Under the pieces are notes generated by a model. That model was not told where the DNA came from. It saw nothing but the letters and a program-made list of their open reading frames with translations, and did no database searches. A program made the translations under genes and the position numbers. From Gimibacter soli (GTDB lineage: Bacteria; Pseudomonadota; Alphaproteobacteria; Sphingomonadales; Kordiimonadaceae), in the NCBI RefSeq assembly GCF_028463845.1, contig NZ_CP116805.1, forward strand, positions 372,001 through 436,000: a stretch of DNA of 64,000 bases. The letters are read 5' to 3'. Positions 1 to 64,000 of the stretch are shown here, piece by piece. How positions within the stretch are numbered: the stretch's first letter is position 1; the number at the start of each line of letters is the position of its first letter.

Positions 1-20
1 GGCAAATGGCAGGGCAACGC

Positions 21-49
21 TTGACTCTTGGCCGCTTTTCTCGTATCCC
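21..49 (+). promoter_or_regulatory. Candidate promoter of rpmB
   Basis: A TTGACT box at 21-26 is followed, after a 17-base spacer, by TATCCC at 44-49. The -35 match is good and the -10 match is weak. The transcript would have a leader of roughly 85 bases before the rpmB ATG. Upstream sequence lies outside the window, so other promoters are possible. Confidence 0.4.
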
Positions 50-142
50 CCGCGCACTGCTTGCTATCAATGGCGGGCAGATCATAACGATTCCCGGGTT
101 TTGGGCTTTGCCCTCCCCGGCAGAAAAACAAGGATAACGATC

Positions 143-433
143 ATGTCGCGCGTATGCGAACTTACCGGCAAGAAAGTAATGACCGGCAACAACGTGAGCC
201 ACGCTCACAACAAAACCCGTCGCCGTTTCCTGCCGAACCTCGTGCAAGCTACCCTGATTTCCGATGCCCTCGGCCGTTCCGTGTCCCTGCGCATCTCGAC
301 CCACGCCCTGCGTTCGGTCGAACACAATCATGGCCTCGACAACTTCCTCCTGAAGCAGCGCGATGCCAATCTCTCGCCCAAAGCCCAGAAGCTGAAGGCA
401 GAGATCAAGAAGAAAGCCGCTGCTGCCGCCTGA
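143..433 (+). CDS. rpmB: 50S ribosomal protein L28
   Basis: The 96-residue product is a component of the large ribosomal subunit. It has the L28 N-terminal signature [11 protein letters not shown], then [17 protein letters not shown], and a lysine/alanine-rich tail. Length and composition match bacterial L28. The start at 143 is chosen because the product then begins at the conserved N-terminus; an in-frame ATG at 101 would add 14 residues foreign to the family. AAGGATAACGATC just upstream supplies a Shine-Dalgarno-like stretch. The gene stands alone, with a hairpin terminator 33 bases after its stop. Confidence 0.97.
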
Positions 434-465
434 GGGGTCAGCGAAGCAAGGCTTCCGTAATGAAG

Positions 466-500
466 CGCCGCGAGGGGAAACCTTCGCGGCGTTTTCATTT
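466..500 (+). terminator. Rho-independent terminator after rpmB
   Basis: CGCCGCGA at 466-473 pairs perfectly with TCGCGGCG at 484-491, leaving a 10-base loop, and TTTTCATTT follows. It lies between rpmB and the convergent phytase-like gene. Confidence 0.85.
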
Positions 501-525
501 TAGGGGTGAGGTGGCAGCCCGGTGC

Positions 526-1566
526 TCAGTCTTCGCGCAGGCGAAAGACAAGGAGGATCGTGCGCTGCAGGATGTTCAGATTGTCGTCTGAAATCATATA
601 GACGATGGTGTTGCCGGCCTCATCGGTGCCGATATCAAGGCCTTCCATATTATCGACGGCGAGCGGCGGCACGAAGGTCGCCAGTTCTTCGCCTTCCATG
701 GTGGCGCCCGGCTGGATCGTTTCGGCCTTGATGCGCACAAGCTTGGCGCCGATCCCGTCCATCTGGTTGAAACGGCGCATCAGCACAAGGATATCGCCGT
801 TCGGCATCGTGGCTGCGTCGGTCGGCGCGTAATTGAGCGGCGGGCGGAAATAAAGCCGTTCGGTTGCCGTGGGGCCGATCAGGAAGGCGCGCAGGCGCCC
901 TTCGGTATCCAGCCCGTTTTCAATGAAGGCCAGAAGCCGGGTGCGGTCCTGCATCCAGGCGATGGCTTCAAGCCCGCCATTATCGGACACACCCGCAAAA
1001 TCGAGCTTCTTCATGCGGTCCGGCCACCAGCTGGTGCCGCCGGGCTCGCTGATATATTCGATCCGGTGCAGCCCTTCATAACCGACGAGATAACCAAGCG
1101 GGGCGCGCACCACGCTTTCGGAATCGGCGGCCTTGTCGGAAAGTGCCGTCACATCGGGCCGCGGGCGCTGCCAGATGATCGCGGGATCGGTGAAGGGCGC
1201 GGCTTCGTTTGAGGGGTCAAAGAAAGCCTCGAGCCACAGCCCCTTGTCGCTGAGCGAGCGGAAACGGAAAGCGCCGCGCGGCGATGGGTCGATCAGCAAT
1301 GTCGAATAGCCGCCAAACTGCCAGTGCTCGGCCTTCAGGGTCCAGCCGGCGAGATAGTCGAGCTTGCCGACAGATTTGACCGACGGGTCCTTCGAATTCA
1401 GCGGGATCGGCGTGGTGACAAGATCGATCTTCTGGCCGAAGCTCCGGGTGATGGCGGGGCGTTCCTCGCGCGCCGCTACCTCGTCGCCCTTCATCAGCTT
1501 GCCGGCGACGGCGCCGACAGCGGCGACAAGCGCCAAACCGGCGATGGCAATATGACGCGCACTCAC
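526..1566 (-). CDS. Esterase-like activity of phytase family protein
   Basis: The 346-residue product starts at a GTG and opens with a hydrophobic segment (about residues 5-22), so it is probably exported or membrane-anchored. The body reads as a beta-propeller of the phytase-like esterase family. Features include GGYSTLLI near residue 86, GGLEAIAWM, and the C-terminal [10 protein letters not shown] and [17 protein letters not shown] segments, where the family's acidic metal-binding residues usually lie. I recognise the fold but cannot name a substrate. Its start overlaps the cobT stop by 4 bases, so it is translationally coupled downstream of cobS-cobT. That is a common alphaproteobacterial neighbour arrangement and does not by itself imply a role in cobalamin synthesis. 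Confidence 0.75.
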
Positions 1567-3428
1567 CGCCGCATCGCTCCGCGCGGGGTGGGGACAACCT
1601 CCTCAAAAAGGGCGGCAAGCTGCTCTGTCATGGCTCCTCCAAGCTGTTCGGCATCCAGAATAGTCACAGCTCTTTGATAATATCGTGTCACATCGTGGCC
1701 GATACCAATCGCAATCAGTTCCACGGGCGAGCGTTCCTCGATCCAGCGGATCACCTGCCGCAGGTGCTTTTCAAGATAGGTGCCGCTGTTGGCCGAAAGC
1801 GTGCTGTCGTCCACCGGGGCACCATCCGAGATCACCATCAGGATGCGGCGGTCTTCGGGCCGGGCGATCAGGCGGTTATGCGCCCAGAGGAGCGCTTCAC
1901 CGTCGATATTCTCCTTCAGGAGCCCCTCGCGCATCATCAGGCCAAGGTTGCGGCGCGCCCGGCGGAGCGGCGTATCGGCCGTTTTATAAATGATGTGCCG
2001 AAGATCATTCAGGCGGCCTGGATTCTGCGGACGACCGGCGGTGAGCCATTCCTCGCGCGACTGGCCGCCCTTCCAGGCCTTGGTGGTGAAGCCCAGGATT
2101 TCGACCGCGACGCCACAGCGTTCCAGCGTGCGGGCCAGGATATCGGCGGAAATGGCGGCGATGGAAATGGGCCGTCCGCGCATCGAACCGGAGTTATCAA
2201 TGAGGAGCGTGACAACCGTATCCTTGAAATCGGTATCGGATTCGAGCTTGTAGGAAAGCGGCTGCGTGGGGTTGGTGACCACACGCGACAGGCGCCCGGC
2301 ATCAAGGATGCCTTCCTCAAGATCGAACTGCCAGTGACGGCGCTGCTGCGCCAGCAGGCGACGCTGCAAACGGTTGGCGAGCCGCGAAACGGCGCGCGAC
2401 AGGTGCGCCATCTGCTGGTCGAGGTAGCGCCGCAGCCGGTCGAGCTCTTCCGTATCGCAAAGGTCTTCTGCACGGATCGTTTCGTCGTAGGCTGCGGTGT
2501 AGACTTCATAGAAGGCCGCATCGGTCAGTTCCTCGAGCGGACGATTGGGCCGCCACGGGATCGAGGATTCACGCCGGCCTTCCCCCGATTCGCTGGCCTC
2601 GCCTTCGGTGTCCTCGACCGCAGCGTCACCGTCGTCATCGCCCTCGGCGCTGTCTTCACCGTCGGATTCACCGCGTTCCGACCCTGCGGCCTCGTCGCCT
2701 TCGGCCTCTTCGGTATCGCCGCCCGGCTGTTCGGCGGCAGAAGCGGAGGCATCGTCGCCGCCATCCTCGTCGCGGTCCTCGAAATCATTCTCGCCGGGCG
2801 TATCACCCAGAAGTTCCGAAATCAGCGTGCGGGCAATCACCGAAGCCTTCTGCTGGTCGCCGATCCGCTCGGCAAGCTTGTCGAGATGGTGGCCAACCGC
2901 CGCCTCGATGAGCGGACGCAGGGTGGCGACCGATCCGTCAACCGAAAGCGGGGCTTCTTCCCCCGTCAGGCGTTCGCGCACCAGAAGGCCGACAACCGCC
3001 GCCATATGCGCCTTGGCATCCTCAGCCGGGCGGCCAAGGCCAGCCGCCAGCGCCCGCTTTTCGGCAAGGGCAGTGAGGTTCACCCCCATGCCGTCCATCC
3101 GGCGGCTGCCGATGGCCTCATAGCGGGCAGTTTCAACGCTATCGAAAATGGCGCGGGCAAGGCTGCCGGTCGGTGCCAGCCGCGCGTGCATCACCGGGTT
3201 ATGGAACCGGTGGCGCAGCGAAAGCGCGTCAGCCACGCCCCGGATTTCGGCGATATCGCGGTCGGCGGCTTGGGCAGGCAGGTGCGGCAGGCGCATTTCA
3301 CCGCCCGAAAGACCGGGATGATCGGCAACGAAGCGCACGGAAAGCCCCTTGTCTTCGGCAACCGCACGGGCGGTCGCCGCGACGGCGCTTTCAAAGGCTT
3401 CGATCTTCTTGCGGCTGTCGTCGGGCAT
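1563..3428 (-). CDS. cobT: Cobaltochelatase subunit CobT
   Basis: The 621-residue product is the MgCl-chelatase D-like subunit of the aerobic, ATP-dependent cobaltochelatase that inserts cobalt into hydrogenobyrinate a,c-diamide. The N-terminal half is helical. Residues about 215-290 are a strongly acidic linker rich in Asp, Glu, Gly and Ser. The C-terminal third is a von Willebrand A domain with the metal-ion-dependent adhesion motif [13 protein letters not shown] (DxSxS) and a later [11 protein letters not shown]. Length matches family members. It lies 20 bases downstream of cobS, its AAA+ partner. The large subunit CobN is not in the window. The start at 3428 is the first ATG in frame; no strong ribosome binding site is visible. 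Confidence 0.95.
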
Positions 3429-3448
3429 GGTGGCGGGGTGCCCCTGAC

Positions 3449-4447
3449 TTACATCCGGCGCACGGCGTTCGCAGCCGATTCCGGCAGATCCTGCCCGAAG
3501 GCGCGCTGGTAATATTCGGCGACGATGGTACGTTCGGCTTCATCGCATTTGTTGAGGAAGCTGACCCGGAAGGCAAAGCCCACGTCATCGAAAATGCGGG
3601 TATTCTGCGCCCACGAAAGCACCGTCCGCGGGCTCATGACCGTGGAAATATCCCCGGCGATGAAGCCTGCCCGGCTCATGTCTGCCACATGCACCATATT
3701 CGAGATCATGCGCTGGCCTTCTTCCGTCTGGAAGCCCGGCTCCTTCTTCAGGATGATTTCGGTTTCGATATCATGTTCCAGATAATTGAGGGTCGCGACG
3801 ATGTTCCAGCGGTCCATCTGGCCCTGGTTGATCTGCTGCGTGCCATGATAAAGCCCGGTCGTATCGCCAAGCCCGATGGTGTTCGAGGTGGCGAAAATGC
3901 GGAAGGCCGGATGCGGGCGAATCACGCGGTTCTGGTCGAGAAGCGTCAGCTTGCCTTCAACTTCGAGCACGCGCTGGATCACGAACATCACATCCGGGCG
4001 GCCGGCATCATATTCATCGAACACGATGGCGCAGGGGTTCTGGAGCGCCCACGGCAGGATGCCTTCCTGGAACTCGGTGACCTGCTTGCCGTCCTTGAGG
4101 ACGATGGCGTCCTTGCCGACAAGATCGATCCGGCTGATATGGCTGTCAAGGTTGACACGGATGGTCGGCCAGTTGAGGCGCGCCGCGACCTGCTCGATAT
4201 GCGTCGACTTGCCTGTCCCGTGATAGCCCTGGATCATCACCCGGCGGTTATGGGCGAAGCCCGCGAGGATGGCGAGCGTGGTTTCCCGGTCGAACACATA
4301 GCTTTCGTCGATATCCGGCACATGCTCGCTTCTTTCCGAAAAGGCGGGCACAACAAGATTGCTATCGATCCCGAACGCGTCGCGGACTTTCACTTCGGTA
4401 TCGGGCATCCGGAGGGGCGGGAGCAAATCGGCCGCATTGGCGGTCAT
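3449..4447 (-). CDS. cobS: Cobaltochelatase AAA+ subunit CobS
   Basis: The 332-residue product is the MoxR-type AAA+ ATPase that works with CobT and CobN in cobalt insertion into the corrin ring. The Walker A motif is GYHGTGKST, in [21 protein letters not shown]. Walker B is [14 protein letters not shown], followed by the sensor region [13 protein letters not shown] chose the ATG at 4447 because AAGGAAG lies about 5 bases upstream of it. The ATG at 4462 would put that Shine-Dalgarno inside the gene and add five residues. A TATAAT-like box at 4484-4489 on this strand may be the -10 of the cobST transcript. The gene is divergent from bolA. Many alphaproteobacteria carry a J-domain protein gene between them; here the 196-base gap has none. 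Confidence 0.95.
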
Positions 4448-4643
4448 GGAATCTTCCTTCATCTCACTATCAATTCGTCGGCCATTATAACACAGGCCTT
4501 TAACGGCACGGCGGGGACGCCTATATCTCTCGTGACAATCTCACCAGCCGTAACTCTCGGGCGCCAATGTCGCCCGGAGGACCGCAAGAAACAAGTCTTT
4601 CGTGAGAGGCGCGGCAAGAGGGCGCAGGGCAAGGAGTAAAGCA

Positions 4644-4916
4644 ATGGGCGAGGTTTCGGACGCGATCATGGAAAAACTGTCGGCGGCACTGTCGCCGAAG
4701 GTTATCGATGTGATCAACCAATCGGAAATGCACAAGGGCCACTCGGGCTATTCGGACGGTGAAAGCCATTTCGCTGTGAAAATCGTCTCGGATATTTTCG
4801 AGGGCAAAAGCCGTCTGGCCCGCCAGCGGCTGGTGATGGACGCCCTGAAGGCCGAGCTTGCAGGCCCCCTGCATGCCCTGTCGATCGACGCGAAAACGCC
4901 GGCTGAAGCTGGCTGA
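4644..4916 (+). CDS. bolA: BolA family protein
   Basis: The 90-residue product is a small BolA-fold protein. These proteins partner monothiol glutaredoxins in iron-sulfur cluster handling and iron signalling. It shows the family helix and loop VINQSEMHKGHSGYSDGES, then a VKIVSDIFEGKSRLARQRLV segment with the conserved FEGKSRLARHR-like motif. The histidines in MHKGH and in SHF are candidate cluster ligands. The start is fixed by AAGGAG ten bases upstream. It is divergently transcribed from cobS, a placement widespread in alphaproteobacteria. No obvious terminator follows before the next gene. Confidence 0.9.
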   Translation: MGEVSDAIMEKLSAALSPKVIDVINQSEMHKGHSGYSDGESHFAVKIVSDIFEGKSRLARQRLVMDALKAELAGPLHALSIDAKTPAEAG

Positions 4917-4990
4917 TTATCTCTTTTGCAACCCCTGATCATGTTCCCTATACTGCGGGAACAGTAGGCAGGATCGGGGGTCTGCAAAGA

Positions 4991-5758
4991 TTGAAGAGCT
5001 GTTTCAAGTCTGTGCTGGCAGGGCTTCTCCTTGCCTGTTCGTTCGTCGCCAGCGCCGATGAGGCGATCATCATGTCCGGGCAGCAGATGCACGGCCTGTT
5101 GGGTGACGATGAAAATCTTCCCTATAACCGTCTTCTGGCGCGGCTGACGGAGGGCTTCGACCGGCCTGTCAAGCCGGCGGTGTTGCCCGGCTATCGCGGC
5201 GTCCGCGACTGGCAGGATGGCCGCACCCAATGCTATTTTGGTACCATCAGCGTGGAAGATCACCAGATGGTGCCGGGCTTCAACATGCCTGCCGAAAAAT
5301 GGGCCAAGATCCTTTTTTCCCGCCCCTTCAACCTCATGAAGGTCCATGTGATGTCTGTGCCCGGATCCGTACCGGTCACGAACGCAGAAGAGTTGCTCGG
5401 CAGGTCCGTGGCGGTCGACCAGATCCTGTTTTTCGACCTCGCCAACCATTCCTCCATGCCCAAAGTGGCACGGCTCGTCAAATCGCCGACCTTTGTGGAA
5501 TCGCTCAATCTCCTGCTCGCCGGCCGGGTCGAGCACACGATCGTTTATGACAATGACGCCGCCATCTATCTGGATGCGAACTCGACGGCCCGGTTCGCCT
5601 ATGATCCGTCCTTTGCATTGCTCGCTTTCGAAGAAAGTGTGACCTGCTGGCCCGGGGACGGCATGGAGGCTTTTATCGCGCATATCGACCGCCGCATTAC
5701 CGAGCTCGAAGCATCCGGCGAGCTTGATCTTTACACGCCCCGTCTCGACCGCGATTGA
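4991..5758 (+). CDS. Secreted solute-binding-like protein
   Basis: The 255-residue product begins at a TTG. The N-terminus MKSCFKSVLAGLLLAC-SFVASADE is a signal peptide. It could be cut by signal peptidase I after ASA or, because of LLAC, be lipidated. The body resembles the family-3 extracellular solute-binding (PBPb) fold: an N-terminal lobe naming a state (AIIMSGQQMHGLL), a hinge, then AEELLGRSVAVDQ and SLNLLLAGRVEHTIVYDNDAAIYL, which are the usual positions of lobe II. No permease or ATPase is nearby, so it may serve as a sensor or orphan binding protein. The ligand cannot be read from the sequence. It is 74 bases downstream of bolA and may be cotranscribed. Confidence 0.6.
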   Translation: MKSCFKSVLAGLLLACSFVASADEAIIMSGQQMHGLLGDDENLPYNRLLARLTEGFDRPVKPAVLPGYRGVRDWQDGRTQCYFGTISVEDHQMVPGFNMPAEKWAKILFSRPFNLMKVHVMSVPGSVPVTNAEELLGRSVAVDQILFFDLANHSSMPKVARLVKSPTFVESLNLLLAGRVEHTIVYDNDAAIYLDANSTARFAYDPSFALLAFEESVTCWPGDGMEAFIAHIDRRITELEASGELDLYTPRLDRD

Positions 5759-5956
5759 CGCCCTATCGACCCCGATTGTCTTGAAGGCCACAGAGCCGGA
5801 AATTTTTGGCAAGTTTGTGCCGGTAATCGGGAGTCTTTGTTGCAATTGGCCATGGGTTGGGCGATAAGGCACTGATTTCAGGGCTGGCCGGGCGGATTCG
5901 CCCAGAATCCCTTACGGGCCGAGCCTTCCTGTCCCCATTGATGGAGGTCCTTTTCC

Positions 5957-8638
<2,682 letters not shown>

Positions 8639-8663
8639 TCAGGCGCACAAACGCAATCATCAG

Positions 8664-8689
8664 AAAGGCCGCCTCCGAGCGGCCTTTTT
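8664..8689 (+). terminator. Rho-independent terminator after acnA
   Basis: AAAGGCCGC (8664-8672) pairs with GCGGCCTTT (8679-8687) around a 6-base loop and ends in a T run. The A run on the other side could make it work for the convergent PAS gene too. Confidence 0.88.
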
Positions 8690-8693
8690 CATG

Positions 8694-9197
8694 TCATTCG
8701 CTGAAAGCCCGGACAGTTGGGCGCTGGCGGAAAAACGAGTAAAGGAAAGTGATACGGCCTTCGCTGTCCATCACCGGCAGGTCAAGCACATGCAGGGCGG
8801 CATGTTCCCGTCCCTCGAACGGCACGATCCCCTCGACCCGGCCATAAACGCCGCCGGCCCTGATCGCACCGAAATGCCCGTGGAAATCAGGAAAGACGAT
8901 CCCAGGCACGGTCGAGAAATTGCCGCCCGCGCGGATAAGCCCGCCGAAAATCTCGGCGGCACGCTGGCCCACCAGCTTGAATTTCAGATCACCACTTTCA
9001 AGGATTTCCGACACGATCATTGAATCGTGCCAGCCGCCGAAATCGCGAAAGCCGAGATCGCGGCGCCGCGGCACGCTGCCATCGGCCTTCAGCCAGCGCT
9101 GGACAGGCGCGTGATAGGGCGCCAGAAACGGGTTGGTTTCGTAGTCGCCAAGTTCGGCCAGTGGCCGTACTTGCGCACGAAAGGATGCCGGTTCCAT
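8694..9197 (-). CDS. PAS-domain protein (PAS_5-like)
   Basis: The 167-residue product has no signal peptide or membrane segment. The pattern RRDLGFRDFGGWHDSMIVSEI, then LKFKLVGQRAAEIFGG, then VLDLPVMDSEGRITFLYSFF fits the small stand-alone PAS domains found in many copies in alphaproteobacteria. These occupy most of the protein and lack an attached kinase or cyclase. The bound signal is unknown. It converges with acnA. The 149 bases upstream, up to the DUF1223 gene, hold its promoter region, in which I see no clear motif. Confidence 0.65.
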   Translation of the reverse strand: MEPASFRAQVRPLAELGDYETNPFLAPYHAPVQRWLKADGSVPRRRDLGFRDFGGWHDSMIVSEILESGDLKFKLVGQRAAEIFGGLIRAGGNFSTVPGIVFPDFHGHFGAIRAGGVYGRVEGIVPFEGREHAALHVLDLPVMDSEGRITFLYSFFRQRPTVRAFSE

Positions 9198-9346
9198 AAA
9201 TCAGCCTCAGTCTTCCGGCTCAGAATTGCACCACGACCCCATCTGCCAATCTACATGAATCACGAAAGCGTCACAATCACCCATGGAACCGAACCCTCAC
9301 ACACTGGTGATTCGCAAGTGACGCAGGCTTTGCATAGGTTGGGCGC

Positions 9347-10120
9347 ATGAAAGCCATGTATCGTATCCGTCGTATCCTTCGTGCCGCCGCCTGTGCGGGC
9401 CTTGCCGTCACCGCGACCGCAGCCACCCTGCCTGCCGCTGCGGAAGGCCCCTCGCCCACCGTTGTTGAGCTTTTCACGAGCCAGGGTTGCTCGTCCTGCC
9501 CGCCGGCGGACGCGGCCCTTGCCTCGCTGCGCGATCATCCGGATATCCTGACGCTTACCTGGCCCGTCGACTACTGGGACAGGCTCGGCTGGCAGGACAC
9601 TTTCGCCGAACCCAACAATGCCGTGCGCCAGACCGCCTATAACAAGCGCCTTGGCCGTGGCGGCGTCTATACGCCCCAGATGGTGTTCGACGGCGTTGAT
9701 GAATGCGTGGGGTCGGACCGCACCCATATCCGTGACCTTCTGGAGAAACTGAAGGCCGGCCAGCAAACGCATGTCCCTGTCGCCCTGAAAGCGAACGGCG
9801 ATGATCTTACCGTGGATTTGCCGGCCACCGAGACGGGCGCGGAAATCGCCGTCCGGCTCGTCTGGTATCTGTCCGACGCCACGGTTGAAATCGGTGACGG
9901 CGAGAATGCGGGCCGCACGCTTCATTATACGAATGTGGTGCGCGGCAGCGATATCATCGCCGACTGGAAGGGCGATGCCCGCCAGCTGAAACTTGACCTT
10001 GCTGCCGGCCGGGCGCTCGGCGCGGATCATGCCGCCATCCTTCTGCAGAAGGGCTATGGGCACGGGCCGATTGTGGGTTCGGCCAGCATTGAAATTGCCG
10101 CCCCTGCAGCCAATCCTTGA
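9347..10120 (+). CDS. DUF1223 secreted thioredoxin-like protein
   Basis: The 257-residue product has a twin-arginine-like, Ala-rich signal segment (about residues 6-32, ending in PAAAEG). It then has the DUF1223 signature VVELFTSQGCSSCPPADA, whose CSSC-type motif is embedded in a thioredoxin-like fold. Later DYWDRLGWQDTFA and YTPQMVFDG are also diagnostic. The CxxC suggests redox chemistry in the periplasm, but no biochemical role is established for the family that I can cite. The start is the first ATG; a second ATG lies four codons on. A hairpin after the stop may end the transcript. Confidence 0.85.
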   Translation: MKAMYRIRRILRAAACAGLAVTATAATLPAAAEGPSPTVVELFTSQGCSSCPPADAALASLRDHPDILTLTWPVDYWDRLGWQDTFAEPNNAVRQTAYNKRLGRGGVYTPQMVFDGVDECVGSDRTHIRDLLEKLKAGQQTHVPVALKANGDDLTVDLPATETGAEIAVRLVWYLSDATVEIGDGENAGRTLHYTNVVRGSDIIADWKGDARQLKLDLAAGRALGADHAAILLQKGYGHGPIVGSASIEIAAPAANP

Positions 10121-10123
10121 CAT

Positions 10124-10151
10124 CGGCGGCTGATTCCGTCATAAGCCGCCG
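10124..10151 (+). terminator. Hairpin after the DUF1223 gene
   Basis: CGGCGGCT (10124-10131) pairs with AGCCGCCG (10144-10151) around a 12-base loop. No T run follows, so intrinsic termination is doubtful; an RNA-stabilising hairpin is the alternative. The remaining 220 bases before the helicase gene are its probable leader and contain no gene. Confidence 0.4.
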
Positions 10152-10371
10152 CGGCGACAATGACCGGCCCAATGAGGGGCTGGCTAAAAGACCGGGCCGT
10201 TATCCGGTTTTTCATTTGAACGATGTTTCCGTGCGACGAGCGCACAGGTCCTGTCAGTGGCCCCAACGAGTGGGCGTCTTTCCGGTCCCGGCGAAATAGA
10301 GTTCCCGCCAATTTGGACCGGCGCTGGACAAAAGTTTCCACGCCATAGAGAAGAAAAAGACAGGACAAGCC

Positions 10372-12372
10372 ATGAGCGATTTTACCTCGCTGGGCCTGGC
10401 TGCGCCTTTGCTGCGCGCCGTGGAAGCCCAGGGTTACACCACTCCGACCGCCATTCAGACCGAAACCATTCCGGCCCTGATGGAAGGCCGCGACCTGATC
10501 GGTATTGCCGAAACCGGCGGCGGCAAGACCGCTGCATTCGTACTGCCGCTTCTTGAGAAGCTGGTTGCCGAAGACAAGCGCGCCATGCGCATGATGCCGC
10601 GCGCGCTGATCCTTGCGCCTACCCGCGAACTTGCCAAGCAGATCAACGATGCGATCCGCGACCTGGCCAAATTCGTCAAGATCCGCACCTGCGCCATCTA
10701 TGGCGGCGACAGCTACCGCACCCAGATCGCCTTCCTCGAGCGCGGCGTCGACATCCTTGTCGCGACCCCCGGCCGCCTGATCGACCATATGAAGCGCGGC
10801 ACCGTGTGGCTCGATGACTGCCACACCTTCATTCTCGATGAAGCCGACCGCATGCTCGACATGGGCTTCCTTGATGACGTGCGTGCCGTTGCCGGCAAGA
10901 TGCCGCAGGAACACCAGGCCGTCATGTTCTCGGCCACCATGTCGGACGAAATCCGTGCGCTGACCGAAAGCCTCCTCGAAAACCCGCATGAAGTATCGAT
11001 CGAGCGCACCACGCTGGTGGCAGACGCTGTCGAACACCGCGCGCTCTTCACCACCAAGGGCGACAAGCCGAAGCTGCTGCTTCACCTCATCGACCGAGAA
11101 GAAGCAAGCCGCGTGATCGTGTTCGTGCGTACCAAGGCGCAGGCTGACGAGATCGCCGATTTCCTGAACGACAACGACTTCGCGGCGGATTCGCTGCATG
11201 GTGACAAGAAACAGCGCGAGCGCGAGCGCACCATCCGTTCGTTCAAGACCGACCGCTTCTCCTATCTTGTGGCCACCGACGTTGCAGCCCGCGGGCTGGA
11301 CGTGAAGGACGTGACCCATGTGATCAACATGGACACCCCGATCGACCCCGAAGCCTATGTTCACCGCGTTGGCCGTACTGGTCGTGGCGGCGCCTCGGGC
11401 AAGGCCTTCACCATGGTTGACCGTGGCGAGTTCGGCCTGCTGCGTGCGATCGAACGCCTGATCGGTGCAACGCTTGAAACCGATAGCGATCACCCGTTCG
11501 AGCTGGTCATCGACAAGTCGAAAGGCCCCAAGAAAAGCTTCAAGAAAGACGGCTACAAGCGCGACGGTTTCCGCAAGGATGGCCCGCGCCGCGACTTCAA
11601 ACCGCGCGGTGACCGTTTTGGCGGCGAAAAGCGCGAGTACAAGCCGCGTGAAGACCGCTTCGGTGGCGAAAAGCGTGAATGGAAGCCGCGCGAAGATCGC
11701 GACGAAGGCCAGAAGCGCGAGTGGAAGCCCCGCGAAGACCGTTTTGGCGGCGAGAAACGCGAGTGGAAACCGCGTGAGGACCGCTTCGAAGGAGGCAAAC
11801 GCGACTTCAAACCCCGCGAGGACCGCTTTGACGGCGAGAAGAAGCCTTACCAACGCCGTGAAGACGGTTTTGAAGGCGGTAAACGCCCGTTCAAGGACCG
11901 CGAAGACCGTTTCGGCGGTGAAAAGCGCGAGTTCCGTGGCCGTGACGACCGCAATGGCGGCGAAAAACGCGAATACCGCAAGCGTGATGACCGCGATGGC
12001 GGTGAAAAGCGTGAGTGGAAGCCCCGCGAAGACCGCTTCAGCGGCGAGAAGCGCGATTTCAAACCCCGCGGCGAGCGTTCGTTCGACAAGCGCGACGGTG
12101 AGAAACGCGGCTTTGGCAAGCGTGAGGGTGGCTTCGAAAAACGCGAAGGCGGTTTCGAGAAGCGCGAGCGCGGTGAGCGCACCGAGCGTCCGGCCCGCGT
12201 AATGTCGGATGCCGAATTCCGCGCCAAGCCGCGCGGCAACGGTGCCGAGCGCCGTGCCGAGCGTGACGCTGCCAAGGCGAAGGGCGCACCGACCCGTCGC
12301 AAGGCTGCTCCGGCGAAAGCCGATTTTGCCAAGAAGGGCGGTTACGCGCCCCTGAAACGCCGCGCCGGCTGA
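10372..12372 (+). CDS. DEAD-box RNA helicase with repetitive basic tail
   Basis: The 666-residue product is an ATP-dependent RNA helicase of the RhlE/DeaD class, likely acting in ribosome assembly, mRNA decay or cold adaptation. Domain 1 has the Q motif (GYTTPTAIQTETIPAL), motif I as AETGGGKT, PTRELAKQ, TPGRLID, DEAD in ILDEADRMLDMGF, and FSATM. Domain 2 has VIVFVRTKAQADE, ATDVAARGLDV and HRVGRTGRGG. Motif I has Gly where most family members have Ser or Thr (TGSGKT). From about residue 407 the protein becomes a highly charged tail built of 14-residue repeats and ends in an Ala/Lys/Arg-rich stretch, a likely RNA-binding extension. A 250-base leader precedes the gene. Confidence 0.93.
   Translation: MSDFTSLGLAAPLLRAVEAQGYTTPTAIQTETIPALMEGRDLIGIAETGGGKTAAFVLPLLEKLVAEDKRAMRMMPRALILAPTRELAKQINDAIRDLAKFVKIRTCAIYGGDSYRTQIAFLERGVDILVATPGRLIDHMKRGTVWLDDCHTFILDEADRMLDMGFLDDVRAVAGKMPQEHQAVMFSATMSDEIRALTESLLENPHEVSIERTTLVADAVEHRALFTTKGDKPKLLLHLIDREEASRVIVFVRTKAQADEIADFLNDNDFAADSLHGDKKQRERERTIRSFKTDRFSYLVATDVAARGLDVKDVTHVINMDTPIDPEAYVHRVGRTGRGGASGKAFTMVDRGEFGLLRAIERLIGATLETDSDHPFELVIDKSKGPKKSFKKDGYKRDGFRKDGPRRDFKPRGDRFGGEKREYKPREDRFGGEKREWKPREDRDEGQKREWKPREDRFGGEKREWKPREDRFEGGKRDFKPREDRFDGEKKPYQRREDGFEGGKRPFKDREDRFGGEKREFRGRDDRNGGEKREYRKRDDRDGGEKREWKPREDRFSGEKRDFKPRGERSFDKRDGEKRGFGKREGGFEKREGGFEKRERGERTERPARVMSDAEFRAKPRGNGAERRAERDAAKAKGAPTRRKAAPAKADFAKKGGYAPLKRRAG
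11590..12093 (+). repeat. 42-bp (14-residue) in-frame tandem repeats in the helicase tail
   Basis: Eleven clear units and one degenerate unit follow the pattern R-[ED]-[WFY]-K-P-R-E-D-R-F-x-G-E-K, starting at residue 407. Units diverge at several positions and in codon use, so the array is old rather than freshly expanded. Two shorter units of the GGFEKRE type follow at about 12120-12165. Confidence 0.9.
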
Positions 12373-12402
12373 GTGCCCTAACAGACCTCAGCTATCGAGC
12401 GC

Positions 12403-12449
12403 GCGACAAAGGCGCCCCGGTCACCTGACCGCGGGCGCCTTTGTCGCGT
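12403..12449. terminator. Perfect 15-bp hairpin between convergent genes
   Basis: GCGACAAAGGCGCCC at 12403-12417 is exactly complementary to 12433-12447, with a 15-base loop. It lies 30 bases after the helicase stop and includes the last codons of the convergent small gene. Only two T residues follow, so it is a strong hairpin with a weak U tract. Confidence 0.6.
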
Positions 12450-12744
12450 TGGCCGCCGTTCCGGGGAGCAGATCGAACTTCGCCCCAAAGAGCGGCGATC
12501 GGAAAATACCAACGCGAACGTCGTACCCCGGCTTCACAAAGAAGGGCACCAGCGTCTCGATCACCCGTTCTTCGCCGTTATCGAACCGCACCTTGATGGC
12601 GCGCAGGCCGCGGGCGTCCAGATCCTCTGTCGAGACAACAACAGCATGGATCACCATCGTGGGCTCCGTCGGCACCCGGCTGCCCCAGTAAACAACCGCC
12701 CCAAGGGCCGCGAGCACCAGCATCGCAATCTGCAATTTCTTCAT
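12421..12744 (-). CDS. Small membrane-anchored protein of unknown function
   Basis: The 107-residue product has one N-terminal hydrophobic segment (about residues 5-20, MLVLAALGAVVYWG) that would act as a signal anchor. A short soluble beta-rich domain follows (AIKVRFDNGEERVIETLVPFF, then KPGYDVRVGIF). I do not recognise the family. Its ATG overlaps the queG stop (ATGA), so the two are probably translated together. Its C-terminal codons fall within the hairpin that separates it from the helicase gene. Confidence 0.6.
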   Translation of the reverse strand: MKKLQIAMLVLAALGAVVYWGSRVPTEPTMVIHAVVVSTEDLDARGLRAIKVRFDNGEERVIETLVPFFVKPGYDVRVGIFRSPLFGAKFDLLPGTAANATKAPAVR

Positions 12745-13805
12745 GAGTTTTCCCCCTCCAGTTCCTTCACTGCCCAGCGGGCGGCATCCGCCACCACTTC
12801 CGCCGGGTCATTTTCCAACTCTTTGGCCTTCGGCAGCAGGCTTGCGTCCCCCGAATTACCGGCGGCGACCAGCACGTTCCGGACGAACCTGTCGCGCCCG
12901 ATCCGTTTGATCGGGCTGCCGGCAAACACCTGCCGGAAGCCAGCGTCATCAAGCTCGATAAGGTCCGCGAGGCGCGGGGCGGCCAGTTCCACCCGCGCGT
13001 GATAGCCCGCCTCGCGCGCCACACTTGCAAACTTGTTCCAGGGGCAGGCGGCAAGGCAATCGTCGCAGCCATAGATGCGGTTGCCCATCGCCTTTCTGAA
13101 TTCTTCCGGGATCGGTCCCTTGTGTTCGATCGTCAGGTAGCTGATGCAGCGCCGCGCATCGATCTTGCCCGGCGCCGTGAAGGCTTCCGTCGGGCAGGCC
13201 TCAAGGCAGGCCGTGCAGGCGCCGCAGTGATCCTTGTGGGGTGTGTCTTCGCCGAGCATCATATCGGTGAGGATGGCGCCGAGGAAAAGCCAACTGCCAA
13301 ACTCACGCGAGACAAGATTTGTGTGCTTGCCCTGCCAGCCGAGCCCGGCCTGCGCCGCCAGCGGCTTTTCAGCCACCGGGGCGGTGTCCACAAACACCTT
13401 GAGCCCGCAGCCATAGCGTTCCCCCATCCAGCGGCCGAGTGCTTTCAGGCGGCTTTTGACGATATCATGGTAATCCTTACCCCGCGCATAGACCGAGATA
13501 TTGCCGTGGGTTGGATGATCGAGCAGCGTTCGCGGATCGGTCTTCGGGGCATAATTCATGGCGAGCATCACGGCCCCCTTCGCCCCGTCCCAAAGGTTTG
13601 CGGGCGTCAGCCGTTCCTCGATCCTGTCCTTCAGCCAGTCCATGCTGCCCTGGCGGCCATCGGCCACGAAGGCCAGGAGCCCTTCGCGCACCGCAGCCGT
13701 GGTTTCTGCGCGGGTGAAACCAACGGCATCAAAGCCGAGAGACTTCGCCTGCACGATGATTTCGGACCGGACGACTTCTGGCGATATGTCAACCGCCCGA
13801 GGCAC
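12741..13805 (-). CDS. queG: Epoxyqueuosine reductase
   Basis: The 354-residue product carries out the last step of queuosine synthesis, reducing epoxyqueuosine to queuosine at the wobble base of tRNA. It uses cobalamin and two [4Fe-4S] clusters. The N-terminal cobalamin-binding domain includes VMLAMNYAP. The ferredoxin-like clusters are seen as DHCGACTACLEACPTEAF and CDDCLAACPWNKFA. The C-terminal part has a HEAT-like repeat. The gene starts at GTG, directly abutting the stop of the upstream glutathione transferase gene with no intervening base, so translation is probably coupled. The cobalamin dependence fits the presence of cobS-cobT in the same window. Confidence 0.95.
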   Translation of the reverse strand: MPRAVDISPEVVRSEIIVQAKSLGFDAVGFTRAETTAAVREGLLAFVADGRQGSMDWLKDRIEERLTPANLWDGAKGAVMLAMNYAPKTDPRTLLDHPTHGNISVYARGKDYHDIVKSRLKALGRWMGERYGCGLKVFVDTAPVAEKPLAAQAGLGWQGKHTNLVSREFGSWLFLGAILTDMMLGEDTPHKDHCGACTACLEACPTEAFTAPGKIDARRCISYLTIEHKGPIPEEFRKAMGNRIYGCDDCLAACPWNKFASVAREAGYHARVELAAPRLADLIELDDAGFRQVFAGSPIKRIGRDRFVRNVLVAAGNSGDASLLPKAKELENDPAEVVADAARWAVKELEGENS

Positions 13806-14474
13806 TTAGAAATCCAATTGGTCGTAATGTTTGGGGGGCAGGATACCACCGACCCGGTCGGACAGGAGCGTGCGCACAGCGCGGCGGCCTTTCACACGCA
13901 TGTACCAGTCTTTGGCTTCGGGCCAGTCTTCCCAGACGATGTCGCCGAAATAATCGATGACGCTGATATGCGCCACCGCCGCCGCGTCCGCCATCGAATA
14001 GCGGTTGCCGGCCAGATAATGGCGGCGCTCGGCCAGATGGCCGATGTAGCGCATGTGGATTTTCAGGTTATGCGAGGCGCAGCGGATGGCTTCGCTGTCG
14101 GGTTCCCCCATGCCGAGGAAACGCTTGTTCAGCTTTTCCTGCACGGTGAGGCGCGTCACCTCGGTCCCGAGCTTGGTATGGAACCAGCCGGTCAGGCGGC
14201 GCATCTCGGCGCGTTCCTCGGCGGTGCCATCCAGAAGGGTCGGCGACGGGACCGATTCTTCCAGATATTCGGCAATCGCCATGGTGCCGGCGAGTGTCGC
14301 GCCATTATCAAGGACAAGCACCGGCACCTCGCCCGCAGGATTGAGCTGCAGGAAAGCGGGACGGCGCTCCCAATCCTTCTCGAGGCGGAGTTCAAAATCG
14401 ATCCGCTTCTCGGCAAGCATCAGGCGGATGAAGCGGGCGGCAGGGCTTAGCCAATGGTGATACAGGACAGGCAT
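13806..14474 (-). CDS. Glutathione S-transferase family protein
   Basis: The 222-residue product has an N-terminal thioredoxin-fold domain (LYHHWLSPAARFIRLMLAEKR, then the cis-proline region GEVPVLVLDNGATLAGTMAIAEYLE) and an all-helical C-terminal domain with YSMADAAAVAHISVIDYFG. That last segment is the typical N-capping/hydrophobic-staple region. The start at 14474 is supported by GAAGGGC seven bases upstream; further ATGs upstream lie within the gltB terminator. Substrate specificity cannot be told. It is the first gene of a tight GST-queG-small-protein unit. Confidence 0.88.
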   Translation of the reverse strand: MPVLYHHWLSPAARFIRLMLAEKRIDFELRLEKDWERRPAFLQLNPAGEVPVLVLDNGATLAGTMAIAEYLEESVPSPTLLDGTAEERAEMRRLTGWFHTKLGTEVTRLTVQEKLNKRFLGMGEPDSEAIRCASHNLKIHMRYIGHLAERRHYLAGNRYSMADAAAVAHISVIDYFGDIVWEDWPEAKDWYMRVKGRRAVRTLLSDRVGGILPPKHYDQLDF

Positions 14475-14493
14475 AACGCCCTTCATATCGCAT

Positions 14494-14526
14494 GAAAAAA
14501 AGGCCGCCAATCGGAATCGGCGGCCT
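14494..14526 (-). terminator. Rho-independent terminator after gltB
   Basis: Read on the minus strand, AGGCCGCC (14526-14519) pairs with GGCGGCCT (14508-14501) around a 10-base loop and is followed by seven T residues (14500-14494). It ends the gltD-gltB transcript just before the GST start. Confidence 0.93.
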
Positions 14527-14560
14527 CAAGTGGGGGACTAGAAAAGGATTGGCCCGATCA

Positions 14561-19075
<4,515 letters not shown>

Positions 19076-19090
19076 TGTCTTCTGTCCTCA

Positions 19091-20530
19091 TCACTCGGCA
19101 GCAACGGCGGCGGCTTTCGCCTGCTCGCGCAGATAGGTCTTCATGGCAGTAGCAGCATCGCGCCCGTCGCGGATCGCCCACACAACGAGCGAGGCACCGC
19201 GTACGATATCGCCAGCGGCAAACACGCCCGGCAGGCTCGTCATCATGCTGCGCTGGTCAACCGTGACCGTACCCCAGCGGGTGACGCGCAGTTCGGGCGC
19301 ACCAAACAGGCTCGGCAGGTCTTCGGGCTCGAAGCCAAGCGCCAGGATCGCGAGATCGCAGTCCACATTGAAGCTTTCATTCGGCACACGCTCGGGTGCC
19401 GAGCGACCGGTGGCATCGGGCGCACCAAGGCGCATCTTGTAGGCGCGCACGGCTTCTACCTTGTCCGAACCTGTGAAGGCCTCGGGGCCAGTCAACCACA
19501 CAAACTCGACGCCTTCTTCCTCGGCATTCGCCACTTCGCGGGCCGAGCCCGGCATATTGTCGCGGTCACGGCGATAGAGGCATTTGACCGACTTTGCACC
19601 CTGGCGCACGGCGGTACGCACGCAGTCCATCGCGGTATCGCCGCCGCCGATGACAACAACATTCTTGCCTTCGGCGTTCAGCGAGCCATCGTCATAGGCT
19701 GCAACCTTGTCGCCCAGCCCGACTTTGTTGGACGCGATCAGATAATCAAGCGCCGGCACGATGTTCGACAAGCCCACTCCTGGCACCTTCAGCGCACGGG
19801 CACGGTACACACCGGTTGCCACCAGCAGCGCATCGTGACGGGCGCGAAGTTCGGAAAGGGTGGCATCGCGGCCAACCTCAAAATCCAGATGGAAGGTGAT
19901 ACCCGATTGTTCGAGCCGCCCGGTGCGGCGCGCCACAACATCCTTTTCAAGCTTGAAGCCGGGGATACCATAGATAAGGAGGCCGCCGGCGCGGTCGTGC
20001 CGGTCATAGATATGAACCTGATAGCCGGCCTTACGCAGCTCCTCGGCCGCCGCTAGCCCCGCCGGACCAGCGCCGATGATACCGACCGACTGGTCGCGCT
20101 CCACCGGCGGCTCGATCGGCTTGATCCAGCCCTGTTCCCACGCGTTATCGGTGATATAGCGCTCCACCGAACCGATGGTGACGGAATCGAAATCGGCCTC
20201 GATCACGCAATTGCCCTCGCAAAGGCGATCCTGCGGGCAGATACGGCCACAGATTTCAGGCATATTGTTGGTGGCGGACGCCACTTCATAGGCTTCCTGC
20301 AGCCGGTCCTCGGCCGTCAGGCGCAGCCAATCGGGGATATTGTTCCCCAAGGGGCAATGGATATGGCAATAGGGCACCCCGCACTGCGAGCAGCGGCTGG
20401 CCTGATCCTTGGCGCCGGCGGGTACGAACCTTTCATAGATTTCCCTGAAGTCACGCTTGCGGTCGTCCGCGGTGCGCTTTTCAGGCATCTGCTGGTCGAT
20501 CGTGACAAATTTGAGCATGTCTTCGGCCAT
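19091..20530 (-). CDS. gltD: Glutamate synthase (NADPH) small subunit
   Basis: The 479-residue product supplies electrons from NADPH through FAD to GltB. The N-terminal cluster-binding region has CSQCGVPYCHIHCPLGNN and CGRICPQDRLCEGNC. An FAD-binding fold follows (GIIGAGPAGLAAAEEL), then an NADPH-binding fold (VVVIGGGDTAMDCVRTA), and a C-terminal GVFAAGDIVRGASLV FAD contact. I chose the ATG at 20530 because AGAGGA lies about 10 bases upstream and the product then starts MAEDMLKFVTID. An upstream in-frame ATG at 20560 would add ten residues. A near-consensus promoter with an adjoining palindrome lies 130-180 bases upstream. Confidence 0.97.
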   Translation of the reverse strand: MAEDMLKFVTIDQQMPEKRTADDRKRDFREIYERFVPAGAKDQASRCSQCGVPYCHIHCPLGNNIPDWLRLTAEDRLQEAYEVASATNNMPEICGRICPQDRLCEGNCVIEADFDSVTIGSVERYITDNAWEQGWIKPIEPPVERDQSVGIIGAGPAGLAAAEELRKAGYQVHIYDRHDRAGGLLIYGIPGFKLEKDVVARRTGRLEQSGITFHLDFEVGRDATLSELRARHDALLVATGVYRARALKVPGVGLSNIVPALDYLIASNKVGLGDKVAAYDDGSLNAEGKNVVVIGGGDTAMDCVRTAVRQGAKSVKCLYRRDRDNMPGSAREVANAEEEGVEFVWLTGPEAFTGSDKVEAVRAYKMRLGAPDATGRSAPERVPNESFNVDCDLAILALGFEPEDLPSLFGAPELRVTRWGTVTVDQRSMMTSLPGVFAAGDIVRGASLVVWAIRDGRDAATAMKTYLREQAKAAAVAAE

Positions 20531-20657
20531 CGGGTCCGTTCCTCTGGTAGCAACCGTCATTAACAGGATTCGCGGCGCGTAATTTTATGTGCCTATGAAT
20601 CGGTGCGCCCGCACTATATGTTCAAAATTTCCAAAACTCACGCAAAAAATCAGCGAT

Positions 20658-20676
20658 AGGTCAAATATGTTGACCT
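20658..20676. promoter_or_regulatory. Palindrome at the predicted gltDB start site
   Basis: AGGTCAA (20658-20664) and TTGACCT (20670-20676) form a perfect 7-base inverted repeat with a 5-base spacer. It sits 5 to 23 bases downstream of the -10 box at 20681-20686, covering the expected +1, where a repressor would block transcription. The rest of 20531-20841 (311 bases) holds the gltD leader, the promoter and an AT-rich stretch before uppP, but no gene. Confidence 0.6.
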
Positions 20677-20680
20677 TATT

Positions 20681-20709
20681 ATTATAGCACACTCAGCACG
20701 CGCTGCCAA
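20681..20709 (-). promoter_or_regulatory. Sigma-70-type promoter of gltD-gltB
   Basis: On the minus strand, TTGGCA (20709-20704), a 17-base spacer and TATAAT (20686-20681) match consensus in 5 of 6 and 6 of 6 positions. The leader to the gltD ATG would be about 145 bases, long enough for regulation. Confidence 0.8.
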
Positions 20710-20841
20710 CCGACCCAAATACAAGTGTTTTTTAGTACCGAATTGCGACTATATTGAAAGATGCCCTCCAGCAAACGGCTTGCTATAAGGCGTTTGGGGC
20801 TGGCGCAGGGGGTGCCACCCGCAGCCGGGAGCCTTGTTCGC

Positions 20842-21672
20842 GTGACCATCCTGCATCTGATTCTCCTGTCGCTCGTCCAGGGCATCACCGAATTCCTGCC
20901 GATTTCCTCATCCGGTCACCTGATCCTGCTGCCGATCGTGACGGGGATGGAAGACCAGGGCCTTCTGATGGATGTCAGCGTGCATGTGGGCACGCTTGCA
21001 GCCGTCCTCCTCTATTTCCGGGAAGATACAAAAGGCCTGACGCTCGCGGCCCTTGGCGCCATCGGCATTGCCCCGGCCCGCCGCGCCATCGAGGGCACGC
21101 AGTATGCGAAGCTTTTCTGGGCGCTGGTCCTTGCCACCATCCCGACCGTGATCATCGGCGGCATCTTCGCGGTCAGTGGCATCGAGGAAGCCCTGCGCTC
21201 GGCAAGCGTCATCGCCGCCACCTCGATCCTTTTCGGCATCCTTCTTTACTGGGCCGACAAACGCGGCGGCACCCACCTTGATATGGCAGCGATGAAGCTG
21301 AAACCGGCGCTCATCATCGGTTTCGCGCAAGTGCTGGCGCTCATTCCCGGCACCAGCCGCGCCGGCATCACCATGACCGCCGCCCGTTACCTTGGTTTCA
21401 ACCGGGTTGATGCGGCGCGCTTCTCGATGCTTCTGTCGATCCCGACGATCCTTGCCGCCGGCACGCTTGGCGCCCTGAAGCTTGTGTCCGACGGCAATCC
21501 GCTCGCCCTCACCGATGCCGCCATCGGGGCCGGGCTATCGTGCCTTGCGGCCCTTGTCGCCATCCATTTCCTGATGCGCTGGCTGACCCACGCCACCATG
21601 ACGATCTTCGTCGCCTACCGCGTCGGCCTCGGCCTCGCGCTGTTTGCCATGATCGGCGCGGGCTGGCTTTAA
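20842..21672 (+). CDS. uppP: Undecaprenyl-diphosphatase (BacA type)
   Basis: The 276-residue membrane enzyme dephosphorylates undecaprenyl pyrophosphate to recycle the lipid carrier for peptidoglycan and other envelope polymers. The two catalytic motifs are present: EFLPISSSGHLIL near the N-terminus and PGTSRAGITMTAAR in the second half. Several hydrophobic helices fill the rest. I chose the GTG at 20842, which gives VTILHLILLSLVQGITEFLP and the standard family length. An ATG at 20761 would add 27 hydrophilic residues not usual in the family. GGGAG lies 10 bases before the GTG. Confidence 0.95.
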   Translation: MTILHLILLSLVQGITEFLPISSSGHLILLPIVTGMEDQGLLMDVSVHVGTLAAVLLYFREDTKGLTLAALGAIGIAPARRAIEGTQYAKLFWALVLATIPTVIIGGIFAVSGIEEALRSASVIAATSILFGILLYWADKRGGTHLDMAAMKLKPALIIGFAQVLALIPGTSRAGITMTAARYLGFNRVDAARFSMLLSIPTILAAGTLGALKLVSDGNPLALTDAAIGAGLSCLAALVAIHFLMRWLTHATMTIFVAYRVGLGLALFAMIGAGWL

Positions 21673-21744
21673 AAGAGGCAATTGCGCGCCCTTGCGGCTT
21701 GGATATAGTGATTGTCATCTGTGATTTCGTTTGGGGGAACTAGT

Positions 21745-22290
21745 ATGAAATCAAAGCATTACCTGACATTCGCCGCTGCCGCATTTTTCACCCTTCCGGC
21801 GCTTGCAGCGCCTGTCAGCGTCAGTGACGGCGCACTCGGCTTCGCAGTCAATTTCCCGGAAGCCCCGAAGAAAGAGGCCGCCGAGCCCTGTGACGGCATC
21901 GACGGTTGCACCTTCACGCGCTGGGAGATCAGCCGTTTTGACCGCGAAAAGGAAGATTGTTCCTTCAAGGTTACGGTAGGCCAGTTCGGCTTCCCGGCTG
22001 ATGGCCAGTTCGACAATCCCGTTGGGCTACTCAACTATACGGTCGAAAGCACCCTGCGCGAGGACACTGAAATCCTGAGCGAATCCGATCTTTCGTCGGG
22101 CCGCGTCTTCGGGCGCGAGGTATTGGCCAACAGTTCCTATGACTATTTTGGCCCTGCCCCGGCCTTGACCCGCCAGCATCTGAAGGTGCTGATCCGCGGC
22201 AACAAACTTTACATCGCTGAAGCCGAGTGCGACCGCAATGCACCCGCGGCAGAAGCACGGGCCTTCCTGTCGTCCTTCCGTCTTTACTAG
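21745..22290 (+). CDS. Secreted protein of unknown function
   Basis: The 181-residue product has a clear signal peptide (MKSKHYLTFAAAAFFTLPALAA, cleaved after ALA-A). The mature part contains NFPEAPKKE, a cysteine pair in EPCDGIDGCTF, another in EDCSF, and the end RGNKLYIAEAECDRN-APAAEARAFLSSFRLY. The pattern of a FP-x-P start and an F-x-SFRL end recurs in small exported bacterial proteins of unknown role. The four cysteines could form two disulfides in the periplasm. GGGGGAAC lies just before the ATG. It follows uppP by 72 bases on the same strand. Confidence 0.7.
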   Translation: MKSKHYLTFAAAAFFTLPALAAPVSVSDGALGFAVNFPEAPKKEAAEPCDGIDGCTFTRWEISRFDREKEDCSFKVTVGQFGFPADGQFDNPVGLLNYTVESTLREDTEILSESDLSSGRVFGREVLANSSYDYFGPAPALTRQHLKVLIRGNKLYIAEAECDRNAPAAEARAFLSSFRLY

Positions 22291-22294
22291 GCTA

Positions 22295-23245
22295 TCAGCC
22301 AAACTGCCCCATCGCCCGATACTGCGTCATATAGCGCGGCAGGATGCTGGCGATGGGTTGGGGCTCGATCCCGAGCGCCGCAAACCCTGCTGCCCCCTTG
22401 GCGACGACATTATCGACCGCCAGCAGCTTCAACTGGTCGCGGGTAAGCGGCGGGGTCGGCAGCCGCTCCAGAAAGAGCGCCTGCAGGCGGGCGAGCCCCA
22501 TGGGCACGGGGATGAGCGGCCGGTAAAGTCCCGTTTCCTCCATCATATGCGTCAGCATGGTGCGCATCGTCATCACCTCCGGGCCGCCCAGCTCGAAAGT
22601 CTTGCCTGCAACGGCAGCGTCACCCTTCAGGCCGCGGTCAAGCACCGCCGTGATGGCAGCCGCCACGTCCGTCACCACCACCGGCTGGAACCGGGTGCCA
22701 AGCCCCGGCAGCGGCAGGAACGGCAGCATCCGCGCCATGCGGGCAAACCGGTTGAAGAAACCGTCTTCCGGCCCGATCACAAGGCTCGGTCGCAGGATTG
22801 TAGCATTCGGAAAGGCGGCAAGGGCTTCCTGCTCCCCCCGCCATTTGGTGCGCGCGTAGCTCGACGGCGAATGGTCGTTCGCACCGATCGCCGACACATG
22901 GACAAAGGCCTTCGTGCCGGCCTCTGCCGCCGCACGTGCAATGATACCCGGTGCATCCGCCTGCACCCCTTCGAACCGCTGGTGGCCACTTTCATAGAGG
23001 ATACCGACAAGATTGACGGCCGCATCAGCACCGGCAAGCTCGCGGGCAACCAACGCCGGGCGGGTCACATTCGCCGCCACCAGATCGATCTGGCCAACAT
23101 CGCCGAGCGTTTTGAGGTAAAGCGCTGCATTGGGGTGGCGCACCGCCACCCGCACCCGCCACCCGGCCTCGGCCAGCCGTTCGACCAGATAGCGTCCGAT
23201 AAAGCCCGAGCCGCCAAACACAGTCACGCTTTTCTGCCGGTTCAT
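22295..23245 (-). CDS. Complex I NDUFA9-like NAD(P)-binding protein
   Basis: The 316-residue product is an atypical short-chain dehydrogenase/reductase. It has an N-terminal Rossmann motif [29 protein letters not shown], and [25 protein letters not shown], in which the Y-x-x-x-K pair is visible (YARTK). This set is typical of bacterial homologues of the mitochondrial complex I assembly subunit NDUFA9, common in alphaproteobacteria. Whether it touches complex I in bacteria is not shown by sequence. It converges with the preceding secreted-protein gene with only 4 bases between the stops. Confidence 0.85.
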
Positions 23246-23332
23246 CCGCGCCTCCTTCGCTGCATCCGCTCATTATATACGCAAGTGCCGGCATATCGGA
23301 GTGTGACAGTGCAAAGATTTTACCACAGACGC

Positions 23333-23362
23333 TTGACACGCCCCCCTGAGGCACGCTACATC
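23333..23362 (+). promoter_or_regulatory. Promoter of tRNA-Leu
   Basis: TTGACA at 23333-23338, an 18-base spacer and TACATC at 23357-23362. Initiation would fall about 13 bases before the mature tRNA 5' end, as usual for tRNA genes. Confidence 0.65.
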
Positions 23363-23382
23363 CCCGCCACCAAATCACCTGT

Positions 23383-23469
23383 GCCCAGGTGGCGGAATTG
23401 GTAGACGCGCTAGCTTCAGGTGCTAGTGACCGTACGGTCGTGGGGGTTCGAGTCCCTTCCTGGGCACCA
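23383..23469 (+). tRNA. tRNA-Leu (anticodon CAG)
   Basis: The acceptor stem GCCCAGG pairs with CCTGGGC, followed by A and an encoded CCA (23467-23469). The anticodon stem CTAGC/GCTAG holds the loop TTCAGGT, giving anticodon CAG, which reads CUG. The long variable arm (GACCGTACGGTC) and the T-loop GTTCGAGTC are those of a class II leucine tRNA. The total length of 87 bases is typical. Confidence 0.97.
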
Positions 23470-23472
23470 ATC

Positions 23473-23516
23473 AAAAGGCCCGGTTCCTTACAAATGGAAC
23501 CGGGCCTTTTGCTTTT
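23473..23516 (+). terminator. Terminator after tRNA-Leu
   Basis: AAAAGGCCCGGTTCC (23473-23487) is perfectly complementary to 23496-23510, with an 8-base loop and then GCTTTTT. It starts four bases after the tRNA and would stop read-through into the next gene. Confidence 0.93.
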
Positions 23517-23611
23517 TCCGGGCTAAGGCCTTGGTCCATTTCGCCAAAAAGGCATGTTTCTTGAAAGCGCCGGTTGCGGGTTCGGGGCGCAGTACAGGGA
23601 AAGGTCTTTCC

Positions 23612-24409
23612 ATGACTTCCATTGCCGGCGCGTCCTCCGCCTACAATATGCCTTTTGATCGCAGCATCTTCTCGAACCCGGAGATGCGTCCCCATCTTGA
23701 AGACTATTATGAAGCCAGCTATGCCCCAATGCGCGAGCGTATTGCCGGCATGAAAGAGGCCGAAGCGAACGGCGAAGCGACGCGCACGATTGCGTTTGAG
23801 GACGGCCAGATCGGGACCGAGCTCAGTGCCGAGCAATATGAGAGCATGATCCCGAGCTTCGACAAATGGCTGGAGATGCAGCAGAATTTCTCCGCCTTCG
23901 ACATGCTGGAGCAAAGCGGCGACATGCTGGCGCACGCCGAGGCAGCGGCAGCGCGCGCCGAGCGGGACCTGAACCCCGATCTTCCCTCCGGCGTCCGTAC
24001 GGTCTTTTCGGACGGGGACCGCATTCTTGGCTATATCAACAAGGATGGCAGTCTTGTCACCCATGAGGGCGGCGAGGCGCTGCAATCGCTGGCTGCCGGT
24101 GCCGACGCGCTCAACCTGACCGGCGAGGCGAGAATTGCCTATCTGACCAAAAACGGAACGGCAATGCTTTCCCGCCAGCATGCCAACCTTGCAACCACAA
24201 GCTATAGCGACGCGACCATGCCTACCCGCCGCGAGTTTGCAGCCAAGTGGTATCCCGATCATGATGTCGACGCGGCCTATGAAAGCATGCTTGAGGACAT
24301 CCGCACCTCGCTTGCCGGGCGCCAGTCCTGGCACAAACAGCAAATGAGCAATATCGCCGAAATGCGTGCCTATCTGATCAGCAGCATGCAGGAAGCAGAA
24401 GTCTCCTGA
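23612..24409 (+). CDS. Uncharacterised soluble protein
   Basis: The 265-residue product starts MTSIAGASSAYNMPFDRS and has no signal peptide or membrane segment. It is acidic and helical, with Glu/Ala-rich stretches (GMKEAEANGEAT, AHAEAAAARAERDL). A short beta-rich middle follows (RTVFSDGDRILGYINKDGSLVTHEGG), and the C-terminal half includes ARIAYLTKNGTAMLSR. I do not recognise a family. AAAGG about 10 bases upstream supports the start. It lies behind the tRNA-Leu terminator and needs its own promoter, in which I see no strong motif. A hairpin separates it from the convergent next gene. Confidence 0.65.
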   Translation: MTSIAGASSAYNMPFDRSIFSNPEMRPHLEDYYEASYAPMRERIAGMKEAEANGEATRTIAFEDGQIGTELSAEQYESMIPSFDKWLEMQQNFSAFDMLEQSGDMLAHAEAAAARAERDLNPDLPSGVRTVFSDGDRILGYINKDGSLVTHEGGEALQSLAAGADALNLTGEARIAYLTKNGTAMLSRQHANLATTSYSDATMPTRREFAAKWYPDHDVDAAYESMLEDIRTSLAGRQSWHKQQMSNIAEMRAYLISSMQEAEVS

Positions 24410-24459
24410 TCCTTGATGTTGTGCCAGACGTCTTCTATGGCGTGACTTATAAAAGCGAA

Positions 24460-24500
24460 GGCCCGGGTCCAGCAGTTGTGAACCCGGGCCTTTCGGTTTA
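24460..24500. terminator. Bidirectional terminator hairpin
   Basis: GGCCCGGGT (24460-24468) pairs with ACCCGGGCC (24482-24490) around a 13-base loop. TTTCGGTTT follows on the plus strand and TTCGCTTTT on the minus strand. It sits between two convergent genes. Confidence 0.78.
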
Positions 24501-24535
24501 GCCATTCGCCTGCAGCTCCCGGCAGGCAAAAGGGT

Positions 24536-25129
24536 CTAGAGGGCTTTCTCGGCCTTTTTCTCCAGTTCTTTCTGGCGCTTTTTGGCAACCATGGCCTTGT
24601 CGAGGATCGCGTCACGTTCCTTCAGAAGGTCCATGGAAGATTGGCTCATGGGATCTTTCGTGATGGAATCCCCGCCGGCCGCCGGTGCAACAGCTGCTGT
24701 CACCTGGGGTGCCAGCGCATCGGCCCGCTCTGTGTAACGCTTGGTGGCCTTGTCGAGCACCTTGCCGACCTCACGGGTGCCGGAGCGGATTTCGGTCAGC
24801 TGTGCCTCGGCCATCTTGCGGTCCGACGCTTCAGATGTGCCGGCGGCCCGTGCATCGCTCAGGGCATTCGAGTAGCAGTTCTGCGCGGCCTCAACGCCTT
24901 GCAGCGTTTCCTGCATGGTCCGCGTTTCTTCTCTCAGCTGGGCGTCAGGGGTCCCGGCAGGGGACGCATGCTCTGCCCCCAAACCTTCAACATTGCTATG
25001 GCAGTCGCCATAGTATTTGGGCTGGAAACCGGCTTTGTCGTCTCTATCACCGGCTACGGCACCACTCTGGACAAACGAGGCCGACGTGAACAGGACAGCG
25101 ATGGCCAAAGACTTGCTGTATGTCATCAT
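24536..25129 (-). CDS. Secreted coiled-coil protein of unknown function
   Basis: The 197-residue product has a signal peptide (MMTYSKSLAIAVLFTSASFVQSGAVAG). The mature chain has two cysteines (GDCHSN and AQNCYS), long Glu/Ala/Lys-rich helical stretches, and a charged C-terminal coiled coil ending KRQKELEKKAEKAL. AGGAG seven bases before the ATG at 25129 fixes this start; longer in-frame starts would bury the signal peptide. No family is recognised. A role in the periplasm, perhaps structural, is inference only. Confidence 0.65.
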   Translation of the reverse strand: MMTYSKSLAIAVLFTSASFVQSGAVAGDRDDKAGFQPKYYGDCHSNVEGLGAEHASPAGTPDAQLREETRTMQETLQGVEAAQNCYSNALSDARAAGTSEASDRKMAEAQLTEIRSGTREVGKVLDKATKRYTERADALAPQVTAAVAPAAGGDSITKDPMSQSSMDLLKERDAILDKAMVAKKRQKELEKKAEKAL

Positions 25130-25239
25130 GACAGGCTCCTTTTGTGTGATCCCCGAGAGGGCTGCGATAGAAGCACGGCAATACGGCGAATTTATGGTGC
25201 AGGGTGCATTTCTCGCCCTTTGCGTGCATGAGCGTTGCC

Positions 25240-25644
25240 ATGGCCCAGATGTTTGACAAGGGCGGTCAGCCAACCGATAAGGCTGGCATGCTGATATTCG
25301 ATGGCATCATCACCGACCGCGGGTCGAAATATGCGGTATCGGGCGGCCCGTGTGGCTCGGTCGATGAAGCGCGTGCCTTCATCAAGGAACTGACCCGCCA
25401 GAAGAAATTCGCCAAAGCCACCCACAATACATGGGCCTTCCTCGGCGACGAGGGGCCGGTGAAGAATGACGACGGCGAAAGCGGCGCGGGCATGGTGATT
25501 GTCCGCATGCTGGAACGCGAAGGCCTGAAGGGCCATATCGTTGTCGTCACCCGCTGGTATGGCGGCAAGCATCTGGGCGGAGACCGCTTCCGCCATGTAC
25601 AGGATGCCGTGCGCCACTATCTGGATCATGCCTTCGGCACCTGA
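25240..25644 (+). CDS. IMPACT/YigZ family protein (short form)
   Basis: The 134-residue product contains the UPF0029 (Impact N-terminal) domain: TDRGSKYAVSGGP, ARAFIKEL, ATHNTWAFLGDEGPVKNDDGESGAGMVIV and VVVTRWYGGKHLGGDRFRHV. The family usually carries a second C-terminal ferredoxin-like domain (total about 200 residues), absent here, as in other short alphaproteobacterial members. Eukaryotic IMPACT regulates GCN2; the bacterial function is unclear. The start is uncertain: ATG at 25240, ATG at 25228 or GTG at 25204 are all in frame and none has a clear Shine-Dalgarno. Confidence 0.85.
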   Translation: MAQMFDKGGQPTDKAGMLIFDGIITDRGSKYAVSGGPCGSVDEARAFIKELTRQKKFAKATHNTWAFLGDEGPVKNDDGESGAGMVIVRMLEREGLKGHIVVVTRWYGGKHLGGDRFRHVQDAVRHYLDHAFGT

Positions 25645-25803
25645 AAGGCCGGTTTCCCCCCAAGCTTCGCAGGCATAGGGTGAAAAATACGCGTTATGCG
25701 GTAGTGTTTACCGTCGGTTAGCGAATTGCAATCTATAGTTCCTTCATGGCAGGCCCCGGACGGACCCTCCCCCGCCCGGCATTACCCTTGGAAGGCAGAT
25801 CCT

Positions 25804-27675
25804 ATGCGACTGGATATTAAGGGATTTCTCCCCCACTCTCGGCACGGTGCAGATGAAATCGTCGAGTCGCTCTCCCGTTCAAAGGCCATGATCTCCTTCA
25901 CACCCGATGGCACAATCATCGGGGCCAACCCCTTGTTCCTTGAAACAATGGGCTACGGGCTGGATGAAATTGTCGGCCAGCACCACCGGATGTTTGTGGC
26001 AGCGGACTATGCAAAAAGCGACGAATACCGCCGTTTCTGGGCCGATCTCGCGGAAGGCCGGCACAATACGGCAACGTTCCGCCGCTTCGCCAAGGGAGGC
26101 CGGCAATTGTGGCTGCAGGCCATCTACCTGCCCGTGCGCGATACCAAAGGCCATGTTTACAAGATCGTGAAATTCGCGACCGACGAGACTGCCGCCCAGA
26201 ACCGCAACCTTGACGTTGCCGGCAAGCTTGCCGCGCTTGACCGCGCGCAGGCCATCATCGAGTTCGAACTGGATGGCACCATCATCACCGCGAACCGGAA
26301 TTTCCTTGATACCGTCGGATACAACCTGGACGAAATCGCCGGACGCCACCACCGCATGTTTGTGGACCGCGCAGACGCGGAAAGCGCCGCATACGGCGAA
26401 TTCTGGCAACAGCTGCAGCGCGGCGAGTTTGTCTCGGGCGAGTTCCGTCGAACCGGCAAGGGCGGCCGCGAAATCTGGCTGCAAGCCACCTATAACCCCA
26501 TTCTCGGGGCCGATGGCACGCCCATACGGGTCGTGAAATTCGCGAGCGATATCACCGCCCAGAAGCTTGAAAATGCGGAAATCGCCGGCAAGTTGGCTGC
26601 CATTGGCAAAACGCAGGCGGTGATCGAATTCACGCCGGACGGCACCATCCTCACGGCCAACGAAAATTTCCTCAAAACAGTCGGCTATGGCCTTGATGAG
26701 ATCACGGGCCAGCATCACCGCATGTTCGTGGACCCGTCCGAAAGCGCGGGGGCAAGTTACCGTGCCTTCTGGGAACAGCTTGCCACCGGCCAGCACCAGA
26801 CCGGCCGCTTCCGCCGCATTGCGAAGGACGGTCGTGAAATCTGGCTGCAGGCCACCTATACGCCCATCGTCAGCCCTTCGGGGCAGGTCCTGAAGGTTGT
26901 CAAATTTGCCGCCGACATCACCCAGCGCGTGATGGACCGCCGCACACAGGAACGTGTCAGCGCCCTGATTGAAGCCAATCTTGACCGGATTATCGGGGCC
27001 GTTGGCGAAGCCGACACCAAGGCTGGGGTCGCATCAGGCGCGTCGGACGAGACGGAAGACACCGTGCGGGCAGTGGCCGCCGCGGTTGAGGAACTTGATG
27101 CCTCGATCCAGGAAATTGCCTCCAGCATCAGCCGGGCAACCCGTGCGGTCGACCAGACCTTCAGCCAGATGCAGGACGCGACCGACGCGACCCAAACGCT
27201 GCGCGAAGCGGCCGGGTCAATGAACAATATCGTCGAGCTGATCAACGATATTGCCGACCAGATCAATCTTCTCGCCCTCAATGCCACTATCGAGGCAGCA
27301 CGGGCGGGCGATGCCGGGCGCGGCTTTGCCGTGGTGGCGGGCGAAGTGAAGAACCTTGCCACACAGGTTGCTTCCGCCACCGGCCAGATCACTGGCGAGA
27401 TCGACCGGATGCAGAGCGTCTCGAAGGAAGTTTCCGTCAAGCTTGGCAGCATCAACAGCGAGATCAGCACGCTGCAGGATGACATGCTGACGGTGAACGG
27501 CGCCGTGGAGGAACAAAGCGTCGTCGCGCGGGAAATCGCCTCCAACATGGTCACGGCATCAGACGCTGTCGGCCGTATCAACGAAAGCCTTGAAGAGCTT
27601 GCCGGCAATATCAACGATATCTCAAGCGTCGGCCGCAATCTCTACAAGGAAATCGAAGAGATCAGCGCCAGCTAG
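25804..27675 (+). CDS. Soluble methyl-accepting chemotaxis protein, three PAS domains
   Basis: The 623-residue product has no signal peptide, membrane segment or HAMP domain, so it should be a cytoplasmic chemoreceptor. Three PAS domains begin at about residues 25, 147 and 269, with F-x-x-DGTI at residues 32, 154 and 276, an exact 122-residue period. QHHRMFV or RHHRMFV and RR-x-(A/G)K-(D/G)GRxxWLQAxY recur in each. The MCP signalling domain (about 385-620) contains the tip [20 protein letters not shown] and [15 protein letters not shown]. The PAS type and layout resemble BdlA of Pseudomonas, which has two PAS domains and links redox or nutrient cues to biofilm dispersal; a similar role here is inference. 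GGAAGG before 25804 supports the start. Confidence 0.93.
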
Positions 27676-29372
27676 GCCGTCAGGTAATAGGCGAGGATAT
27701 AAAGCGACAGCATCGCCGAAACGATGAGCGCCGAGCCCGCGACACTCCAGCTGCGGGCGAGCGCCCCGCTGCCGCTTGCCACGCGTTCTGCCACCGCCAT
27801 CACCTGCCGGGCAACGCCTGAAGCAGAAGTGGCAACAGCCGACGCCGCACCTGCAACCCCTGCCATCACCCGCCGCGCGAGGCCATGAAGTGCCACACGG
27901 TATAGCCAGTCGGTATCAAGGCTGACCGTTTCCGTACGCTTCATCCAGGGCAGCAGCAGGAAGAAGGCAAGGCCCGAGAACAGCAGCAGCTGGAAATAGA
28001 AGACAAGTTTCGCGGCCTTGTAGGCCTCAAACTCGACCGGATAAGGCAGAAGCGCATAAAGCGGATCGGGGTAAAGGCCGAAGAAGACGCAAAGCACGGC
28101 GAAGAAGATCATCGCTGCCGCCATGTTCCAGGGTGCATCCTTGGGCCGCAGCCCGGAATCCTTCTGGAAGAAGACAAACCACGGGAACTTGATCCCCGCA
28201 TGCAGGAACACCCCGGCCGACGCCGCTGCCAGTAGGAAATAAACGGCAACCAGCCCTTCCATGTGTGCGGCTTCCGAAATCATCGTTTTTGTGGTGAAGC
28301 CGGACGTGAAGGGGAAGCTTGAAATCGCCAGCGCGCCGATGATGCCGCAGATGGCGGTTACCGGCATCGTCTGGAACAAGCCGCCAAGGTCAGTACATTT
28401 GCTGCGCCCGGTGCGGTAAAGCACCACGCCCGCACTCATCAGCAGCAGCGCCTTGTAGATGATATGGGCGAAGGCGTGCGCGGCAGCGCCGTTCAATGCC
28501 ACTTCGGTGCCGATACCGACAGCCGTGACCATGAAGCCCACCTGATTGACGATCGAATAGGCAAGGATGCGCCGCGCATCGTTTTCCAAAAGCGCATAGA
28601 TGATGCCGTAGAAGACCATGTAAAGGCCGACACCGATCAGGATGGTGGCACCGGGGAACAGGAGGATGAGGACAAGCACCGCCGCCTTGGTGGTGTAAGC
28701 CGACAGGAAAACCGTGCCCGTGGCGCTGGCTTCGGGGTAGGCATCGGCAAGCCACGCCGAAAGCGGCGGGGCGGCCACGTTGATGAGCACACCGCCGAGC
28801 ACCAGCCAGCCGGAAAGGGTGCCCAGCTGATCCGTCAGCACGCGGATATCGAGCGACCCGGTGTTCGACCAGAGGCCAAGGATTCCCGCCATCAGGACAA
28901 GCCCGCCAAGAAGGTGCAGAACGGCATAGCGCTGCCCGGCGGCGCGCGATTTTTCCGTGCCGCCCGACCAGATCACGATGGTCGAGAAAATGGCCAGCAT
29001 TTCCCAGAACAGGAAAAGGGTCAGAAGATCGCCCGCGAAACAGATGCCGAGCGCGCTGCCGGCATAGGCAAAGGCAGCCGCAAGTTCGGTCCGCGCGGCC
29101 TGCCGGAAGGCGAAAAGCCCGCCCACAAGGGTCATCAGCGTGAAGACAATCGCGAACAGGCGTCGCACCGGCGAGACTTCCATTACCTCAAGCGTCAGGT
29201 CAAGGTAAGGGGCCGAGAGCATCACGCCCTCAGGCGCCGTCCACACGGCCCAAAGGGCGGCGAGCGGCGCCAGGAATATCGCAGCCACGCCCACGGGCCG
29301 CGGGGCCAGCGCGATGACAGCAGCACCGATCAGCAGCAGAAGGGGCGGATAGGCCAGAAGATCAGCGGTCAT
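27672..29372 (-). CDS. Mrp-like antiporter, third MrpD/ND5-type subunit
   Basis: The 566-residue polytopic membrane protein belongs to the proton-translocating ND2/4/5-MrpA/D superfamily. The TM5 glutamate motif is present ([14 protein letters not shown]). The TM7 region reads [19 protein letters not shown], in which the lysine found in the two sister subunits (KAAxxPxHxW) is Asn and the histidine is Ser. [17 protein letters not shown] carries the later Lys. A C-terminal extension of roughly 70 residues has an amphipathic Ala/Val-rich stretch. AAGGA eight bases before the ATG at 29372 favours that start over the ATG at 29381. It is the last gene of the operon, and its stop overlaps that of the chemoreceptor gene. 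Confidence 0.88.
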
Positions 29373-29607
29373 AATAGTCATCCTTGCGCTTCAGGAGCGC
29401 GCCTAGCGCCTTGGCGGCAAACACCATGGCAGCACAGCTGAGGAAGCCGAATGCGGCCGCGAAGGCGAACCAGCCATCGACCCCGAAATAGCCTTCGACA
29501 GGAATGAAGACCTGCGCGGCCACGGTGAGGGCCAGAACGACCCAGAGGAGGACCCACAGTTTGCGGATCGTCGTCGGGCGGCGCAGGAAATGGACTTGGT
29601 CAGTCAT
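29362..29607 (-). CDS. Small two-helix membrane protein in the Mrp-like operon
   Basis: The 81-residue product has two hydrophobic segments (about residues 17-36, LWVLLWVVLALTVAAQVF, and 45-68, GWFAFAAAFGFLSCAAMVFA). They are followed by a charged tail KRKDDYYDR. Its ATG overlaps the stop of the upstream subunit by one base (TGATG), and its 3' end overlaps the next gene, so it is translationally locked into the operon. I know of no named Mrp subunit with this shape. It may be an accessory subunit that joins two large antiporter subunits. Confidence 0.8.
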   Translation of the reverse strand: MTDQVHFLRRPTTIRKLWVLLWVVLALTVAAQVFIPVEGYFGVDGWFAFAAAFGFLSCAAMVFAAKALGALLKRKDDYYDR

Positions 29608-31067
29608 CAGAGGCCTCCTGTCACAGGGCCGATAAGGTCAAGGACCGGCTGGTTGAGGAAGAAAAGCGCGATCACCATGAGGGCGGTGAAGGAGAGCGCG
29701 ACCACGATCGTCAGCGGTGCCTCGCCGTGCGGCTTCGCGTCCACCGGCGGTGCCTTGGCGAAGGCGCGATAGACGATGGGGAGGAAATAGCCGGCATTGA
29801 GGAGCGTGCTGAGCGCCAGCGTCGCCACCACCAGATACTGGCCGGTTTCCATGGCGCCGCCCATGATGAACCATTTGGACACAAAGCCGACCGTCGGCGG
29901 GATGCCGATCATGCTGAGCGCCCCGATGGTGAAGGCGCCCATTGTCCAGGGCATCAGGCGGCCAATGCCATCAAGCTGGCCAAGTTCGGTTTTCTTGGAC
30001 GCCGTATAGATCGACCCCGCCGCGAAGAAGAGCGTGATCTTGGCAAAGGCATGCGCCACCAGATGGAAGGCCGCCCCCAGGAGCGACAGAGGCGCCAGCA
30101 CCGAAACGGCCAGGACCACATAGGAAAGCTGGCTGATCGTCGAATAGGCCAGAAGCCGCTTCAGGTTGGTCTGGCGCAGGGCCACGAGGCTGGCGAGCAG
30201 GATGGTCGTGGCGGCGGCGACCATCAGCCAGGTGCCCATGCCCTGCTCTTTCAGGAAATCGATCCCGAAGATATAGACCGCAACCTTGGCCACTGTGAAG
30301 ACACCGGCCTTCACCACCGCCACAGCGTGGAGAAGCGCACTGACGGGGGTCGGCGCCACCATGGCGGCCGGCAGCCAGCGATGCACCGGCATCACCGCGG
30401 CCTTGCCGATCCCGAAGAGATAGAGGGCCAGAAGGACGACGAGCGCGGTGCCTGCGACCTTGCCGTAGAGGATGCCACCGGGTGTGAAATCAAGCGTCCC
30501 GGCAAGGCCCGCCGTCCAGATGATGGCGGGCAGCAGCAGCCCGATGGAAGTGCCGATCAGGATGCCGATATAAATCCGCGCCGAGCGGACCGTTGCCGCG
30601 TCCCCCTTGTGGGCGACAAGGGGGTAAGTCGACAGCGTCAGTACTTCATAGAAAAGGAACAGCGTAAACAGGTTGCCCGCAAAGGCGATGCCCATGGCGG
30701 CCGACAGGGCAATCGCGAAACAGGCATAGAATCGCGTCTGGTGCTTCTCCCTGTTGCCGCGCATATAGCCCACGGCATAGACGGAATTGACGACCCAAAG
30801 GAGCGAGGCAAAAGCCGCGAACAGCATGCCAAGTGGCTCGACACTGAAGGCAACAGACAGTGTCGGCGTGATATCGAGAAGCGTTGCGGCAGGCGCCCCG
30901 CCCGCCATCACCGCCGGAATCAGGCTCCAGACCGTGATAACAAGGCCGATGGCCGTGGCAAGCGTCACGCCCTCGCGGATATCGGGGAAGCGACCGGCGA
31001 GCGCGATGCCAAGCGCGCCAAGGAGCGGCAATGCGAGCGCCAGAAAGATGGTTTCCTGCCCGGTCAT
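29607..31067 (-). CDS. Mrp-like antiporter, second MrpD-type subunit
   Basis: The 486-residue membrane protein is of the MrpD/ND4-like family, with about 14 predicted helices. The TM5 glutamate lies in LFTLFLFYEVLTLSTYPLV. The TM7 lysine region is GKAAVMPVHRWLPAAMVAPTPVSALLHAVAVVKAGVF, the classical proton-channel signature. FHLVAHAFAKITLFFAAG carries the further conserved His and Lys. It overlaps the upstream subunit by 4 bases (ATGA) and the downstream small protein by 1 base. All catalytic residues expected of a working proton half-channel appear intact. Confidence 0.92.
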   Translation of the reverse strand: MTGQETIFLALALPLLGALGIALAGRFPDIREGVTLATAIGLVITVWSLIPAVMAGGAPAATLLDITPTLSVAFSVEPLGMLFAAFASLLWVVNSVYAVGYMRGNREKHQTRFYACFAIALSAAMGIAFAGNLFTLFLFYEVLTLSTYPLVAHKGDAATVRSARIYIGILIGTSIGLLLPAIIWTAGLAGTLDFTPGGILYGKVAGTALVVLLALYLFGIGKAAVMPVHRWLPAAMVAPTPVSALLHAVAVVKAGVFTVAKVAVYIFGIDFLKEQGMGTWLMVAAATTILLASLVALRQTNLKRLLAYSTISQLSYVVLAVSVLAPLSLLGAAFHLVAHAFAKITLFFAAGSIYTASKKTELGQLDGIGRLMPWTMGAFTIGALSMIGIPPTVGFVSKWFIMGGAMETGQYLVVATLALSTLLNAGYFLPIVYRAFAKAPPVDAKPHGEAPLTIVVALSFTALMVIALFFLNQPVLDLIGPVTGGL

Positions 31068-32554
31068 GCGCCACCCCCAAGGAGATCAGCTGCCGCGCGC
31101 GCCGCAAGCCCGTACGGGGCGTTGGCGGCAAGCCCGAAATAGATATTGAGGCCGGCGAGCGCCCATGTCGGCGCAAGGAGATACCAGGGCGCTTCCTTCA
31201 CCGCGGGTGCACCTTCAGGGGCGGGGCGGAAATAGGCGGTCTCGATCACCCGCCACACATAGATGACGGCAAGAAGCGAACTTGCGAGGATCACAGCAAT
31301 AAGGAACCAGCCGAAGGTGCCTTCCTCCATGGCGGCAAGCACGAGATACCATTTCGAAATGAACCCGGCGGTGAGCGGCACACCGACGAGGCTGAGGGCA
31401 GCCAGTGTGAAAGCTGCCATTGTCCAGGGCATGGTGCGCCCGGCACCGGCAAGGTCTGCGAGCTTCGCACTGCCATAGCGGTAAACGAGGCTGCCAACCG
31501 CCAGGAAAAGGGCGGCCTTCATCAGGGCATGGTTGAACAGGTGCAGAATACCGGCCGACATGCCTGCCGCCGTCAGGAGGCTTGCGCCAAGGACGATATA
31601 GCCAAGCTGCGCGACGGAGGAGAAGGCGAGAAGCCGCTTCAGGTCTTTCTCGAAAATCGCGATCAGCGAACCGGCGATCATGGCGACAAGTGCGAAGGGC
31701 ATCAGGAAGGCGCTGAACTGGATGTCATGGCCTTCAAGGCTTGGCTGGAAAATACCGAGATCGAACCGGATCAGCACATAAAGCGCCACTTTCGTGGAAC
31801 AGGCCGCCAGGAACACCGCAACGGTGGAAGGCGCCGCCGCATAAGCGTTCGGCATCCACGCATGCAGCGGGAAGATCGCAGCCTTCAGAAGCAGCCCGAC
31901 CGTGATGAAACCGGCAGCGGCCAGTACCGGGACAACATCGTCAACACCATGAAGTCGTTCCGTCATGTCCGCCATGTTGAGCGTGCCGGTCATCATGTAA
32001 ACGAGTCCCACGCCGATCAGGTAGAACATCGCCCCGATGCTGCCCATGATGATATATTTGAACACGGCGCTGAGGGCGGTGCGCGTCGGCCCCGCGGCGA
32101 TCAGCACATAGGTGGCAAGCGACGAAATCTCCATGAAGACAAAGACATTGAAGGCGTCGCCGGTGATGACCATGCCGGCAAGGCCCGCCACCGCCAGAAG
32201 CCACGCGCCGTAGAAAAGCGAGACAGGCCGGCTTTGCACTTCCTTGTCGATCACCGGCTTGCCGTGCAGGAGGGCTGCAAGCGACGCGCCGGTGATGAGG
32301 AGGAGCATGAGGCTGCTGAAATTGTCGATATGAAGCCCGATCCCATAAGGCACCGGCCAGCCGCCGAGTTCATAGGCGATGGTACCGGTGGCGGCCACCT
32401 GCAGGGCGAGCGTGACGGCAACCGCGAAAGCGGCGAGGCTGACGAAAACAGCCGCCATCCACGGCGCGCGGGCACCGGGGCAAAGAACGGCAAGGGGAGC
32501 TGCGACAAGCGGAAGGACAACCTGCAGCACCGGCAAATGATGGGCTGCGATCAT
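31064..32554 (-). CDS. mrpD: Monovalent cation/proton antiporter subunit D
   Basis: The 496-residue membrane protein is the best MrpD match in the operon. FNVFVFMEISSLATYVLI carries the TM5 glutamate, LKAAIFPLHAWMPNAYAAAPSTVAVFLAACSTK the TM7 lysine and downstream elements, and LFNHALMKAALFLAVGSLVYR the C-terminal His and Lys. MrpD is one of the ion-translocating subunits of the hetero-oligomeric Mrp complex that exchanges Na+ or K+ for protons. It overlaps mrpC upstream by 4 bases. Confidence 0.95.
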   Translation of the reverse strand: MIAAHHLPVLQVVLPLVAAPLAVLCPGARAPWMAAVFVSLAAFAVAVTLALQVAATGTIAYELGGWPVPYGIGLHIDNFSSLMLLLITGASLAALLHGKPVIDKEVQSRPVSLFYGAWLLAVAGLAGMVITGDAFNVFVFMEISSLATYVLIAAGPTRTALSAVFKYIIMGSIGAMFYLIGVGLVYMMTGTLNMADMTERLHGVDDVVPVLAAAGFITVGLLLKAAIFPLHAWMPNAYAAAPSTVAVFLAACSTKVALYVLIRFDLGIFQPSLEGHDIQFSAFLMPFALVAMIAGSLIAIFEKDLKRLLAFSSVAQLGYIVLGASLLTAAGMSAGILHLFNHALMKAALFLAVGSLVYRYGSAKLADLAGAGRTMPWTMAAFTLAALSLVGVPLTAGFISKWYLVLAAMEEGTFGWFLIAVILASSLLAVIYVWRVIETAYFRPAPEGAPAVKEAPWYLLAPTWALAGLNIYFGLAANAPYGLAARAAADLLGGGA

Positions 32555-32907
32555 GCCTCTGCTTCTTTCCCGTAAACGTCGGCTTCTTCGATGCTGCCGA
32601 AGGATTCCTTGATGCGCACCACAACGGCGAGCGCGAGCGCCATGGTCGAGATACCGACCACGATGGCGGTGAGGATCAGCACCTGCGGCAGCGGGCTGGA
32701 ATAGGCGCGGTCGCTGCCGTCAAGGATGGGTGCCGTGCCACCCACAACCTTCCCCATGCTGATGAAAAGCAGGAAAACGGCGGACTGGCAGATGCCGAGC
32801 CCGATCAGTTTCTTGATCAGATTGCCCTTGGCGACGATGGCATACATGCCGGTCATCAACAGCAGGACAAAAATCCAGTAATTGAGAATGCCAAGCCAGG
32901 CCATCAA
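32551..32907 (-). CDS. mrpC: Cation/proton antiporter subunit C (NuoK-like)
   Basis: The 118-residue protein has three hydrophobic helices and matches MrpC/NuoK: IFVLLLMTGMYAIVAKGNLIKKLIGLGICQSAVFLLFISMG, then PLPQVLILTAIVVGISTMALALAVVVRIKE, which includes the typical PQALxLTAIVI-like motif. It overlaps the genes on both sides by 4 bases. Two adjacent ATG codons open the frame; the first overlaps the upstream stop. Confidence 0.94.
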   Translation of the reverse strand: MMAWLGILNYWIFVLLLMTGMYAIVAKGNLIKKLIGLGICQSAVFLLFISMGKVVGGTAPILDGSDRAYSSPLPQVLILTAIVVGISTMALALAVVVRIKESFGSIEEADVYGKEAEA

Positions 32908-33893
32908 TGGGTTTCCCGTTGCGCGAAAGCGTGAAAAATGAGGAGGAGGATGCCGGTGACAGTGAGCCCGACGCCGAGCTCGATCACGAGGATGCCAAGG
33001 TGCTGGCCGGCAACCGGATCGGCGGAGAGAACCGAATAGTCGAGGAAGTCACCGCCCATCAGGAGCGTGGCAATGCCCACCCCGGCATAGGTCAGGCAGC
33101 CGATCACCGCCATGCGCAGAAGGGCCTGTACCGGCAGCACCGCGCGGGCGGCGTTACCGCCTTCGATCAGGGCATAAAGGATGATGCCGGAAGCCACGAT
33201 GGCACCCGCCTGGAAGCCGCCGCCCGGCCCGAAATCGCCGTGGAACTGCACATAAAGGCCGAAAAGCACGATGAAGGGGATCAGGATTTTCGACACGACC
33301 CGCGGCACAGCGTGGTGGCCGATGCCATATAGCCAGGCTGCCGCACTGCGCGCCGAATGCGCGCCGCCGCGCTTCGGCATGCCAAGGATCGAATAGACCC
33401 CGATCCCCGCGGTGAAGATCACAAAGACCTCGCCAAGCGTGTCATAGCCCCGGAAGCTGGCCAGAACGGCGGTCACGAGGTTCGGGATGTCGATGGCCTC
33501 GGGCGTCGTCTCCAGATACCAGGGCGTCACATGCTGCTGCACAGGCGTTTCGGCCCCACCAAAGGCAGGCTGCCAGAAACCAAGATACAGAAGCGGTGCC
33601 GCCATCAGGGCCAGCACAAGGAACGTCAGGAACGGGCGGCGATCCGGATCGGGCTTTTCCTCGTCATCCGTCAGCGCGAGGGCGCTGAGGAAAAGGACGG
33701 TTGCGATCCCCGCCCCGACCGCCGCTTCGGTGAGCGCCACATCCGCCGCATCGAGCGTGAAGAAATAGGAGGCCGCCAGAAGACTGAAAATCGCGAACAG
33801 CATGATGGCGGCAAAGAGGTTTGCCGTACGCACCACGGCAACCGCCACGACAAGCAGGAAGCTGACAAGAATGACGCTGAACAGGAGGGACAT
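32904..33893 (-). CDS. mrpB: MbhD/DUF4040-MnhB fusion antiporter subunit
   Basis: The 329-residue membrane protein fuses two modules. The N-terminal ~80 residues (ALTEAAVGAGIATVLFLSAL within a three-helix unit) match the MbhD/DUF4040 module, which in standard Mrp systems is part of the C-terminus of MrpA. The C-terminal ~150 residues (VVSKILIPFIVLFGLYVQFHGDFGPGGGFQAGAIVASG) are MnhB/MrpB, with the GPGGGFQAG signature. Between them FRGYDTLGEVFVIFTAGIGVYSIL resembles MbhE, also normally in MrpA. So the MrpA tail functions are carried here without the ND5-like part of MrpA. The ATG at 33893 follows mrpG by one base. Confidence 0.9.
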   Translation of the reverse strand: MSLLFSVILVSFLLVVAVAVVRTANLFAAIMLFAIFSLLAASYFFTLDAADVALTEAAVGAGIATVLFLSALALTDDEEKPDPDRRPFLTFLVLALMAAPLLYLGFWQPAFGGAETPVQQHVTPWYLETTPEAIDIPNLVTAVLASFRGYDTLGEVFVIFTAGIGVYSILGMPKRGGAHSARSAAAWLYGIGHHAVPRVVSKILIPFIVLFGLYVQFHGDFGPGGGFQAGAIVASGIILYALIEGGNAARAVLPVQALLRMAVIGCLTYAGVGIATLLMGGDFLDYSVLSADPVAGQHLGILVIELGVGLTVTGILLLIFHAFAQRETH

Positions 33894-33894
33894 G

Positions 33895-34221
33895 TCAGGA
33901 GTCCTTTTCTTCTGGTGTGCCAGACGACTTTTTAGCTGCGCCCGCGAGTGTCGCGGCATTGGCAAGGGCATAGGTGGCCGTCGGGGTCGTGAACAGGAAG
34001 AAGACAAGAATGATCAGGAGCTTGGCCGTCGCAAGGCTCCAGCCTGCCTCGAGCATCAGGCCGCCGAGGATGAGGAGGGGACCCATCGCATCTGTCACGC
34101 TTGCCGCATGCATGCGCGTGAAAAGATCGGGGAAGCGCAGGAGCCCGATCCCGCCGACAAGGACGAAAAGACCACCCGAAACGACAAGGAGGGTGCTGAC
34201 GACCGACAGGAGCTCAGTCAC
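33895..34221 (-). CDS. mrpG: Cation/proton antiporter subunit G
   Basis: The 108-residue protein has three helices and the MnhG signature GGIGLLRFPDLFTRMHAASVTDAMGPLLIL. The charged C-terminus KKSSGTPEEKDS is cytoplasmic by family analogy. Its ATG overlaps the mrpF stop by 4 bases. MrpE, F and G are the small, structurally supporting subunits on one flank of the Mrp complex. Confidence 0.95.
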   Translation of the reverse strand: MTELLSVVSTLLVVSGGLFVLVGGIGLLRFPDLFTRMHAASVTDAMGPLLILGGLMLEAGWSLATAKLLIILVFFLFTTPTATYALANAATLAGAAKKSSGTPEEKDS

Positions 34222-34505
34222 TGGCCACCCTCCCCGGCCGGCGGCCGTGCCTGACGGCGCAGGCGGCTCTGGAAAAATTCGAGAACCGCGAGAACGCCGA
34301 TGAAGTTGATGAGCGCATAGGCAAGCGCGAGATCGAGGAAATCCGGCCTGTCCTGAAAGAAGGCAAGCACCGCCAGCAGAAGCACCACCTTGGTGCCAAA
34401 CATGTTGGCGGCCAATATCCGGTCAAAGATCGAGGGGCCGAGGAGCGCGCGGGCCAGCGCCAGCGCCATGGTCACAAAAATTGCGATGGCAGCAGCGTGC
34501 AGCAT
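34218..34505 (-). CDS. mrpF: Cation/proton antiporter subunit F
   Basis: The 95-residue protein has three helices and the MnhF pattern ALARALLGPSIFDRILAANMFGTKVVLLLAVLAF, then DLALAYALINFIGVLAVLEF. The ATG at 34505 lies one base after the mrpE stop. Longer in-frame starts would lie inside mrpE and add a hydrophilic stretch foreign to the family. Confidence 0.94.
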   Translation of the reverse strand: MLHAAAIAIFVTMALALARALLGPSIFDRILAANMFGTKVVLLLAVLAFFQDRPDFLDLALAYALINFIGVLAVLEFFQSRLRRQARPPAGEGGQ

Positions 34506-34506
34506 G

Positions 34507-34977
34507 TCAATTCTCCAGCGCGACAACACGGGCGGCCATGCCCCCGGCCAGCAGGTCCTTCGCCCCATCAGCCGTCAGGCAGTGCACGAGGATTTCGTCG
34601 TCGCTCACATCAAGGGTGACGGTGCCGGGGGTCAGCGTGATGCTGTTGGCAAGGGTGACGCGGGTCACATCCTCCATCTTCGCGGTTTTCAGTCGCACCA
34701 CTTCAGGCACCAGCTTCACACCGGGCGTGAGGATCAGCCGGGTGACGGCAAGGCTCGACACCAGCATTTCCTTCACAAGCCACCCCCAATAGGGGATCAC
34801 TTTCAGATGCAGGTGCAGGGGCACCGATTCCCGGTCGACGAGATTCATCCGCCAGGCCAGAAGCGCCACAATCAGGCACGAGACGAGCCCGAACGCCAGG
34901 AGGAGCGGCGTATATATGCCCGACCACAAAAGCCAGATGGCGCCAAGCGCCACCAGGAGGACAAGAAGATGCTTCAT
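34507..34977 (-). CDS. mrpE: Cation/proton antiporter subunit E
   Basis: The 156-residue protein has two N-terminal helices (LLVLLVALGAIWLLWSGIYTPLLLAFGLVSCLIVALLAW) and a soluble domain with the MnhE features VKEMLVSSLAVTRLILTPG, NSITLTPGTVTLDVSDDEILVHCL. It is the first gene of the nine-gene minus-strand operon ending at 27672. The upstream gap to the next gene is 41 bases, so the promoter may lie there or further upstream. Confidence 0.94.
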   Translation of the reverse strand: MKHLLVLLVALGAIWLLWSGIYTPLLLAFGLVSCLIVALLAWRMNLVDRESVPLHLHLKVIPYWGWLVKEMLVSSLAVTRLILTPGVKLVPEVVRLKTAKMEDVTRVTLANSITLTPGTVTLDVSDDEILVHCLTADGAKDLLAGGMAARVVALEN

Positions 34978-35018
34978 CTGATTCCCGTCTGATTACTGAA
35001 AAGCCGCCCGAGGGGCGC

Positions 35019-35501
35019 TTACCCCTTGCAGGGGTAAAGCTGCATGAGCGCGCCGTAGAGATAATCGTGCGCATGCACGCTGCCCGGCATGTCCCCGCCG
35101 GCTGCAAAGGCGTTGAAGCCATCGATCACCGATCCGAGCGATTCATTCGCCGGCAAGCAGTAATGCGCATGGACATTGGAATGCAGCTGGCCCGTCGGGC
35201 CCGGTGCCCGGCTGCTGACCGCGCGCTTCATGAAGTCGGAGCGATTTTCATAGAGGGCCCGTACGGAAGCCTCGACCACACTGTCCGTCGCCAGAGCCCC
35301 GCCAAGGAACCCCTGGATATAAGCAGCGCATGTCAAGGCCTCCGGGGTGGACGGACCCTGACGATAGTCGCGGCAGGCCTCTGCCAGATCATCGCCATTG
35401 TCCACACCTGTTGCGCGGGTGGGCACCGCAACAAACAGGGCCAGGGAAACCGCACCCAGTATCCAAGTTGATTTTCGCAGCCCGTCCCGGACCTTTTTCA
35501 T
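35019..35501 (-). CDS. Secreted Rap1a/Tai-like protein
   Basis: The 160-residue product has an N-terminal signal peptide (STWILGAVSLALFVAVPTRA). The mature part shows the Rap1a/Tai pattern: DLAEACRDYRQG, TCAAYIQGFLGGA, HAHYCLPANESLGSVIDGF and a final YPCKG, giving four cysteines for disulfides. Rap1a proteins neutralise type VI secretion effectors in some bacteria. Many alphaproteobacterial homologues have no linked effector, and none is seen here. AAGGTGG ten bases upstream fixes the start at 35501. It lies just upstream of the Mrp-like operon in the same direction, and a palindrome sits 35-54 bases before its ATG. Confidence 0.6.
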   Translation of the reverse strand: MKKVRDGLRKSTWILGAVSLALFVAVPTRATGVDNGDDLAEACRDYRQGPSTPEALTCAAYIQGFLGGALATDSVVEASVRALYENRSDFMKRAVSSRAPGPTGQLHSNVHAHYCLPANESLGSVIDGFNAFAAGGDMPGSVHAHDYLYGALMQLYPCKG

Positions 35502-35535
35502 CGAAAGCCACCTTTTCCGTGTGTCGTTGTCTCCC

Positions 35536-35555
35536 TCACAATCTGGCAATTGTGA
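35536..35555. promoter_or_regulatory. Palindromic candidate operator
   Basis: TCACAAT (35536-35542) and ATTGTGA (35549-35555) form a perfect 7-base inverted repeat with a 6-base spacer. It lies in the divergent region between the Rap1a-like gene and the response-regulator gene, closer to the former. Confidence 0.45.
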
Positions 35556-35691
35556 TATGTAAATGTTTGCCGGATTTGTAAAAAAGTGTGTCAGGAATGT
35601 ACGGGTCGGGATTTTGCTTTGTGCCGCAGACACAAGGGTGGCAAGAATGCTCACCGATGCGCGTACCGCATCCCCGCCGCACTGACACGAA

Positions 35692-36441
35692 ATGGGAGTC
35701 ATGCCGAACTTGAAGGTCGATACGTCCCCGGGTTTGACCATATTGGTTGTGGATGACGACCGGGAAATCCGCGAGCTACTGATCCAGCTTCTGTCCGGCG
35801 AAGGATATAACCCGATCGCCGCCGAGGGGGGCGAGGAGATGTTCGCGCAGCTTGCCGCCGTGCGGGTTGATCTGATCCTCCTTGATGTCATGCTGTCCGG
35901 CCGCGACGGGTTCGAGCTTTGCCGCCAGCTGCGCGCCGATCCGGCCATGCCGCCGATCATCATGGTGACCGCCAAGGATGACGAGATTGACCGCGTGGTG
36001 GGCCTTGAGCTCGGCGCTGACGATTATATCGTCAAGCCTTTCGCCAAGCGCGAGTTGCTTGCCCGCATCAAGGCGGTGATGCGCCGCGCCAAGCAGGTGC
36101 AGTTTCTGTCGCCCCGTTCGCCCGGCGTGATCCGGTTCGCGGGCTGGCAGTTCCACCCGACCCGCATGGAGCTGGTGGACCCCGACGATACCGTTATCCC
36201 CTTGTCACAAAGCGAAACCGACCTGCTTCTGGTGTTCGTGCAGCACCCGCAAATCCCGCTGTCGCGCGAGCGGCTTCTGGACCTGACAAAGGGCCGCCAC
36301 AGCACGCCCTTCGATCGCAGCATCGACACCCATGTCAGCCGCCTGCGCCGCAAGCTCAGGGATAGCGCCCGGCATCCCGAAATCATCAAGACGGCCTGGG
36401 GTGCGGGCTATGTTTTCACCAAATCCCTTGAACTCGGATGA
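35692..36441 (+). CDS. OmpR-family response regulator
   Basis: The 249-residue product has a receiver domain: acidic pocket VVDDDRE, phosphoacceptor Asp65 in LILLDVMLSG, Thr in MVTAKD, and Lys in YIVKPF. A C-terminal winged-helix DNA-binding domain follows (SQSETDLLLVFVQ, HVSRLRRKLRD, and KTAWGAGYVF). It is a transcription factor controlled by the adjoining kinase, whose start overlaps its stop. The start could be the ATG at 35692 or at 35701. GGGAG is too close to the second and nothing precedes the first, so this is unresolved. Its target genes cannot be told from the sequence. Confidence 0.94.
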   Translation: MGVMPNLKVDTSPGLTILVVDDDREIRELLIQLLSGEGYNPIAAEGGEEMFAQLAAVRVDLILLDVMLSGRDGFELCRQLRADPAMPPIIMVTAKDDEIDRVVGLELGADDYIVKPFAKRELLARIKAVMRRAKQVQFLSPRSPGVIRFAGWQFHPTRMELVDPDDTVIPLSQSETDLLLVFVQHPQIPLSRERLLDLTKGRHSTPFDRSIDTHVSRLRRKLRDSARHPEIIKTAWGAGYVFTKSLELG

Positions 36442-37778
36442 AATCCTGGGCTCCGACAACGCTGAAGGCACAGGCGCTGGTGATTGTGACAGCCGCATTT
36501 CTTGTGTCGCATGTTGTCAGCCTGCTTCTTTATGAAAGCGACCGGACAGAAACGGTGATCCTGACCGAAGCGTCCGATCTGGCGGCGCGGATCGCCGGTA
36601 TTGTCGACCTGACACAAAGTTTGCCGGAGGTGGACCGCGCCCGCATTCTGGCCGCGGCGCAAACCCAGTTCCTGTCGCTGACGGATATCGAGCCCGCCAA
36701 CGATGCCTGCCGTGAAAATGCGTTCGCCGAGCGGATGCACGCCGAACTTTCCAGCTATTTCTCCACCGTGCCCGGCCTTGACGCTGATGTCTGCGTCCGC
36801 AGCATGGAAGAGCTTCGTCTGCTGCCGGGCCCAAACGGTGGTGGTTTCGACGTGCTTGTCACCATCCGTTTCCAGGATGGCAGCCAGTCGGTGTTCCACG
36901 CCGCCCTGCCCGAGGCGCCCCCCTTGTTTAACGACCGGGTGATCGGCTTCATCGCCCTTTTGGGCCTCATCTTTCTGGTGATCGCCTGGTACCTGATCAT
37001 CCGGATCATCACGCCGCTCGACCGGTTCACAAGTGCGGCGGATGAAATGGGGCTGAATATCGATGCCCCGTCGATCGCCGAAACCGGCACACGCGAGGTG
37101 GTGCAGGCCGCCCGCGCCTTCAACCGGATGCAAACACGCATTCGCAGGCTGGTGCATGGCCAGACCGAGATGATCGCTGCCATCTCGCACGATCTTCGGT
37201 CTGCCATCACCCGGCTGCGACTTCGGGCGGAACTTGTTGGCCAGGACGACAATCGGCGCGGCCTGATGCGGGTGATCGACGATATGAGCGCGATGGTGCA
37301 AGCCGCCCTTGATTATGCGCGGGGCGCCAGCCCGTCGGAGCCGATGCGCAAGACCGATATCACGGCGCTTGTGGAAAGCCTTTGTGATGACCTTGAAGAC
37401 GAAGGCCAGCCGGTCAGCCTTTCGCTTCTGGGCGCGGATATCAGCGGCAAATGCCGGCCAAGTGCGCTCCGCCGCGCGCTCGGCAATGTCATTGCCAATG
37501 CGGTGAAATACGGGGGCAGCGCCCATGTCTCGCTGATCGCCGATGCCGACTGGCTGGTCATCCGGGTGGAAGACAATGGTCCCGGCGTGCCCGAAGGGGA
37601 GGTCGAGAAGATCGTGCAGCCCTATTACCGGGTCGAGCAGTCGCGCAACCGCAACACGGGGGGCATCGGGCTTGGCCTGCCGATCGCCCTGAATATCGCG
37701 CATGCCCACGGCGGCGACCTTCATATCTCCAACCGCGCCGAAGGCGGGCTCCGGGTCGATATCCGCCTGCCGCGGTAA
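36438..37778 (+). CDS. EnvZ-like sensor histidine kinase
   Basis: The 446-residue inner-membrane kinase has TM1 at about residues 12-32, a periplasmic sensor domain of about 135 residues, and TM2 at about 168-188. A HAMP linker (RIITPLDRFTSAADEMG) leads to the dimerisation/phosphoacceptor domain with His251 in AAISHDLRSAITRLRLRAEL. The ATP-binding domain has N box NVIANAVKYG, G1 EDNGPGVP and G2 NTGGIGLGLPI. Overlap with the regulator gene (ATGA) shows the two form one unit. The periplasmic domain is of no recognisable type, so the stimulus is unknown. Confidence 0.95.
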   Translation: MKSWAPTTLKAQALVIVTAAFLVSHVVSLLLYESDRTETVILTEASDLAARIAGIVDLTQSLPEVDRARILAAAQTQFLSLTDIEPANDACRENAFAERMHAELSSYFSTVPGLDADVCVRSMEELRLLPGPNGGGFDVLVTIRFQDGSQSVFHAALPEAPPLFNDRVIGFIALLGLIFLVIAWYLIIRIITPLDRFTSAADEMGLNIDAPSIAETGTREVVQAARAFNRMQTRIRRLVHGQTEMIAAISHDLRSAITRLRLRAELVGQDDNRRGLMRVIDDMSAMVQAALDYARGASPSEPMRKTDITALVESLCDDLEDEGQPVSLSLLGADISGKCRPSALRRALGNVIANAVKYGGSAHVSLIADADWLVIRVEDNGPGVPEGEVEKIVQPYYRVEQSRNRNTGGIGLGLPIALNIAHAHGGDLHISNRAEGGLRVDIRLPR

Positions 37779-37783
37779 AAAGA

Positions 37784-37815
37784 AGAAGGCAGGACCCCGA
37801 AGGATCCTGCCTTCT
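37784..37815. terminator. Terminator between kinase and esterase genes
   Basis: AGAAGGCAGGA (37784-37794) pairs with TCCTGCCTTCT (37805-37815) around a 10-base loop. On the minus strand a TTCTTTTT run follows, so it best serves the esterase gene; on the plus strand the T run is poor. Confidence 0.78.
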
Positions 37816-37839
37816 GCCTTGTCGGCCGAAGCCGTTTAC

Positions 37840-38877
37840 TTACTTCAGGCTTTCCTTCAGGAAATCGCCACCCTGACGCATCGCTGCTTTTACTGCCGGT
37901 ACGTCGGCGAGCACGTTGAGAAGGCCATAGTCGTGGATCATGCCATTGTAGCGGGTCGCGATGACCGGCACGCCGGCTTCGTTGAGCTTGCGGGCATAGG
38001 CTTCGCCTTCATCCCGCAGCACATCCATTTCGGCGGTCTGGACGAGGGCCGGGGGCAGGCCAGCAAGTTCATTGACCGAGGCGCGCAGCGGCGATGCAAG
38101 GATTTCATTCCGCTCGGCGGGGTTCACCGTATAGGCGTCCCAGAACCATTGCATCATGCCTTTGGTGAGGAAGTGCCCGTTGCCAAACTGGTTGTAGGAA
38201 GCGTTCTCGAAGCTGGCGTCGGTGACCGGCCACAGAAGCAACTGCGCGCGGATCGCCGGGCCTTGTTCGATTTTTGCCTTGAGTGCTACGACCGCCGCCA
38301 TGTTGCCGCCGACACTATTGCCAGCGAGGGCAAGCCGTTTGCCATCCACACCGATCTTGTCGCCATTTTCAGAAACCCATTTGGTCGCCGCATAGGCCTG
38401 ATTGATGGCAACCGGATAGTGCGCCTCGGGGGACGGCGTATAATCGACAAACACGGCTGCGGCACCCGAAGCAACAACGAGATCGCGGACAAGGCGTTCA
38501 TGCGTCGGGAAGTCGCCGAGGATCCAGCCGCCACCGTGGAAGAACATGAACACAGGCAATTTGCCGCGCGCATTCACCGGCTTCACAATATGCACGGTCA
38601 CATCCTCGCCGTTCAGGCGAACTGTTTTGGCGCTGACATCAGCGGCCGGAAGCTTCACATTTGCGCCTGCCTGTGCACCAACCAGAATCTGACGGGCATC
38701 GGCCGGGCTCAGGGTCTCAAGCGGCTGGCCGCCACTTGCAGCGAGGGCATCGAGAAACGCCTGCGTTGTCTTTTCAACACCGGGGCTGCCCGCTGCCAGG
38801 ACGGGGCCCGCGAGAAGGGCAGCTGAAACGGTGGCTGCAGCAAGCGCCCGGGTGGTTTTCTTGAAGGTCTTGATCAT
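37840..38877 (-). CDS. Secreted alpha/beta hydrolase (HSL-type esterase)
   Basis: The 345-residue product has a signal peptide (about residues 10-29, ending VLAAG). It belongs to the hormone-sensitive-lipase esterase family: oxyanion motif HGGGW at 114-118, nucleophile Ser188 in ALAGNSVGGN, acid Asp285 in AEMDVLRDEG, and His315 in GMIHDYG. All catalytic residues are present, so it should be an active periplasmic or secreted carboxylesterase. AGGAGA precedes the ATG. Its promoter contains the same palindrome as that of the adjoining OhrR-like regulator gene, so it is probably in that regulon. Confidence 0.93.
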   Translation of the reverse strand: MIKTFKKTTRALAAATVSAALLAGPVLAAGSPGVEKTTQAFLDALAASGGQPLETLSPADARQILVGAQAGANVKLPAADVSAKTVRLNGEDVTVHIVKPVNARGKLPVFMFFHGGGWILGDFPTHERLVRDLVVASGAAAVFVDYTPSPEAHYPVAINQAYAATKWVSENGDKIGVDGKRLALAGNSVGGNMAAVVALKAKIEQGPAIRAQLLLWPVTDASFENASYNQFGNGHFLTKGMMQWFWDAYTVNPAERNEILASPLRASVNELAGLPPALVQTAEMDVLRDEGEAYARKLNEAGVPVIATRYNGMIHDYGLLNVLADVPAVKAAMRQGGDFLKESLK

Positions 38878-38949
38878 GGTCTTTCTCCTGTCGTGATGAA
38901 GGATGCGTCCTTCGGCGTTTTGGCTTGATGCCGTTTAGTATCGATAACG

Positions 38950-38979
38950 ATTATATCGCGCACGATATAATTAGATACA
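38950..38979 (-). promoter_or_regulatory. Esterase promoter with OhrR-like operator
   Basis: TTATATCG (38951-38958) and CGATATAA (38963-38970) are perfect inverted arms with a 4-base spacer. On the minus strand a consensus TATAAT (38955-38950) overlaps one arm, and TGTATC (38979-38974) is a possible -35 with an 18-base spacer. A bound regulator would cover the -10. Confidence 0.7.
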
Positions 38980-39021
38980 GTTCTTGCTCTCCGGTACCCC
39001 TTGGGCGGACCGTGCCTTTCT

Positions 39022-39498
39022 TCAGGCGTTTGCGGTGAGATTTGCCCTTACCTGGCCAAGCTGCTTGCGCAGCGCTGCCATATCGGGGTCGGAGAGGTTG
39101 ACTTTCCGGGCCATGCAGACAGGCACTTCCAGAGCTGTGTCCATCATGGCCCGGCCTTCAGCCGTGAGGCTGACAATCACTTGTCGTTCGTCTTCGCTCG
39201 AGCGACGGCGATCCAGAAGCCCGCGGGTCTCCAGCCGCTTCAGGAGCGGCGTCACGGTCGCCGTTTCAAGGGCGAGCGCATCACAAATGTCAGAAACGAT
39301 CACCCCATCCTTTTCCCACAAAACCATCATCACCAGATATTGGGGATAGGTAAGGTCCAGTTGCTGCAACAGCCCCCGGTAAGCCTTGTTGAAAGCCAGC
39401 ATCGTGGAATAAACCGAGAAACAAAGCTGGTTTTCGAGCCTGAGGCCTTCTCTGGTACCCGCTGCGGGCTTGTTTGATATGTCGTGTTTCTGTTTCAT
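39022..39498 (-). CDS. OhrR-like MarR-family regulator
   Basis: The 158-residue dimeric winged-helix regulator has the OhrR signature LENQLCFSVYS. Cys26 corresponds to the peroxide-reactive cysteine of organic-hydroperoxide sensors. It then has AFNKAYRGLLQQLDLTYPQYLVMMVLWE, the DNA-recognition region LALETATVTPLLKRLETRGL, and the wing RRRSSEDERQVIVSLT. No ohr peroxidase gene is in the window; the next gene downstream, 144 bases away on the same strand, encodes an esterase. The ATG at 39498 has no Shine-Dalgarno, and the predicted transcript starts at or beside it. Confidence 0.88.
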   Translation of the reverse strand: MKQKHDISNKPAAGTREGLRLENQLCFSVYSTMLAFNKAYRGLLQQLDLTYPQYLVMMVLWEKDGVIVSDICDALALETATVTPLLKRLETRGLLDRRRSSEDERQVIVSLTAEGRAMMDTALEVPVCMARKVNLSDPDMAALRKQLGQVRANLTANA

Positions 39499-39504
39499 GA
39501 ATCA

Positions 39505-39533
39505 CATATATATCGTGTACGATATAATATCAA
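39505..39533 (-). promoter_or_regulatory. Promoter and operator of the OhrR-like gene
   Basis: On the minus strand TTGATA (39533-39528), a 17-base spacer and TATATG (39510-39505) form a promoter. The inverted repeat TATATCG-N4-CGATATA (39509-39526) fills the spacer, which would give autorepression. Six bases separate the -10 from the ATG, so the transcript should be leaderless. Confidence 0.65.
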
Positions 39534-39662
39534 GCGATATTTTTAAATTTCCTGGTACGAAGGATCAAGTGCCGCCTTCACCGCCAGTTTCCGCTCGCTT
39601 GGCTGCCCCCTTTATGCCAGAAAGCTTCTATATTCAGACTTCTGCCGTTACGGGGTGCATCC

Positions 39663-40277
39663 ATGACCATCCATATCCACCAGAACGACCTGCCCGATGG
39701 CATCGACTTCGGATCGTCTGTCGCGATCGACAGCGAGACGATGGGTCTTATCCCGGCACGCGACAGGCTCTGCGTGGTGCAGCTGTCCTCGGGCGACGGC
39801 AACGCGCATCTCGTGAAATTCGATGGCAAGGACTATAGCGCCCCGAACCTGAAGAAGCTGCTGGCGGATCCTGCCGTCCTCAAGATCTTCCATTTCGGCC
39901 GTTTCGATATCGCGGTGATGAGCCAGTATCTGGATGTGGAAACAGCCCCGGTTTACTGCACCAAGATCGCCTCGAAACTAGTGCGTACCTATACCGACCG
40001 CCACGGCCTGAAGGAGCTCGCCCGTGAGCTTCTGGGTGTGGATATGGACAAGGCCCAGCAATCGAGCGATTGGGGCGCCGATACGCTGACCGATGCGCAG
40101 GCCGCCTATGCAGCGTCCGATGTGCTTTACCTGCACCGGATGAAAGAGAAGCTTGATATGATGCTTGCCCGTGAGGGCCGCACCGAGGTAGCACAGGCTG
40201 CCTTCGACTTCCTGCCCGTACGCGCCCGGCTTGACCTCATGGGGTTCGAGCCGATGGATATCTTCTCCCACGCCTGA
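39663..40277 (+). CDS. nrnC: NanoRNase C, RNase D-family 3'-5' exonuclease
   Basis: The 204-residue product is a DEDD-type exonuclease of the short RNase D type, lacking HRDC domains. Motif Exo I is AIDSETMGL (D-x-E), Exo II lies around KIFHFGRFDIAVM, and Exo III in YAASDVLYLHRM. Short members in alphaproteobacteria are NrnC, which degrade di- and oligonucleotides and substitute for Orn. No orn gene is seen in the window. It is the first gene of the block running into lptC, 15 bases downstream. Confidence 0.88.
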   Translation: MTIHIHQNDLPDGIDFGSSVAIDSETMGLIPARDRLCVVQLSSGDGNAHLVKFDGKDYSAPNLKKLLADPAVLKIFHFGRFDIAVMSQYLDVETAPVYCTKIASKLVRTYTDRHGLKELARELLGVDMDKAQQSSDWGADTLTDAQAAYAASDVLYLHRMKEKLDMMLAREGRTEVAQAAFDFLPVRARLDLMGFEPMDIFSHA

Positions 40278-40292
40278 GGACCCACCCTTCCG

Positions 40293-40994
40293 ATGACCGG
40301 CAGCGACCATTTCAGCACCCCCGAGACCGCCCACGCCGTGGGCCGGGCCGCGCTGTTGCCGAAAAAGGGCCGCAAGGTGGACGGCGCCGGCTGGGACCGT
40401 TTCATCGGCTTCATGCGGATTGTCCTGCCTGCCATTGCGCTGGTGCTGGGTGGCTTGACGCTATTCTGGCCTTTCATCAACAGCCAGGAAGTGAGCTTCA
40501 CCCTTTCGAAGGAAGAGGTGAGCGAAGGTGACGGCACCGTCCGCATGACCAACCTGAATTATACGGGCACCGACAAGGTGAACCGGCTTTTCAATGTCCA
40601 TGCGGCATCCGGCGTGCAGGAAGATCCGACAGCGCCCCGCGTGCGCCTGTCCGACATCCGCGCCGAAATGGATATCGAGCCCTTCACCCCGGCGGTTGTC
40701 ACCGCCCGCACCGGCATCTACCGGCTGAAAGACGGCACGCTTTCGCTGATCGGCGGGGTTACTGTGCGCGTCGGCGCCGACTATGACCTGAAGATGGCCG
40801 GCGCCGAGGTGGACCTGCGCGAACGCCGCGCCACCGGCCAGGGGGATATCCAGGGCAAGTCGCCGCTCGGCACGCTGGATGCCGAACGCTTTGAATTGCT
40901 GGTTGACGACAAGACGGCGATTTTCGATGGTGGCGTCAGCTTCCATATCGTGCCGAAGCGCACCGCCCGAACGAACGAGAGCGCCAAGAAATGA
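40293..40994 (+). CDS. lptC: LPS export protein LptC
   Basis: The 233-residue bitopic protein has one transmembrane helix near residues 45-65 (MRIVLPAIALVLGGLTLFWPF) and a periplasmic beta-jellyroll (TLSLIGGVTVRVGADYDLKMAGAEVDLRERRATGQGDI). LptC receives lipopolysaccharide from the LptBFG transporter and passes it to LptA. It is longer than the E. coli protein, as is usual in this class. Its stop overlaps the lptA start by 4 bases. The membrane transporter partners LptF and LptG are not in the window. Confidence 0.93.
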   Translation: MTGSDHFSTPETAHAVGRAALLPKKGRKVDGAGWDRFIGFMRIVLPAIALVLGGLTLFWPFINSQEVSFTLSKEEVSEGDGTVRMTNLNYTGTDKVNRLFNVHAASGVQEDPTAPRVRLSDIRAEMDIEPFTPAVVTARTGIYRLKDGTLSLIGGVTVRVGADYDLKMAGAEVDLRERRATGQGDIQGKSPLGTLDAERFELLVDDKTAIFDGGVSFHIVPKRTARTNESAKK

Positions 40995-41515
40995 TGCGAA
41001 TCCGCCACGCCCTGATTGCTGCCCTTCTGCCGCTTGCGAGTGCCGCAGGCGCCGCAGCTGCCGAACCTGCCCTCAAGGGCCACGATACCGAACAGCCGAT
41101 CGACATCACGGCGGAACGGCTGGAAGTGCGCCAGCGCGATGGCCGCGCCGAATTCAAGGGTGCCGTCCGGGTCGTTCAAGGCGGCATGACGCTGACCGCC
41201 GACAGCCTTGTCGTTTATTATGCCGGTGATATCGCCGGTGGCTCGCCCTCGATCAGCCGCCTGGATTCCTCCGGCAAGGTATCGCTTTCGTCCGACAGCG
41301 AAGCCGTGACCGGCGACTGGGCGATCTATGACGTGGAAAAACGGCTCGTGACGATGGGCGGCAATGTGGTGCTGACCCGCGGGTCGAGCCGCCTTGCCGG
41401 CGAACGGCTGGAGCTTGACCTGGTCAGTGGCCTGACCCGCCTCGACGGCGCAGCCGCCGATGACGGCCGGGTGCGCGGGCGCTTCAGCCTGCCCGAGAAA
41501 CAGCCCGAAAGCTAA
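40991..41515 (+). CDS. lptA: LPS transport periplasmic protein LptA
   Basis: The 174-residue product has a signal peptide (LIAALLPLASAAGAAAA) and an OstA-like beta-jellyroll fold: PIDITAERLEVRQRDGRAEFKGAVRVVQGG, LTADSLVVYY, NVVLTRGSSRLAGERLELDL. LptA polymerises into the bridge that carries LPS across the periplasm. The start overlaps the lptC stop. The 123-base gap to lptB has no gene. Confidence 0.93.
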   Translation: MMRIRHALIAALLPLASAAGAAAAEPALKGHDTEQPIDITAERLEVRQRDGRAEFKGAVRVVQGGMTLTADSLVVYYAGDIAGGSPSISRLDSSGKVSLSSDSEAVTGDWAIYDVEKRLVTMGGNVVLTRGSSRLAGERLELDLVSGLTRLDGAAADDGRVRGRFSLPEKQPES

Positions 41516-41638
41516 GGCTGCCGCCCCTTCCCGCTTTCCTCTGGAACTCCCGCCCCGAACGTGCTTAACATGGCCTTCGGGGCAGGCTACATGCACAAAT
41601 TGAGCCAATTAGCCATTCCTTAACCGGAAGGCCCCACC

Positions 41639-42466
41639 ATGAGGGCGGCAACCGCCCACAAGTCGCGAGCCGCGAGGGATACGAACACGATGACGACCGA
41701 GACCAAGCCCGCAGGCAAAGGCGCAAACGGCACGGCAAATAGCCAGGCCGGGCTTGAGGTGCGCGCCATTGGCAAGGCCTATGGCAGCCGGACGATCCTG
41801 AAGGACGTATCGCTGAGCCTGAGGCGCGGCGAGGTTGTCGGGCTTCTCGGCCCGAACGGCGCCGGCAAGACCACCTGTTTCTATTCAATCACCGGGCTGA
41901 TTGCGCCGGATCATGGCGCGATCCTCCTTGACGGGGTCGATATCACGCGCCTCCCTATGTATCGCCGTGCGCGGCTCGGGATCGGCTACCTGCCGCAAGA
42001 AACCTCGATCTTCCGGGGCATGACGGTGGCCGACAATATCCGCGCCGTGCTTGAAGTGTCGGAAAGCGACAAGGCTGTCCGCGAAGCGATGCTGGACGAG
42101 CTGCTCTCCGAATTTTCGATCACGCACCTGCGCGAGACACCGGCCCTTGCCCTGTCGGGCGGGGAACGCCGCCGCTGCGAGATCGCGCGGGCGCTGGCTG
42201 CCCGGCCAAGCTTCGTCCTTCTCGACGAACCCTTCGCCGGCATTGACCCCATCGCCATTGCCGACATCCGGCACCTGACCGTGCATCTGAAGGATCGCGG
42301 CATCGGCGTGCTGATCACCGACCACAATGTCCGCGAAACGCTCGATATCATCGACCGCGCCTACATCATCTATGACGGCCATGTCCTCTTCGAAGGGGAC
42401 GCCGAAGCCGTGCTCAAGGATCCTGACGTCCGCCGTGTCTATCTCGGCGAAGGCTTCAGCCTCTAG
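41639..42466 (+). CDS. lptB: LPS export ABC transporter ATP-binding protein LptB
   Basis: The 275-residue ATPase powers LPS extraction from the inner membrane. Walker A is GLLGPNGAGKTTCFYSI, the Q loop LPQETSIFRGM, the ABC signature LALSGGERRRCEIARAL, Walker B SFVLLDEPFAGIDPIA, and the switch His is in ITDHNVRETL. GGAAGG seven bases before the ATG at 41639 supports this start, giving a ~35-residue hydrophilic N-terminal extension over E. coli LptB. An ATG at 41690 is the alternative. It lies 11 bases upstream of rpoN. Confidence 0.96.
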   Translation: MRAATAHKSRAARDTNTMTTETKPAGKGANGTANSQAGLEVRAIGKAYGSRTILKDVSLSLRRGEVVGLLGPNGAGKTTCFYSITGLIAPDHGAILLDGVDITRLPMYRRARLGIGYLPQETSIFRGMTVADNIRAVLEVSESDKAVREAMLDELLSEFSITHLRETPALALSGGERRRCEIARALAARPSFVLLDEPFAGIDPIAIADIRHLTVHLKDRGIGVLITDHNVRETLDIIDRAYIIYDGHVLFEGDAEAVLKDPDVRRVYLGEGFSL

Positions 42467-42477
42467 GAGCGGACGCA

Positions 42478-44085
42478 ATGGCCCTCACCCCACGGCTCGA
42501 TCTAAGGCAAAGCCAGCAGCTGGTGATGACACCCCAGCTGCAGCAGGCGATCAAGCTGTTGCAGCTGTCGAACCTCGAGCTTGGCGAGTTTGTCGAGCAG
42601 GAGGTGGAGCGCAACCCGATCCTCGAGATCGGCGAGCCGGGCGGCGACGTGCCGGGCGAGATGGAAACCGGCGAAGGCGGCGGCACCGCGAGCGACGAGG
42701 GCCTGCGCGACTTTAGCGACGATACCTTCCGCGACGGGCGCGATGATTACGGCGACGCGCAGGAAGGCGGCCTGATTGCTACCGACCGCGGGCTGGAAAC
42801 CGGGATCGACAATACGGCGGGCTCTGATTCCGCGCTCGATGCCGATTACGGCGACAATGTTTTCAACGGCGACGCGGTTAGCGACCGGGTTTCGGCGGCG
42901 AGCGACGCGCCTTCCGGCCTTTCCTATGACGGCGCCGGTGCAGTGCGCGGCGCGGGCGGGGTCGGCGATGACCGGGGCCTTGACCAGACGCTTGAGGCCG
43001 GTGAATCCCTCCACGACTTTCTGACCCACCAGATGCTGGTGGCGGTGCATGCACCCGCCGACCGGATGCTGGCTGCCCACCTGATCGATCTCGTCAATGA
43101 GGCCGGCTATATCGATGCCGCCGAGGTGACCGACGCCGCCGAACGGCTGGACTGCGCCGAGGAAGACGTGGACCGGGTGCTTGGCATCCTGCAGACGTTC
43201 GAGCCCGTCGGCGTTTTTGCCCGGACGCTTGGTGAATGCCTGGCGCTGCAACTGAAGGATCTTGATCGTTTCGACCCCTGCATGCAGGCGCTGGTGGCGC
43301 ATCTGGACCTGCTGGCGCGCGGTGATCTGGCCGCGCTCAAGCGCATCTGCGGGGTCGATCAGGAAGACCTGACCGACATGATCCAGGAAATCCGCGCGCT
43401 GAACCCCAAGCCCGGTTTTGCCTTCGGACACGAAGATGTGCAGGCCGTGGTGCCGGATATTTTCGTTTCCAAGGCCAAAACCGGCGAATGGGTGGTGGAG
43501 CTGAACAGCGATACCCTGCCCCGTGTGCTCGTCAATTCCAGCTATGTGGCCGAGCTGAGCGAAACCGCATCGGGCGAAAAGGAAGCCAAGGCCTTCATTT
43601 CAGAATGCGTGTCGAACGCCAACTGGCTCGTCAAGGCGCTCGACCAGCGCGCCCGCACCATCCTGAAGGTGGCAACCGCGCTTGTGAAAAAGCAGGATAT
43701 GTTTTTCGAATATGGCGTACGCTACCTGAAGCCGCTGACATTGAAGGACATTGCCGACGAGATCGACATGCATGAAAGCACGGTCTCGCGCGTTACCAGC
43801 AACAAATTCCTTGCCTGCCCGCGCGGCCTGTTTGAGCTCAAATATTTCTTCACCTCGTCGATTTCGGCGACAGCCGGCGGCGACAGCCATTCGGCAGAAT
43901 CGGTGAAATTCCGGATCAAGGAACTGATCGACGCCGAGGACCCGAAGAAAATCCTCTCCGACGACACGATCGTCGACATCATGAAGCGCGAAGGCGTGGA
44001 TATTGCCCGCCGTACGGTTGCCAAATACCGCGAGGCGATGAAGATTCCGTCCTCTGTCCAGCGTCGCCGCCTGAAGTCGATCTGA
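42478..44085 (+). CDS. rpoN: RNA polymerase sigma-54 factor
   Basis: The 535-residue sigma factor directs transcription from -24/-12 promoters and needs an AAA+ activator. Region I is LRQSQQLVMTPQLQQAIKLL followed by LSNLELGEFVEQEVERNPIL. An acidic region II of about 120 residues is longer than in E. coli. The core-binding domain follows, with HESTVSRVTSNKFLACPRG from the DNA-binding helix-turn-helix. The RpoN box ARRTVAKYREAMKIPSSVQRR lies at the C-terminus. The lptB-rpoN-hpf-ptsN order is the widely conserved one. A partner activator with the GAFTGA motif is encoded at 49914-51302. Confidence 0.97.
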   Translation: MALTPRLDLRQSQQLVMTPQLQQAIKLLQLSNLELGEFVEQEVERNPILEIGEPGGDVPGEMETGEGGGTASDEGLRDFSDDTFRDGRDDYGDAQEGGLIATDRGLETGIDNTAGSDSALDADYGDNVFNGDAVSDRVSAASDAPSGLSYDGAGAVRGAGGVGDDRGLDQTLEAGESLHDFLTHQMLVAVHAPADRMLAAHLIDLVNEAGYIDAAEVTDAAERLDCAEEDVDRVLGILQTFEPVGVFARTLGECLALQLKDLDRFDPCMQALVAHLDLLARGDLAALKRICGVDQEDLTDMIQEIRALNPKPGFAFGHEDVQAVVPDIFVSKAKTGEWVVELNSDTLPRVLVNSSYVAELSETASGEKEAKAFISECVSNANWLVKALDQRARTILKVATALVKKQDMFFEYGVRYLKPLTLKDIADEIDMHESTVSRVTSNKFLACPRGLFELKYFFTSSISATAGGDSHSAESVKFRIKELIDAEDPKKILSDDTIVDIMKREGVDIARRTVAKYREAMKIPSSVQRRRLKSI

Positions 44086-44200
44086 CAAAATCCGTCGATT
44101 TTGCTGAGTCGCACCGCCCGATGTCATAAATCCTTCATCAGGGCCTTCCCATACCCTTGATTTTTCAGCCACTTGCCACACGTTTAAAGAGACAGGCGAC

Positions 44201-44377
44201 ATGCAGCCAAACTTCTTGGTAGGCTTGAAGGGACAGCTGCAACGGCTGTCTGGTTGGGCCTATATGGCCCCAGAAGTAAGGAGAAAGCGGGCGGAAGACC
44301 GCCTCTGCCGGTCTTCTCGGTCCCGTGACCGACGACAAGCGGCCTCACCGGCCGTGTAGAAAGGATGATTGGCTCCT
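44201..44377 (+). other. Hairpin-rich leader upstream of hpf (possible small ORF)
   Basis: The rpoN-hpf gap of 292 bases holds five successive inverted repeats: GACAGC/GCTGTC (44232-44250), GGGCC/GGCCC (44256-44270), GAAGACCG/CGGTCTTC (44294-44316), CGGTC/GACCG (44318-44331) and CGGCC/GGCCG (44340-44354). This looks like a structured 5' leader. The same stretch contains a 52-codon open frame (44201-44359) with an Arg-rich end and no clear ribosome binding site; I do not think it is translated. Confidence 0.45.
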
Positions 44378-44962
44378 ATGGATATCAATGTAACCGGACG
44401 GAAAATGAATGTGGGCGAAGCTCTGACAACCCACGTGACGGACAGGCTTCAAGCCATTACTGAGAAATATTTCACCCGGTCGATCGATGCATCGGCAACA
44501 TTCCACAAAGAAGGGCATCTCACCCGCGCCGACATTTCGTTGCACGCCAATCAGGGTATCAATATGCAGGCCCGCGCCGAGACGGACGATCCCTACGCCG
44601 CATTCGAGCTCGCAGCCGACAAGATCGAAAAACAGTTGCGTCGTTATAAACGTCGCCTTAAGAACCACCACGCTATGACAGGCCACGAAGAAATGATGTT
44701 CGAGCCAGTCAGGAGCACCGTGCTCGCCCCGCACGCAGATGAAGAGGGCGAAGCTGTGAACGGTGCTGATCATCATCCTGTGATCATCGCAGAAGCCAAT
44801 GTGGAAATTCCGCGGGTTACAGTGAGCGATGCCGTGATGCTGATGGACTTGTCGGATTCGAACGCCTTCATGTTCAGAAACACGAAGAGCGACACGCTCG
44901 ACGTTGTGTATCGCCGCGGCGATGGCAACATCGGCTGGATCAGTCCGGGCGCGCGAGACTAA
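44378..44962 (+). CDS. hpf: Ribosome hibernation promoting factor, long form
   Basis: The 194-residue product has the S30AE/RaiA domain (about residues 1-105: MDINVTGRKMNVGEALTTHV, then a basic helix IEKQLRRYKRRLKNHH). The C-terminal dimerisation domain (about 135-190) has VSDAVMLMDLSDSNAFMFRNTKSDTLDVVYRRGDGNIGWI. Long HPF dimerises 70S ribosomes into inactive 100S particles in stationary phase. The ATG at 44378 is chosen because MDINVTG is the conserved N-terminus. AAGGA is 10-13 bases upstream, and a TTG nine bases before is the alternative. Confidence 0.95.
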   Translation: MDINVTGRKMNVGEALTTHVTDRLQAITEKYFTRSIDASATFHKEGHLTRADISLHANQGINMQARAETDDPYAAFELAADKIEKQLRRYKRRLKNHHAMTGHEEMMFEPVRSTVLAPHADEEGEAVNGADHHPVIIAEANVEIPRVTVSDAVMLMDLSDSNAFMFRNTKSDTLDVVYRRGDGNIGWISPGARD

Positions 44963-45012
44963 AGTGTCTTGCACAGGCACCCCTGACTGATCGATAATGA
45001 ACCCATTGATCC

Positions 45013-45035
45013 CCGGACCCCCTATCGGGGTCCGG
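45013..45035 (+). promoter_or_regulatory. Hairpin in the hpf-ptsN gap
   Basis: CCGGACCCC (45013-45021) and GGGGTCCGG (45027-45035) form a perfect 9-base stem with a 5-base loop, 15 bases before the ptsN ATG. No T run follows, so it is more likely an mRNA processing or translation-control hairpin than a terminator. Confidence 0.6.
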
Positions 45036-45050
45036 TCGAGAGGTAGCCTT

Positions 45051-45512
45051 ATGGAGATCGAAGATCTTCTAAACCCGGATAATGTCCTCGCGGGCTTCCG
45101 GGCATCGAGCAAGAAACAGGCGCTTCAGGCCCTTTCCCGCCATATGGCGGAGCAAGTGGGCGTGGATTGCCGCGACGCCTTTGACGGGCTGATGGAACGC
45201 GAACGCCTTGGCTCCACCGGTGTGGGGCATGGTGTGGCCATCCCGCACGCGCGGATGAAGGGCCTTGATCGCATCGTCGGCCTTTTCGCCCAGCTTGCCG
45301 AACCCATTCCGTTCGATTCGGTAGACGACCAGCCGGTCGACCTGATTTTCATGCTGCTGGTACCTGAAGAAGCCGGCGCCGACCATCTGAAGGCGCTTGC
45401 CAAGGTATCGCGCCTGCTGCGCGATGACCGTATGTGTGAAAAACTGCGCGCCACGCACAAGGCCCCGGCCCTGTTTGCAATGCTGAGCCAACCGGCCACG
45501 AACGCCGCCTGA
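45051..45512 (+). CDS. ptsN: Nitrogen-regulatory PTS enzyme IIA (PtsN)
   Basis: The 153-residue product is the phosphoacceptor at the end of the nitrogen-related PTS. The phosphorylated residue is His66 in GSTGVGHGVAIPHARMKG. The rest matches the family (GLFAQLAEPIPFDSVDDQPVDLIFMLLVPEEAGADHLKALAKVSRLLRDD). PtsN regulates potassium transport, stress responses and, in alphaproteobacteria, the stringent response. GAGAGGT before the ATG at 45051 supports the start. A terminator hairpin begins within the last codons. Confidence 0.95.
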   Translation: MEIEDLLNPDNVLAGFRASSKKQALQALSRHMAEQVGVDCRDAFDGLMERERLGSTGVGHGVAIPHARMKGLDRIVGLFAQLAEPIPFDSVDDQPVDLIFMLLVPEEAGADHLKALAKVSRLLRDDRMCEKLRATHKAPALFAMLSQPATNAA

Positions 45513-45530
45513 CCCCAGGCGGCGTCCTTC
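45502..45530 (+). terminator. Terminator after ptsN
   Basis: ACGCCGCCTG (45502-45511) is perfectly complementary to CAGGCGGCGT (45516-45525) with a 4-base loop, followed by CCTTCTTT. The hairpin overlaps the ptsN stop codon. Confidence 0.8.
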
Positions 45531-45539
45531 TTTCCAGCG

Positions 45540-46199
45540 TCAGATCCTGCCTTCAATCACCCAGCTGCCGTCACTACGGCGGCAGGCGAGGTTATTGCCC
45601 GAAAGCGAATAGCCGGAAGGACCGTCGAACGTGAAGCGGCGGCAATATTGCTCGCCCCGCCACAGGGTCTCGACCGGACGCATGGCAAAATCGTTGCGCC
45701 CGTCCGACCAGCGCACGGTGACGCCGTCGCCTGCATATTCGAGCGAATGGTCGATACAACCGCGACCGGCCTTGTCGACCGTTTTGCCGATCTCGCCGCC
45801 CACAATCACACCGATGACCGTGCCGGCAAGGATGGCAGCGAGGCGGCTATCCTTGTCGGAAACCTTGGCACCGACCGTGGCGCCAACAGCGCCGCCAAGA
45901 ATCTGGCCCATGGCTTTATAATCGCAGCGACCATCGCGCGGCTCGAAGATCGGGGCCGCATAGCCCCAGTCCTTGTATTCACCGCGCCGGTATCCGTGCG
46001 CTGGTGCCCAGGGCGGCGGTCCACCTTTGAAATTCTTGTGTTCGCCCTTGTGGCTCTTGTCCTTGTGGCCCTTGTCTTTCTTGCCGTGCGACGCCGCATG
46101 TGCAGGCGGGTCGGCAAAGACGGCGGGCGCTGTGGGCGCTGCCAGCACAAAAGCGGCCGAAAGGGCAAGCGAACGGGCCAAACCGGATTGAAGCGTCAT
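45540..46199 (-). CDS. Exported glycine-zipper protein with His/Lys-rich segment
   Basis: The 219-residue product has a signal peptide (SGLARSLALSAAFVLAAPTAPAVFADP). A His/Lys-rich stretch follows (HAASHGKKDKGHKDKSHKGEH, about residues 35-60). A glycine-zipper segment comes next (QILGGAVGATVGAKV, then AAILAGTVIGVIVGGEIGKTVD), as in 17-kDa-antigen and RcnB/SlyB-like outer-membrane proteins. A C-terminal domain with cysteine pairs ends the protein. GAGGAGG nine bases before the ATG at 46199 supports the start. The His/Lys part could bind metal or lipopolysaccharide; this is inference. Confidence 0.8.
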   Translation of the reverse strand: MTLQSGLARSLALSAAFVLAAPTAPAVFADPPAHAASHGKKDKGHKDKSHKGEHKNFKGGPPPWAPAHGYRRGEYKDWGYAAPIFEPRDGRCDYKAMGQILGGAVGATVGAKVSDKDSRLAAILAGTVIGVIVGGEIGKTVDKAGRGCIDHSLEYAGDGVTVRWSDGRNDFAMRPVETLWRGEQYCRRFTFDGPSGYSLSGNNLACRRSDGSWVIEGRI

Positions 46200-46277
46200 G
46201 ATTACTGCCTCCTCAAATAACCTCGGGAAACAGAATATCATGTCAATTGGGGCGGGATCGCGGCAAAAATCAGCCGA

Positions 46278-47024
46278 TCAATAGTCCACACGCAGGAAAT
46301 AAAGCCCGTCAGGCGGCGCGTTGAGGCCAAGCGCTGCGCGGTCGCGGGCCTCGAGGGCCGCTGTCACATCATCCGCCGTCCATTTGCCGCAGCCGACAAG
46401 CTCGAGCGTGCCGATCATCGACCGGATCTGGTGATGCAGGAAGGACCGTGCGCCCGCCAGCATGTGGATTTCTTCGCCGTGCCGTTCGATCCGCAGGTAA
46501 TCGAGCGTTTTGACCGGGCTTTTCGCCTGGCATTCCACATGGCGGAAGGTGGTGAAATCGTGGGTGCCAATAAGGCGCTGGCCGGCCTCGTTCATCGCTT
46601 CGGCGTCAAGCGGGCGAATGACATGCCACGCCAGCCCCCGGTCAAACGACAAAGGCCCGCGCCGGTTGATGATCCGGTAGAGATAATGCCGGCCCTTGGC
46701 CGAGAAGCGGGCGTTGAACTCCGCGTCCACTTCCTCGATCTTCAGGATACTGATCCCGGTTTCGCGAACCTTCAGGAAGTGATTGAGCGCGGCTTGCAGG
46801 GCATCCGATGTCATCGGTCGGGCGAGATCGACATGGGCAACCTGCCCCTTGGCATGAACGCCCGCATCGGTGCGACCCGATCCGAAAACAGTGATCTCCT
46901 CACCGTGGGCAAATTCGGCAAAGGCATCCTCAAGCACGGCCTGCACGGTGGGGCCGTTGTCCTGCCGCTGCCAGCCCACATAGGGGCGGCCGTCATATTC
47001 GATGGTGAGCTTGAAGCGCGCCAA
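46278..47024 (-). CDS. truA: tRNA pseudouridine(38-40) synthase
   Basis: The 248-residue enzyme modifies the anticodon arm of tRNAs. The catalytic Asp is in [19 protein letters not shown]. The family motifs RYIDGRP-like [21 protein letters not shown] and [21 protein letters not shown] are present. The likely start is TTG at 47024, 5 bases after the fmt stop, giving [13 protein letters not shown] starts further upstream would lie inside fmt. It is the last gene of def-fmt-truA. Confidence 0.95.
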
Positions 47025-47029
47025 GATGA

Positions 47030-47953
47030 TTACTCGTCCGGACTGACTTTGGTGCCGGTCGGCACGCTGAAGCCGCGCAGAAGGGTCTCGCGGTCCATCG
47101 GCGCCTTGCCGGCGCGCTGGGCGCGGTCGATCCGGTAGGCGCCTTCGCCGCACGCAACAAGGAGCGTGTCATCAAGGAAGGTGCCGGGCTCGCCGGACTT
47201 CGCCTCCAGATGACCGCCGAGAATCTTCAGCCGCTCACCTCCAATTTCGGTCCAGGCGCCCGGGAAAGGATTAAGCCCGCGCACCAGCCGGTCGACTTCC
47301 GAGGCCGGCTTTGCCCAGTCGATCCGTGCTTCCGCCTTGTCGATCTTGCGGGCGTAGGTAACACCTTCTTCCGGCTGGGTTTCAGGTATAATCGTTCCAG
47401 ACGACAATCCTTCAAGCGCGGGGTTGATCAGCGCTGCGCCCAGCAAGGCAAGCCGGTCATGAAGACTGGCTGTGGTGTCGTCCGCGCCGATAGTCACCGC
47501 TTCGCGCATCAGCACAGGGCCGGTATCGAGCCCGGCTTCCATCTGCATGATGCAGACGCCGGTTTCCGTGTCGCCTGCCATCAGGGCCCGGTGGATGGGT
47601 GCGGCACCGCGCCAGCGCGGCAGGAGGGAGGCATGGACATTGAGGCAGCCAAGGCGCGGCGCATCAAGCACCGCCTGCGGCAGGATCTGGCCGTAGGCAA
47701 CGACCACACAGGCATCAAGGTCGAGGGCCGCAAACTCGGCTTGCACGTCAGCGTCCTTGAAGCTTTTGGGGGTGAAGACCCTGAGGCCCGCATCAAGGGC
47801 TGCCTGATGCACAGGGCTCGGGCGGACGGACTGGCCGCGCCCGGCCGGTGCCGGCGGCTGGCTATAGACCGCTGCGATTTCGTGGCCGGCGGCGATCAGC
47901 GCCTTGAGCGTCGGCACCGCGAAGGCAGGTGTCCCCATGAAAGCAAGGCGCAT
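47030..47953 (-). CDS. fmt: Methionyl-tRNA formyltransferase
   Basis: The 307-residue enzyme formylates initiator Met-tRNA. The N-terminal Rossmann-like domain has [16 protein letters not shown] and the formyl-transfer motif [21 protein letters not shown] with [20 protein letters not shown]-terminal OB-fold domain contains [25 protein letters not shown]. It is 10 bases downstream of def, the enzyme that later removes the formyl group. Length is standard. Confidence 0.97.
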
Positions 47954-47963
47954 CGGGCTTCCC

Positions 47964-48482
47964 TTAGAGGATTTCGACGTCCTTGGACGCCTTCAGCAGT
48001 TTCTTCACGATCATGTTGCGCTTCAGCTTCGACAGATGGTCGATGAAGACAACGCCGTTCAGGTGATCGATCTCGTGCTGGGCGCAGGTCGCCAGAAGGC
48101 CGTCCATCTCTTCTTCCACCTGCTTGCCGTGATAATCGACATAGCGGATGCGAACGGTCGCCGGGCGTTCCACCTCGGCATAATGCTCGGGCACGCTGAG
48201 GCAGCCTTCGTTATAGACGCTGTAATCGTCCGATTCCCACACGACTTCCGGATTGATCAGGAATTTCGGCTTGGGGTTCGCCTCGTCGCCTTCGGTGTCG
48301 ATCACCAGCATGCGGCGCGGGATGCCGACCTGAATGGCGGCAAGGCCGATGCCGGGCGCGGCATACATGGTTTCCACCATATCATCGAGCGTACGGCGAA
48401 CGGCGTCGTTCACTTCCTCGACCGGGTCGGAAATTGTGCGGAGGACCGGGTCCGGCACATGGATGATGTTCAGTTTGGCCAT
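47964..48482 (-). CDS. def: Peptide deformylase
   Basis: The 172-residue metalloenzyme removes the formyl group from nascent proteins. Its three motifs are [10 protein letters not shown] (motif I), EGCLSVP (motif II, metal-binding Cys) and [11 protein letters not shown] (motif III, HExxH). Length is standard. It is the first gene of the def-fmt-truA unit. The 99-base gap upstream to the DUF1491 gene has no clear promoter motif. Confidence 0.97.
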
Positions 48483-48581
48483 TCGGATCGCCTGTTCGTT
48501 CGGGTGCGGCGGCCGGTACGGCGCCAGTCATTGGGCCTTACCTAGGCGCAGGGAGGCCAAAGGTCAAGGCGGCTGCGCGTT

Positions 48582-48923
48582 TCAGAGCCGTTCCACCGGC
48601 GCGTCGGGCTCGAAGGTTGCGGCCCTGTCTTCAATTTCGACAATCCAGAGATCACTGTCCATCTGGCGGCGTTTGGCGATGCGCTCGTCTGCCGAAGCCT
48701 CGTTCTGGTCATCGGCGCCGAGCGGCCGCCAGACGGCGTTTCCGTCGAAATCGACAGCGCGTTCAAGCAGCCACACGCCTTTTGCAAAGCGGTTCACCTT
48801 GAGGAGAAGCCCGCCGCGTTCAGCGTCCCCCTTGTGGGCGATATAGGCCGGGCGGTCGCTGCTGAAGGCCGTGCGCACGATGGCGGCGGCATGCAGGGCG
48901 CTTGGCAGACGGTAGGATTGCAC
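48582..48923 (-). CDS. DUF1491 family protein
   Basis: The 113-residue product matches DUF1491, a small family mainly known from alphaproteobacteria: LPSALHAAAIVRTA, AYIAHKGDAERGGLLLKVNR, and a C-terminal segment ERIAKRRQMDSDLWIVEIED. The function is unknown. It lacks signal and membrane segments. The gene lies 11 bases downstream of a PilZ gene in the same direction and upstream of def. Confidence 0.85.
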   Translation of the reverse strand: MQSYRLPSALHAAAIVRTAFSSDRPAYIAHKGDAERGGLLLKVNRFAKGVWLLERAVDFDGNAVWRPLGADDQNEASADERIAKRRQMDSDLWIVEIEDRAATFEPDAPVERL

Positions 48924-48934
48924 GGGAAGAGCGC

Positions 48935-49288
48935 TTAATCAGGCGGATTATCGAGGCCGAGGACGGCAACACCCGAATGGAACATCTCGCGCACGCGGTC
49001 GGGGCCAACCTGGAAGGAAAGGCCAAGGCCCTGTTCGTTCGACCAGGATACGACCGAGGGGATACGCCCGCGCGAAGGAATATCGAGTACGACTTCGCTG
49101 CCCTCTTTCAGGGGAACATCAATGCGGAGGCGCGCACCGCCAAGCGATACGTTCCAGATCTGGCAGGAAAAGACATGCTTGCCAACCTCAAGCTTCGCCG
49201 GCCACAGGACATGGCGGCGGCTGAAATTGCGGCGCTTCGTCTGGCTTTCAGGCTTCACGGTTTCTGCCGGCACGGCATAGCTCCCCAA
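48935..49288 (-). CDS. PilZ-domain protein (copy 1)
   Basis: The 117-residue product is almost entirely one PilZ domain. The cyclic-di-GMP contact motifs are present: RxxxR as RNFSR near residue 20 and (D/N)xSxxG as NVSLGG. The remainder (ARLRIDVPLKEGSEVVLDIPSRGRIPSVVSWSNEQGLGLSF) is the six-strand barrel. It is likely a cytoplasmic c-di-GMP effector. It lies immediately downstream of a closely similar PilZ gene (copy 2), evidence of tandem duplication, and upstream of DUF1491. Confidence 0.92.
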   Translation of the reverse strand: MGSYAVPAETVKPESQTKRRNFSRRHVLWPAKLEVGKHVFSCQIWNVSLGGARLRIDVPLKEGSEVVLDIPSRGRIPSVVSWSNEQGLGLSFQVGPDRVREMFHSGVAVLGLDNPPD

Positions 49289-49359
49289 TCATCGCACTCG
49301 CCTGAGAGTATGCCCCAAAGGTTAAGCGAATCTGAATGATAAAAGTTGCGATAATCGGT

Positions 49360-49743
49360 TCAGGCCGTGCTGCCCGCCGGCTCCCCGCGACCGAGCCCCA
49401 AGGCTTCGGCGATATCTGCCAGCTGTTCGAACACGCGTGTTGGAGCATCCCTGAAGGAAAGGCCAAGGTCCGGCCCGCCTTGCCAGGCGACCGTCGCGGT
49501 GAAAGTGCCGCGAGAAGGAATATCAACAGTGATTTCAGTGCCTTCGGCGAGCGCCACGTCAGCGCCGGCACGTGCCCGCACGCCACCGAGCGACAGGTTG
49601 CGCAGGTGGCAATATCTAACCTGGCCACCAAGCCTGATGCTTGCCGGCCACAATATCGTCCGGCGCGTCCATTGACGTCGATTATCGAAATCTGCCGAGC
49701 CCTCACTGGCGCCCGGATCAACCCCTTGACCCATCGTTCTCAT
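49360..49743 (-). CDS. PilZ-domain protein (copy 2)
   Basis: The 127-residue product is one PilZ domain behind a short N-terminal leader. The motifs are RQWTR and NLSLGG, with ITVDIPSRGTFTATVAWQGGPDLGLSF matching copy 1 closely. Compared with copy 1 it is longer at the N-terminus (MRTMGQGVDPGASEGSADF) and Gly/Ala-richer at the C-terminus. I chose the ATG at 49743; the ribosome binding site is weak. The gap to copy 1 is 71 bases. It is divergent from the NtrC-class regulator gene. Confidence 0.9.
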   Translation of the reverse strand: MRTMGQGVDPGASEGSADFDNRRQWTRRTILWPASIRLGGQVRYCHLRNLSLGGVRARAGADVALAEGTEITVDIPSRGTFTATVAWQGGPDLGLSFRDAPTRVFEQLADIAEALGLGRGEPAGSTA

Positions 49744-49913
49744 GCCCGCATTTGGCCGGTTTTCCGGCCGATTCCCCCGTGTGAACCAAGTATAACGAAT
49801 TTTTAACGTTTGGCGACCGGCTTCATGCGGCTTGTGCAGATTTCCGGGACGGGCTACGACTTTTGAAGAGAGGGCCACCGCCCGACACGGTGGAAAGGAG
49901 GACCGTTCCCGCC

Positions 49914-51302
49914 ATGCCAAGCCGGCCGCGCATCCTGATTGTCGAGGACAGCCCGACGCTGAACCTGACCTATCAGGCCTATCTGAAGGAACTGGATGCC
50001 AATATGGTCGGCGCCTCGACGGGAGCGGAAGCACTGCAGGCCATCGAAAAATCCCTGCCCGCTGTTGTGCTGCTGGATCTTAAGCTCCCTGACATGGACG
50101 GGCAGGAAATCCTGAAAGTGCTGGCCGCCAAGCCGGTGCCGCCCAAGGTGATCGTCATCACGGCGCATGGCTCTGTCACCACCGCTGTGGACGCGATGCG
50201 CGCTGGCGCCACCGATTTTCTCCTGAAGCCCTTCACTGCCGAACGGCTCGTGACCACCACGCGGAACGCGCTTGAAATCCACCGGCTGGCCGGGCTTGTC
50301 GACAGCATGCGAGTGAAGCCCACGGGCGGGTTCGAGAAATTCATCGGCACCAGCCCCGCCATGAAGGCAGTTTACGGCATGATCCGCGACGCAGCCCCTA
50401 GCCGCGCCAGTGTGTTTGTGATGGGCGATTCCGGTACAGGCAAGGAACTGACCGCCGAAGCGATCCATGCCCTGAGCCCGCGCGCCGAGAAGCCTTTTGT
50501 CGCCATCAATTGCGCGGCGATACCATCGACCCTGATGGAAAGCGAGATTTTCGGCCACAAGCGCGGCGCCTTCACTGGCGCGATGGCCGACCATGTGGGG
50601 GCGGCAGTGCGTGCCGATGGTGGCACCCTGTTCCTTGATGAGCTTTGCGAAATCCCGCTCGATATCCAGGCGAAGCTGTTGCGGTTCCTGCAGTCGGGCG
50701 AGGTCCGTCCGCTCGGCTCCGCCGAGACCCGCTCGGTGAATGTGCGCTTCGTGTGCGCCACCAACCGCAACCCGTGGGAGGAAGTGGAAGCCGGACGGTT
50801 CCGGGAAGACCTGTTCTACCGCCTGCATGTGATCCCGATTCACATGCCCCCCCTGAAGGACCGCGCGACCGATGTGATCGCCATCGCGCAGTCCATGCTG
50901 AAACGTTTCGCAGCGGAGGAAAGCAAGGCCTTCACGGGCTTCTCTGCAGATGCAGAAGCGCTGCTGATGGCGCACACTTGGCCCGGCAACGTGCGGGAAC
51001 TCGGGAACGTGATCCAGTCGGCTGTGGTGCTGAATGACGGGCGGGAATTGACGGCCGCAATGCTTGATGGCCTGATCGGCCGCAGCCGGGCGCCCGCAAA
51101 ACCCTCAAGTGCCGCGGCAGCACCGGTGACGCCCGCGCCGCAGCCGGTGGTCAAGGCCGAGGACATCGTGCCACTTGCCGAAAGCGAGCGCCGCGCCATC
51201 GAAGCAGCCCTCGCTGCTTTCAAGGGAAAGGTGACGCCGGCTGCCAAGGCGCTCGGCGTCAATCCGTCAACGCTGTATCGCAAGATGAAAGAGTGGGGCT
51301 GA
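49914..51302 (+). CDS. NtrC-class sigma-54-dependent response regulator
   Basis: The 462-residue activator has three domains. The receiver has acidic pocket VEDSPT, phosphoacceptor Asp in VVLLDLKLPDMDG, and Lys in FLLKPF. The AAA+ domain has Walker A VMGDSGTGKELTAEAI, the sigma-54 contact loop GHKRGAFTGAM, Walker B GGTLFLDELCEI, and RFREDLFYRLHVIP. A Fis-type helix-turn-helix at the C-terminus has AAKALGVNPSTLYRKMKEWG. The ATG at 49914 lies 12 bases after AAGGAGG, a rather long spacing. No kinase gene adjoins it. LuxO is the closest well-known architecture. Promoters it controls cannot be told from here. Confidence 0.94.
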   Translation: MPSRPRILIVEDSPTLNLTYQAYLKELDANMVGASTGAEALQAIEKSLPAVVLLDLKLPDMDGQEILKVLAAKPVPPKVIVITAHGSVTTAVDAMRAGATDFLLKPFTAERLVTTTRNALEIHRLAGLVDSMRVKPTGGFEKFIGTSPAMKAVYGMIRDAAPSRASVFVMGDSGTGKELTAEAIHALSPRAEKPFVAINCAAIPSTLMESEIFGHKRGAFTGAMADHVGAAVRADGGTLFLDELCEIPLDIQAKLLRFLQSGEVRPLGSAETRSVNVRFVCATNRNPWEEVEAGRFREDLFYRLHVIPIHMPPLKDRATDVIAIAQSMLKRFAAEESKAFTGFSADAEALLMAHTWPGNVRELGNVIQSAVVLNDGRELTAAMLDGLIGRSRAPAKPSSAAAAPVTPAPQPVVKAEDIVPLAESERRAIEAALAAFKGKVTPAAKALGVNPSTLYRKMKEWG

Positions 51303-51315
51303 GGCGCCCCGCTCC

Positions 51316-53619
51316 TTACTCGCCGCTGTCTTCTTCGGCTGCTTCGTCGGCCTCGAGCATATGGGCGGCACTTGCAGCAAGGGCAGCCATATTCACAAGA
51401 TCGGACGTTGTCGAGGTCATGCGCGCGATCTGCACCGATTTCGACAGGCCCAGAAGCATCGGACCAACCACCTTGCCGCCGCCGATTTCCGCCAGAAGCT
51501 TGTAGCTGATGTTGGCCGAATGCAGGGCCGGCATGATCAGGATGTTGGCAGGCGCCGTCAGCCGCATGAAGGGATAGAGCGACATCAGGTCCTTGTTCAG
51601 GGCCACATCGGCCTGCATTTCGCCGTCATATTCGAAATTCACGTCGCGCTCATCGAGGATATGCACGGCTTCGCGCACGCTTTCCGTCTTGTCCGAGGGC
51701 GGATTGCCGAAGTTCGAGAAGGACAGGAAGGCCACGCGCGGTTCATGCCCCATGCGGCGCACGAAATCGGCGCTCATTTCGGCAATCGTCGCCAGCTGCT
51801 CGCCGGTCGGACGGTCATTGACCGTGCTGTCGGCAATGAAAACCGTCCGCGACTTGGTGACCATCACCGACAGGCCGAAGGCAAGCTTGCCGGGCAGCGG
51901 ATCGATCACGCGCTTGATATTCTTGAGGCCGCGCCAATATTGCCGCGTCAGGCCCGTGACCATCGCATCGGCGTCGCCTGTCGCCACCATGCAGGCGGAG
52001 AAGACGTTCCGGTCGCGGTTCACATAGCGCTGGATATCACGCAACAGGAAGCCGCGGCGGTTGAGCCGCTTGTAGAGAAGGTCGATATAGGCGTCCTTGT
52101 TGGGGCTGTTGGCGGCATTGACGATTTCGATGCCGTCATCTTCGACGCCCATCTCGCGAAGCTTCTCGCGGATCGGCGCTTCATAGCCCACCAGCACCGG
52201 AATGCCGTAGCCGTTGTTCTTGAAGCTGATCGCCGCACGCAGAACCTTGTCTTCCTCGGCCTCGGCAAACACCACGCGCTTTTTCGGGCGGCGCTGCAGG
52301 TCCTCAAGGATCAGCGACAGGGTCGACGCCGTCGGGTCAAGACGGGCCGAAAGCTCCTGCCCGTAGGCCTCGAGGTCCTCGATCGGCTTCCGGGCAACCC
52401 CCGTGTCCATCGCGGCCTTGGCCACCGCCATCGGCACGGCCTTGATAAGGCGCGGGTCGAAAGGCGCTGGGATGATATAATCGGGGCCGAAGTGCGGGCG
52501 CGCGCCACCATAGGCAGCTGCCACTTCATCCGGCACTTCCTCGCGGGCGAGCTCGGCAATAGCTTTCGCCGCCGCGATCTTCATTTCCTCGTTGATGGTC
52601 CGCGCACGCACATCCAGCGCCCCCCGGAAGATATAGGGGAAGCCGAGGACGTTGTTCACCTGGTTCGGATAGTCCGAACGGCCGGTTGCGATGATCGCAT
52701 CCGTGCGCACTTCAAGCACTTCTTCAGGCGTGATTTCGGGATCGGGGTTCGACATGGCGAAGACGATCGGCCGCGCATTCATCGAGGCGATCATTTCCTT
52801 CGTCACCGCGCCCTTGGCGGCAAGGCCGAGGACAACATCGGCGCCGACCATGGCTTCTTCCAGCGTGCGGGCATCGGTACTCACCGCATGGGCCGATTTC
52901 CACTGGTTCATGCCTTCTTCGCGGCCGGTATAGATCACCCCGGTGCGGTCCACCATGATGACATTCTCATGCGGCATACCCATCGCCTTGATGAGTTCGA
53001 CGCAGGCGATGCAGGCGGCACCAGCGCCGATGGCCACCATCTTAGTGTCCTTCAGCGACCGACCGGTCAGATGCAGCGCATTCACAAGACCGGCAGCCGA
53101 GATGATCGCGGTGCCATGCTGGTCATCGTGGAAAACCGGAATATCCATCAGCTCGCGCAGGCGCTGCTCGATGATGAAGCAGGACGGCGCGCCGATATCT
53201 TCAAGGTTGATACCGCCGAACGAAGGGCCGAGAAGCTTCACGCAGTTCACGAACTCGTCGATATCCTCGGTATCAACTTCAAGGTCGATACTGTCCACAT
53301 CGGCGAACCGCTTGAAGAGGACGGCCTTGCCTTCCATCACCGGCTTCGATGCCTGGGCGCCGAGGTTACCAAGGCCAAGGATTGCCGTACCGTTCGAGAT
53401 GACGGCCACAAGGTTGCCCTTGGTGGTGTAATCATAGGCCGTATCCGGGTCTTCCGCGATCTTCAGGACGGGCACGGCAACGCCGGGGCTGTAAGCCAGC
53501 GAAAGGTCGCGCTGGGTGGCGACAGGTTTCGTCGGCGTGATCTCCAGCTTGCCGGGACGACCGGCGGCATGGAAACGCAGGGCTTCAGCTTCGGTAAACT
53601 TGGTGGGTTTGTTTGTCAT
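51316..53619 (-). CDS. maeB: NADP-dependent malic enzyme with phosphotransacetylase-like domain
   Basis: The 767-residue enzyme decarboxylates malate to pyruvate. The N-terminal catalytic domain has the tyrosine region [16 protein letters not shown] and [15 protein letters not shown], followed by DDQHGTAII. The NAD(P)-binding fold has [15 protein letters not shown]. The C-terminal ~330 residues (from about [20 protein letters not shown]) are a phosphotransacetylase-like domain that lacks its own activity but senses acetyl-CoA, as in MaeB. I chose the ATG at 53619; the longer in-frame start overlaps the mutS region. It is divergent from mutS. Confidence 0.95.
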
Positions 53620-53810
53620 CGCGACAGCCTGTACTTGTTTATGGCGGGTGCGGCCGGAATGCTCTAGAAAGCGAAACAGGATGCTGGGGCTTTCATGGGG
53701 CATACTATGACCGCCCTTTCGAGACAACTGAAATCGGGACGCGAAGGTTGCGCCCGGCAGGTACGATCTGGGACTATGGACTGATGGACGGACAATCAAA
53801 GGCAAGCGCG

Positions 53811-56522
53811 ATGAATGAAGACAATGGTACCGCTAACAGCGGCGCCGGCGAGCCGCTTGACCTTTCGGGCGCCACGCCGATGATGGTCCAGTATATGGAA
53901 ATCAAGGCCGCCTACCCGGATTGCCTGCTGTTTTACCGCATGGGCGACTTTTACGAGCTCTTCTTCCGCGATGCCGAACAGGCCGCCGAAGCGCTCGATA
54001 TCACCCTCACCAAACGCGGCAAGCATCTGGGCGAGGATATCCCCATGTGCGGCGTGCCGGTGCATTCGGCCGAAATGTATCTCGCCCGCCTCATCCGCAA
54101 ATCCTTCAAGGTGGCCGTGTGCGAGCAGGTGGAGGACCCGGCGGAAGCCAAGAAGCGTGGCTCCAAATCGGTTGTGAAGCGCGATGTGGTGCGGCTTGTC
54201 ACCCCCGGTACGATCACCGAGGACGGCCTCCTGGACGCCCGCCGCGCCAACTATATCGTCGCCCTTGGCCGCGCGCAGAACGCCCTGTCGCTGGCAGTCG
54301 CCGATATGTCGACCGGCGAGTTTTTCCTCGCACCCACCAAGGCCGGGCGGCTGGACGCCGATCTTGCCCGCCTGTCGCCAGGTGAATTGCTGATCGCGCC
54401 CGATCTGATGAAGGACGAGACGATTGCCACGGCGCTTTTCGACTGGCGCAGCATCACCTCGCCGCTCGATGCCCGCCATTTTGACAGCACCGACGGCACC
54501 GCGCGCCTGAAGGCACTGTTTGACGTGGCGACCCTTGACGGTTTCGCCAGTTTCGACCGCGCCGACCTCGCCGCCGCCGGGGCGCTTCTCTATTATCTTG
54601 AGGATACCCAGAAGGGCCAGCTGCCCCATCTGTTCCCGCCGCGCCGCCTGAATGCGGGCGAAACGATGATGATCGACGCGGCCACGCGGCGGAGCCTCGA
54701 ACTGACGCGGACCCAGACGGGCGAGGCCGATGGCAGCCTTCTGTCGGTCATCGACCGGACGGTAACGGGCGCCGGCGCGCGGCTCCTGATGAAGCGGCTT
54801 TCGGCACCGCTGACCAACCCGGACGCTGTTGCCTCGCGCCTTGATGCGGTTGAACACCTGATCGAGCGACCGAGCCTGCGCCACTCCATGCGGGCCGCAC
54901 TCAGGGCGGCGCCAGACATGGAACGGGCACTTGCCCGCCTGTCGCTCGGGCGCGGTGGTCCACGCGATCTTCTGGGTATCCGCGAAGGGCTCGAGGCCGC
55001 CCACGCCATCCGGCAGGAGCTTCTGACCGTCAGCGAGGCGATCGAACGCCTGCCAGACGAGATGACCGAAGCCATGCGCGACCTTGGCAGCCATCACGAG
55101 CTGACGGCAGAACTTGGCCGTGCCATCGTGGCCGAACCACCGCTTCTGGCACGCGACGGCGGTTTCATCGCAGCCGGCTATGACGCCAAGCTTGATGAGT
55201 TCCGCACGCTCCGCGACGAAAGCCGCCGCCTGATCGCCGGGCTTGAAGGCGACTATCAGACCCTGACCGGTATTTCTGGGCTGAAGATTCGCCACAATAA
55301 CGTCCTCGGCTTCCATGTGGATGTGACCGCCAAGCATGCCGACAAGCTGATGACGGCCCCCTTGTCGGATACCTTCATTCACCGGCAGACGCTGGCGAAC
55401 GCTGTGCGCTTCTCAACAACCGAGCTCGCGAAGCTCGCCGGGCGCATTTCGGAAGCCGCCGACCGCGCACTGGCGCTGGAGACCGAGATTTTCGAAAGCC
55501 TCACCAAGGCTGTCCTGTCGCTCAGTGACCCTATCGCGCTCGCAGCCGATGCGCTGGCCCGCCTTGATGTGGCCGCAGCGCTCGCCGAACTTGCCGAAGC
55601 GGAAAACTGGTGCCGCCCCACGGTCGATGACAGCCTCGCCTTCCATATCGAGGCAGGCCGCCACCCGGTGGTGGAACGTGCATTGAAGAAATCGCGCGAG
55701 ACGACTTTTGTTGCGAACGACTGCGATCTAAACCCCGATGATCGGCTGTGGCTGATCACCGGCCCCAACATGGCCGGTAAATCGACCTTCCTCAGGCAGA
55801 ATGCGCTGATTGCCATTCTGGCCCAGATGGGCTCCTACGTGCCCGCCGCACGCGCCCACGTGGGGATTGTGGACCGGTTGTTCAGCCGGGTCGGGGCGTC
55901 CGACGATCTCGCCCATGGCCGCTCGACCTTCATGGTCGAAATGGTGGAAACCGCCGCGATCCTCAATCAGGCGGGGCCCAAATCGCTCGTGATCCTTGAC
56001 GAGATCGGGCGCGGTACGGCGACCTATGACGGGCTTTCGATTGCCTGGGCCGCTGTTGAAAACCTCCATAATATCAACCAGTCGCGCGCGCTGTTCGCCA
56101 CGCACTATCATGAACTGACGGCCCTCAAGGAAACGCTCGAGAGCCTGTCGCTCTGGTCCATGAAGGTGCGCGAGTGGAAGGGCGACGTGGTGTTCCTGCA
56201 TGAAGTGGCGAAGGGCGCTGCCGACCGGTCCTATGGTATCCAGGTCGCCAAGCTTGCCGGCTTGCCGCCGCGCGTGATAGCCCGTGCCCGGCAAGTGCTG
56301 TCGCATCTCGAGACCACCGACAAGGGCGACAAGGCCCGGGGCCTTGTCACCGATTTGCCGCTTTTCCAGTCGATACCCGAGCGCGGCACAAGTGCGGGGC
56401 CGCACGGCGCCCCGAGCGAAATGGAAGCGAAACTGAAGGAGATCAACCCTGATCTCCTGACCCCGCGCGAAGCGCTTGACCTTCTCTATGCGCTCAAGGA
56501 CCTGTCGAAGGAGACACCATGA
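53811..56522 (+). CDS. mutS: DNA mismatch repair protein MutS
   Basis: The 903-residue protein recognises mismatches. The N-terminal mismatch-binding motif Phe-x-Glu is seen in [11 protein letters not shown]. Walker A is [15 protein letters not shown], Walker [22 protein letters not shown], and the C-terminal helix-turn-helix lies near [21 protein letters not shown] chose the ATG at 53811 because AAAGG lies eight bases upstream; the ATG at 53784 is an alternative. Its last codons overlap the glnD start by 4 bases. Confidence 0.96.
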
Positions 56523-59287
56523 CGGTCAGGAACCGCCGCGGCATCATCAACCGGAAAGACCTTGTCGCCGCGCTTGAGGCGATGGTCGAAACCGTCCCGC
56601 AGGCGGACTGGCAAGCCGAACTGGTGCGTCACCTGAAGGGCGCCCACAAGGCCGGCTGGGCCGAGGTCAAACGCCGTTTTGTCGACGAAGGCGACAAGGG
56701 CCGCGACAGCGCCGAGGCGCTGGCCTATCTGATGGACCAGATATTGGTCACCCTCGCCGATTTCGTGACAACGCATGTCTACCCGCTGTCGAACCCGACG
56801 GCATCGGAGCGTCTGGCACTTGTCGCCGTTGGCGGATACGGGCGCGGCGAACTGGCGCCGTTTTCGGATATCGATCTGCTGTTCCTCATCCCCTACAAGG
56901 CTACCGCATGGGCTGAACAGGTGGCGGAATATACCCTTTATGTGCTCTGGGATCTTGGCCTGAAGGTCGGCCACGCGACCCGCAGCCCCGAGGATTGCTG
57001 GCGTCTTGCCAAGGAAGACCTGACGATCAAGACATCGCTTCTGGAATCGCGCTTCCTGTGGGGGGATGAACCCCTGTTCAATGCCGCCGCCAAGGGCTTC
57101 ATCCGGCGGGTTGTCACCGGCACCGGCCCGGCTTTTGTGGAAGCCAAGCTCGCCGAACGCGACAGTCGCCACCAGAAGCTTGGCGACAGCCGCTATGTGG
57201 TGGAACCGAACATCAAGGAAGGCAAGGGGGGCCTCCGGGACCTTCATACCCTCTGGTGGATCGCGCGGTATCTGTATGGCGGCATTGAGAAGCTGAAGAT
57301 CGAGGCCGGCGGGGTATTGACCGACCGCGAATTCAAACAGTTCGCCAAGGCTGAAAGCTTCCTCTGGACCGTGCGGGTGGCGCTTCACTATCTCGCCGGT
57401 CGCGCCGAGGAACGCCTGACGTTTGACCTGCAGCGCGCACTGGCCGACATGCTGCAATATAAGGCGCACCCCGGGGCATCGGGCGTCGAGCGCTTCATGA
57501 AGCATTATTTCCTGACCGCCAAACAGGTGGGGGACCTGACCCGCATCTTCTGCGCCGTACTTGAAGACCGGCACCAGAAAAAGTCGCTGTTATCGCGCCT
57601 CCGCCGCAAGAAAACGATCCAGGGCTTCGCCATCGATGCCGGGCGGCTGAGCATTGTAGGCCCGGACGACTTCAAGGATGACCCGACCGCGATGGTCCGC
57701 ATTTTCGCGGTGGCGGACCGGGAGGGGCTGGATATCCACCCTGATGCCTTGCGCGCCATCCAGCGGCATCTGTCGCGCATCACCGAAAAGGTACGGAACG
57801 ACGCGCAGGCGAACGAGGATTTCCTGTCGGTCCTTGCCAGCATGAAAGACGGCGAGGTGAACCTTCGCCGCATGAACGAAGCCGGTGTGTTCGGCCAGTT
57901 CATCCCGGATTTCGGCCGCGTGGTCGCCCAGATGCAGTTCGACATGTATCACCATTATACGGTGGACGAACACACGATCCGCGCCATCGGACTACTGTCG
58001 CGCATCGAAAAAGGCGAGCTCAAATCCGATCACCCGCTGTCATCGGACGTGATCCAGAAGGTGATTAGCCGCCGCGTTCTTTATGTCGCGGTGCTTCTGC
58101 ATGATGTGGCCAAGGGCCGGGGCGGCGACCATTCGATTGTGGGTGCCGAGGTTGCCGAAAAGCTTTGCCCGCGCCTCGGGCTCAAACCCGCTGAGACCGA
58201 AACCGTTGCCTGGCTGGTGCGCTGGCACCTGTTGATGAGCCACACGGCTTTCAAGCGCGACCTTTCGGACCACAAGACGATCCTCGATTTCTGCGCCGTG
58301 GTGAAAAGCCCCGAAAGACTGCGGCTTCTCCTCGTCCTTACCGTTGTTGATATCCGGGCGGTCGGCCCCGGCGTGTGGAACGGCTGGAAAGGCCAGCTGT
58401 TGCGCGATCTTTATTATGCGGCCGAGGAAGTCCTCCTTGCCGGCCACGCCACCACGGGCCGCAATGCCCGCGTGGCCGCGCGCAAGGAAACCGTCCGCGA
58501 ACGCCTGAAGGACTGGAGCGACCGCCGCTTCAAGGCACATGCCGACCGTATGCTTGACGCCTACTGGATCGCCGAGGACGACGACACAATCGTCCAGAAT
58601 GCCGAACTGATCCGCAAGACCGACGACAAGAAGCAGCTTCTGGGCGTTGTCGCCCGCGTCGAGCCCACGCAGGATATGACCCAGGTATCGGTCTATACCG
58701 AAGACCATCCCGGCCTGTTCGCGCGGATTGCCGGGGCGCTCGGTATCGCCGGCGCCTCGATCATGGGTGCCAAGATCCACACCAGCCGTGACGGCATGGC
58801 CATCGACAATTTCATTGTCCAGAGCCTCGATGGCAGCGCCTTTGACGGTCGCCGCCAGCTCGACAAGCTTGAAGGCATCATTCTCGACACCCTCGGCGGC
58901 AATGTGATGCCGAAGGAGCAGCTGCAGAAACGCCGCATCCTTGGCCGCCACACCGACAGTTTCGAAATCGAATCCGTGATCCTGATCGATAACCGCGCCT
59001 CCAACTGGTCAACCGTGATCGAGGTGAATGCGAAGGACAGGCCGGGCCTTCTCTATGACCTCGCCTATGCGCTTTACCGCCTGAAGCTTTCGATCTTCTC
59101 GGCGCATGTGGCGACCTACGGCGAGCGCGCGGTGGACGTTTTCTATGTGCGCGACCTTGTCGGCCAGAAGATCACCAACAAGGTGCGGCTGAGGAACATC
59201 GAAGCCAAGCTGCAACGTGCCGCAGACGGCCTGCCCATTTTCGAGAAGGACGACAGCATGAGCGCCGTCCTCGAGATCGATATCTGA
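56519..59287 (+). CDS. glnD: Protein-PII uridylyltransferase/uridylyl-removing enzyme
   Basis: The 922-residue bifunctional enzyme senses glutamine and modifies PII. The N-terminal nucleotidyltransferase has [19 protein letters not shown] with the D-x-D pair. The HD hydrolase has [15 protein letters not shown]. Two C-terminal ACT domains (from about residue 720) bind glutamine: [22 protein letters not shown] and [23 protein letters not shown]. It links with gltBD, ptsN and rpoN elsewhere in the window. It overlaps mutS by 4 bases. Confidence 0.97.
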
Positions 59288-59309
59288 GTTTCCCGATGAG
59301 AAGCCGTCC

Positions 59310-60869
59310 ATGAGCATCGCCAGCCGCATTTCCAAGGTCGGGGGCCTTACCCTCGTCTCCCGCCTGTTCGGCTTCATCCGCGACATGCTGATGGCGCGCT
59401 ATCTGGGCGCGGGCATGGCGGCAGACGCTTTCTTCATCGCCTTCAAGCTGCCCAACTTTTTCAGACGACTTTTTGCTGAAGGCGCTTTTTCCGCCGGTTT
59501 CGTACCGCTCTTTTCCCGCCTTCTCGGCAAGGAAGTGACCCCCGAAAGCCATGCCGCCGCCGAGGCGTTCGCGGGCCGGGTGCTGTCCGTGCTGTTGCCC
59601 GTGCTTTTCGTCTTCCTCCTGATCATGGAAGCCGCGATGGTGCCGGTGATGCTGGGGCTGACCGGTGGGTTTGAGGGCGACTCCGAGAAATTCGCGCTGA
59701 CGGTGGAGCTCGGTCGGCTGGCCTTTCCCTATCTGATGCTAGTTTCGCTCGTCTCCATGCTCGCGGGCATGCTGAACGCGTTCGACCGGTACGGGGCGGC
59801 GGCCTTTGTGCCCACGCTCCTCAATTTCTTCATGATCGGCGCGCTTCTGACGGCGCCTGAGGGGGAGGCGATGGCGCGGTGGCTGGCGGTTGCCGTGTCG
59901 CTTTCCGGCGTTGCCCAGTTCATCTGGCTGTATGTAGCGGCCAAGCGTGCCGGCATCCATCTGAAGCTTTCGATGCCAAAACTCAGCCCCGATGTGCGGG
60001 AACTGCTGAAAGTGGTTGGCCCTGCGGCCATCGGCGCTGGCGTCATGCAGCTCAATCTGCTCATTGATCTTGCCCTTGCCGCCCGTTTCCTGCCTGAAGG
60101 ATCGGTGTCCTGGCTTTTCTATGCCGACCGGCTGAACCAGCTGCCGCTTGGTGTGATCGGTGTGGCGGTCGGTACCGTGCTGCTGCCTTCCATCTCCCGG
60201 CTTCTGGGGTCGGGCGACACCGCTGGCGCCAATGCGCAAACCAACCGTGCCATCGAATTCGCCCTCACCCTCACCTTGCCTGCCGCCGTCGCGCTGATCA
60301 TGGTGGCGCCCGAGATTATCGCGACGCTGTTCGAACGCGCGGCCTTCACGGCGAACGACACAGCGATGACCGCAACCGCCCTTGCCGTTTTCGCGGCGGG
60401 CTTGCCGGCCTTCGTGCTGGGCAAAACGCTGACCCCCGGCTATTTCGCCCGCAAGGACACACGCACGCCGGTGCGGTTTGCCATCGTTGCCGTTGTGGCG
60501 AATACTGCGCTCAGCCTTCTCCTCATCCCGCATATCGCCCATGTGGGACTCGCTGCTGCCTCCACGCTTTCCTCGTGGCTCAATGTTGCGATGCTTTACT
60601 GGGGCCTCCATACACGCGGTCATCTGATGATTGAGCGGGTGACGCTGGTACGCACGGCAAAGGCGCTGGGTGCTGCCGTCCTGATGGGGGCCGTTCTTGT
60701 CGGCCTCAGCCGTCTGATGGCCGACGCGTTCCGGACGGACGGACTGGAACGGATCGCCACCCTTGGGCTCCTTGTGATTGCCGGGCTTGTCGTCTATTTC
60801 GGGCTTGCAGTCCTCACCGGTGCCATCCGCATGGTGGACTTCCGCCGCATGATCAAGCGCGGCGCTTGA
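59310..60869 (+). CDS. murJ: Lipid II flippase MurJ
   Basis: The 519-residue polytopic membrane protein (about 14 hydrophobic helices) moves lipid II to the outer leaflet. The N-terminal GLTLVSRLFGFIRDMLMARYLG and AFFIAFKLPNFFRRLFAEGAFSAGFVPLF carry the conserved Arg and Glu residues of the central cavity. Length matches the family. It is 22 bases downstream of glnD. Confidence 0.96.
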   Translation: MSIASRISKVGGLTLVSRLFGFIRDMLMARYLGAGMAADAFFIAFKLPNFFRRLFAEGAFSAGFVPLFSRLLGKEVTPESHAAAEAFAGRVLSVLLPVLFVFLLIMEAAMVPVMLGLTGGFEGDSEKFALTVELGRLAFPYLMLVSLVSMLAGMLNAFDRYGAAAFVPTLLNFFMIGALLTAPEGEAMARWLAVAVSLSGVAQFIWLYVAAKRAGIHLKLSMPKLSPDVRELLKVVGPAAIGAGVMQLNLLIDLALAARFLPEGSVSWLFYADRLNQLPLGVIGVAVGTVLLPSISRLLGSGDTAGANAQTNRAIEFALTLTLPAAVALIMVAPEIIATLFERAAFTANDTAMTATALAVFAAGLPAFVLGKTLTPGYFARKDTRTPVRFAIVAVVANTALSLLLIPHIAHVGLAAASTLSSWLNVAMLYWGLHTRGHLMIERVTLVRTAKALGAAVLMGAVLVGLSRLMADAFRTDGLERIATLGLLVIAGLVVYFGLAVLTGAIRMVDFRRMIKRGA

Positions 60870-60948
60870 CCGGCCCCCACGCGCTTGCCATAAGCCATTT
60901 CGAGCATTCCGCTCCTGATCTGAGCCCGTCCACAGGGAGAAACCAATC

Positions 60949-61977
60949 GTGACCGACACTCAGCCCGCAACCCGCACCTTCCAGAACCGCGTCTTTTCCG
61001 GCGCGCAGCCAAGCGGCAACATGCATCTTGGCAACTATCTCGGTGCTTTCCGCAACTGGGTGAAGCTGCAAGACAGCTTCGAATGCATCTACTGCGTGGT
61101 GGATATGCATGCGATCACGGTGTGGCAGGACCCCGCCGACCTTGTGGCGCAGACGCGCGAAGCCGCTGCCGCCTATATCGCCGCCGGTGTGAACCCTGAA
61201 AAATCGATCCTCTTCAACCAGAGCCAGGTTTCGGGCCACGCTGAACTTGCCTGGATCTTCAACTGCGTGTCGCGCCTTGGCTGGCTGAACCGCATGACCC
61301 AGTTCAAGGACAAGGCCGGCAAGAACCGCGAGAATGCCTCGACCGGGCTTTATGTCTATCCGAACCTGATGGCGGCCGACATTCTGCTGTATCAGGCGAC
61401 CCACGTGCCGGTGGGCGAGGACCAGAAGCAGCATCTGGAACTGACCCGCGACATCGCCCAGAAGTTCAACAATGACTTCGGCGTCGAGATGTTTCCGCTG
61501 ACCGAGCCGATCATCCAGGAAGAAGGCGCGCGGATCATGAGCCTGCGCGACGGATCGGCCAAGATGTCGAAATCCGACCCTTCGGAATATAGCCGCATCA
61601 ACCTGAATGATGACGCCGATGCCATCGCGCTGAAGATTCGCAAGGCGAAAACGGACCCCGAGCCGCTACCGGCGCTTGCCAAGGACCTCGAAGGCCGGCC
61701 CGAAGCCCTGAACCTTGTCGGCATCTATGCCGCCCTCACCGACCGCACCCGCGACAGCGTCTGCACGGAGTTCGAGGGGCAAGGCTTTGCAGAGTTCAAG
61801 AAGGCGCTGACGGACGTGGCCGTATCGAAGCTTTCGCCCATCACCGGCGAAATGCGCCGCCTGATTGCAGCACCCGACCATATCGATGCGGTCTTGCGGC
61901 AAGGGGCGGAGCGGGCATCTGCCATTGCCGCGCCCATTCTCAAAGATGTGAAAAAGGCGGTCGGCTTCATCGGCTGA
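60949..61977 (+). CDS. trpS: Tryptophanyl-tRNA synthetase
   Basis: The 342-residue class I synthetase charges tRNA-Trp. The HIGH-type motif is [18 protein letters not shown] and the KMSKS motif is [10 protein letters not shown]. The gene starts at GTG at 60949, with AGGGAGA about 8 bases before it. The short [21 protein letters not shown]-terminus matches the family. It closes the mutS-glnD-murJ-trpS run. Confidence 0.97.
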
Positions 61978-62113
61978 CCGCAGTTTTCCTTGTTCAGCGC
62001 GCGTTCAGCGTACCCGGCATAGATTCAAATCAAAGAATGCCACGAACAGGCGCGCTAGACTTGGGTGCAATGGCCGGATAGGCTCTGGCCAGGTACCCCT
62101 CAATGAGGATGAC

Positions 62114-62737
62114 ATGATGTTCAAGCAACTGAAAACGCTGGTGATCGTGGCTGCTGCCGGTTTCGCAGCCGCCTGTACGCCAATGTTCCGTAGTGACGTT
62201 TCGACCTTCCATTCGAACTTTGCACCGTCGGGCCAGACCATCGCGCTGACGCCGATGAACCCGGATCGCCGCGACAGCCTCGAATTCCGCCAGTATGCCA
62301 ACATGATCGGCCTGCAGCTTGGCCGGTATGGCTTCCGTCAGGCAGGGGATAACGAGCCCGACCTGATCGCCGGATTCGATATCACGATCAACGATGGTCG
62401 CGAAAAGATCGAGACCTATCCCTCGGCTTCGCGTTCGTCCTTCTGGTACAGTCGGCACTATTGGGGTTTCTGGGGGCCGTATGATCCCTTCTTCGACACC
62501 CGCTTCCATGACGAGCTGCGCGCCACCACGGTTTACCGGGTGGAACTGCGGGTAGAGCTGCGCCAGAAAGACGGCACGATGCTTTATGAAGGCCGCGCCG
62601 AAACCGAGACACGCTCCAACAACCTGCCGAAGCTGGTGCCGCTGCTCGCCGAAGCCCTGTTTGAGGAATTCCCCGGCCCGAATGGCCAGACGCGCCATGT
62701 GAAGCTTGATCTCACGGACCGCAACGACCTCAACTGA
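62114..62737 (+). CDS. DUF4136 lipoprotein
   Basis: The 207-residue product has a lipoprotein signal (LKTLVIVAAAGFAAAC), with the lipobox cysteine at position 21, and a DUF4136 body: SDVSTFHSNFAP, EFRQYANMIGLQLGRYGFRQ, EPDLIAGFDI, and VYRVELRVELRQKDGTMLYEGRAE. The Tyr/Trp-rich middle (FWYSRHYWGFWGPYDPFFDTRF) is typical. The role is unknown, and envelope localisation is likely. GAGGATGAC precedes the ATG. Confidence 0.85.
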   Translation: MMFKQLKTLVIVAAAGFAAACTPMFRSDVSTFHSNFAPSGQTIALTPMNPDRRDSLEFRQYANMIGLQLGRYGFRQAGDNEPDLIAGFDITINDGREKIETYPSASRSSFWYSRHYWGFWGPYDPFFDTRFHDELRATTVYRVELRVELRQKDGTMLYEGRAETETRSNNLPKLVPLLAEALFEEFPGPNGQTRHVKLDLTDRNDLN

Positions 62738-62767
62738 TCCGGAAGCGCGATCGACAATGCCGACAAT

Positions 62768-62798
62768 AAAGCCCGTGGCCATGCCGCGGGCTTTTTTT
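62768..62798. terminator. Terminator between DUF4136 and CGNR genes
   Basis: AAAGCCCGTGG (62768-62778) pairs with CCGCGGGCTTT (62784-62794), one pair being G-U, with a 5-base loop and a T run to 62798. It abuts the stop of the convergent regulator gene. Confidence 0.9.
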
Positions 62799-63436
62799 CA
62801 TGAGGCGCTGCGTTGCCGGGCCTGATGCCGCCGGGCTTTGGCATTGTTGCCGCAGGTAGCCATGTCGCACCAACGACGCCGACCCGCTTTTGAGTGATCG
62901 ACGAAAAGCCAGCCGCAACGATCCCCAGCGCATTGGCGCAAACGCCCGGCGGGGAAGGTGCCAGCCAGATCCACCGCATGCCGCGCCAGCCGGTCGGAGA
63001 TTTCATCAAGATCCGCGGCGCGGGACGCCGACACGACAACAAGCCGCCCGTCGATGCAAGTAATGGTGTGACTGGCAAGCGCCCGCCGCCAGAAGGCCTC
63101 CACCTTCAACAATATGTCGTTCTCGGGCTCCCGGTTCTCAGCCAGAGCTGAAAAGAGCGAATGAAGCGCAAGGCGCAGATCCTTGGCGCGCGCCAGGGCC
63201 TTTTCTGCCTGTTGCCGGTCGTTCGCTGCAGCTTTTCGCAGGGCCGCCGCCCTGTTTGTATCGACAAGCCCTCCCATCACCGCCCAGTCTACCAGACGGC
63301 TATAGGTATCGATCCAGTCCCGTGGCGCCTGATCCCAGCTGGTGATGGTGTTGGCGAAATCCAGCGCCGGGTGCCCGCCGATAAAGTCGGCGATAGTAAA
63401 CTCGTGGGCTTCAATCCGGGGCATCGTATCCGTCAT
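62798..63436 (-). CDS. CGNR zinc-finger (ABATE-domain) regulator
   Basis: The 212-residue product has an ABATE-like N-terminal domain (HPALDFANTITSW near residue 22, helical body). The C-terminal CGNR zinc finger is seen in the pieces CAGDRCGWLFVDHSKAGRR and RRWCDMATCGNNAKARRH, with four cysteines as CX4C plus CX4C and a helix-rich basic end. Such proteins are presumed stress-related transcriptional regulators. AAGGAAGA seven bases before the ATG at 63436 fixes the start. It is divergent from the next gene, and an inverted repeat lies between them. Confidence 0.88.
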   Translation of the reverse strand: MTDTMPRIEAHEFTIADFIGGHPALDFANTITSWDQAPRDWIDTYSRLVDWAVMGGLVDTNRAAALRKAAANDRQQAEKALARAKDLRLALHSLFSALAENREPENDILLKVEAFWRRALASHTITCIDGRLVVVSASRAADLDEISDRLARHAVDLAGTFPAGRLRQCAGDRCGWLFVDHSKAGRRRWCDMATCGNNAKARRHQARQRSAS

Positions 63437-63523
63437 AGCATTCTTCCTTTCCAGCAACGTGAACCCTGACACCCCTGCTGTCGCGTTCAGTGCGATCATA
63501 TAACTGTTTAATGTTGTTTTAAA

Positions 63524-63543
63524 GGTTATTTGGAAATATAACC
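63524..63543. promoter_or_regulatory. Inverted repeat in the CGNR/PD40 divergent region
   Basis: GGTTAT (63524-63529) and ATAACC (63538-63543) flank an 8-base spacer. A wider pair, TAATGTT (63509-63515) and AACATTA (63553-63559), surrounds it. This AT-rich gap is the probable joint promoter region. Confidence 0.4.
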
Positions 63544-63598
63544 CCTGAAATAAACATTATCGGTTATTCGACATCGACTTCAGACTTGGAGAAATATC

Positions 63599-64000
63599 TT
63601 GGCATCCGTCGTCGTACAGCTTGCTGGAATCCTGCTGGGCGCGGCGAGCGAAATCCCTGTCCCGCAAGCACTCGCCAGATGGACCCCCGAAGAACTTTCG
63701 ACGCAGGGGTATGAATCCTCACCCACCTTCACCGCCGACGGGCGGGAAATGTATTTCTTTCGGGGAGATGCGGGTTTCCGACAGTACAGCCTGCGCTGGG
63801 CATTGTGTACGACCAGCGGATGGGAAGAACAGGGTGCTTTGCCGTTCGCGGCCAAACAACCGGTTTCGGATTCCGATCCCTTTGTCACACCGGATGGCAA
63901 GCGGCTCTATTTCATATCGACCAGAACCGACCGCGCCGGAGTCCCGAAAGAGGACTTTGATATCTGGTATGTGGACCGTACCGCAGGAGGCTGGGGCACG
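63599..64000 (+). CDS. PD40 beta-propeller protein, 5' part
   Basis: The first 134 residues are present and the gene continues past the window. It starts at TTG, preceded by GGAG at a good distance. A short hydrophobic N-terminus (SVVVQLAGILLGAA) suggests export. Repeats typical of PD40/TolB-like propellers follow: SPTFTADGREMYFFRG, DPFVTPDGKRLYFIS and DIWYVDR. Similar genes sit beside CGNR regulators or amidohydrolases; the role here cannot be told without the rest. Confidence 0.75.
   Translation, partial: MASVVVQLAGILLGAASEIPVPQALARWTPEELSTQGYESSPTFTADGREMYFFRGDAGFRQYSLRWALCTTSGWEEQGALPFAAKQPVSDSDPFVTPDGKRLYFISTRTDRAGVPKEDFDIWYVDRTAGGWGT

Follow-up and report, generated by a model that had tools for sequence, protein, structure and literature searches.

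What occupies the 292 nt between rpoN and the gene downstream of it in Gimibacter soli, and does it bear on how that gene is expressed? The window analysed here, a stretch of 64,000 nt from a 3.59 Mb genome held on a single contig, carries rpoN as an ORF at 42478-44085 and, directly beyond the gap, an ORF at 44378-44962 (ATG at 44378), both on the + strand. We take the latter to be hpf, encoding hibernation promoting factor (HPF), the name given in the earlier note on this DNA; the ORF that follows at 44997-45512 is presumably a PTS-like gene. The earlier note had described five consecutive inverted repeats in the gap, at a density it called unusual, and had read them either as a structured 5' UTR controlling synthesis of the hibernation factor or as a processed small RNA. 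The comparisons set out below point to the structured 5' UTR, predicted at 44231-44377 on the + strand, and make it plausible that this leader controls HPF synthesis. The setting is a general one in the family: hpf relatives were found in 56 of the 59 genomes searched, with a match in all 29 Kordiimonadaceae compared, and rpoN stands upstream of hpf at all 29 of those loci.

When a hairpin is defined as a perfect Watson-Crick stem of at least 5 pairs with a loop of 3-8 nt, five disjoint stem-loops are present on the + strand (44232-44250, 44256-44270, 44290-44303, 44317-44332 and 44340-44354), spanning 123 nt from 44232 to 44354 and ending 23 nt before the hpf ATG. Their density is as unusual as had been proposed: only one of 12,775 frames of 125 nt, taken across the 64 kb in steps of 5, holds five hairpins (the frame at 44231), 33 frames hold four, and none of 2000 dinucleotide shuffles of the leader region reaches five (mean 0.68). 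Folding energy is moderately low, with z of -1.83 for 44186-44390, -2.06 for 44086-44379 and, over 60 shuffles, -2.46 for the leader counted from 44231; the unusual feature is the density of small stems, not stability. Hairpin 1 (H1, 44231-44251) has a GCAAC loop and is, from the hairpin scan, its position after the -10 element and its covariation, the predicted 5'-terminal stem. Hairpin 2 (44256-44270, GGGCC-TATAT-GGCCC, outer-pair probabilities 0.81 and 0.93) and hairpin 3 (44290-44303, GGCGG-AAGA-CCGCC, 0.86) have support confined to the genus level, and a stem at 44294-44316 that would compete has an outer-pair probability of 0.02. Hairpin 4 (44317-44332, TCGGTC-CCGT-GACCGA) has probabilities of 0.50 and 0.95 and, like the two before it, support at genus level only, whilst hairpin 5 (44339-44355, GCGGCC-TCACC-GGCCGT, 0.99), the H4 of the family, adjoins the ribosome-binding site, where the Shine-Dalgarno sequence AAAGGA lies at 44360-44365, 12 nt ahead of the ATG.

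The sole same-genus relative among the genomes compared is Pseudokordiimonas caeni, the sister species, to which the leader is 96.1% identical, the stretch immediately before it (44152-44225) 95.9%, the remaining gap (44086-44151) 80.3%, and rpoN and hpf 93%. The gap is thus far from poorly conserved throughout, and the leader exceeds its remainder (Fisher p 0.0004); it is not significantly more conserved than the hpf coding sequence (p 0.26). Five of the six differences within the leader fall in linkers, and the sixth breaks the outer pair of hairpin 4. Beyond the genus, a nucleotide search of 59 genomes with the leader recovered its own genome, the sister species and, in two others, a 36-nt match ahead of the start codon, so few matches that nucleotide similarity alone would have missed the leaders of the wider family.

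Those leaders were reached with covariance models, the check across relatives that the earlier note had proposed. The first, R1, was built from three leaders of genus g9, a genus of Kordiimonadaceae that includes Kordiimonas laminariae and K. marina, with the window excluded. In the G. soli genome its best match is the window's leader (E 7.9e-9) and its next has an E of 0.216, with the best 109 of 232 first-look candidates scored; with E allowed up to 1 it recovers 25 of the 30 hpf loci, a number that includes the three on which it was trained. A second model, R2, was trained on 17 leaders, the window among them, and matches the window at 44226-44377 with 74.8 bits. Across the 25 R1 matches all 33 modelled pairs show two-sided changes, and across the 17 better matches 32 of 33 do, with 94.4% of cells paired and a covariation score of 0.598; shuffles score 0.229, and sliding the partner never gave more than 0.104. 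Because such alignments were made to fit the structure they are biased in its favour, and H1 was therefore retested on 15 sequences (14 distinct) aligned by plain MAFFT. There, six of seven pairs show two-sided changes, 91.8% are paired, and the score of 0.807 (shuffled, 0.381) was equalled in 0 of 500 shuffles; the pair count and pair-type measures are not unusual on that alignment (116 and 292 of 500 shuffles, respectively). When H1 arms were swapped among 22 distinct leaders, own arms formed a mean of 5.1 of 6 pairs as against 4.0, and 0 of 20000 swaps reached the own value; for H4, with the arms placed solely by the loop motif, 99 of 20000 swaps did so (9 distinct pairs). Folding z falls below -2 in 16 of 29 leaders and is near zero in four (L006, L020, L024 and L029). 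By this comparative evidence, the hpf leader is an evolutionarily conserved, covarying folded RNA.

Where that RNA begins is suggested by the promoter region. The conserved segment at 44152-44225 ends in an extended -10 element of TGnTA type, TGGTAGGCT (44217-44225, + strand), just ahead of H1; it is absent from the output of a sigma-70 scan, which requires a -35. The usual distance from a -10 to the transcription start is 6-8 nt, so the hpf RNA would begin at the base of H1, with a predicted start at about 44231-44233. Elsewhere in the family a TGnTA-type extended -10 precedes the first hairpin in 21 leaders of 29, here called short-type, and an AGTA-type variant occurs in the eight long-type leaders, the list of -10 patterns having been written after the sequences were read, which is a source of bias. 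In 19 of the 21 short-type leaders a stem of at least 6 pairs starts 4-9 nt past the -10 hexamer (shuffles, 4.1%), the same test at eleven later positions finding such a hairpin in 0-6 of the 21; none lies within 9 nt of the -10 in any of the eight long-type leaders. On this comparison the leader is probably transcribed from its own promoter inside the rpoN-hpf gap. Of the interval that the earlier note had assigned to the leader, 44186-44377, the part from about 44231 stands, whilst 44186 to about 44230 is more likely promoter. Within that upstream part, AGACAGGCG and TGCAGC (44190-44207) are complementary to parts of H1 (44232-44251), such that RNA reading through from rpoN could fold unlike the hpf-only transcript.

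Several further patterns were noticed in the promoters and 5' ends of related loci. In the long-type leaders L012, L015, L018 and L022, a 5' CAGGGG can pair, by eye, with a downstream sequence that precedes the final two hairpins; the resulting helix would seem to close the leader and, here too, to tuck its 5' end away. Exact TTGA[CT]-N4-[AG]TCAA boxes, presumably FNR/Anr-like, lie upstream of the hpf -10 hexamer at 13 of 29 family loci (L005-L013, L016-L018 and L022), always by exactly 28 or 41 nt, and suggest oxygen-linked control of hpf in Kordiimonas; the hpf promoter of the window has none. Many class-level loci (L190-L218, by eye) carry before hpf a promoter-like pattern, TTGAC...TATGGTCC, unlike Kordiimonadaceae.

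The family leaders share a common plan: they open with a 5' hairpin whose loop is GCAAN, continue through middle stems to a final hairpin close to AAAGGA, and reach the ATG after a spacer of 12 nt. The window has the promoter element, the GCAAN-loop H1 (4-9 nt past the -10, the position by which the family element is recognised), the last hairpin, AAAGGA and the 12-nt spacer. At least 5 of 6 pairs form around the H1 loop in 24 of 29 leaders, and the loop itself is GCAAN in 23, with that of L026 set by hand as ATCAA; a GCAAN loop also closes the third stem in 6 of 17 leaders (L004, L005, L007, L010, L011 and L025), the window's third stem being without one. AAAGGA occurs in 27 leaders: 23 have it exactly 12 nt from the ATG and two have it 11 nt away, while in the remaining pair, L020 and L029, the sole copy lies far upstream. 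Leader length and the middle stems differ between genera, and R2 threads the middle of the window unlike its three local hairpins. Taken across these alignments, the exact five-hairpin layout is genus-specific, and hairpins 1 and 5 are clearly common to the family.

A second layer of possible structure lies in the loops. In Kordiimonas the last loop complements that of H2 (GGGGA/UCCCC, GGAGG/CCUCC, CGGG/CCCG), and over 14 leaders only 24 of 20000 permutations are as good, the H1-H2 control giving 17100 of 20000; this aligned-loop test used 14 of the 17 leaders, L010, L011 and L019 being dropped for an aligned H4 stretch longer than 12 nt. A test of loop complementarity on folded apical loops gave 32 of 20000 (13 leaders). 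H3-H4 complementarity is also beyond permutation (98 of 20000), so the loop partner is not unique and may differ between genera. In the window, the loop TCACC has no partner of at least 4 pairs in the aligned H2 loop or the folded apical loops, the best being 3 contiguous; GTGA at 44325-44328 would give it 4 pairs, but lies partly within the stem of hairpin 4.

How far the element extends was assessed by searching outwards from the family. R2 matches 23 of the 29 family genomes, all at the hpf leader by coordinates, and six are without a match; 17 of the 23 supplied training sequences, and the other six match with E from 2e-12 to 0.05. A model of promoter plus H1 matches 16 of 29 genomes at E up to 0.0022, all at hpf (15 of the 16 are training sequences), with a best match elsewhere of 0.022. 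No second copy was found in family genomes by R2 or promoter-H1 among the best-ranked candidates scored; in the G. soli genome these were the best 53 of 796 for R2 (9 of 714 in the class-wide search) and the best 150 of 825 for promoter-H1, and, as only part of the candidates were scored per genome, weak second copies could be missed. Outside the family, R2 matched four of 30 genomes weakly (E 0.0055-0.09), and across 337 genomes of the class it gave G. soli itself and three matches (E 0.001-0.007); in neither set, G. soli itself apart, did the stretch fetched around a match contain hpf. R2 picks out six of 80 named hpf loci, each a family member that had served in training; the other two family loci (L041 and L043) and the 72 non-family loci have no match at E up to 1. 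At these loci rpoN lies within the fetched stretch at 11 of the 80 (8 family loci, L044, L045 and L066), and 15 of 18 inspected upstream regions show another gene, which we take to be dnaQ-like, separated from hpf by a short gap. A further 49 hpf stretches (20 hand-picked from 27 order genomes with an hpf match and the 29 best of 99 class genomes) yielded two weak R2 matches: L214 with an E of 0.3, and L217 with one of 0.021 that is confined to the positions of hairpin 1. A GCAAN hairpin of at least 5 pairs occurs once in L198; tblastn in these stretches did not find hpf in L183 or L187, nor rpoN in L185, L191 or L218. By these searches the leader is a family-level element, with no convincing match outside Kordiimonadaceae at the sensitivity used.

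Nor does it match a family in Rfam. Rfam 15 at gathering threshold returned only tRNA in the whole window; at relaxed settings there was one match in 44000-44450 (E 1.1) and one, on the other strand (E 0.72), among the 12 of 30 hpf loci taken into the scan. When 8 kb of the window was searched against plasmids, the matches were all short, and those in the five of eleven records listed fall in ABC-transporter genes or unannotated sequence. Among the papers listed by literature searches, none describes this leader in its title or abstract opening. As far as Rfam and those titles and abstract openings show, then, the leader is ordinary in kind, a structured 5' UTR, and new as a family.

A functional parallel is the cyanobacterial lrtA leader, which is reported to stabilise its transcript and hamper translation (PMC4956104). 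As that report presents it, the lrtA leader is likewise long, of predicted structure, placed before an HPF-type gene and served by a class of promoter with only a -10 hexamer, but is 312 nt in length, cyanobacterial and regulated by light and dark (PMC4956104); the likeness is one of function, with no homology claimed. By analogy, the hpf leader most likely acts as the lrtA leader does, protecting the 5' end and tuning translation. Stem-loops at the 5' terminus, as in ompA, stabilise mRNA, and the window's stem is similarly predicted to lie where the mRNA begins; the hpf leader differs in adding a conserved GCAAN loop and further family-specific stems. The raiA-associated motifs of Firmicutes and Actinobacteria, which are represented in Rfam, are also structured RNAs adjoining an HPF-family gene, but the hpf leader has no such Rfam match. 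Finally, the hibernation genes of E. coli are reported to be under post-transcriptional control by CsrA through their leaders, hpf fusions being described there as unaffected (PMC10746276), a comparable leader-based control of hibernation factors, whereas the 29 Kordiimonadaceae genomes gave no CsrA match.

The reading we favour, held tentatively and at a little short of even confidence, is that of a folded 5' leader on an hpf-only transcript with its own extended -10 promoter, serving both to protect the 5' end and to tune translation. Transcription from the extended -10 within the gap would yield an hpf-only RNA that begins at the base of H1, so that its 5' end would be tucked into a stem. 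That 5'-terminal stem would keep decay of the RppH/RNase E type off the hpf mRNA, which would stay translatable at growth arrest. RppH of B. subtilis is reported to need at least two unpaired 5' nucleotides (PMC3997798), and an RNase E/G-family protein is encoded in the G. soli genome. The remaining leader would set the rate of translation, in Kordiimonas folded back via loop-loop contact; an effect on translation is suggested by where the last hairpin stands, next to the ribosome-binding site, and by the complementary loops of Kordiimonas. Classical sequestration of the Shine-Dalgarno sequence is not supported, because its GGA has no consistent partner across the leaders of different species. 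The start site, the protection and the translational effect are what we infer from this arrangement.

Of the alternatives, the one that survives best, though we consider it unlikely, is a translational switch: the GCAAN loops of the leader would be bound by a small ligand or by a protein, possibly HPF itself or one of the ribosomal proteins, and binding would gate ribosome loading at AAAGGA. The retention of GCAAN while stem sequence changes, its recurrence in the third stem of those six leaders, the position of the last hairpin against the Shine-Dalgarno sequence and the Kordiimonas loop pairing would all suit such a switch; but no second copy was found among the candidates scored, which is unusual for a metabolite sensor, the single gene context offers no clue to a ligand, the Shine-Dalgarno sequence is without a consistent partner, there is no Rfam match, and the window's own third stem does not carry the loop. 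CsrA, the obvious GGA-binding protein, is an unlikely regulator, with no match in any of the 29 family genomes by a search whose control was positive in 3 of 14 named genomes. A passive structure, whose stems merely prevent inhibitory pairing or space the promoter from the ribosome-binding site without regulation, is improbable: length and middle stems do vary between genera, as does Shine-Dalgarno accessibility among family leaders, and conservation is not significantly above that of the hpf coding sequence, yet the GCAAN loop is conserved, its position is fixed, the loop-loop complementarity exceeds permutation and the leader is better conserved than the remaining gap. It is a long shot that the leader is an autoregulatory hibernation sensor RNA, its GCAAN hairpin and loop-loop fold being bound by HPF or by some signal derived from the ribosome; were this true, the level of free hibernation factor would govern how well its mRNA is translated or how long that mRNA lasts, in a clade in which no CsrA was found. 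The earlier note's second proposal, a processed or independent small RNA, and with it a transcription attenuator, is very unlikely: the leader is a compact folded unit of about 147 nt that probably has its own promoter, but none of six terminator-like sites lies in 44186-44377 on the + strand, and the last hairpin adjoins the ribosome-binding site of hpf. An intrinsic terminator or attenuator (a GC stem followed by a T run) was rejected, there being none in the leader. Scarcely any credence attaches to a small protein encoded by the 52-codon ATG ORF at 44201-44359, which is open across the hairpins (52 aa) but was rejected because a one-base deletion in the sister species shifts its frame, and whose start lies upstream of the predicted transcript start, with the longest gap ORFs at other family loci dissimilar by eye.

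For Kordiimonadaceae, the protected leader we favour would bear on a general difficulty of growth arrest. Hibernation factors must be made just as translation stops, and for most bacteria there is, to our knowledge, no settled account of what spares their mRNAs from that shutdown; a longer-lived mRNA would suit a protein required at that moment. The small covarying leader of hpf offers a concrete element with which to approach it, in which stems and loops can be altered one by one, and it gives Kordiimonadaceae, an alphaproteobacterial family that has been little studied, a covarying RNA element with no Rfam match.
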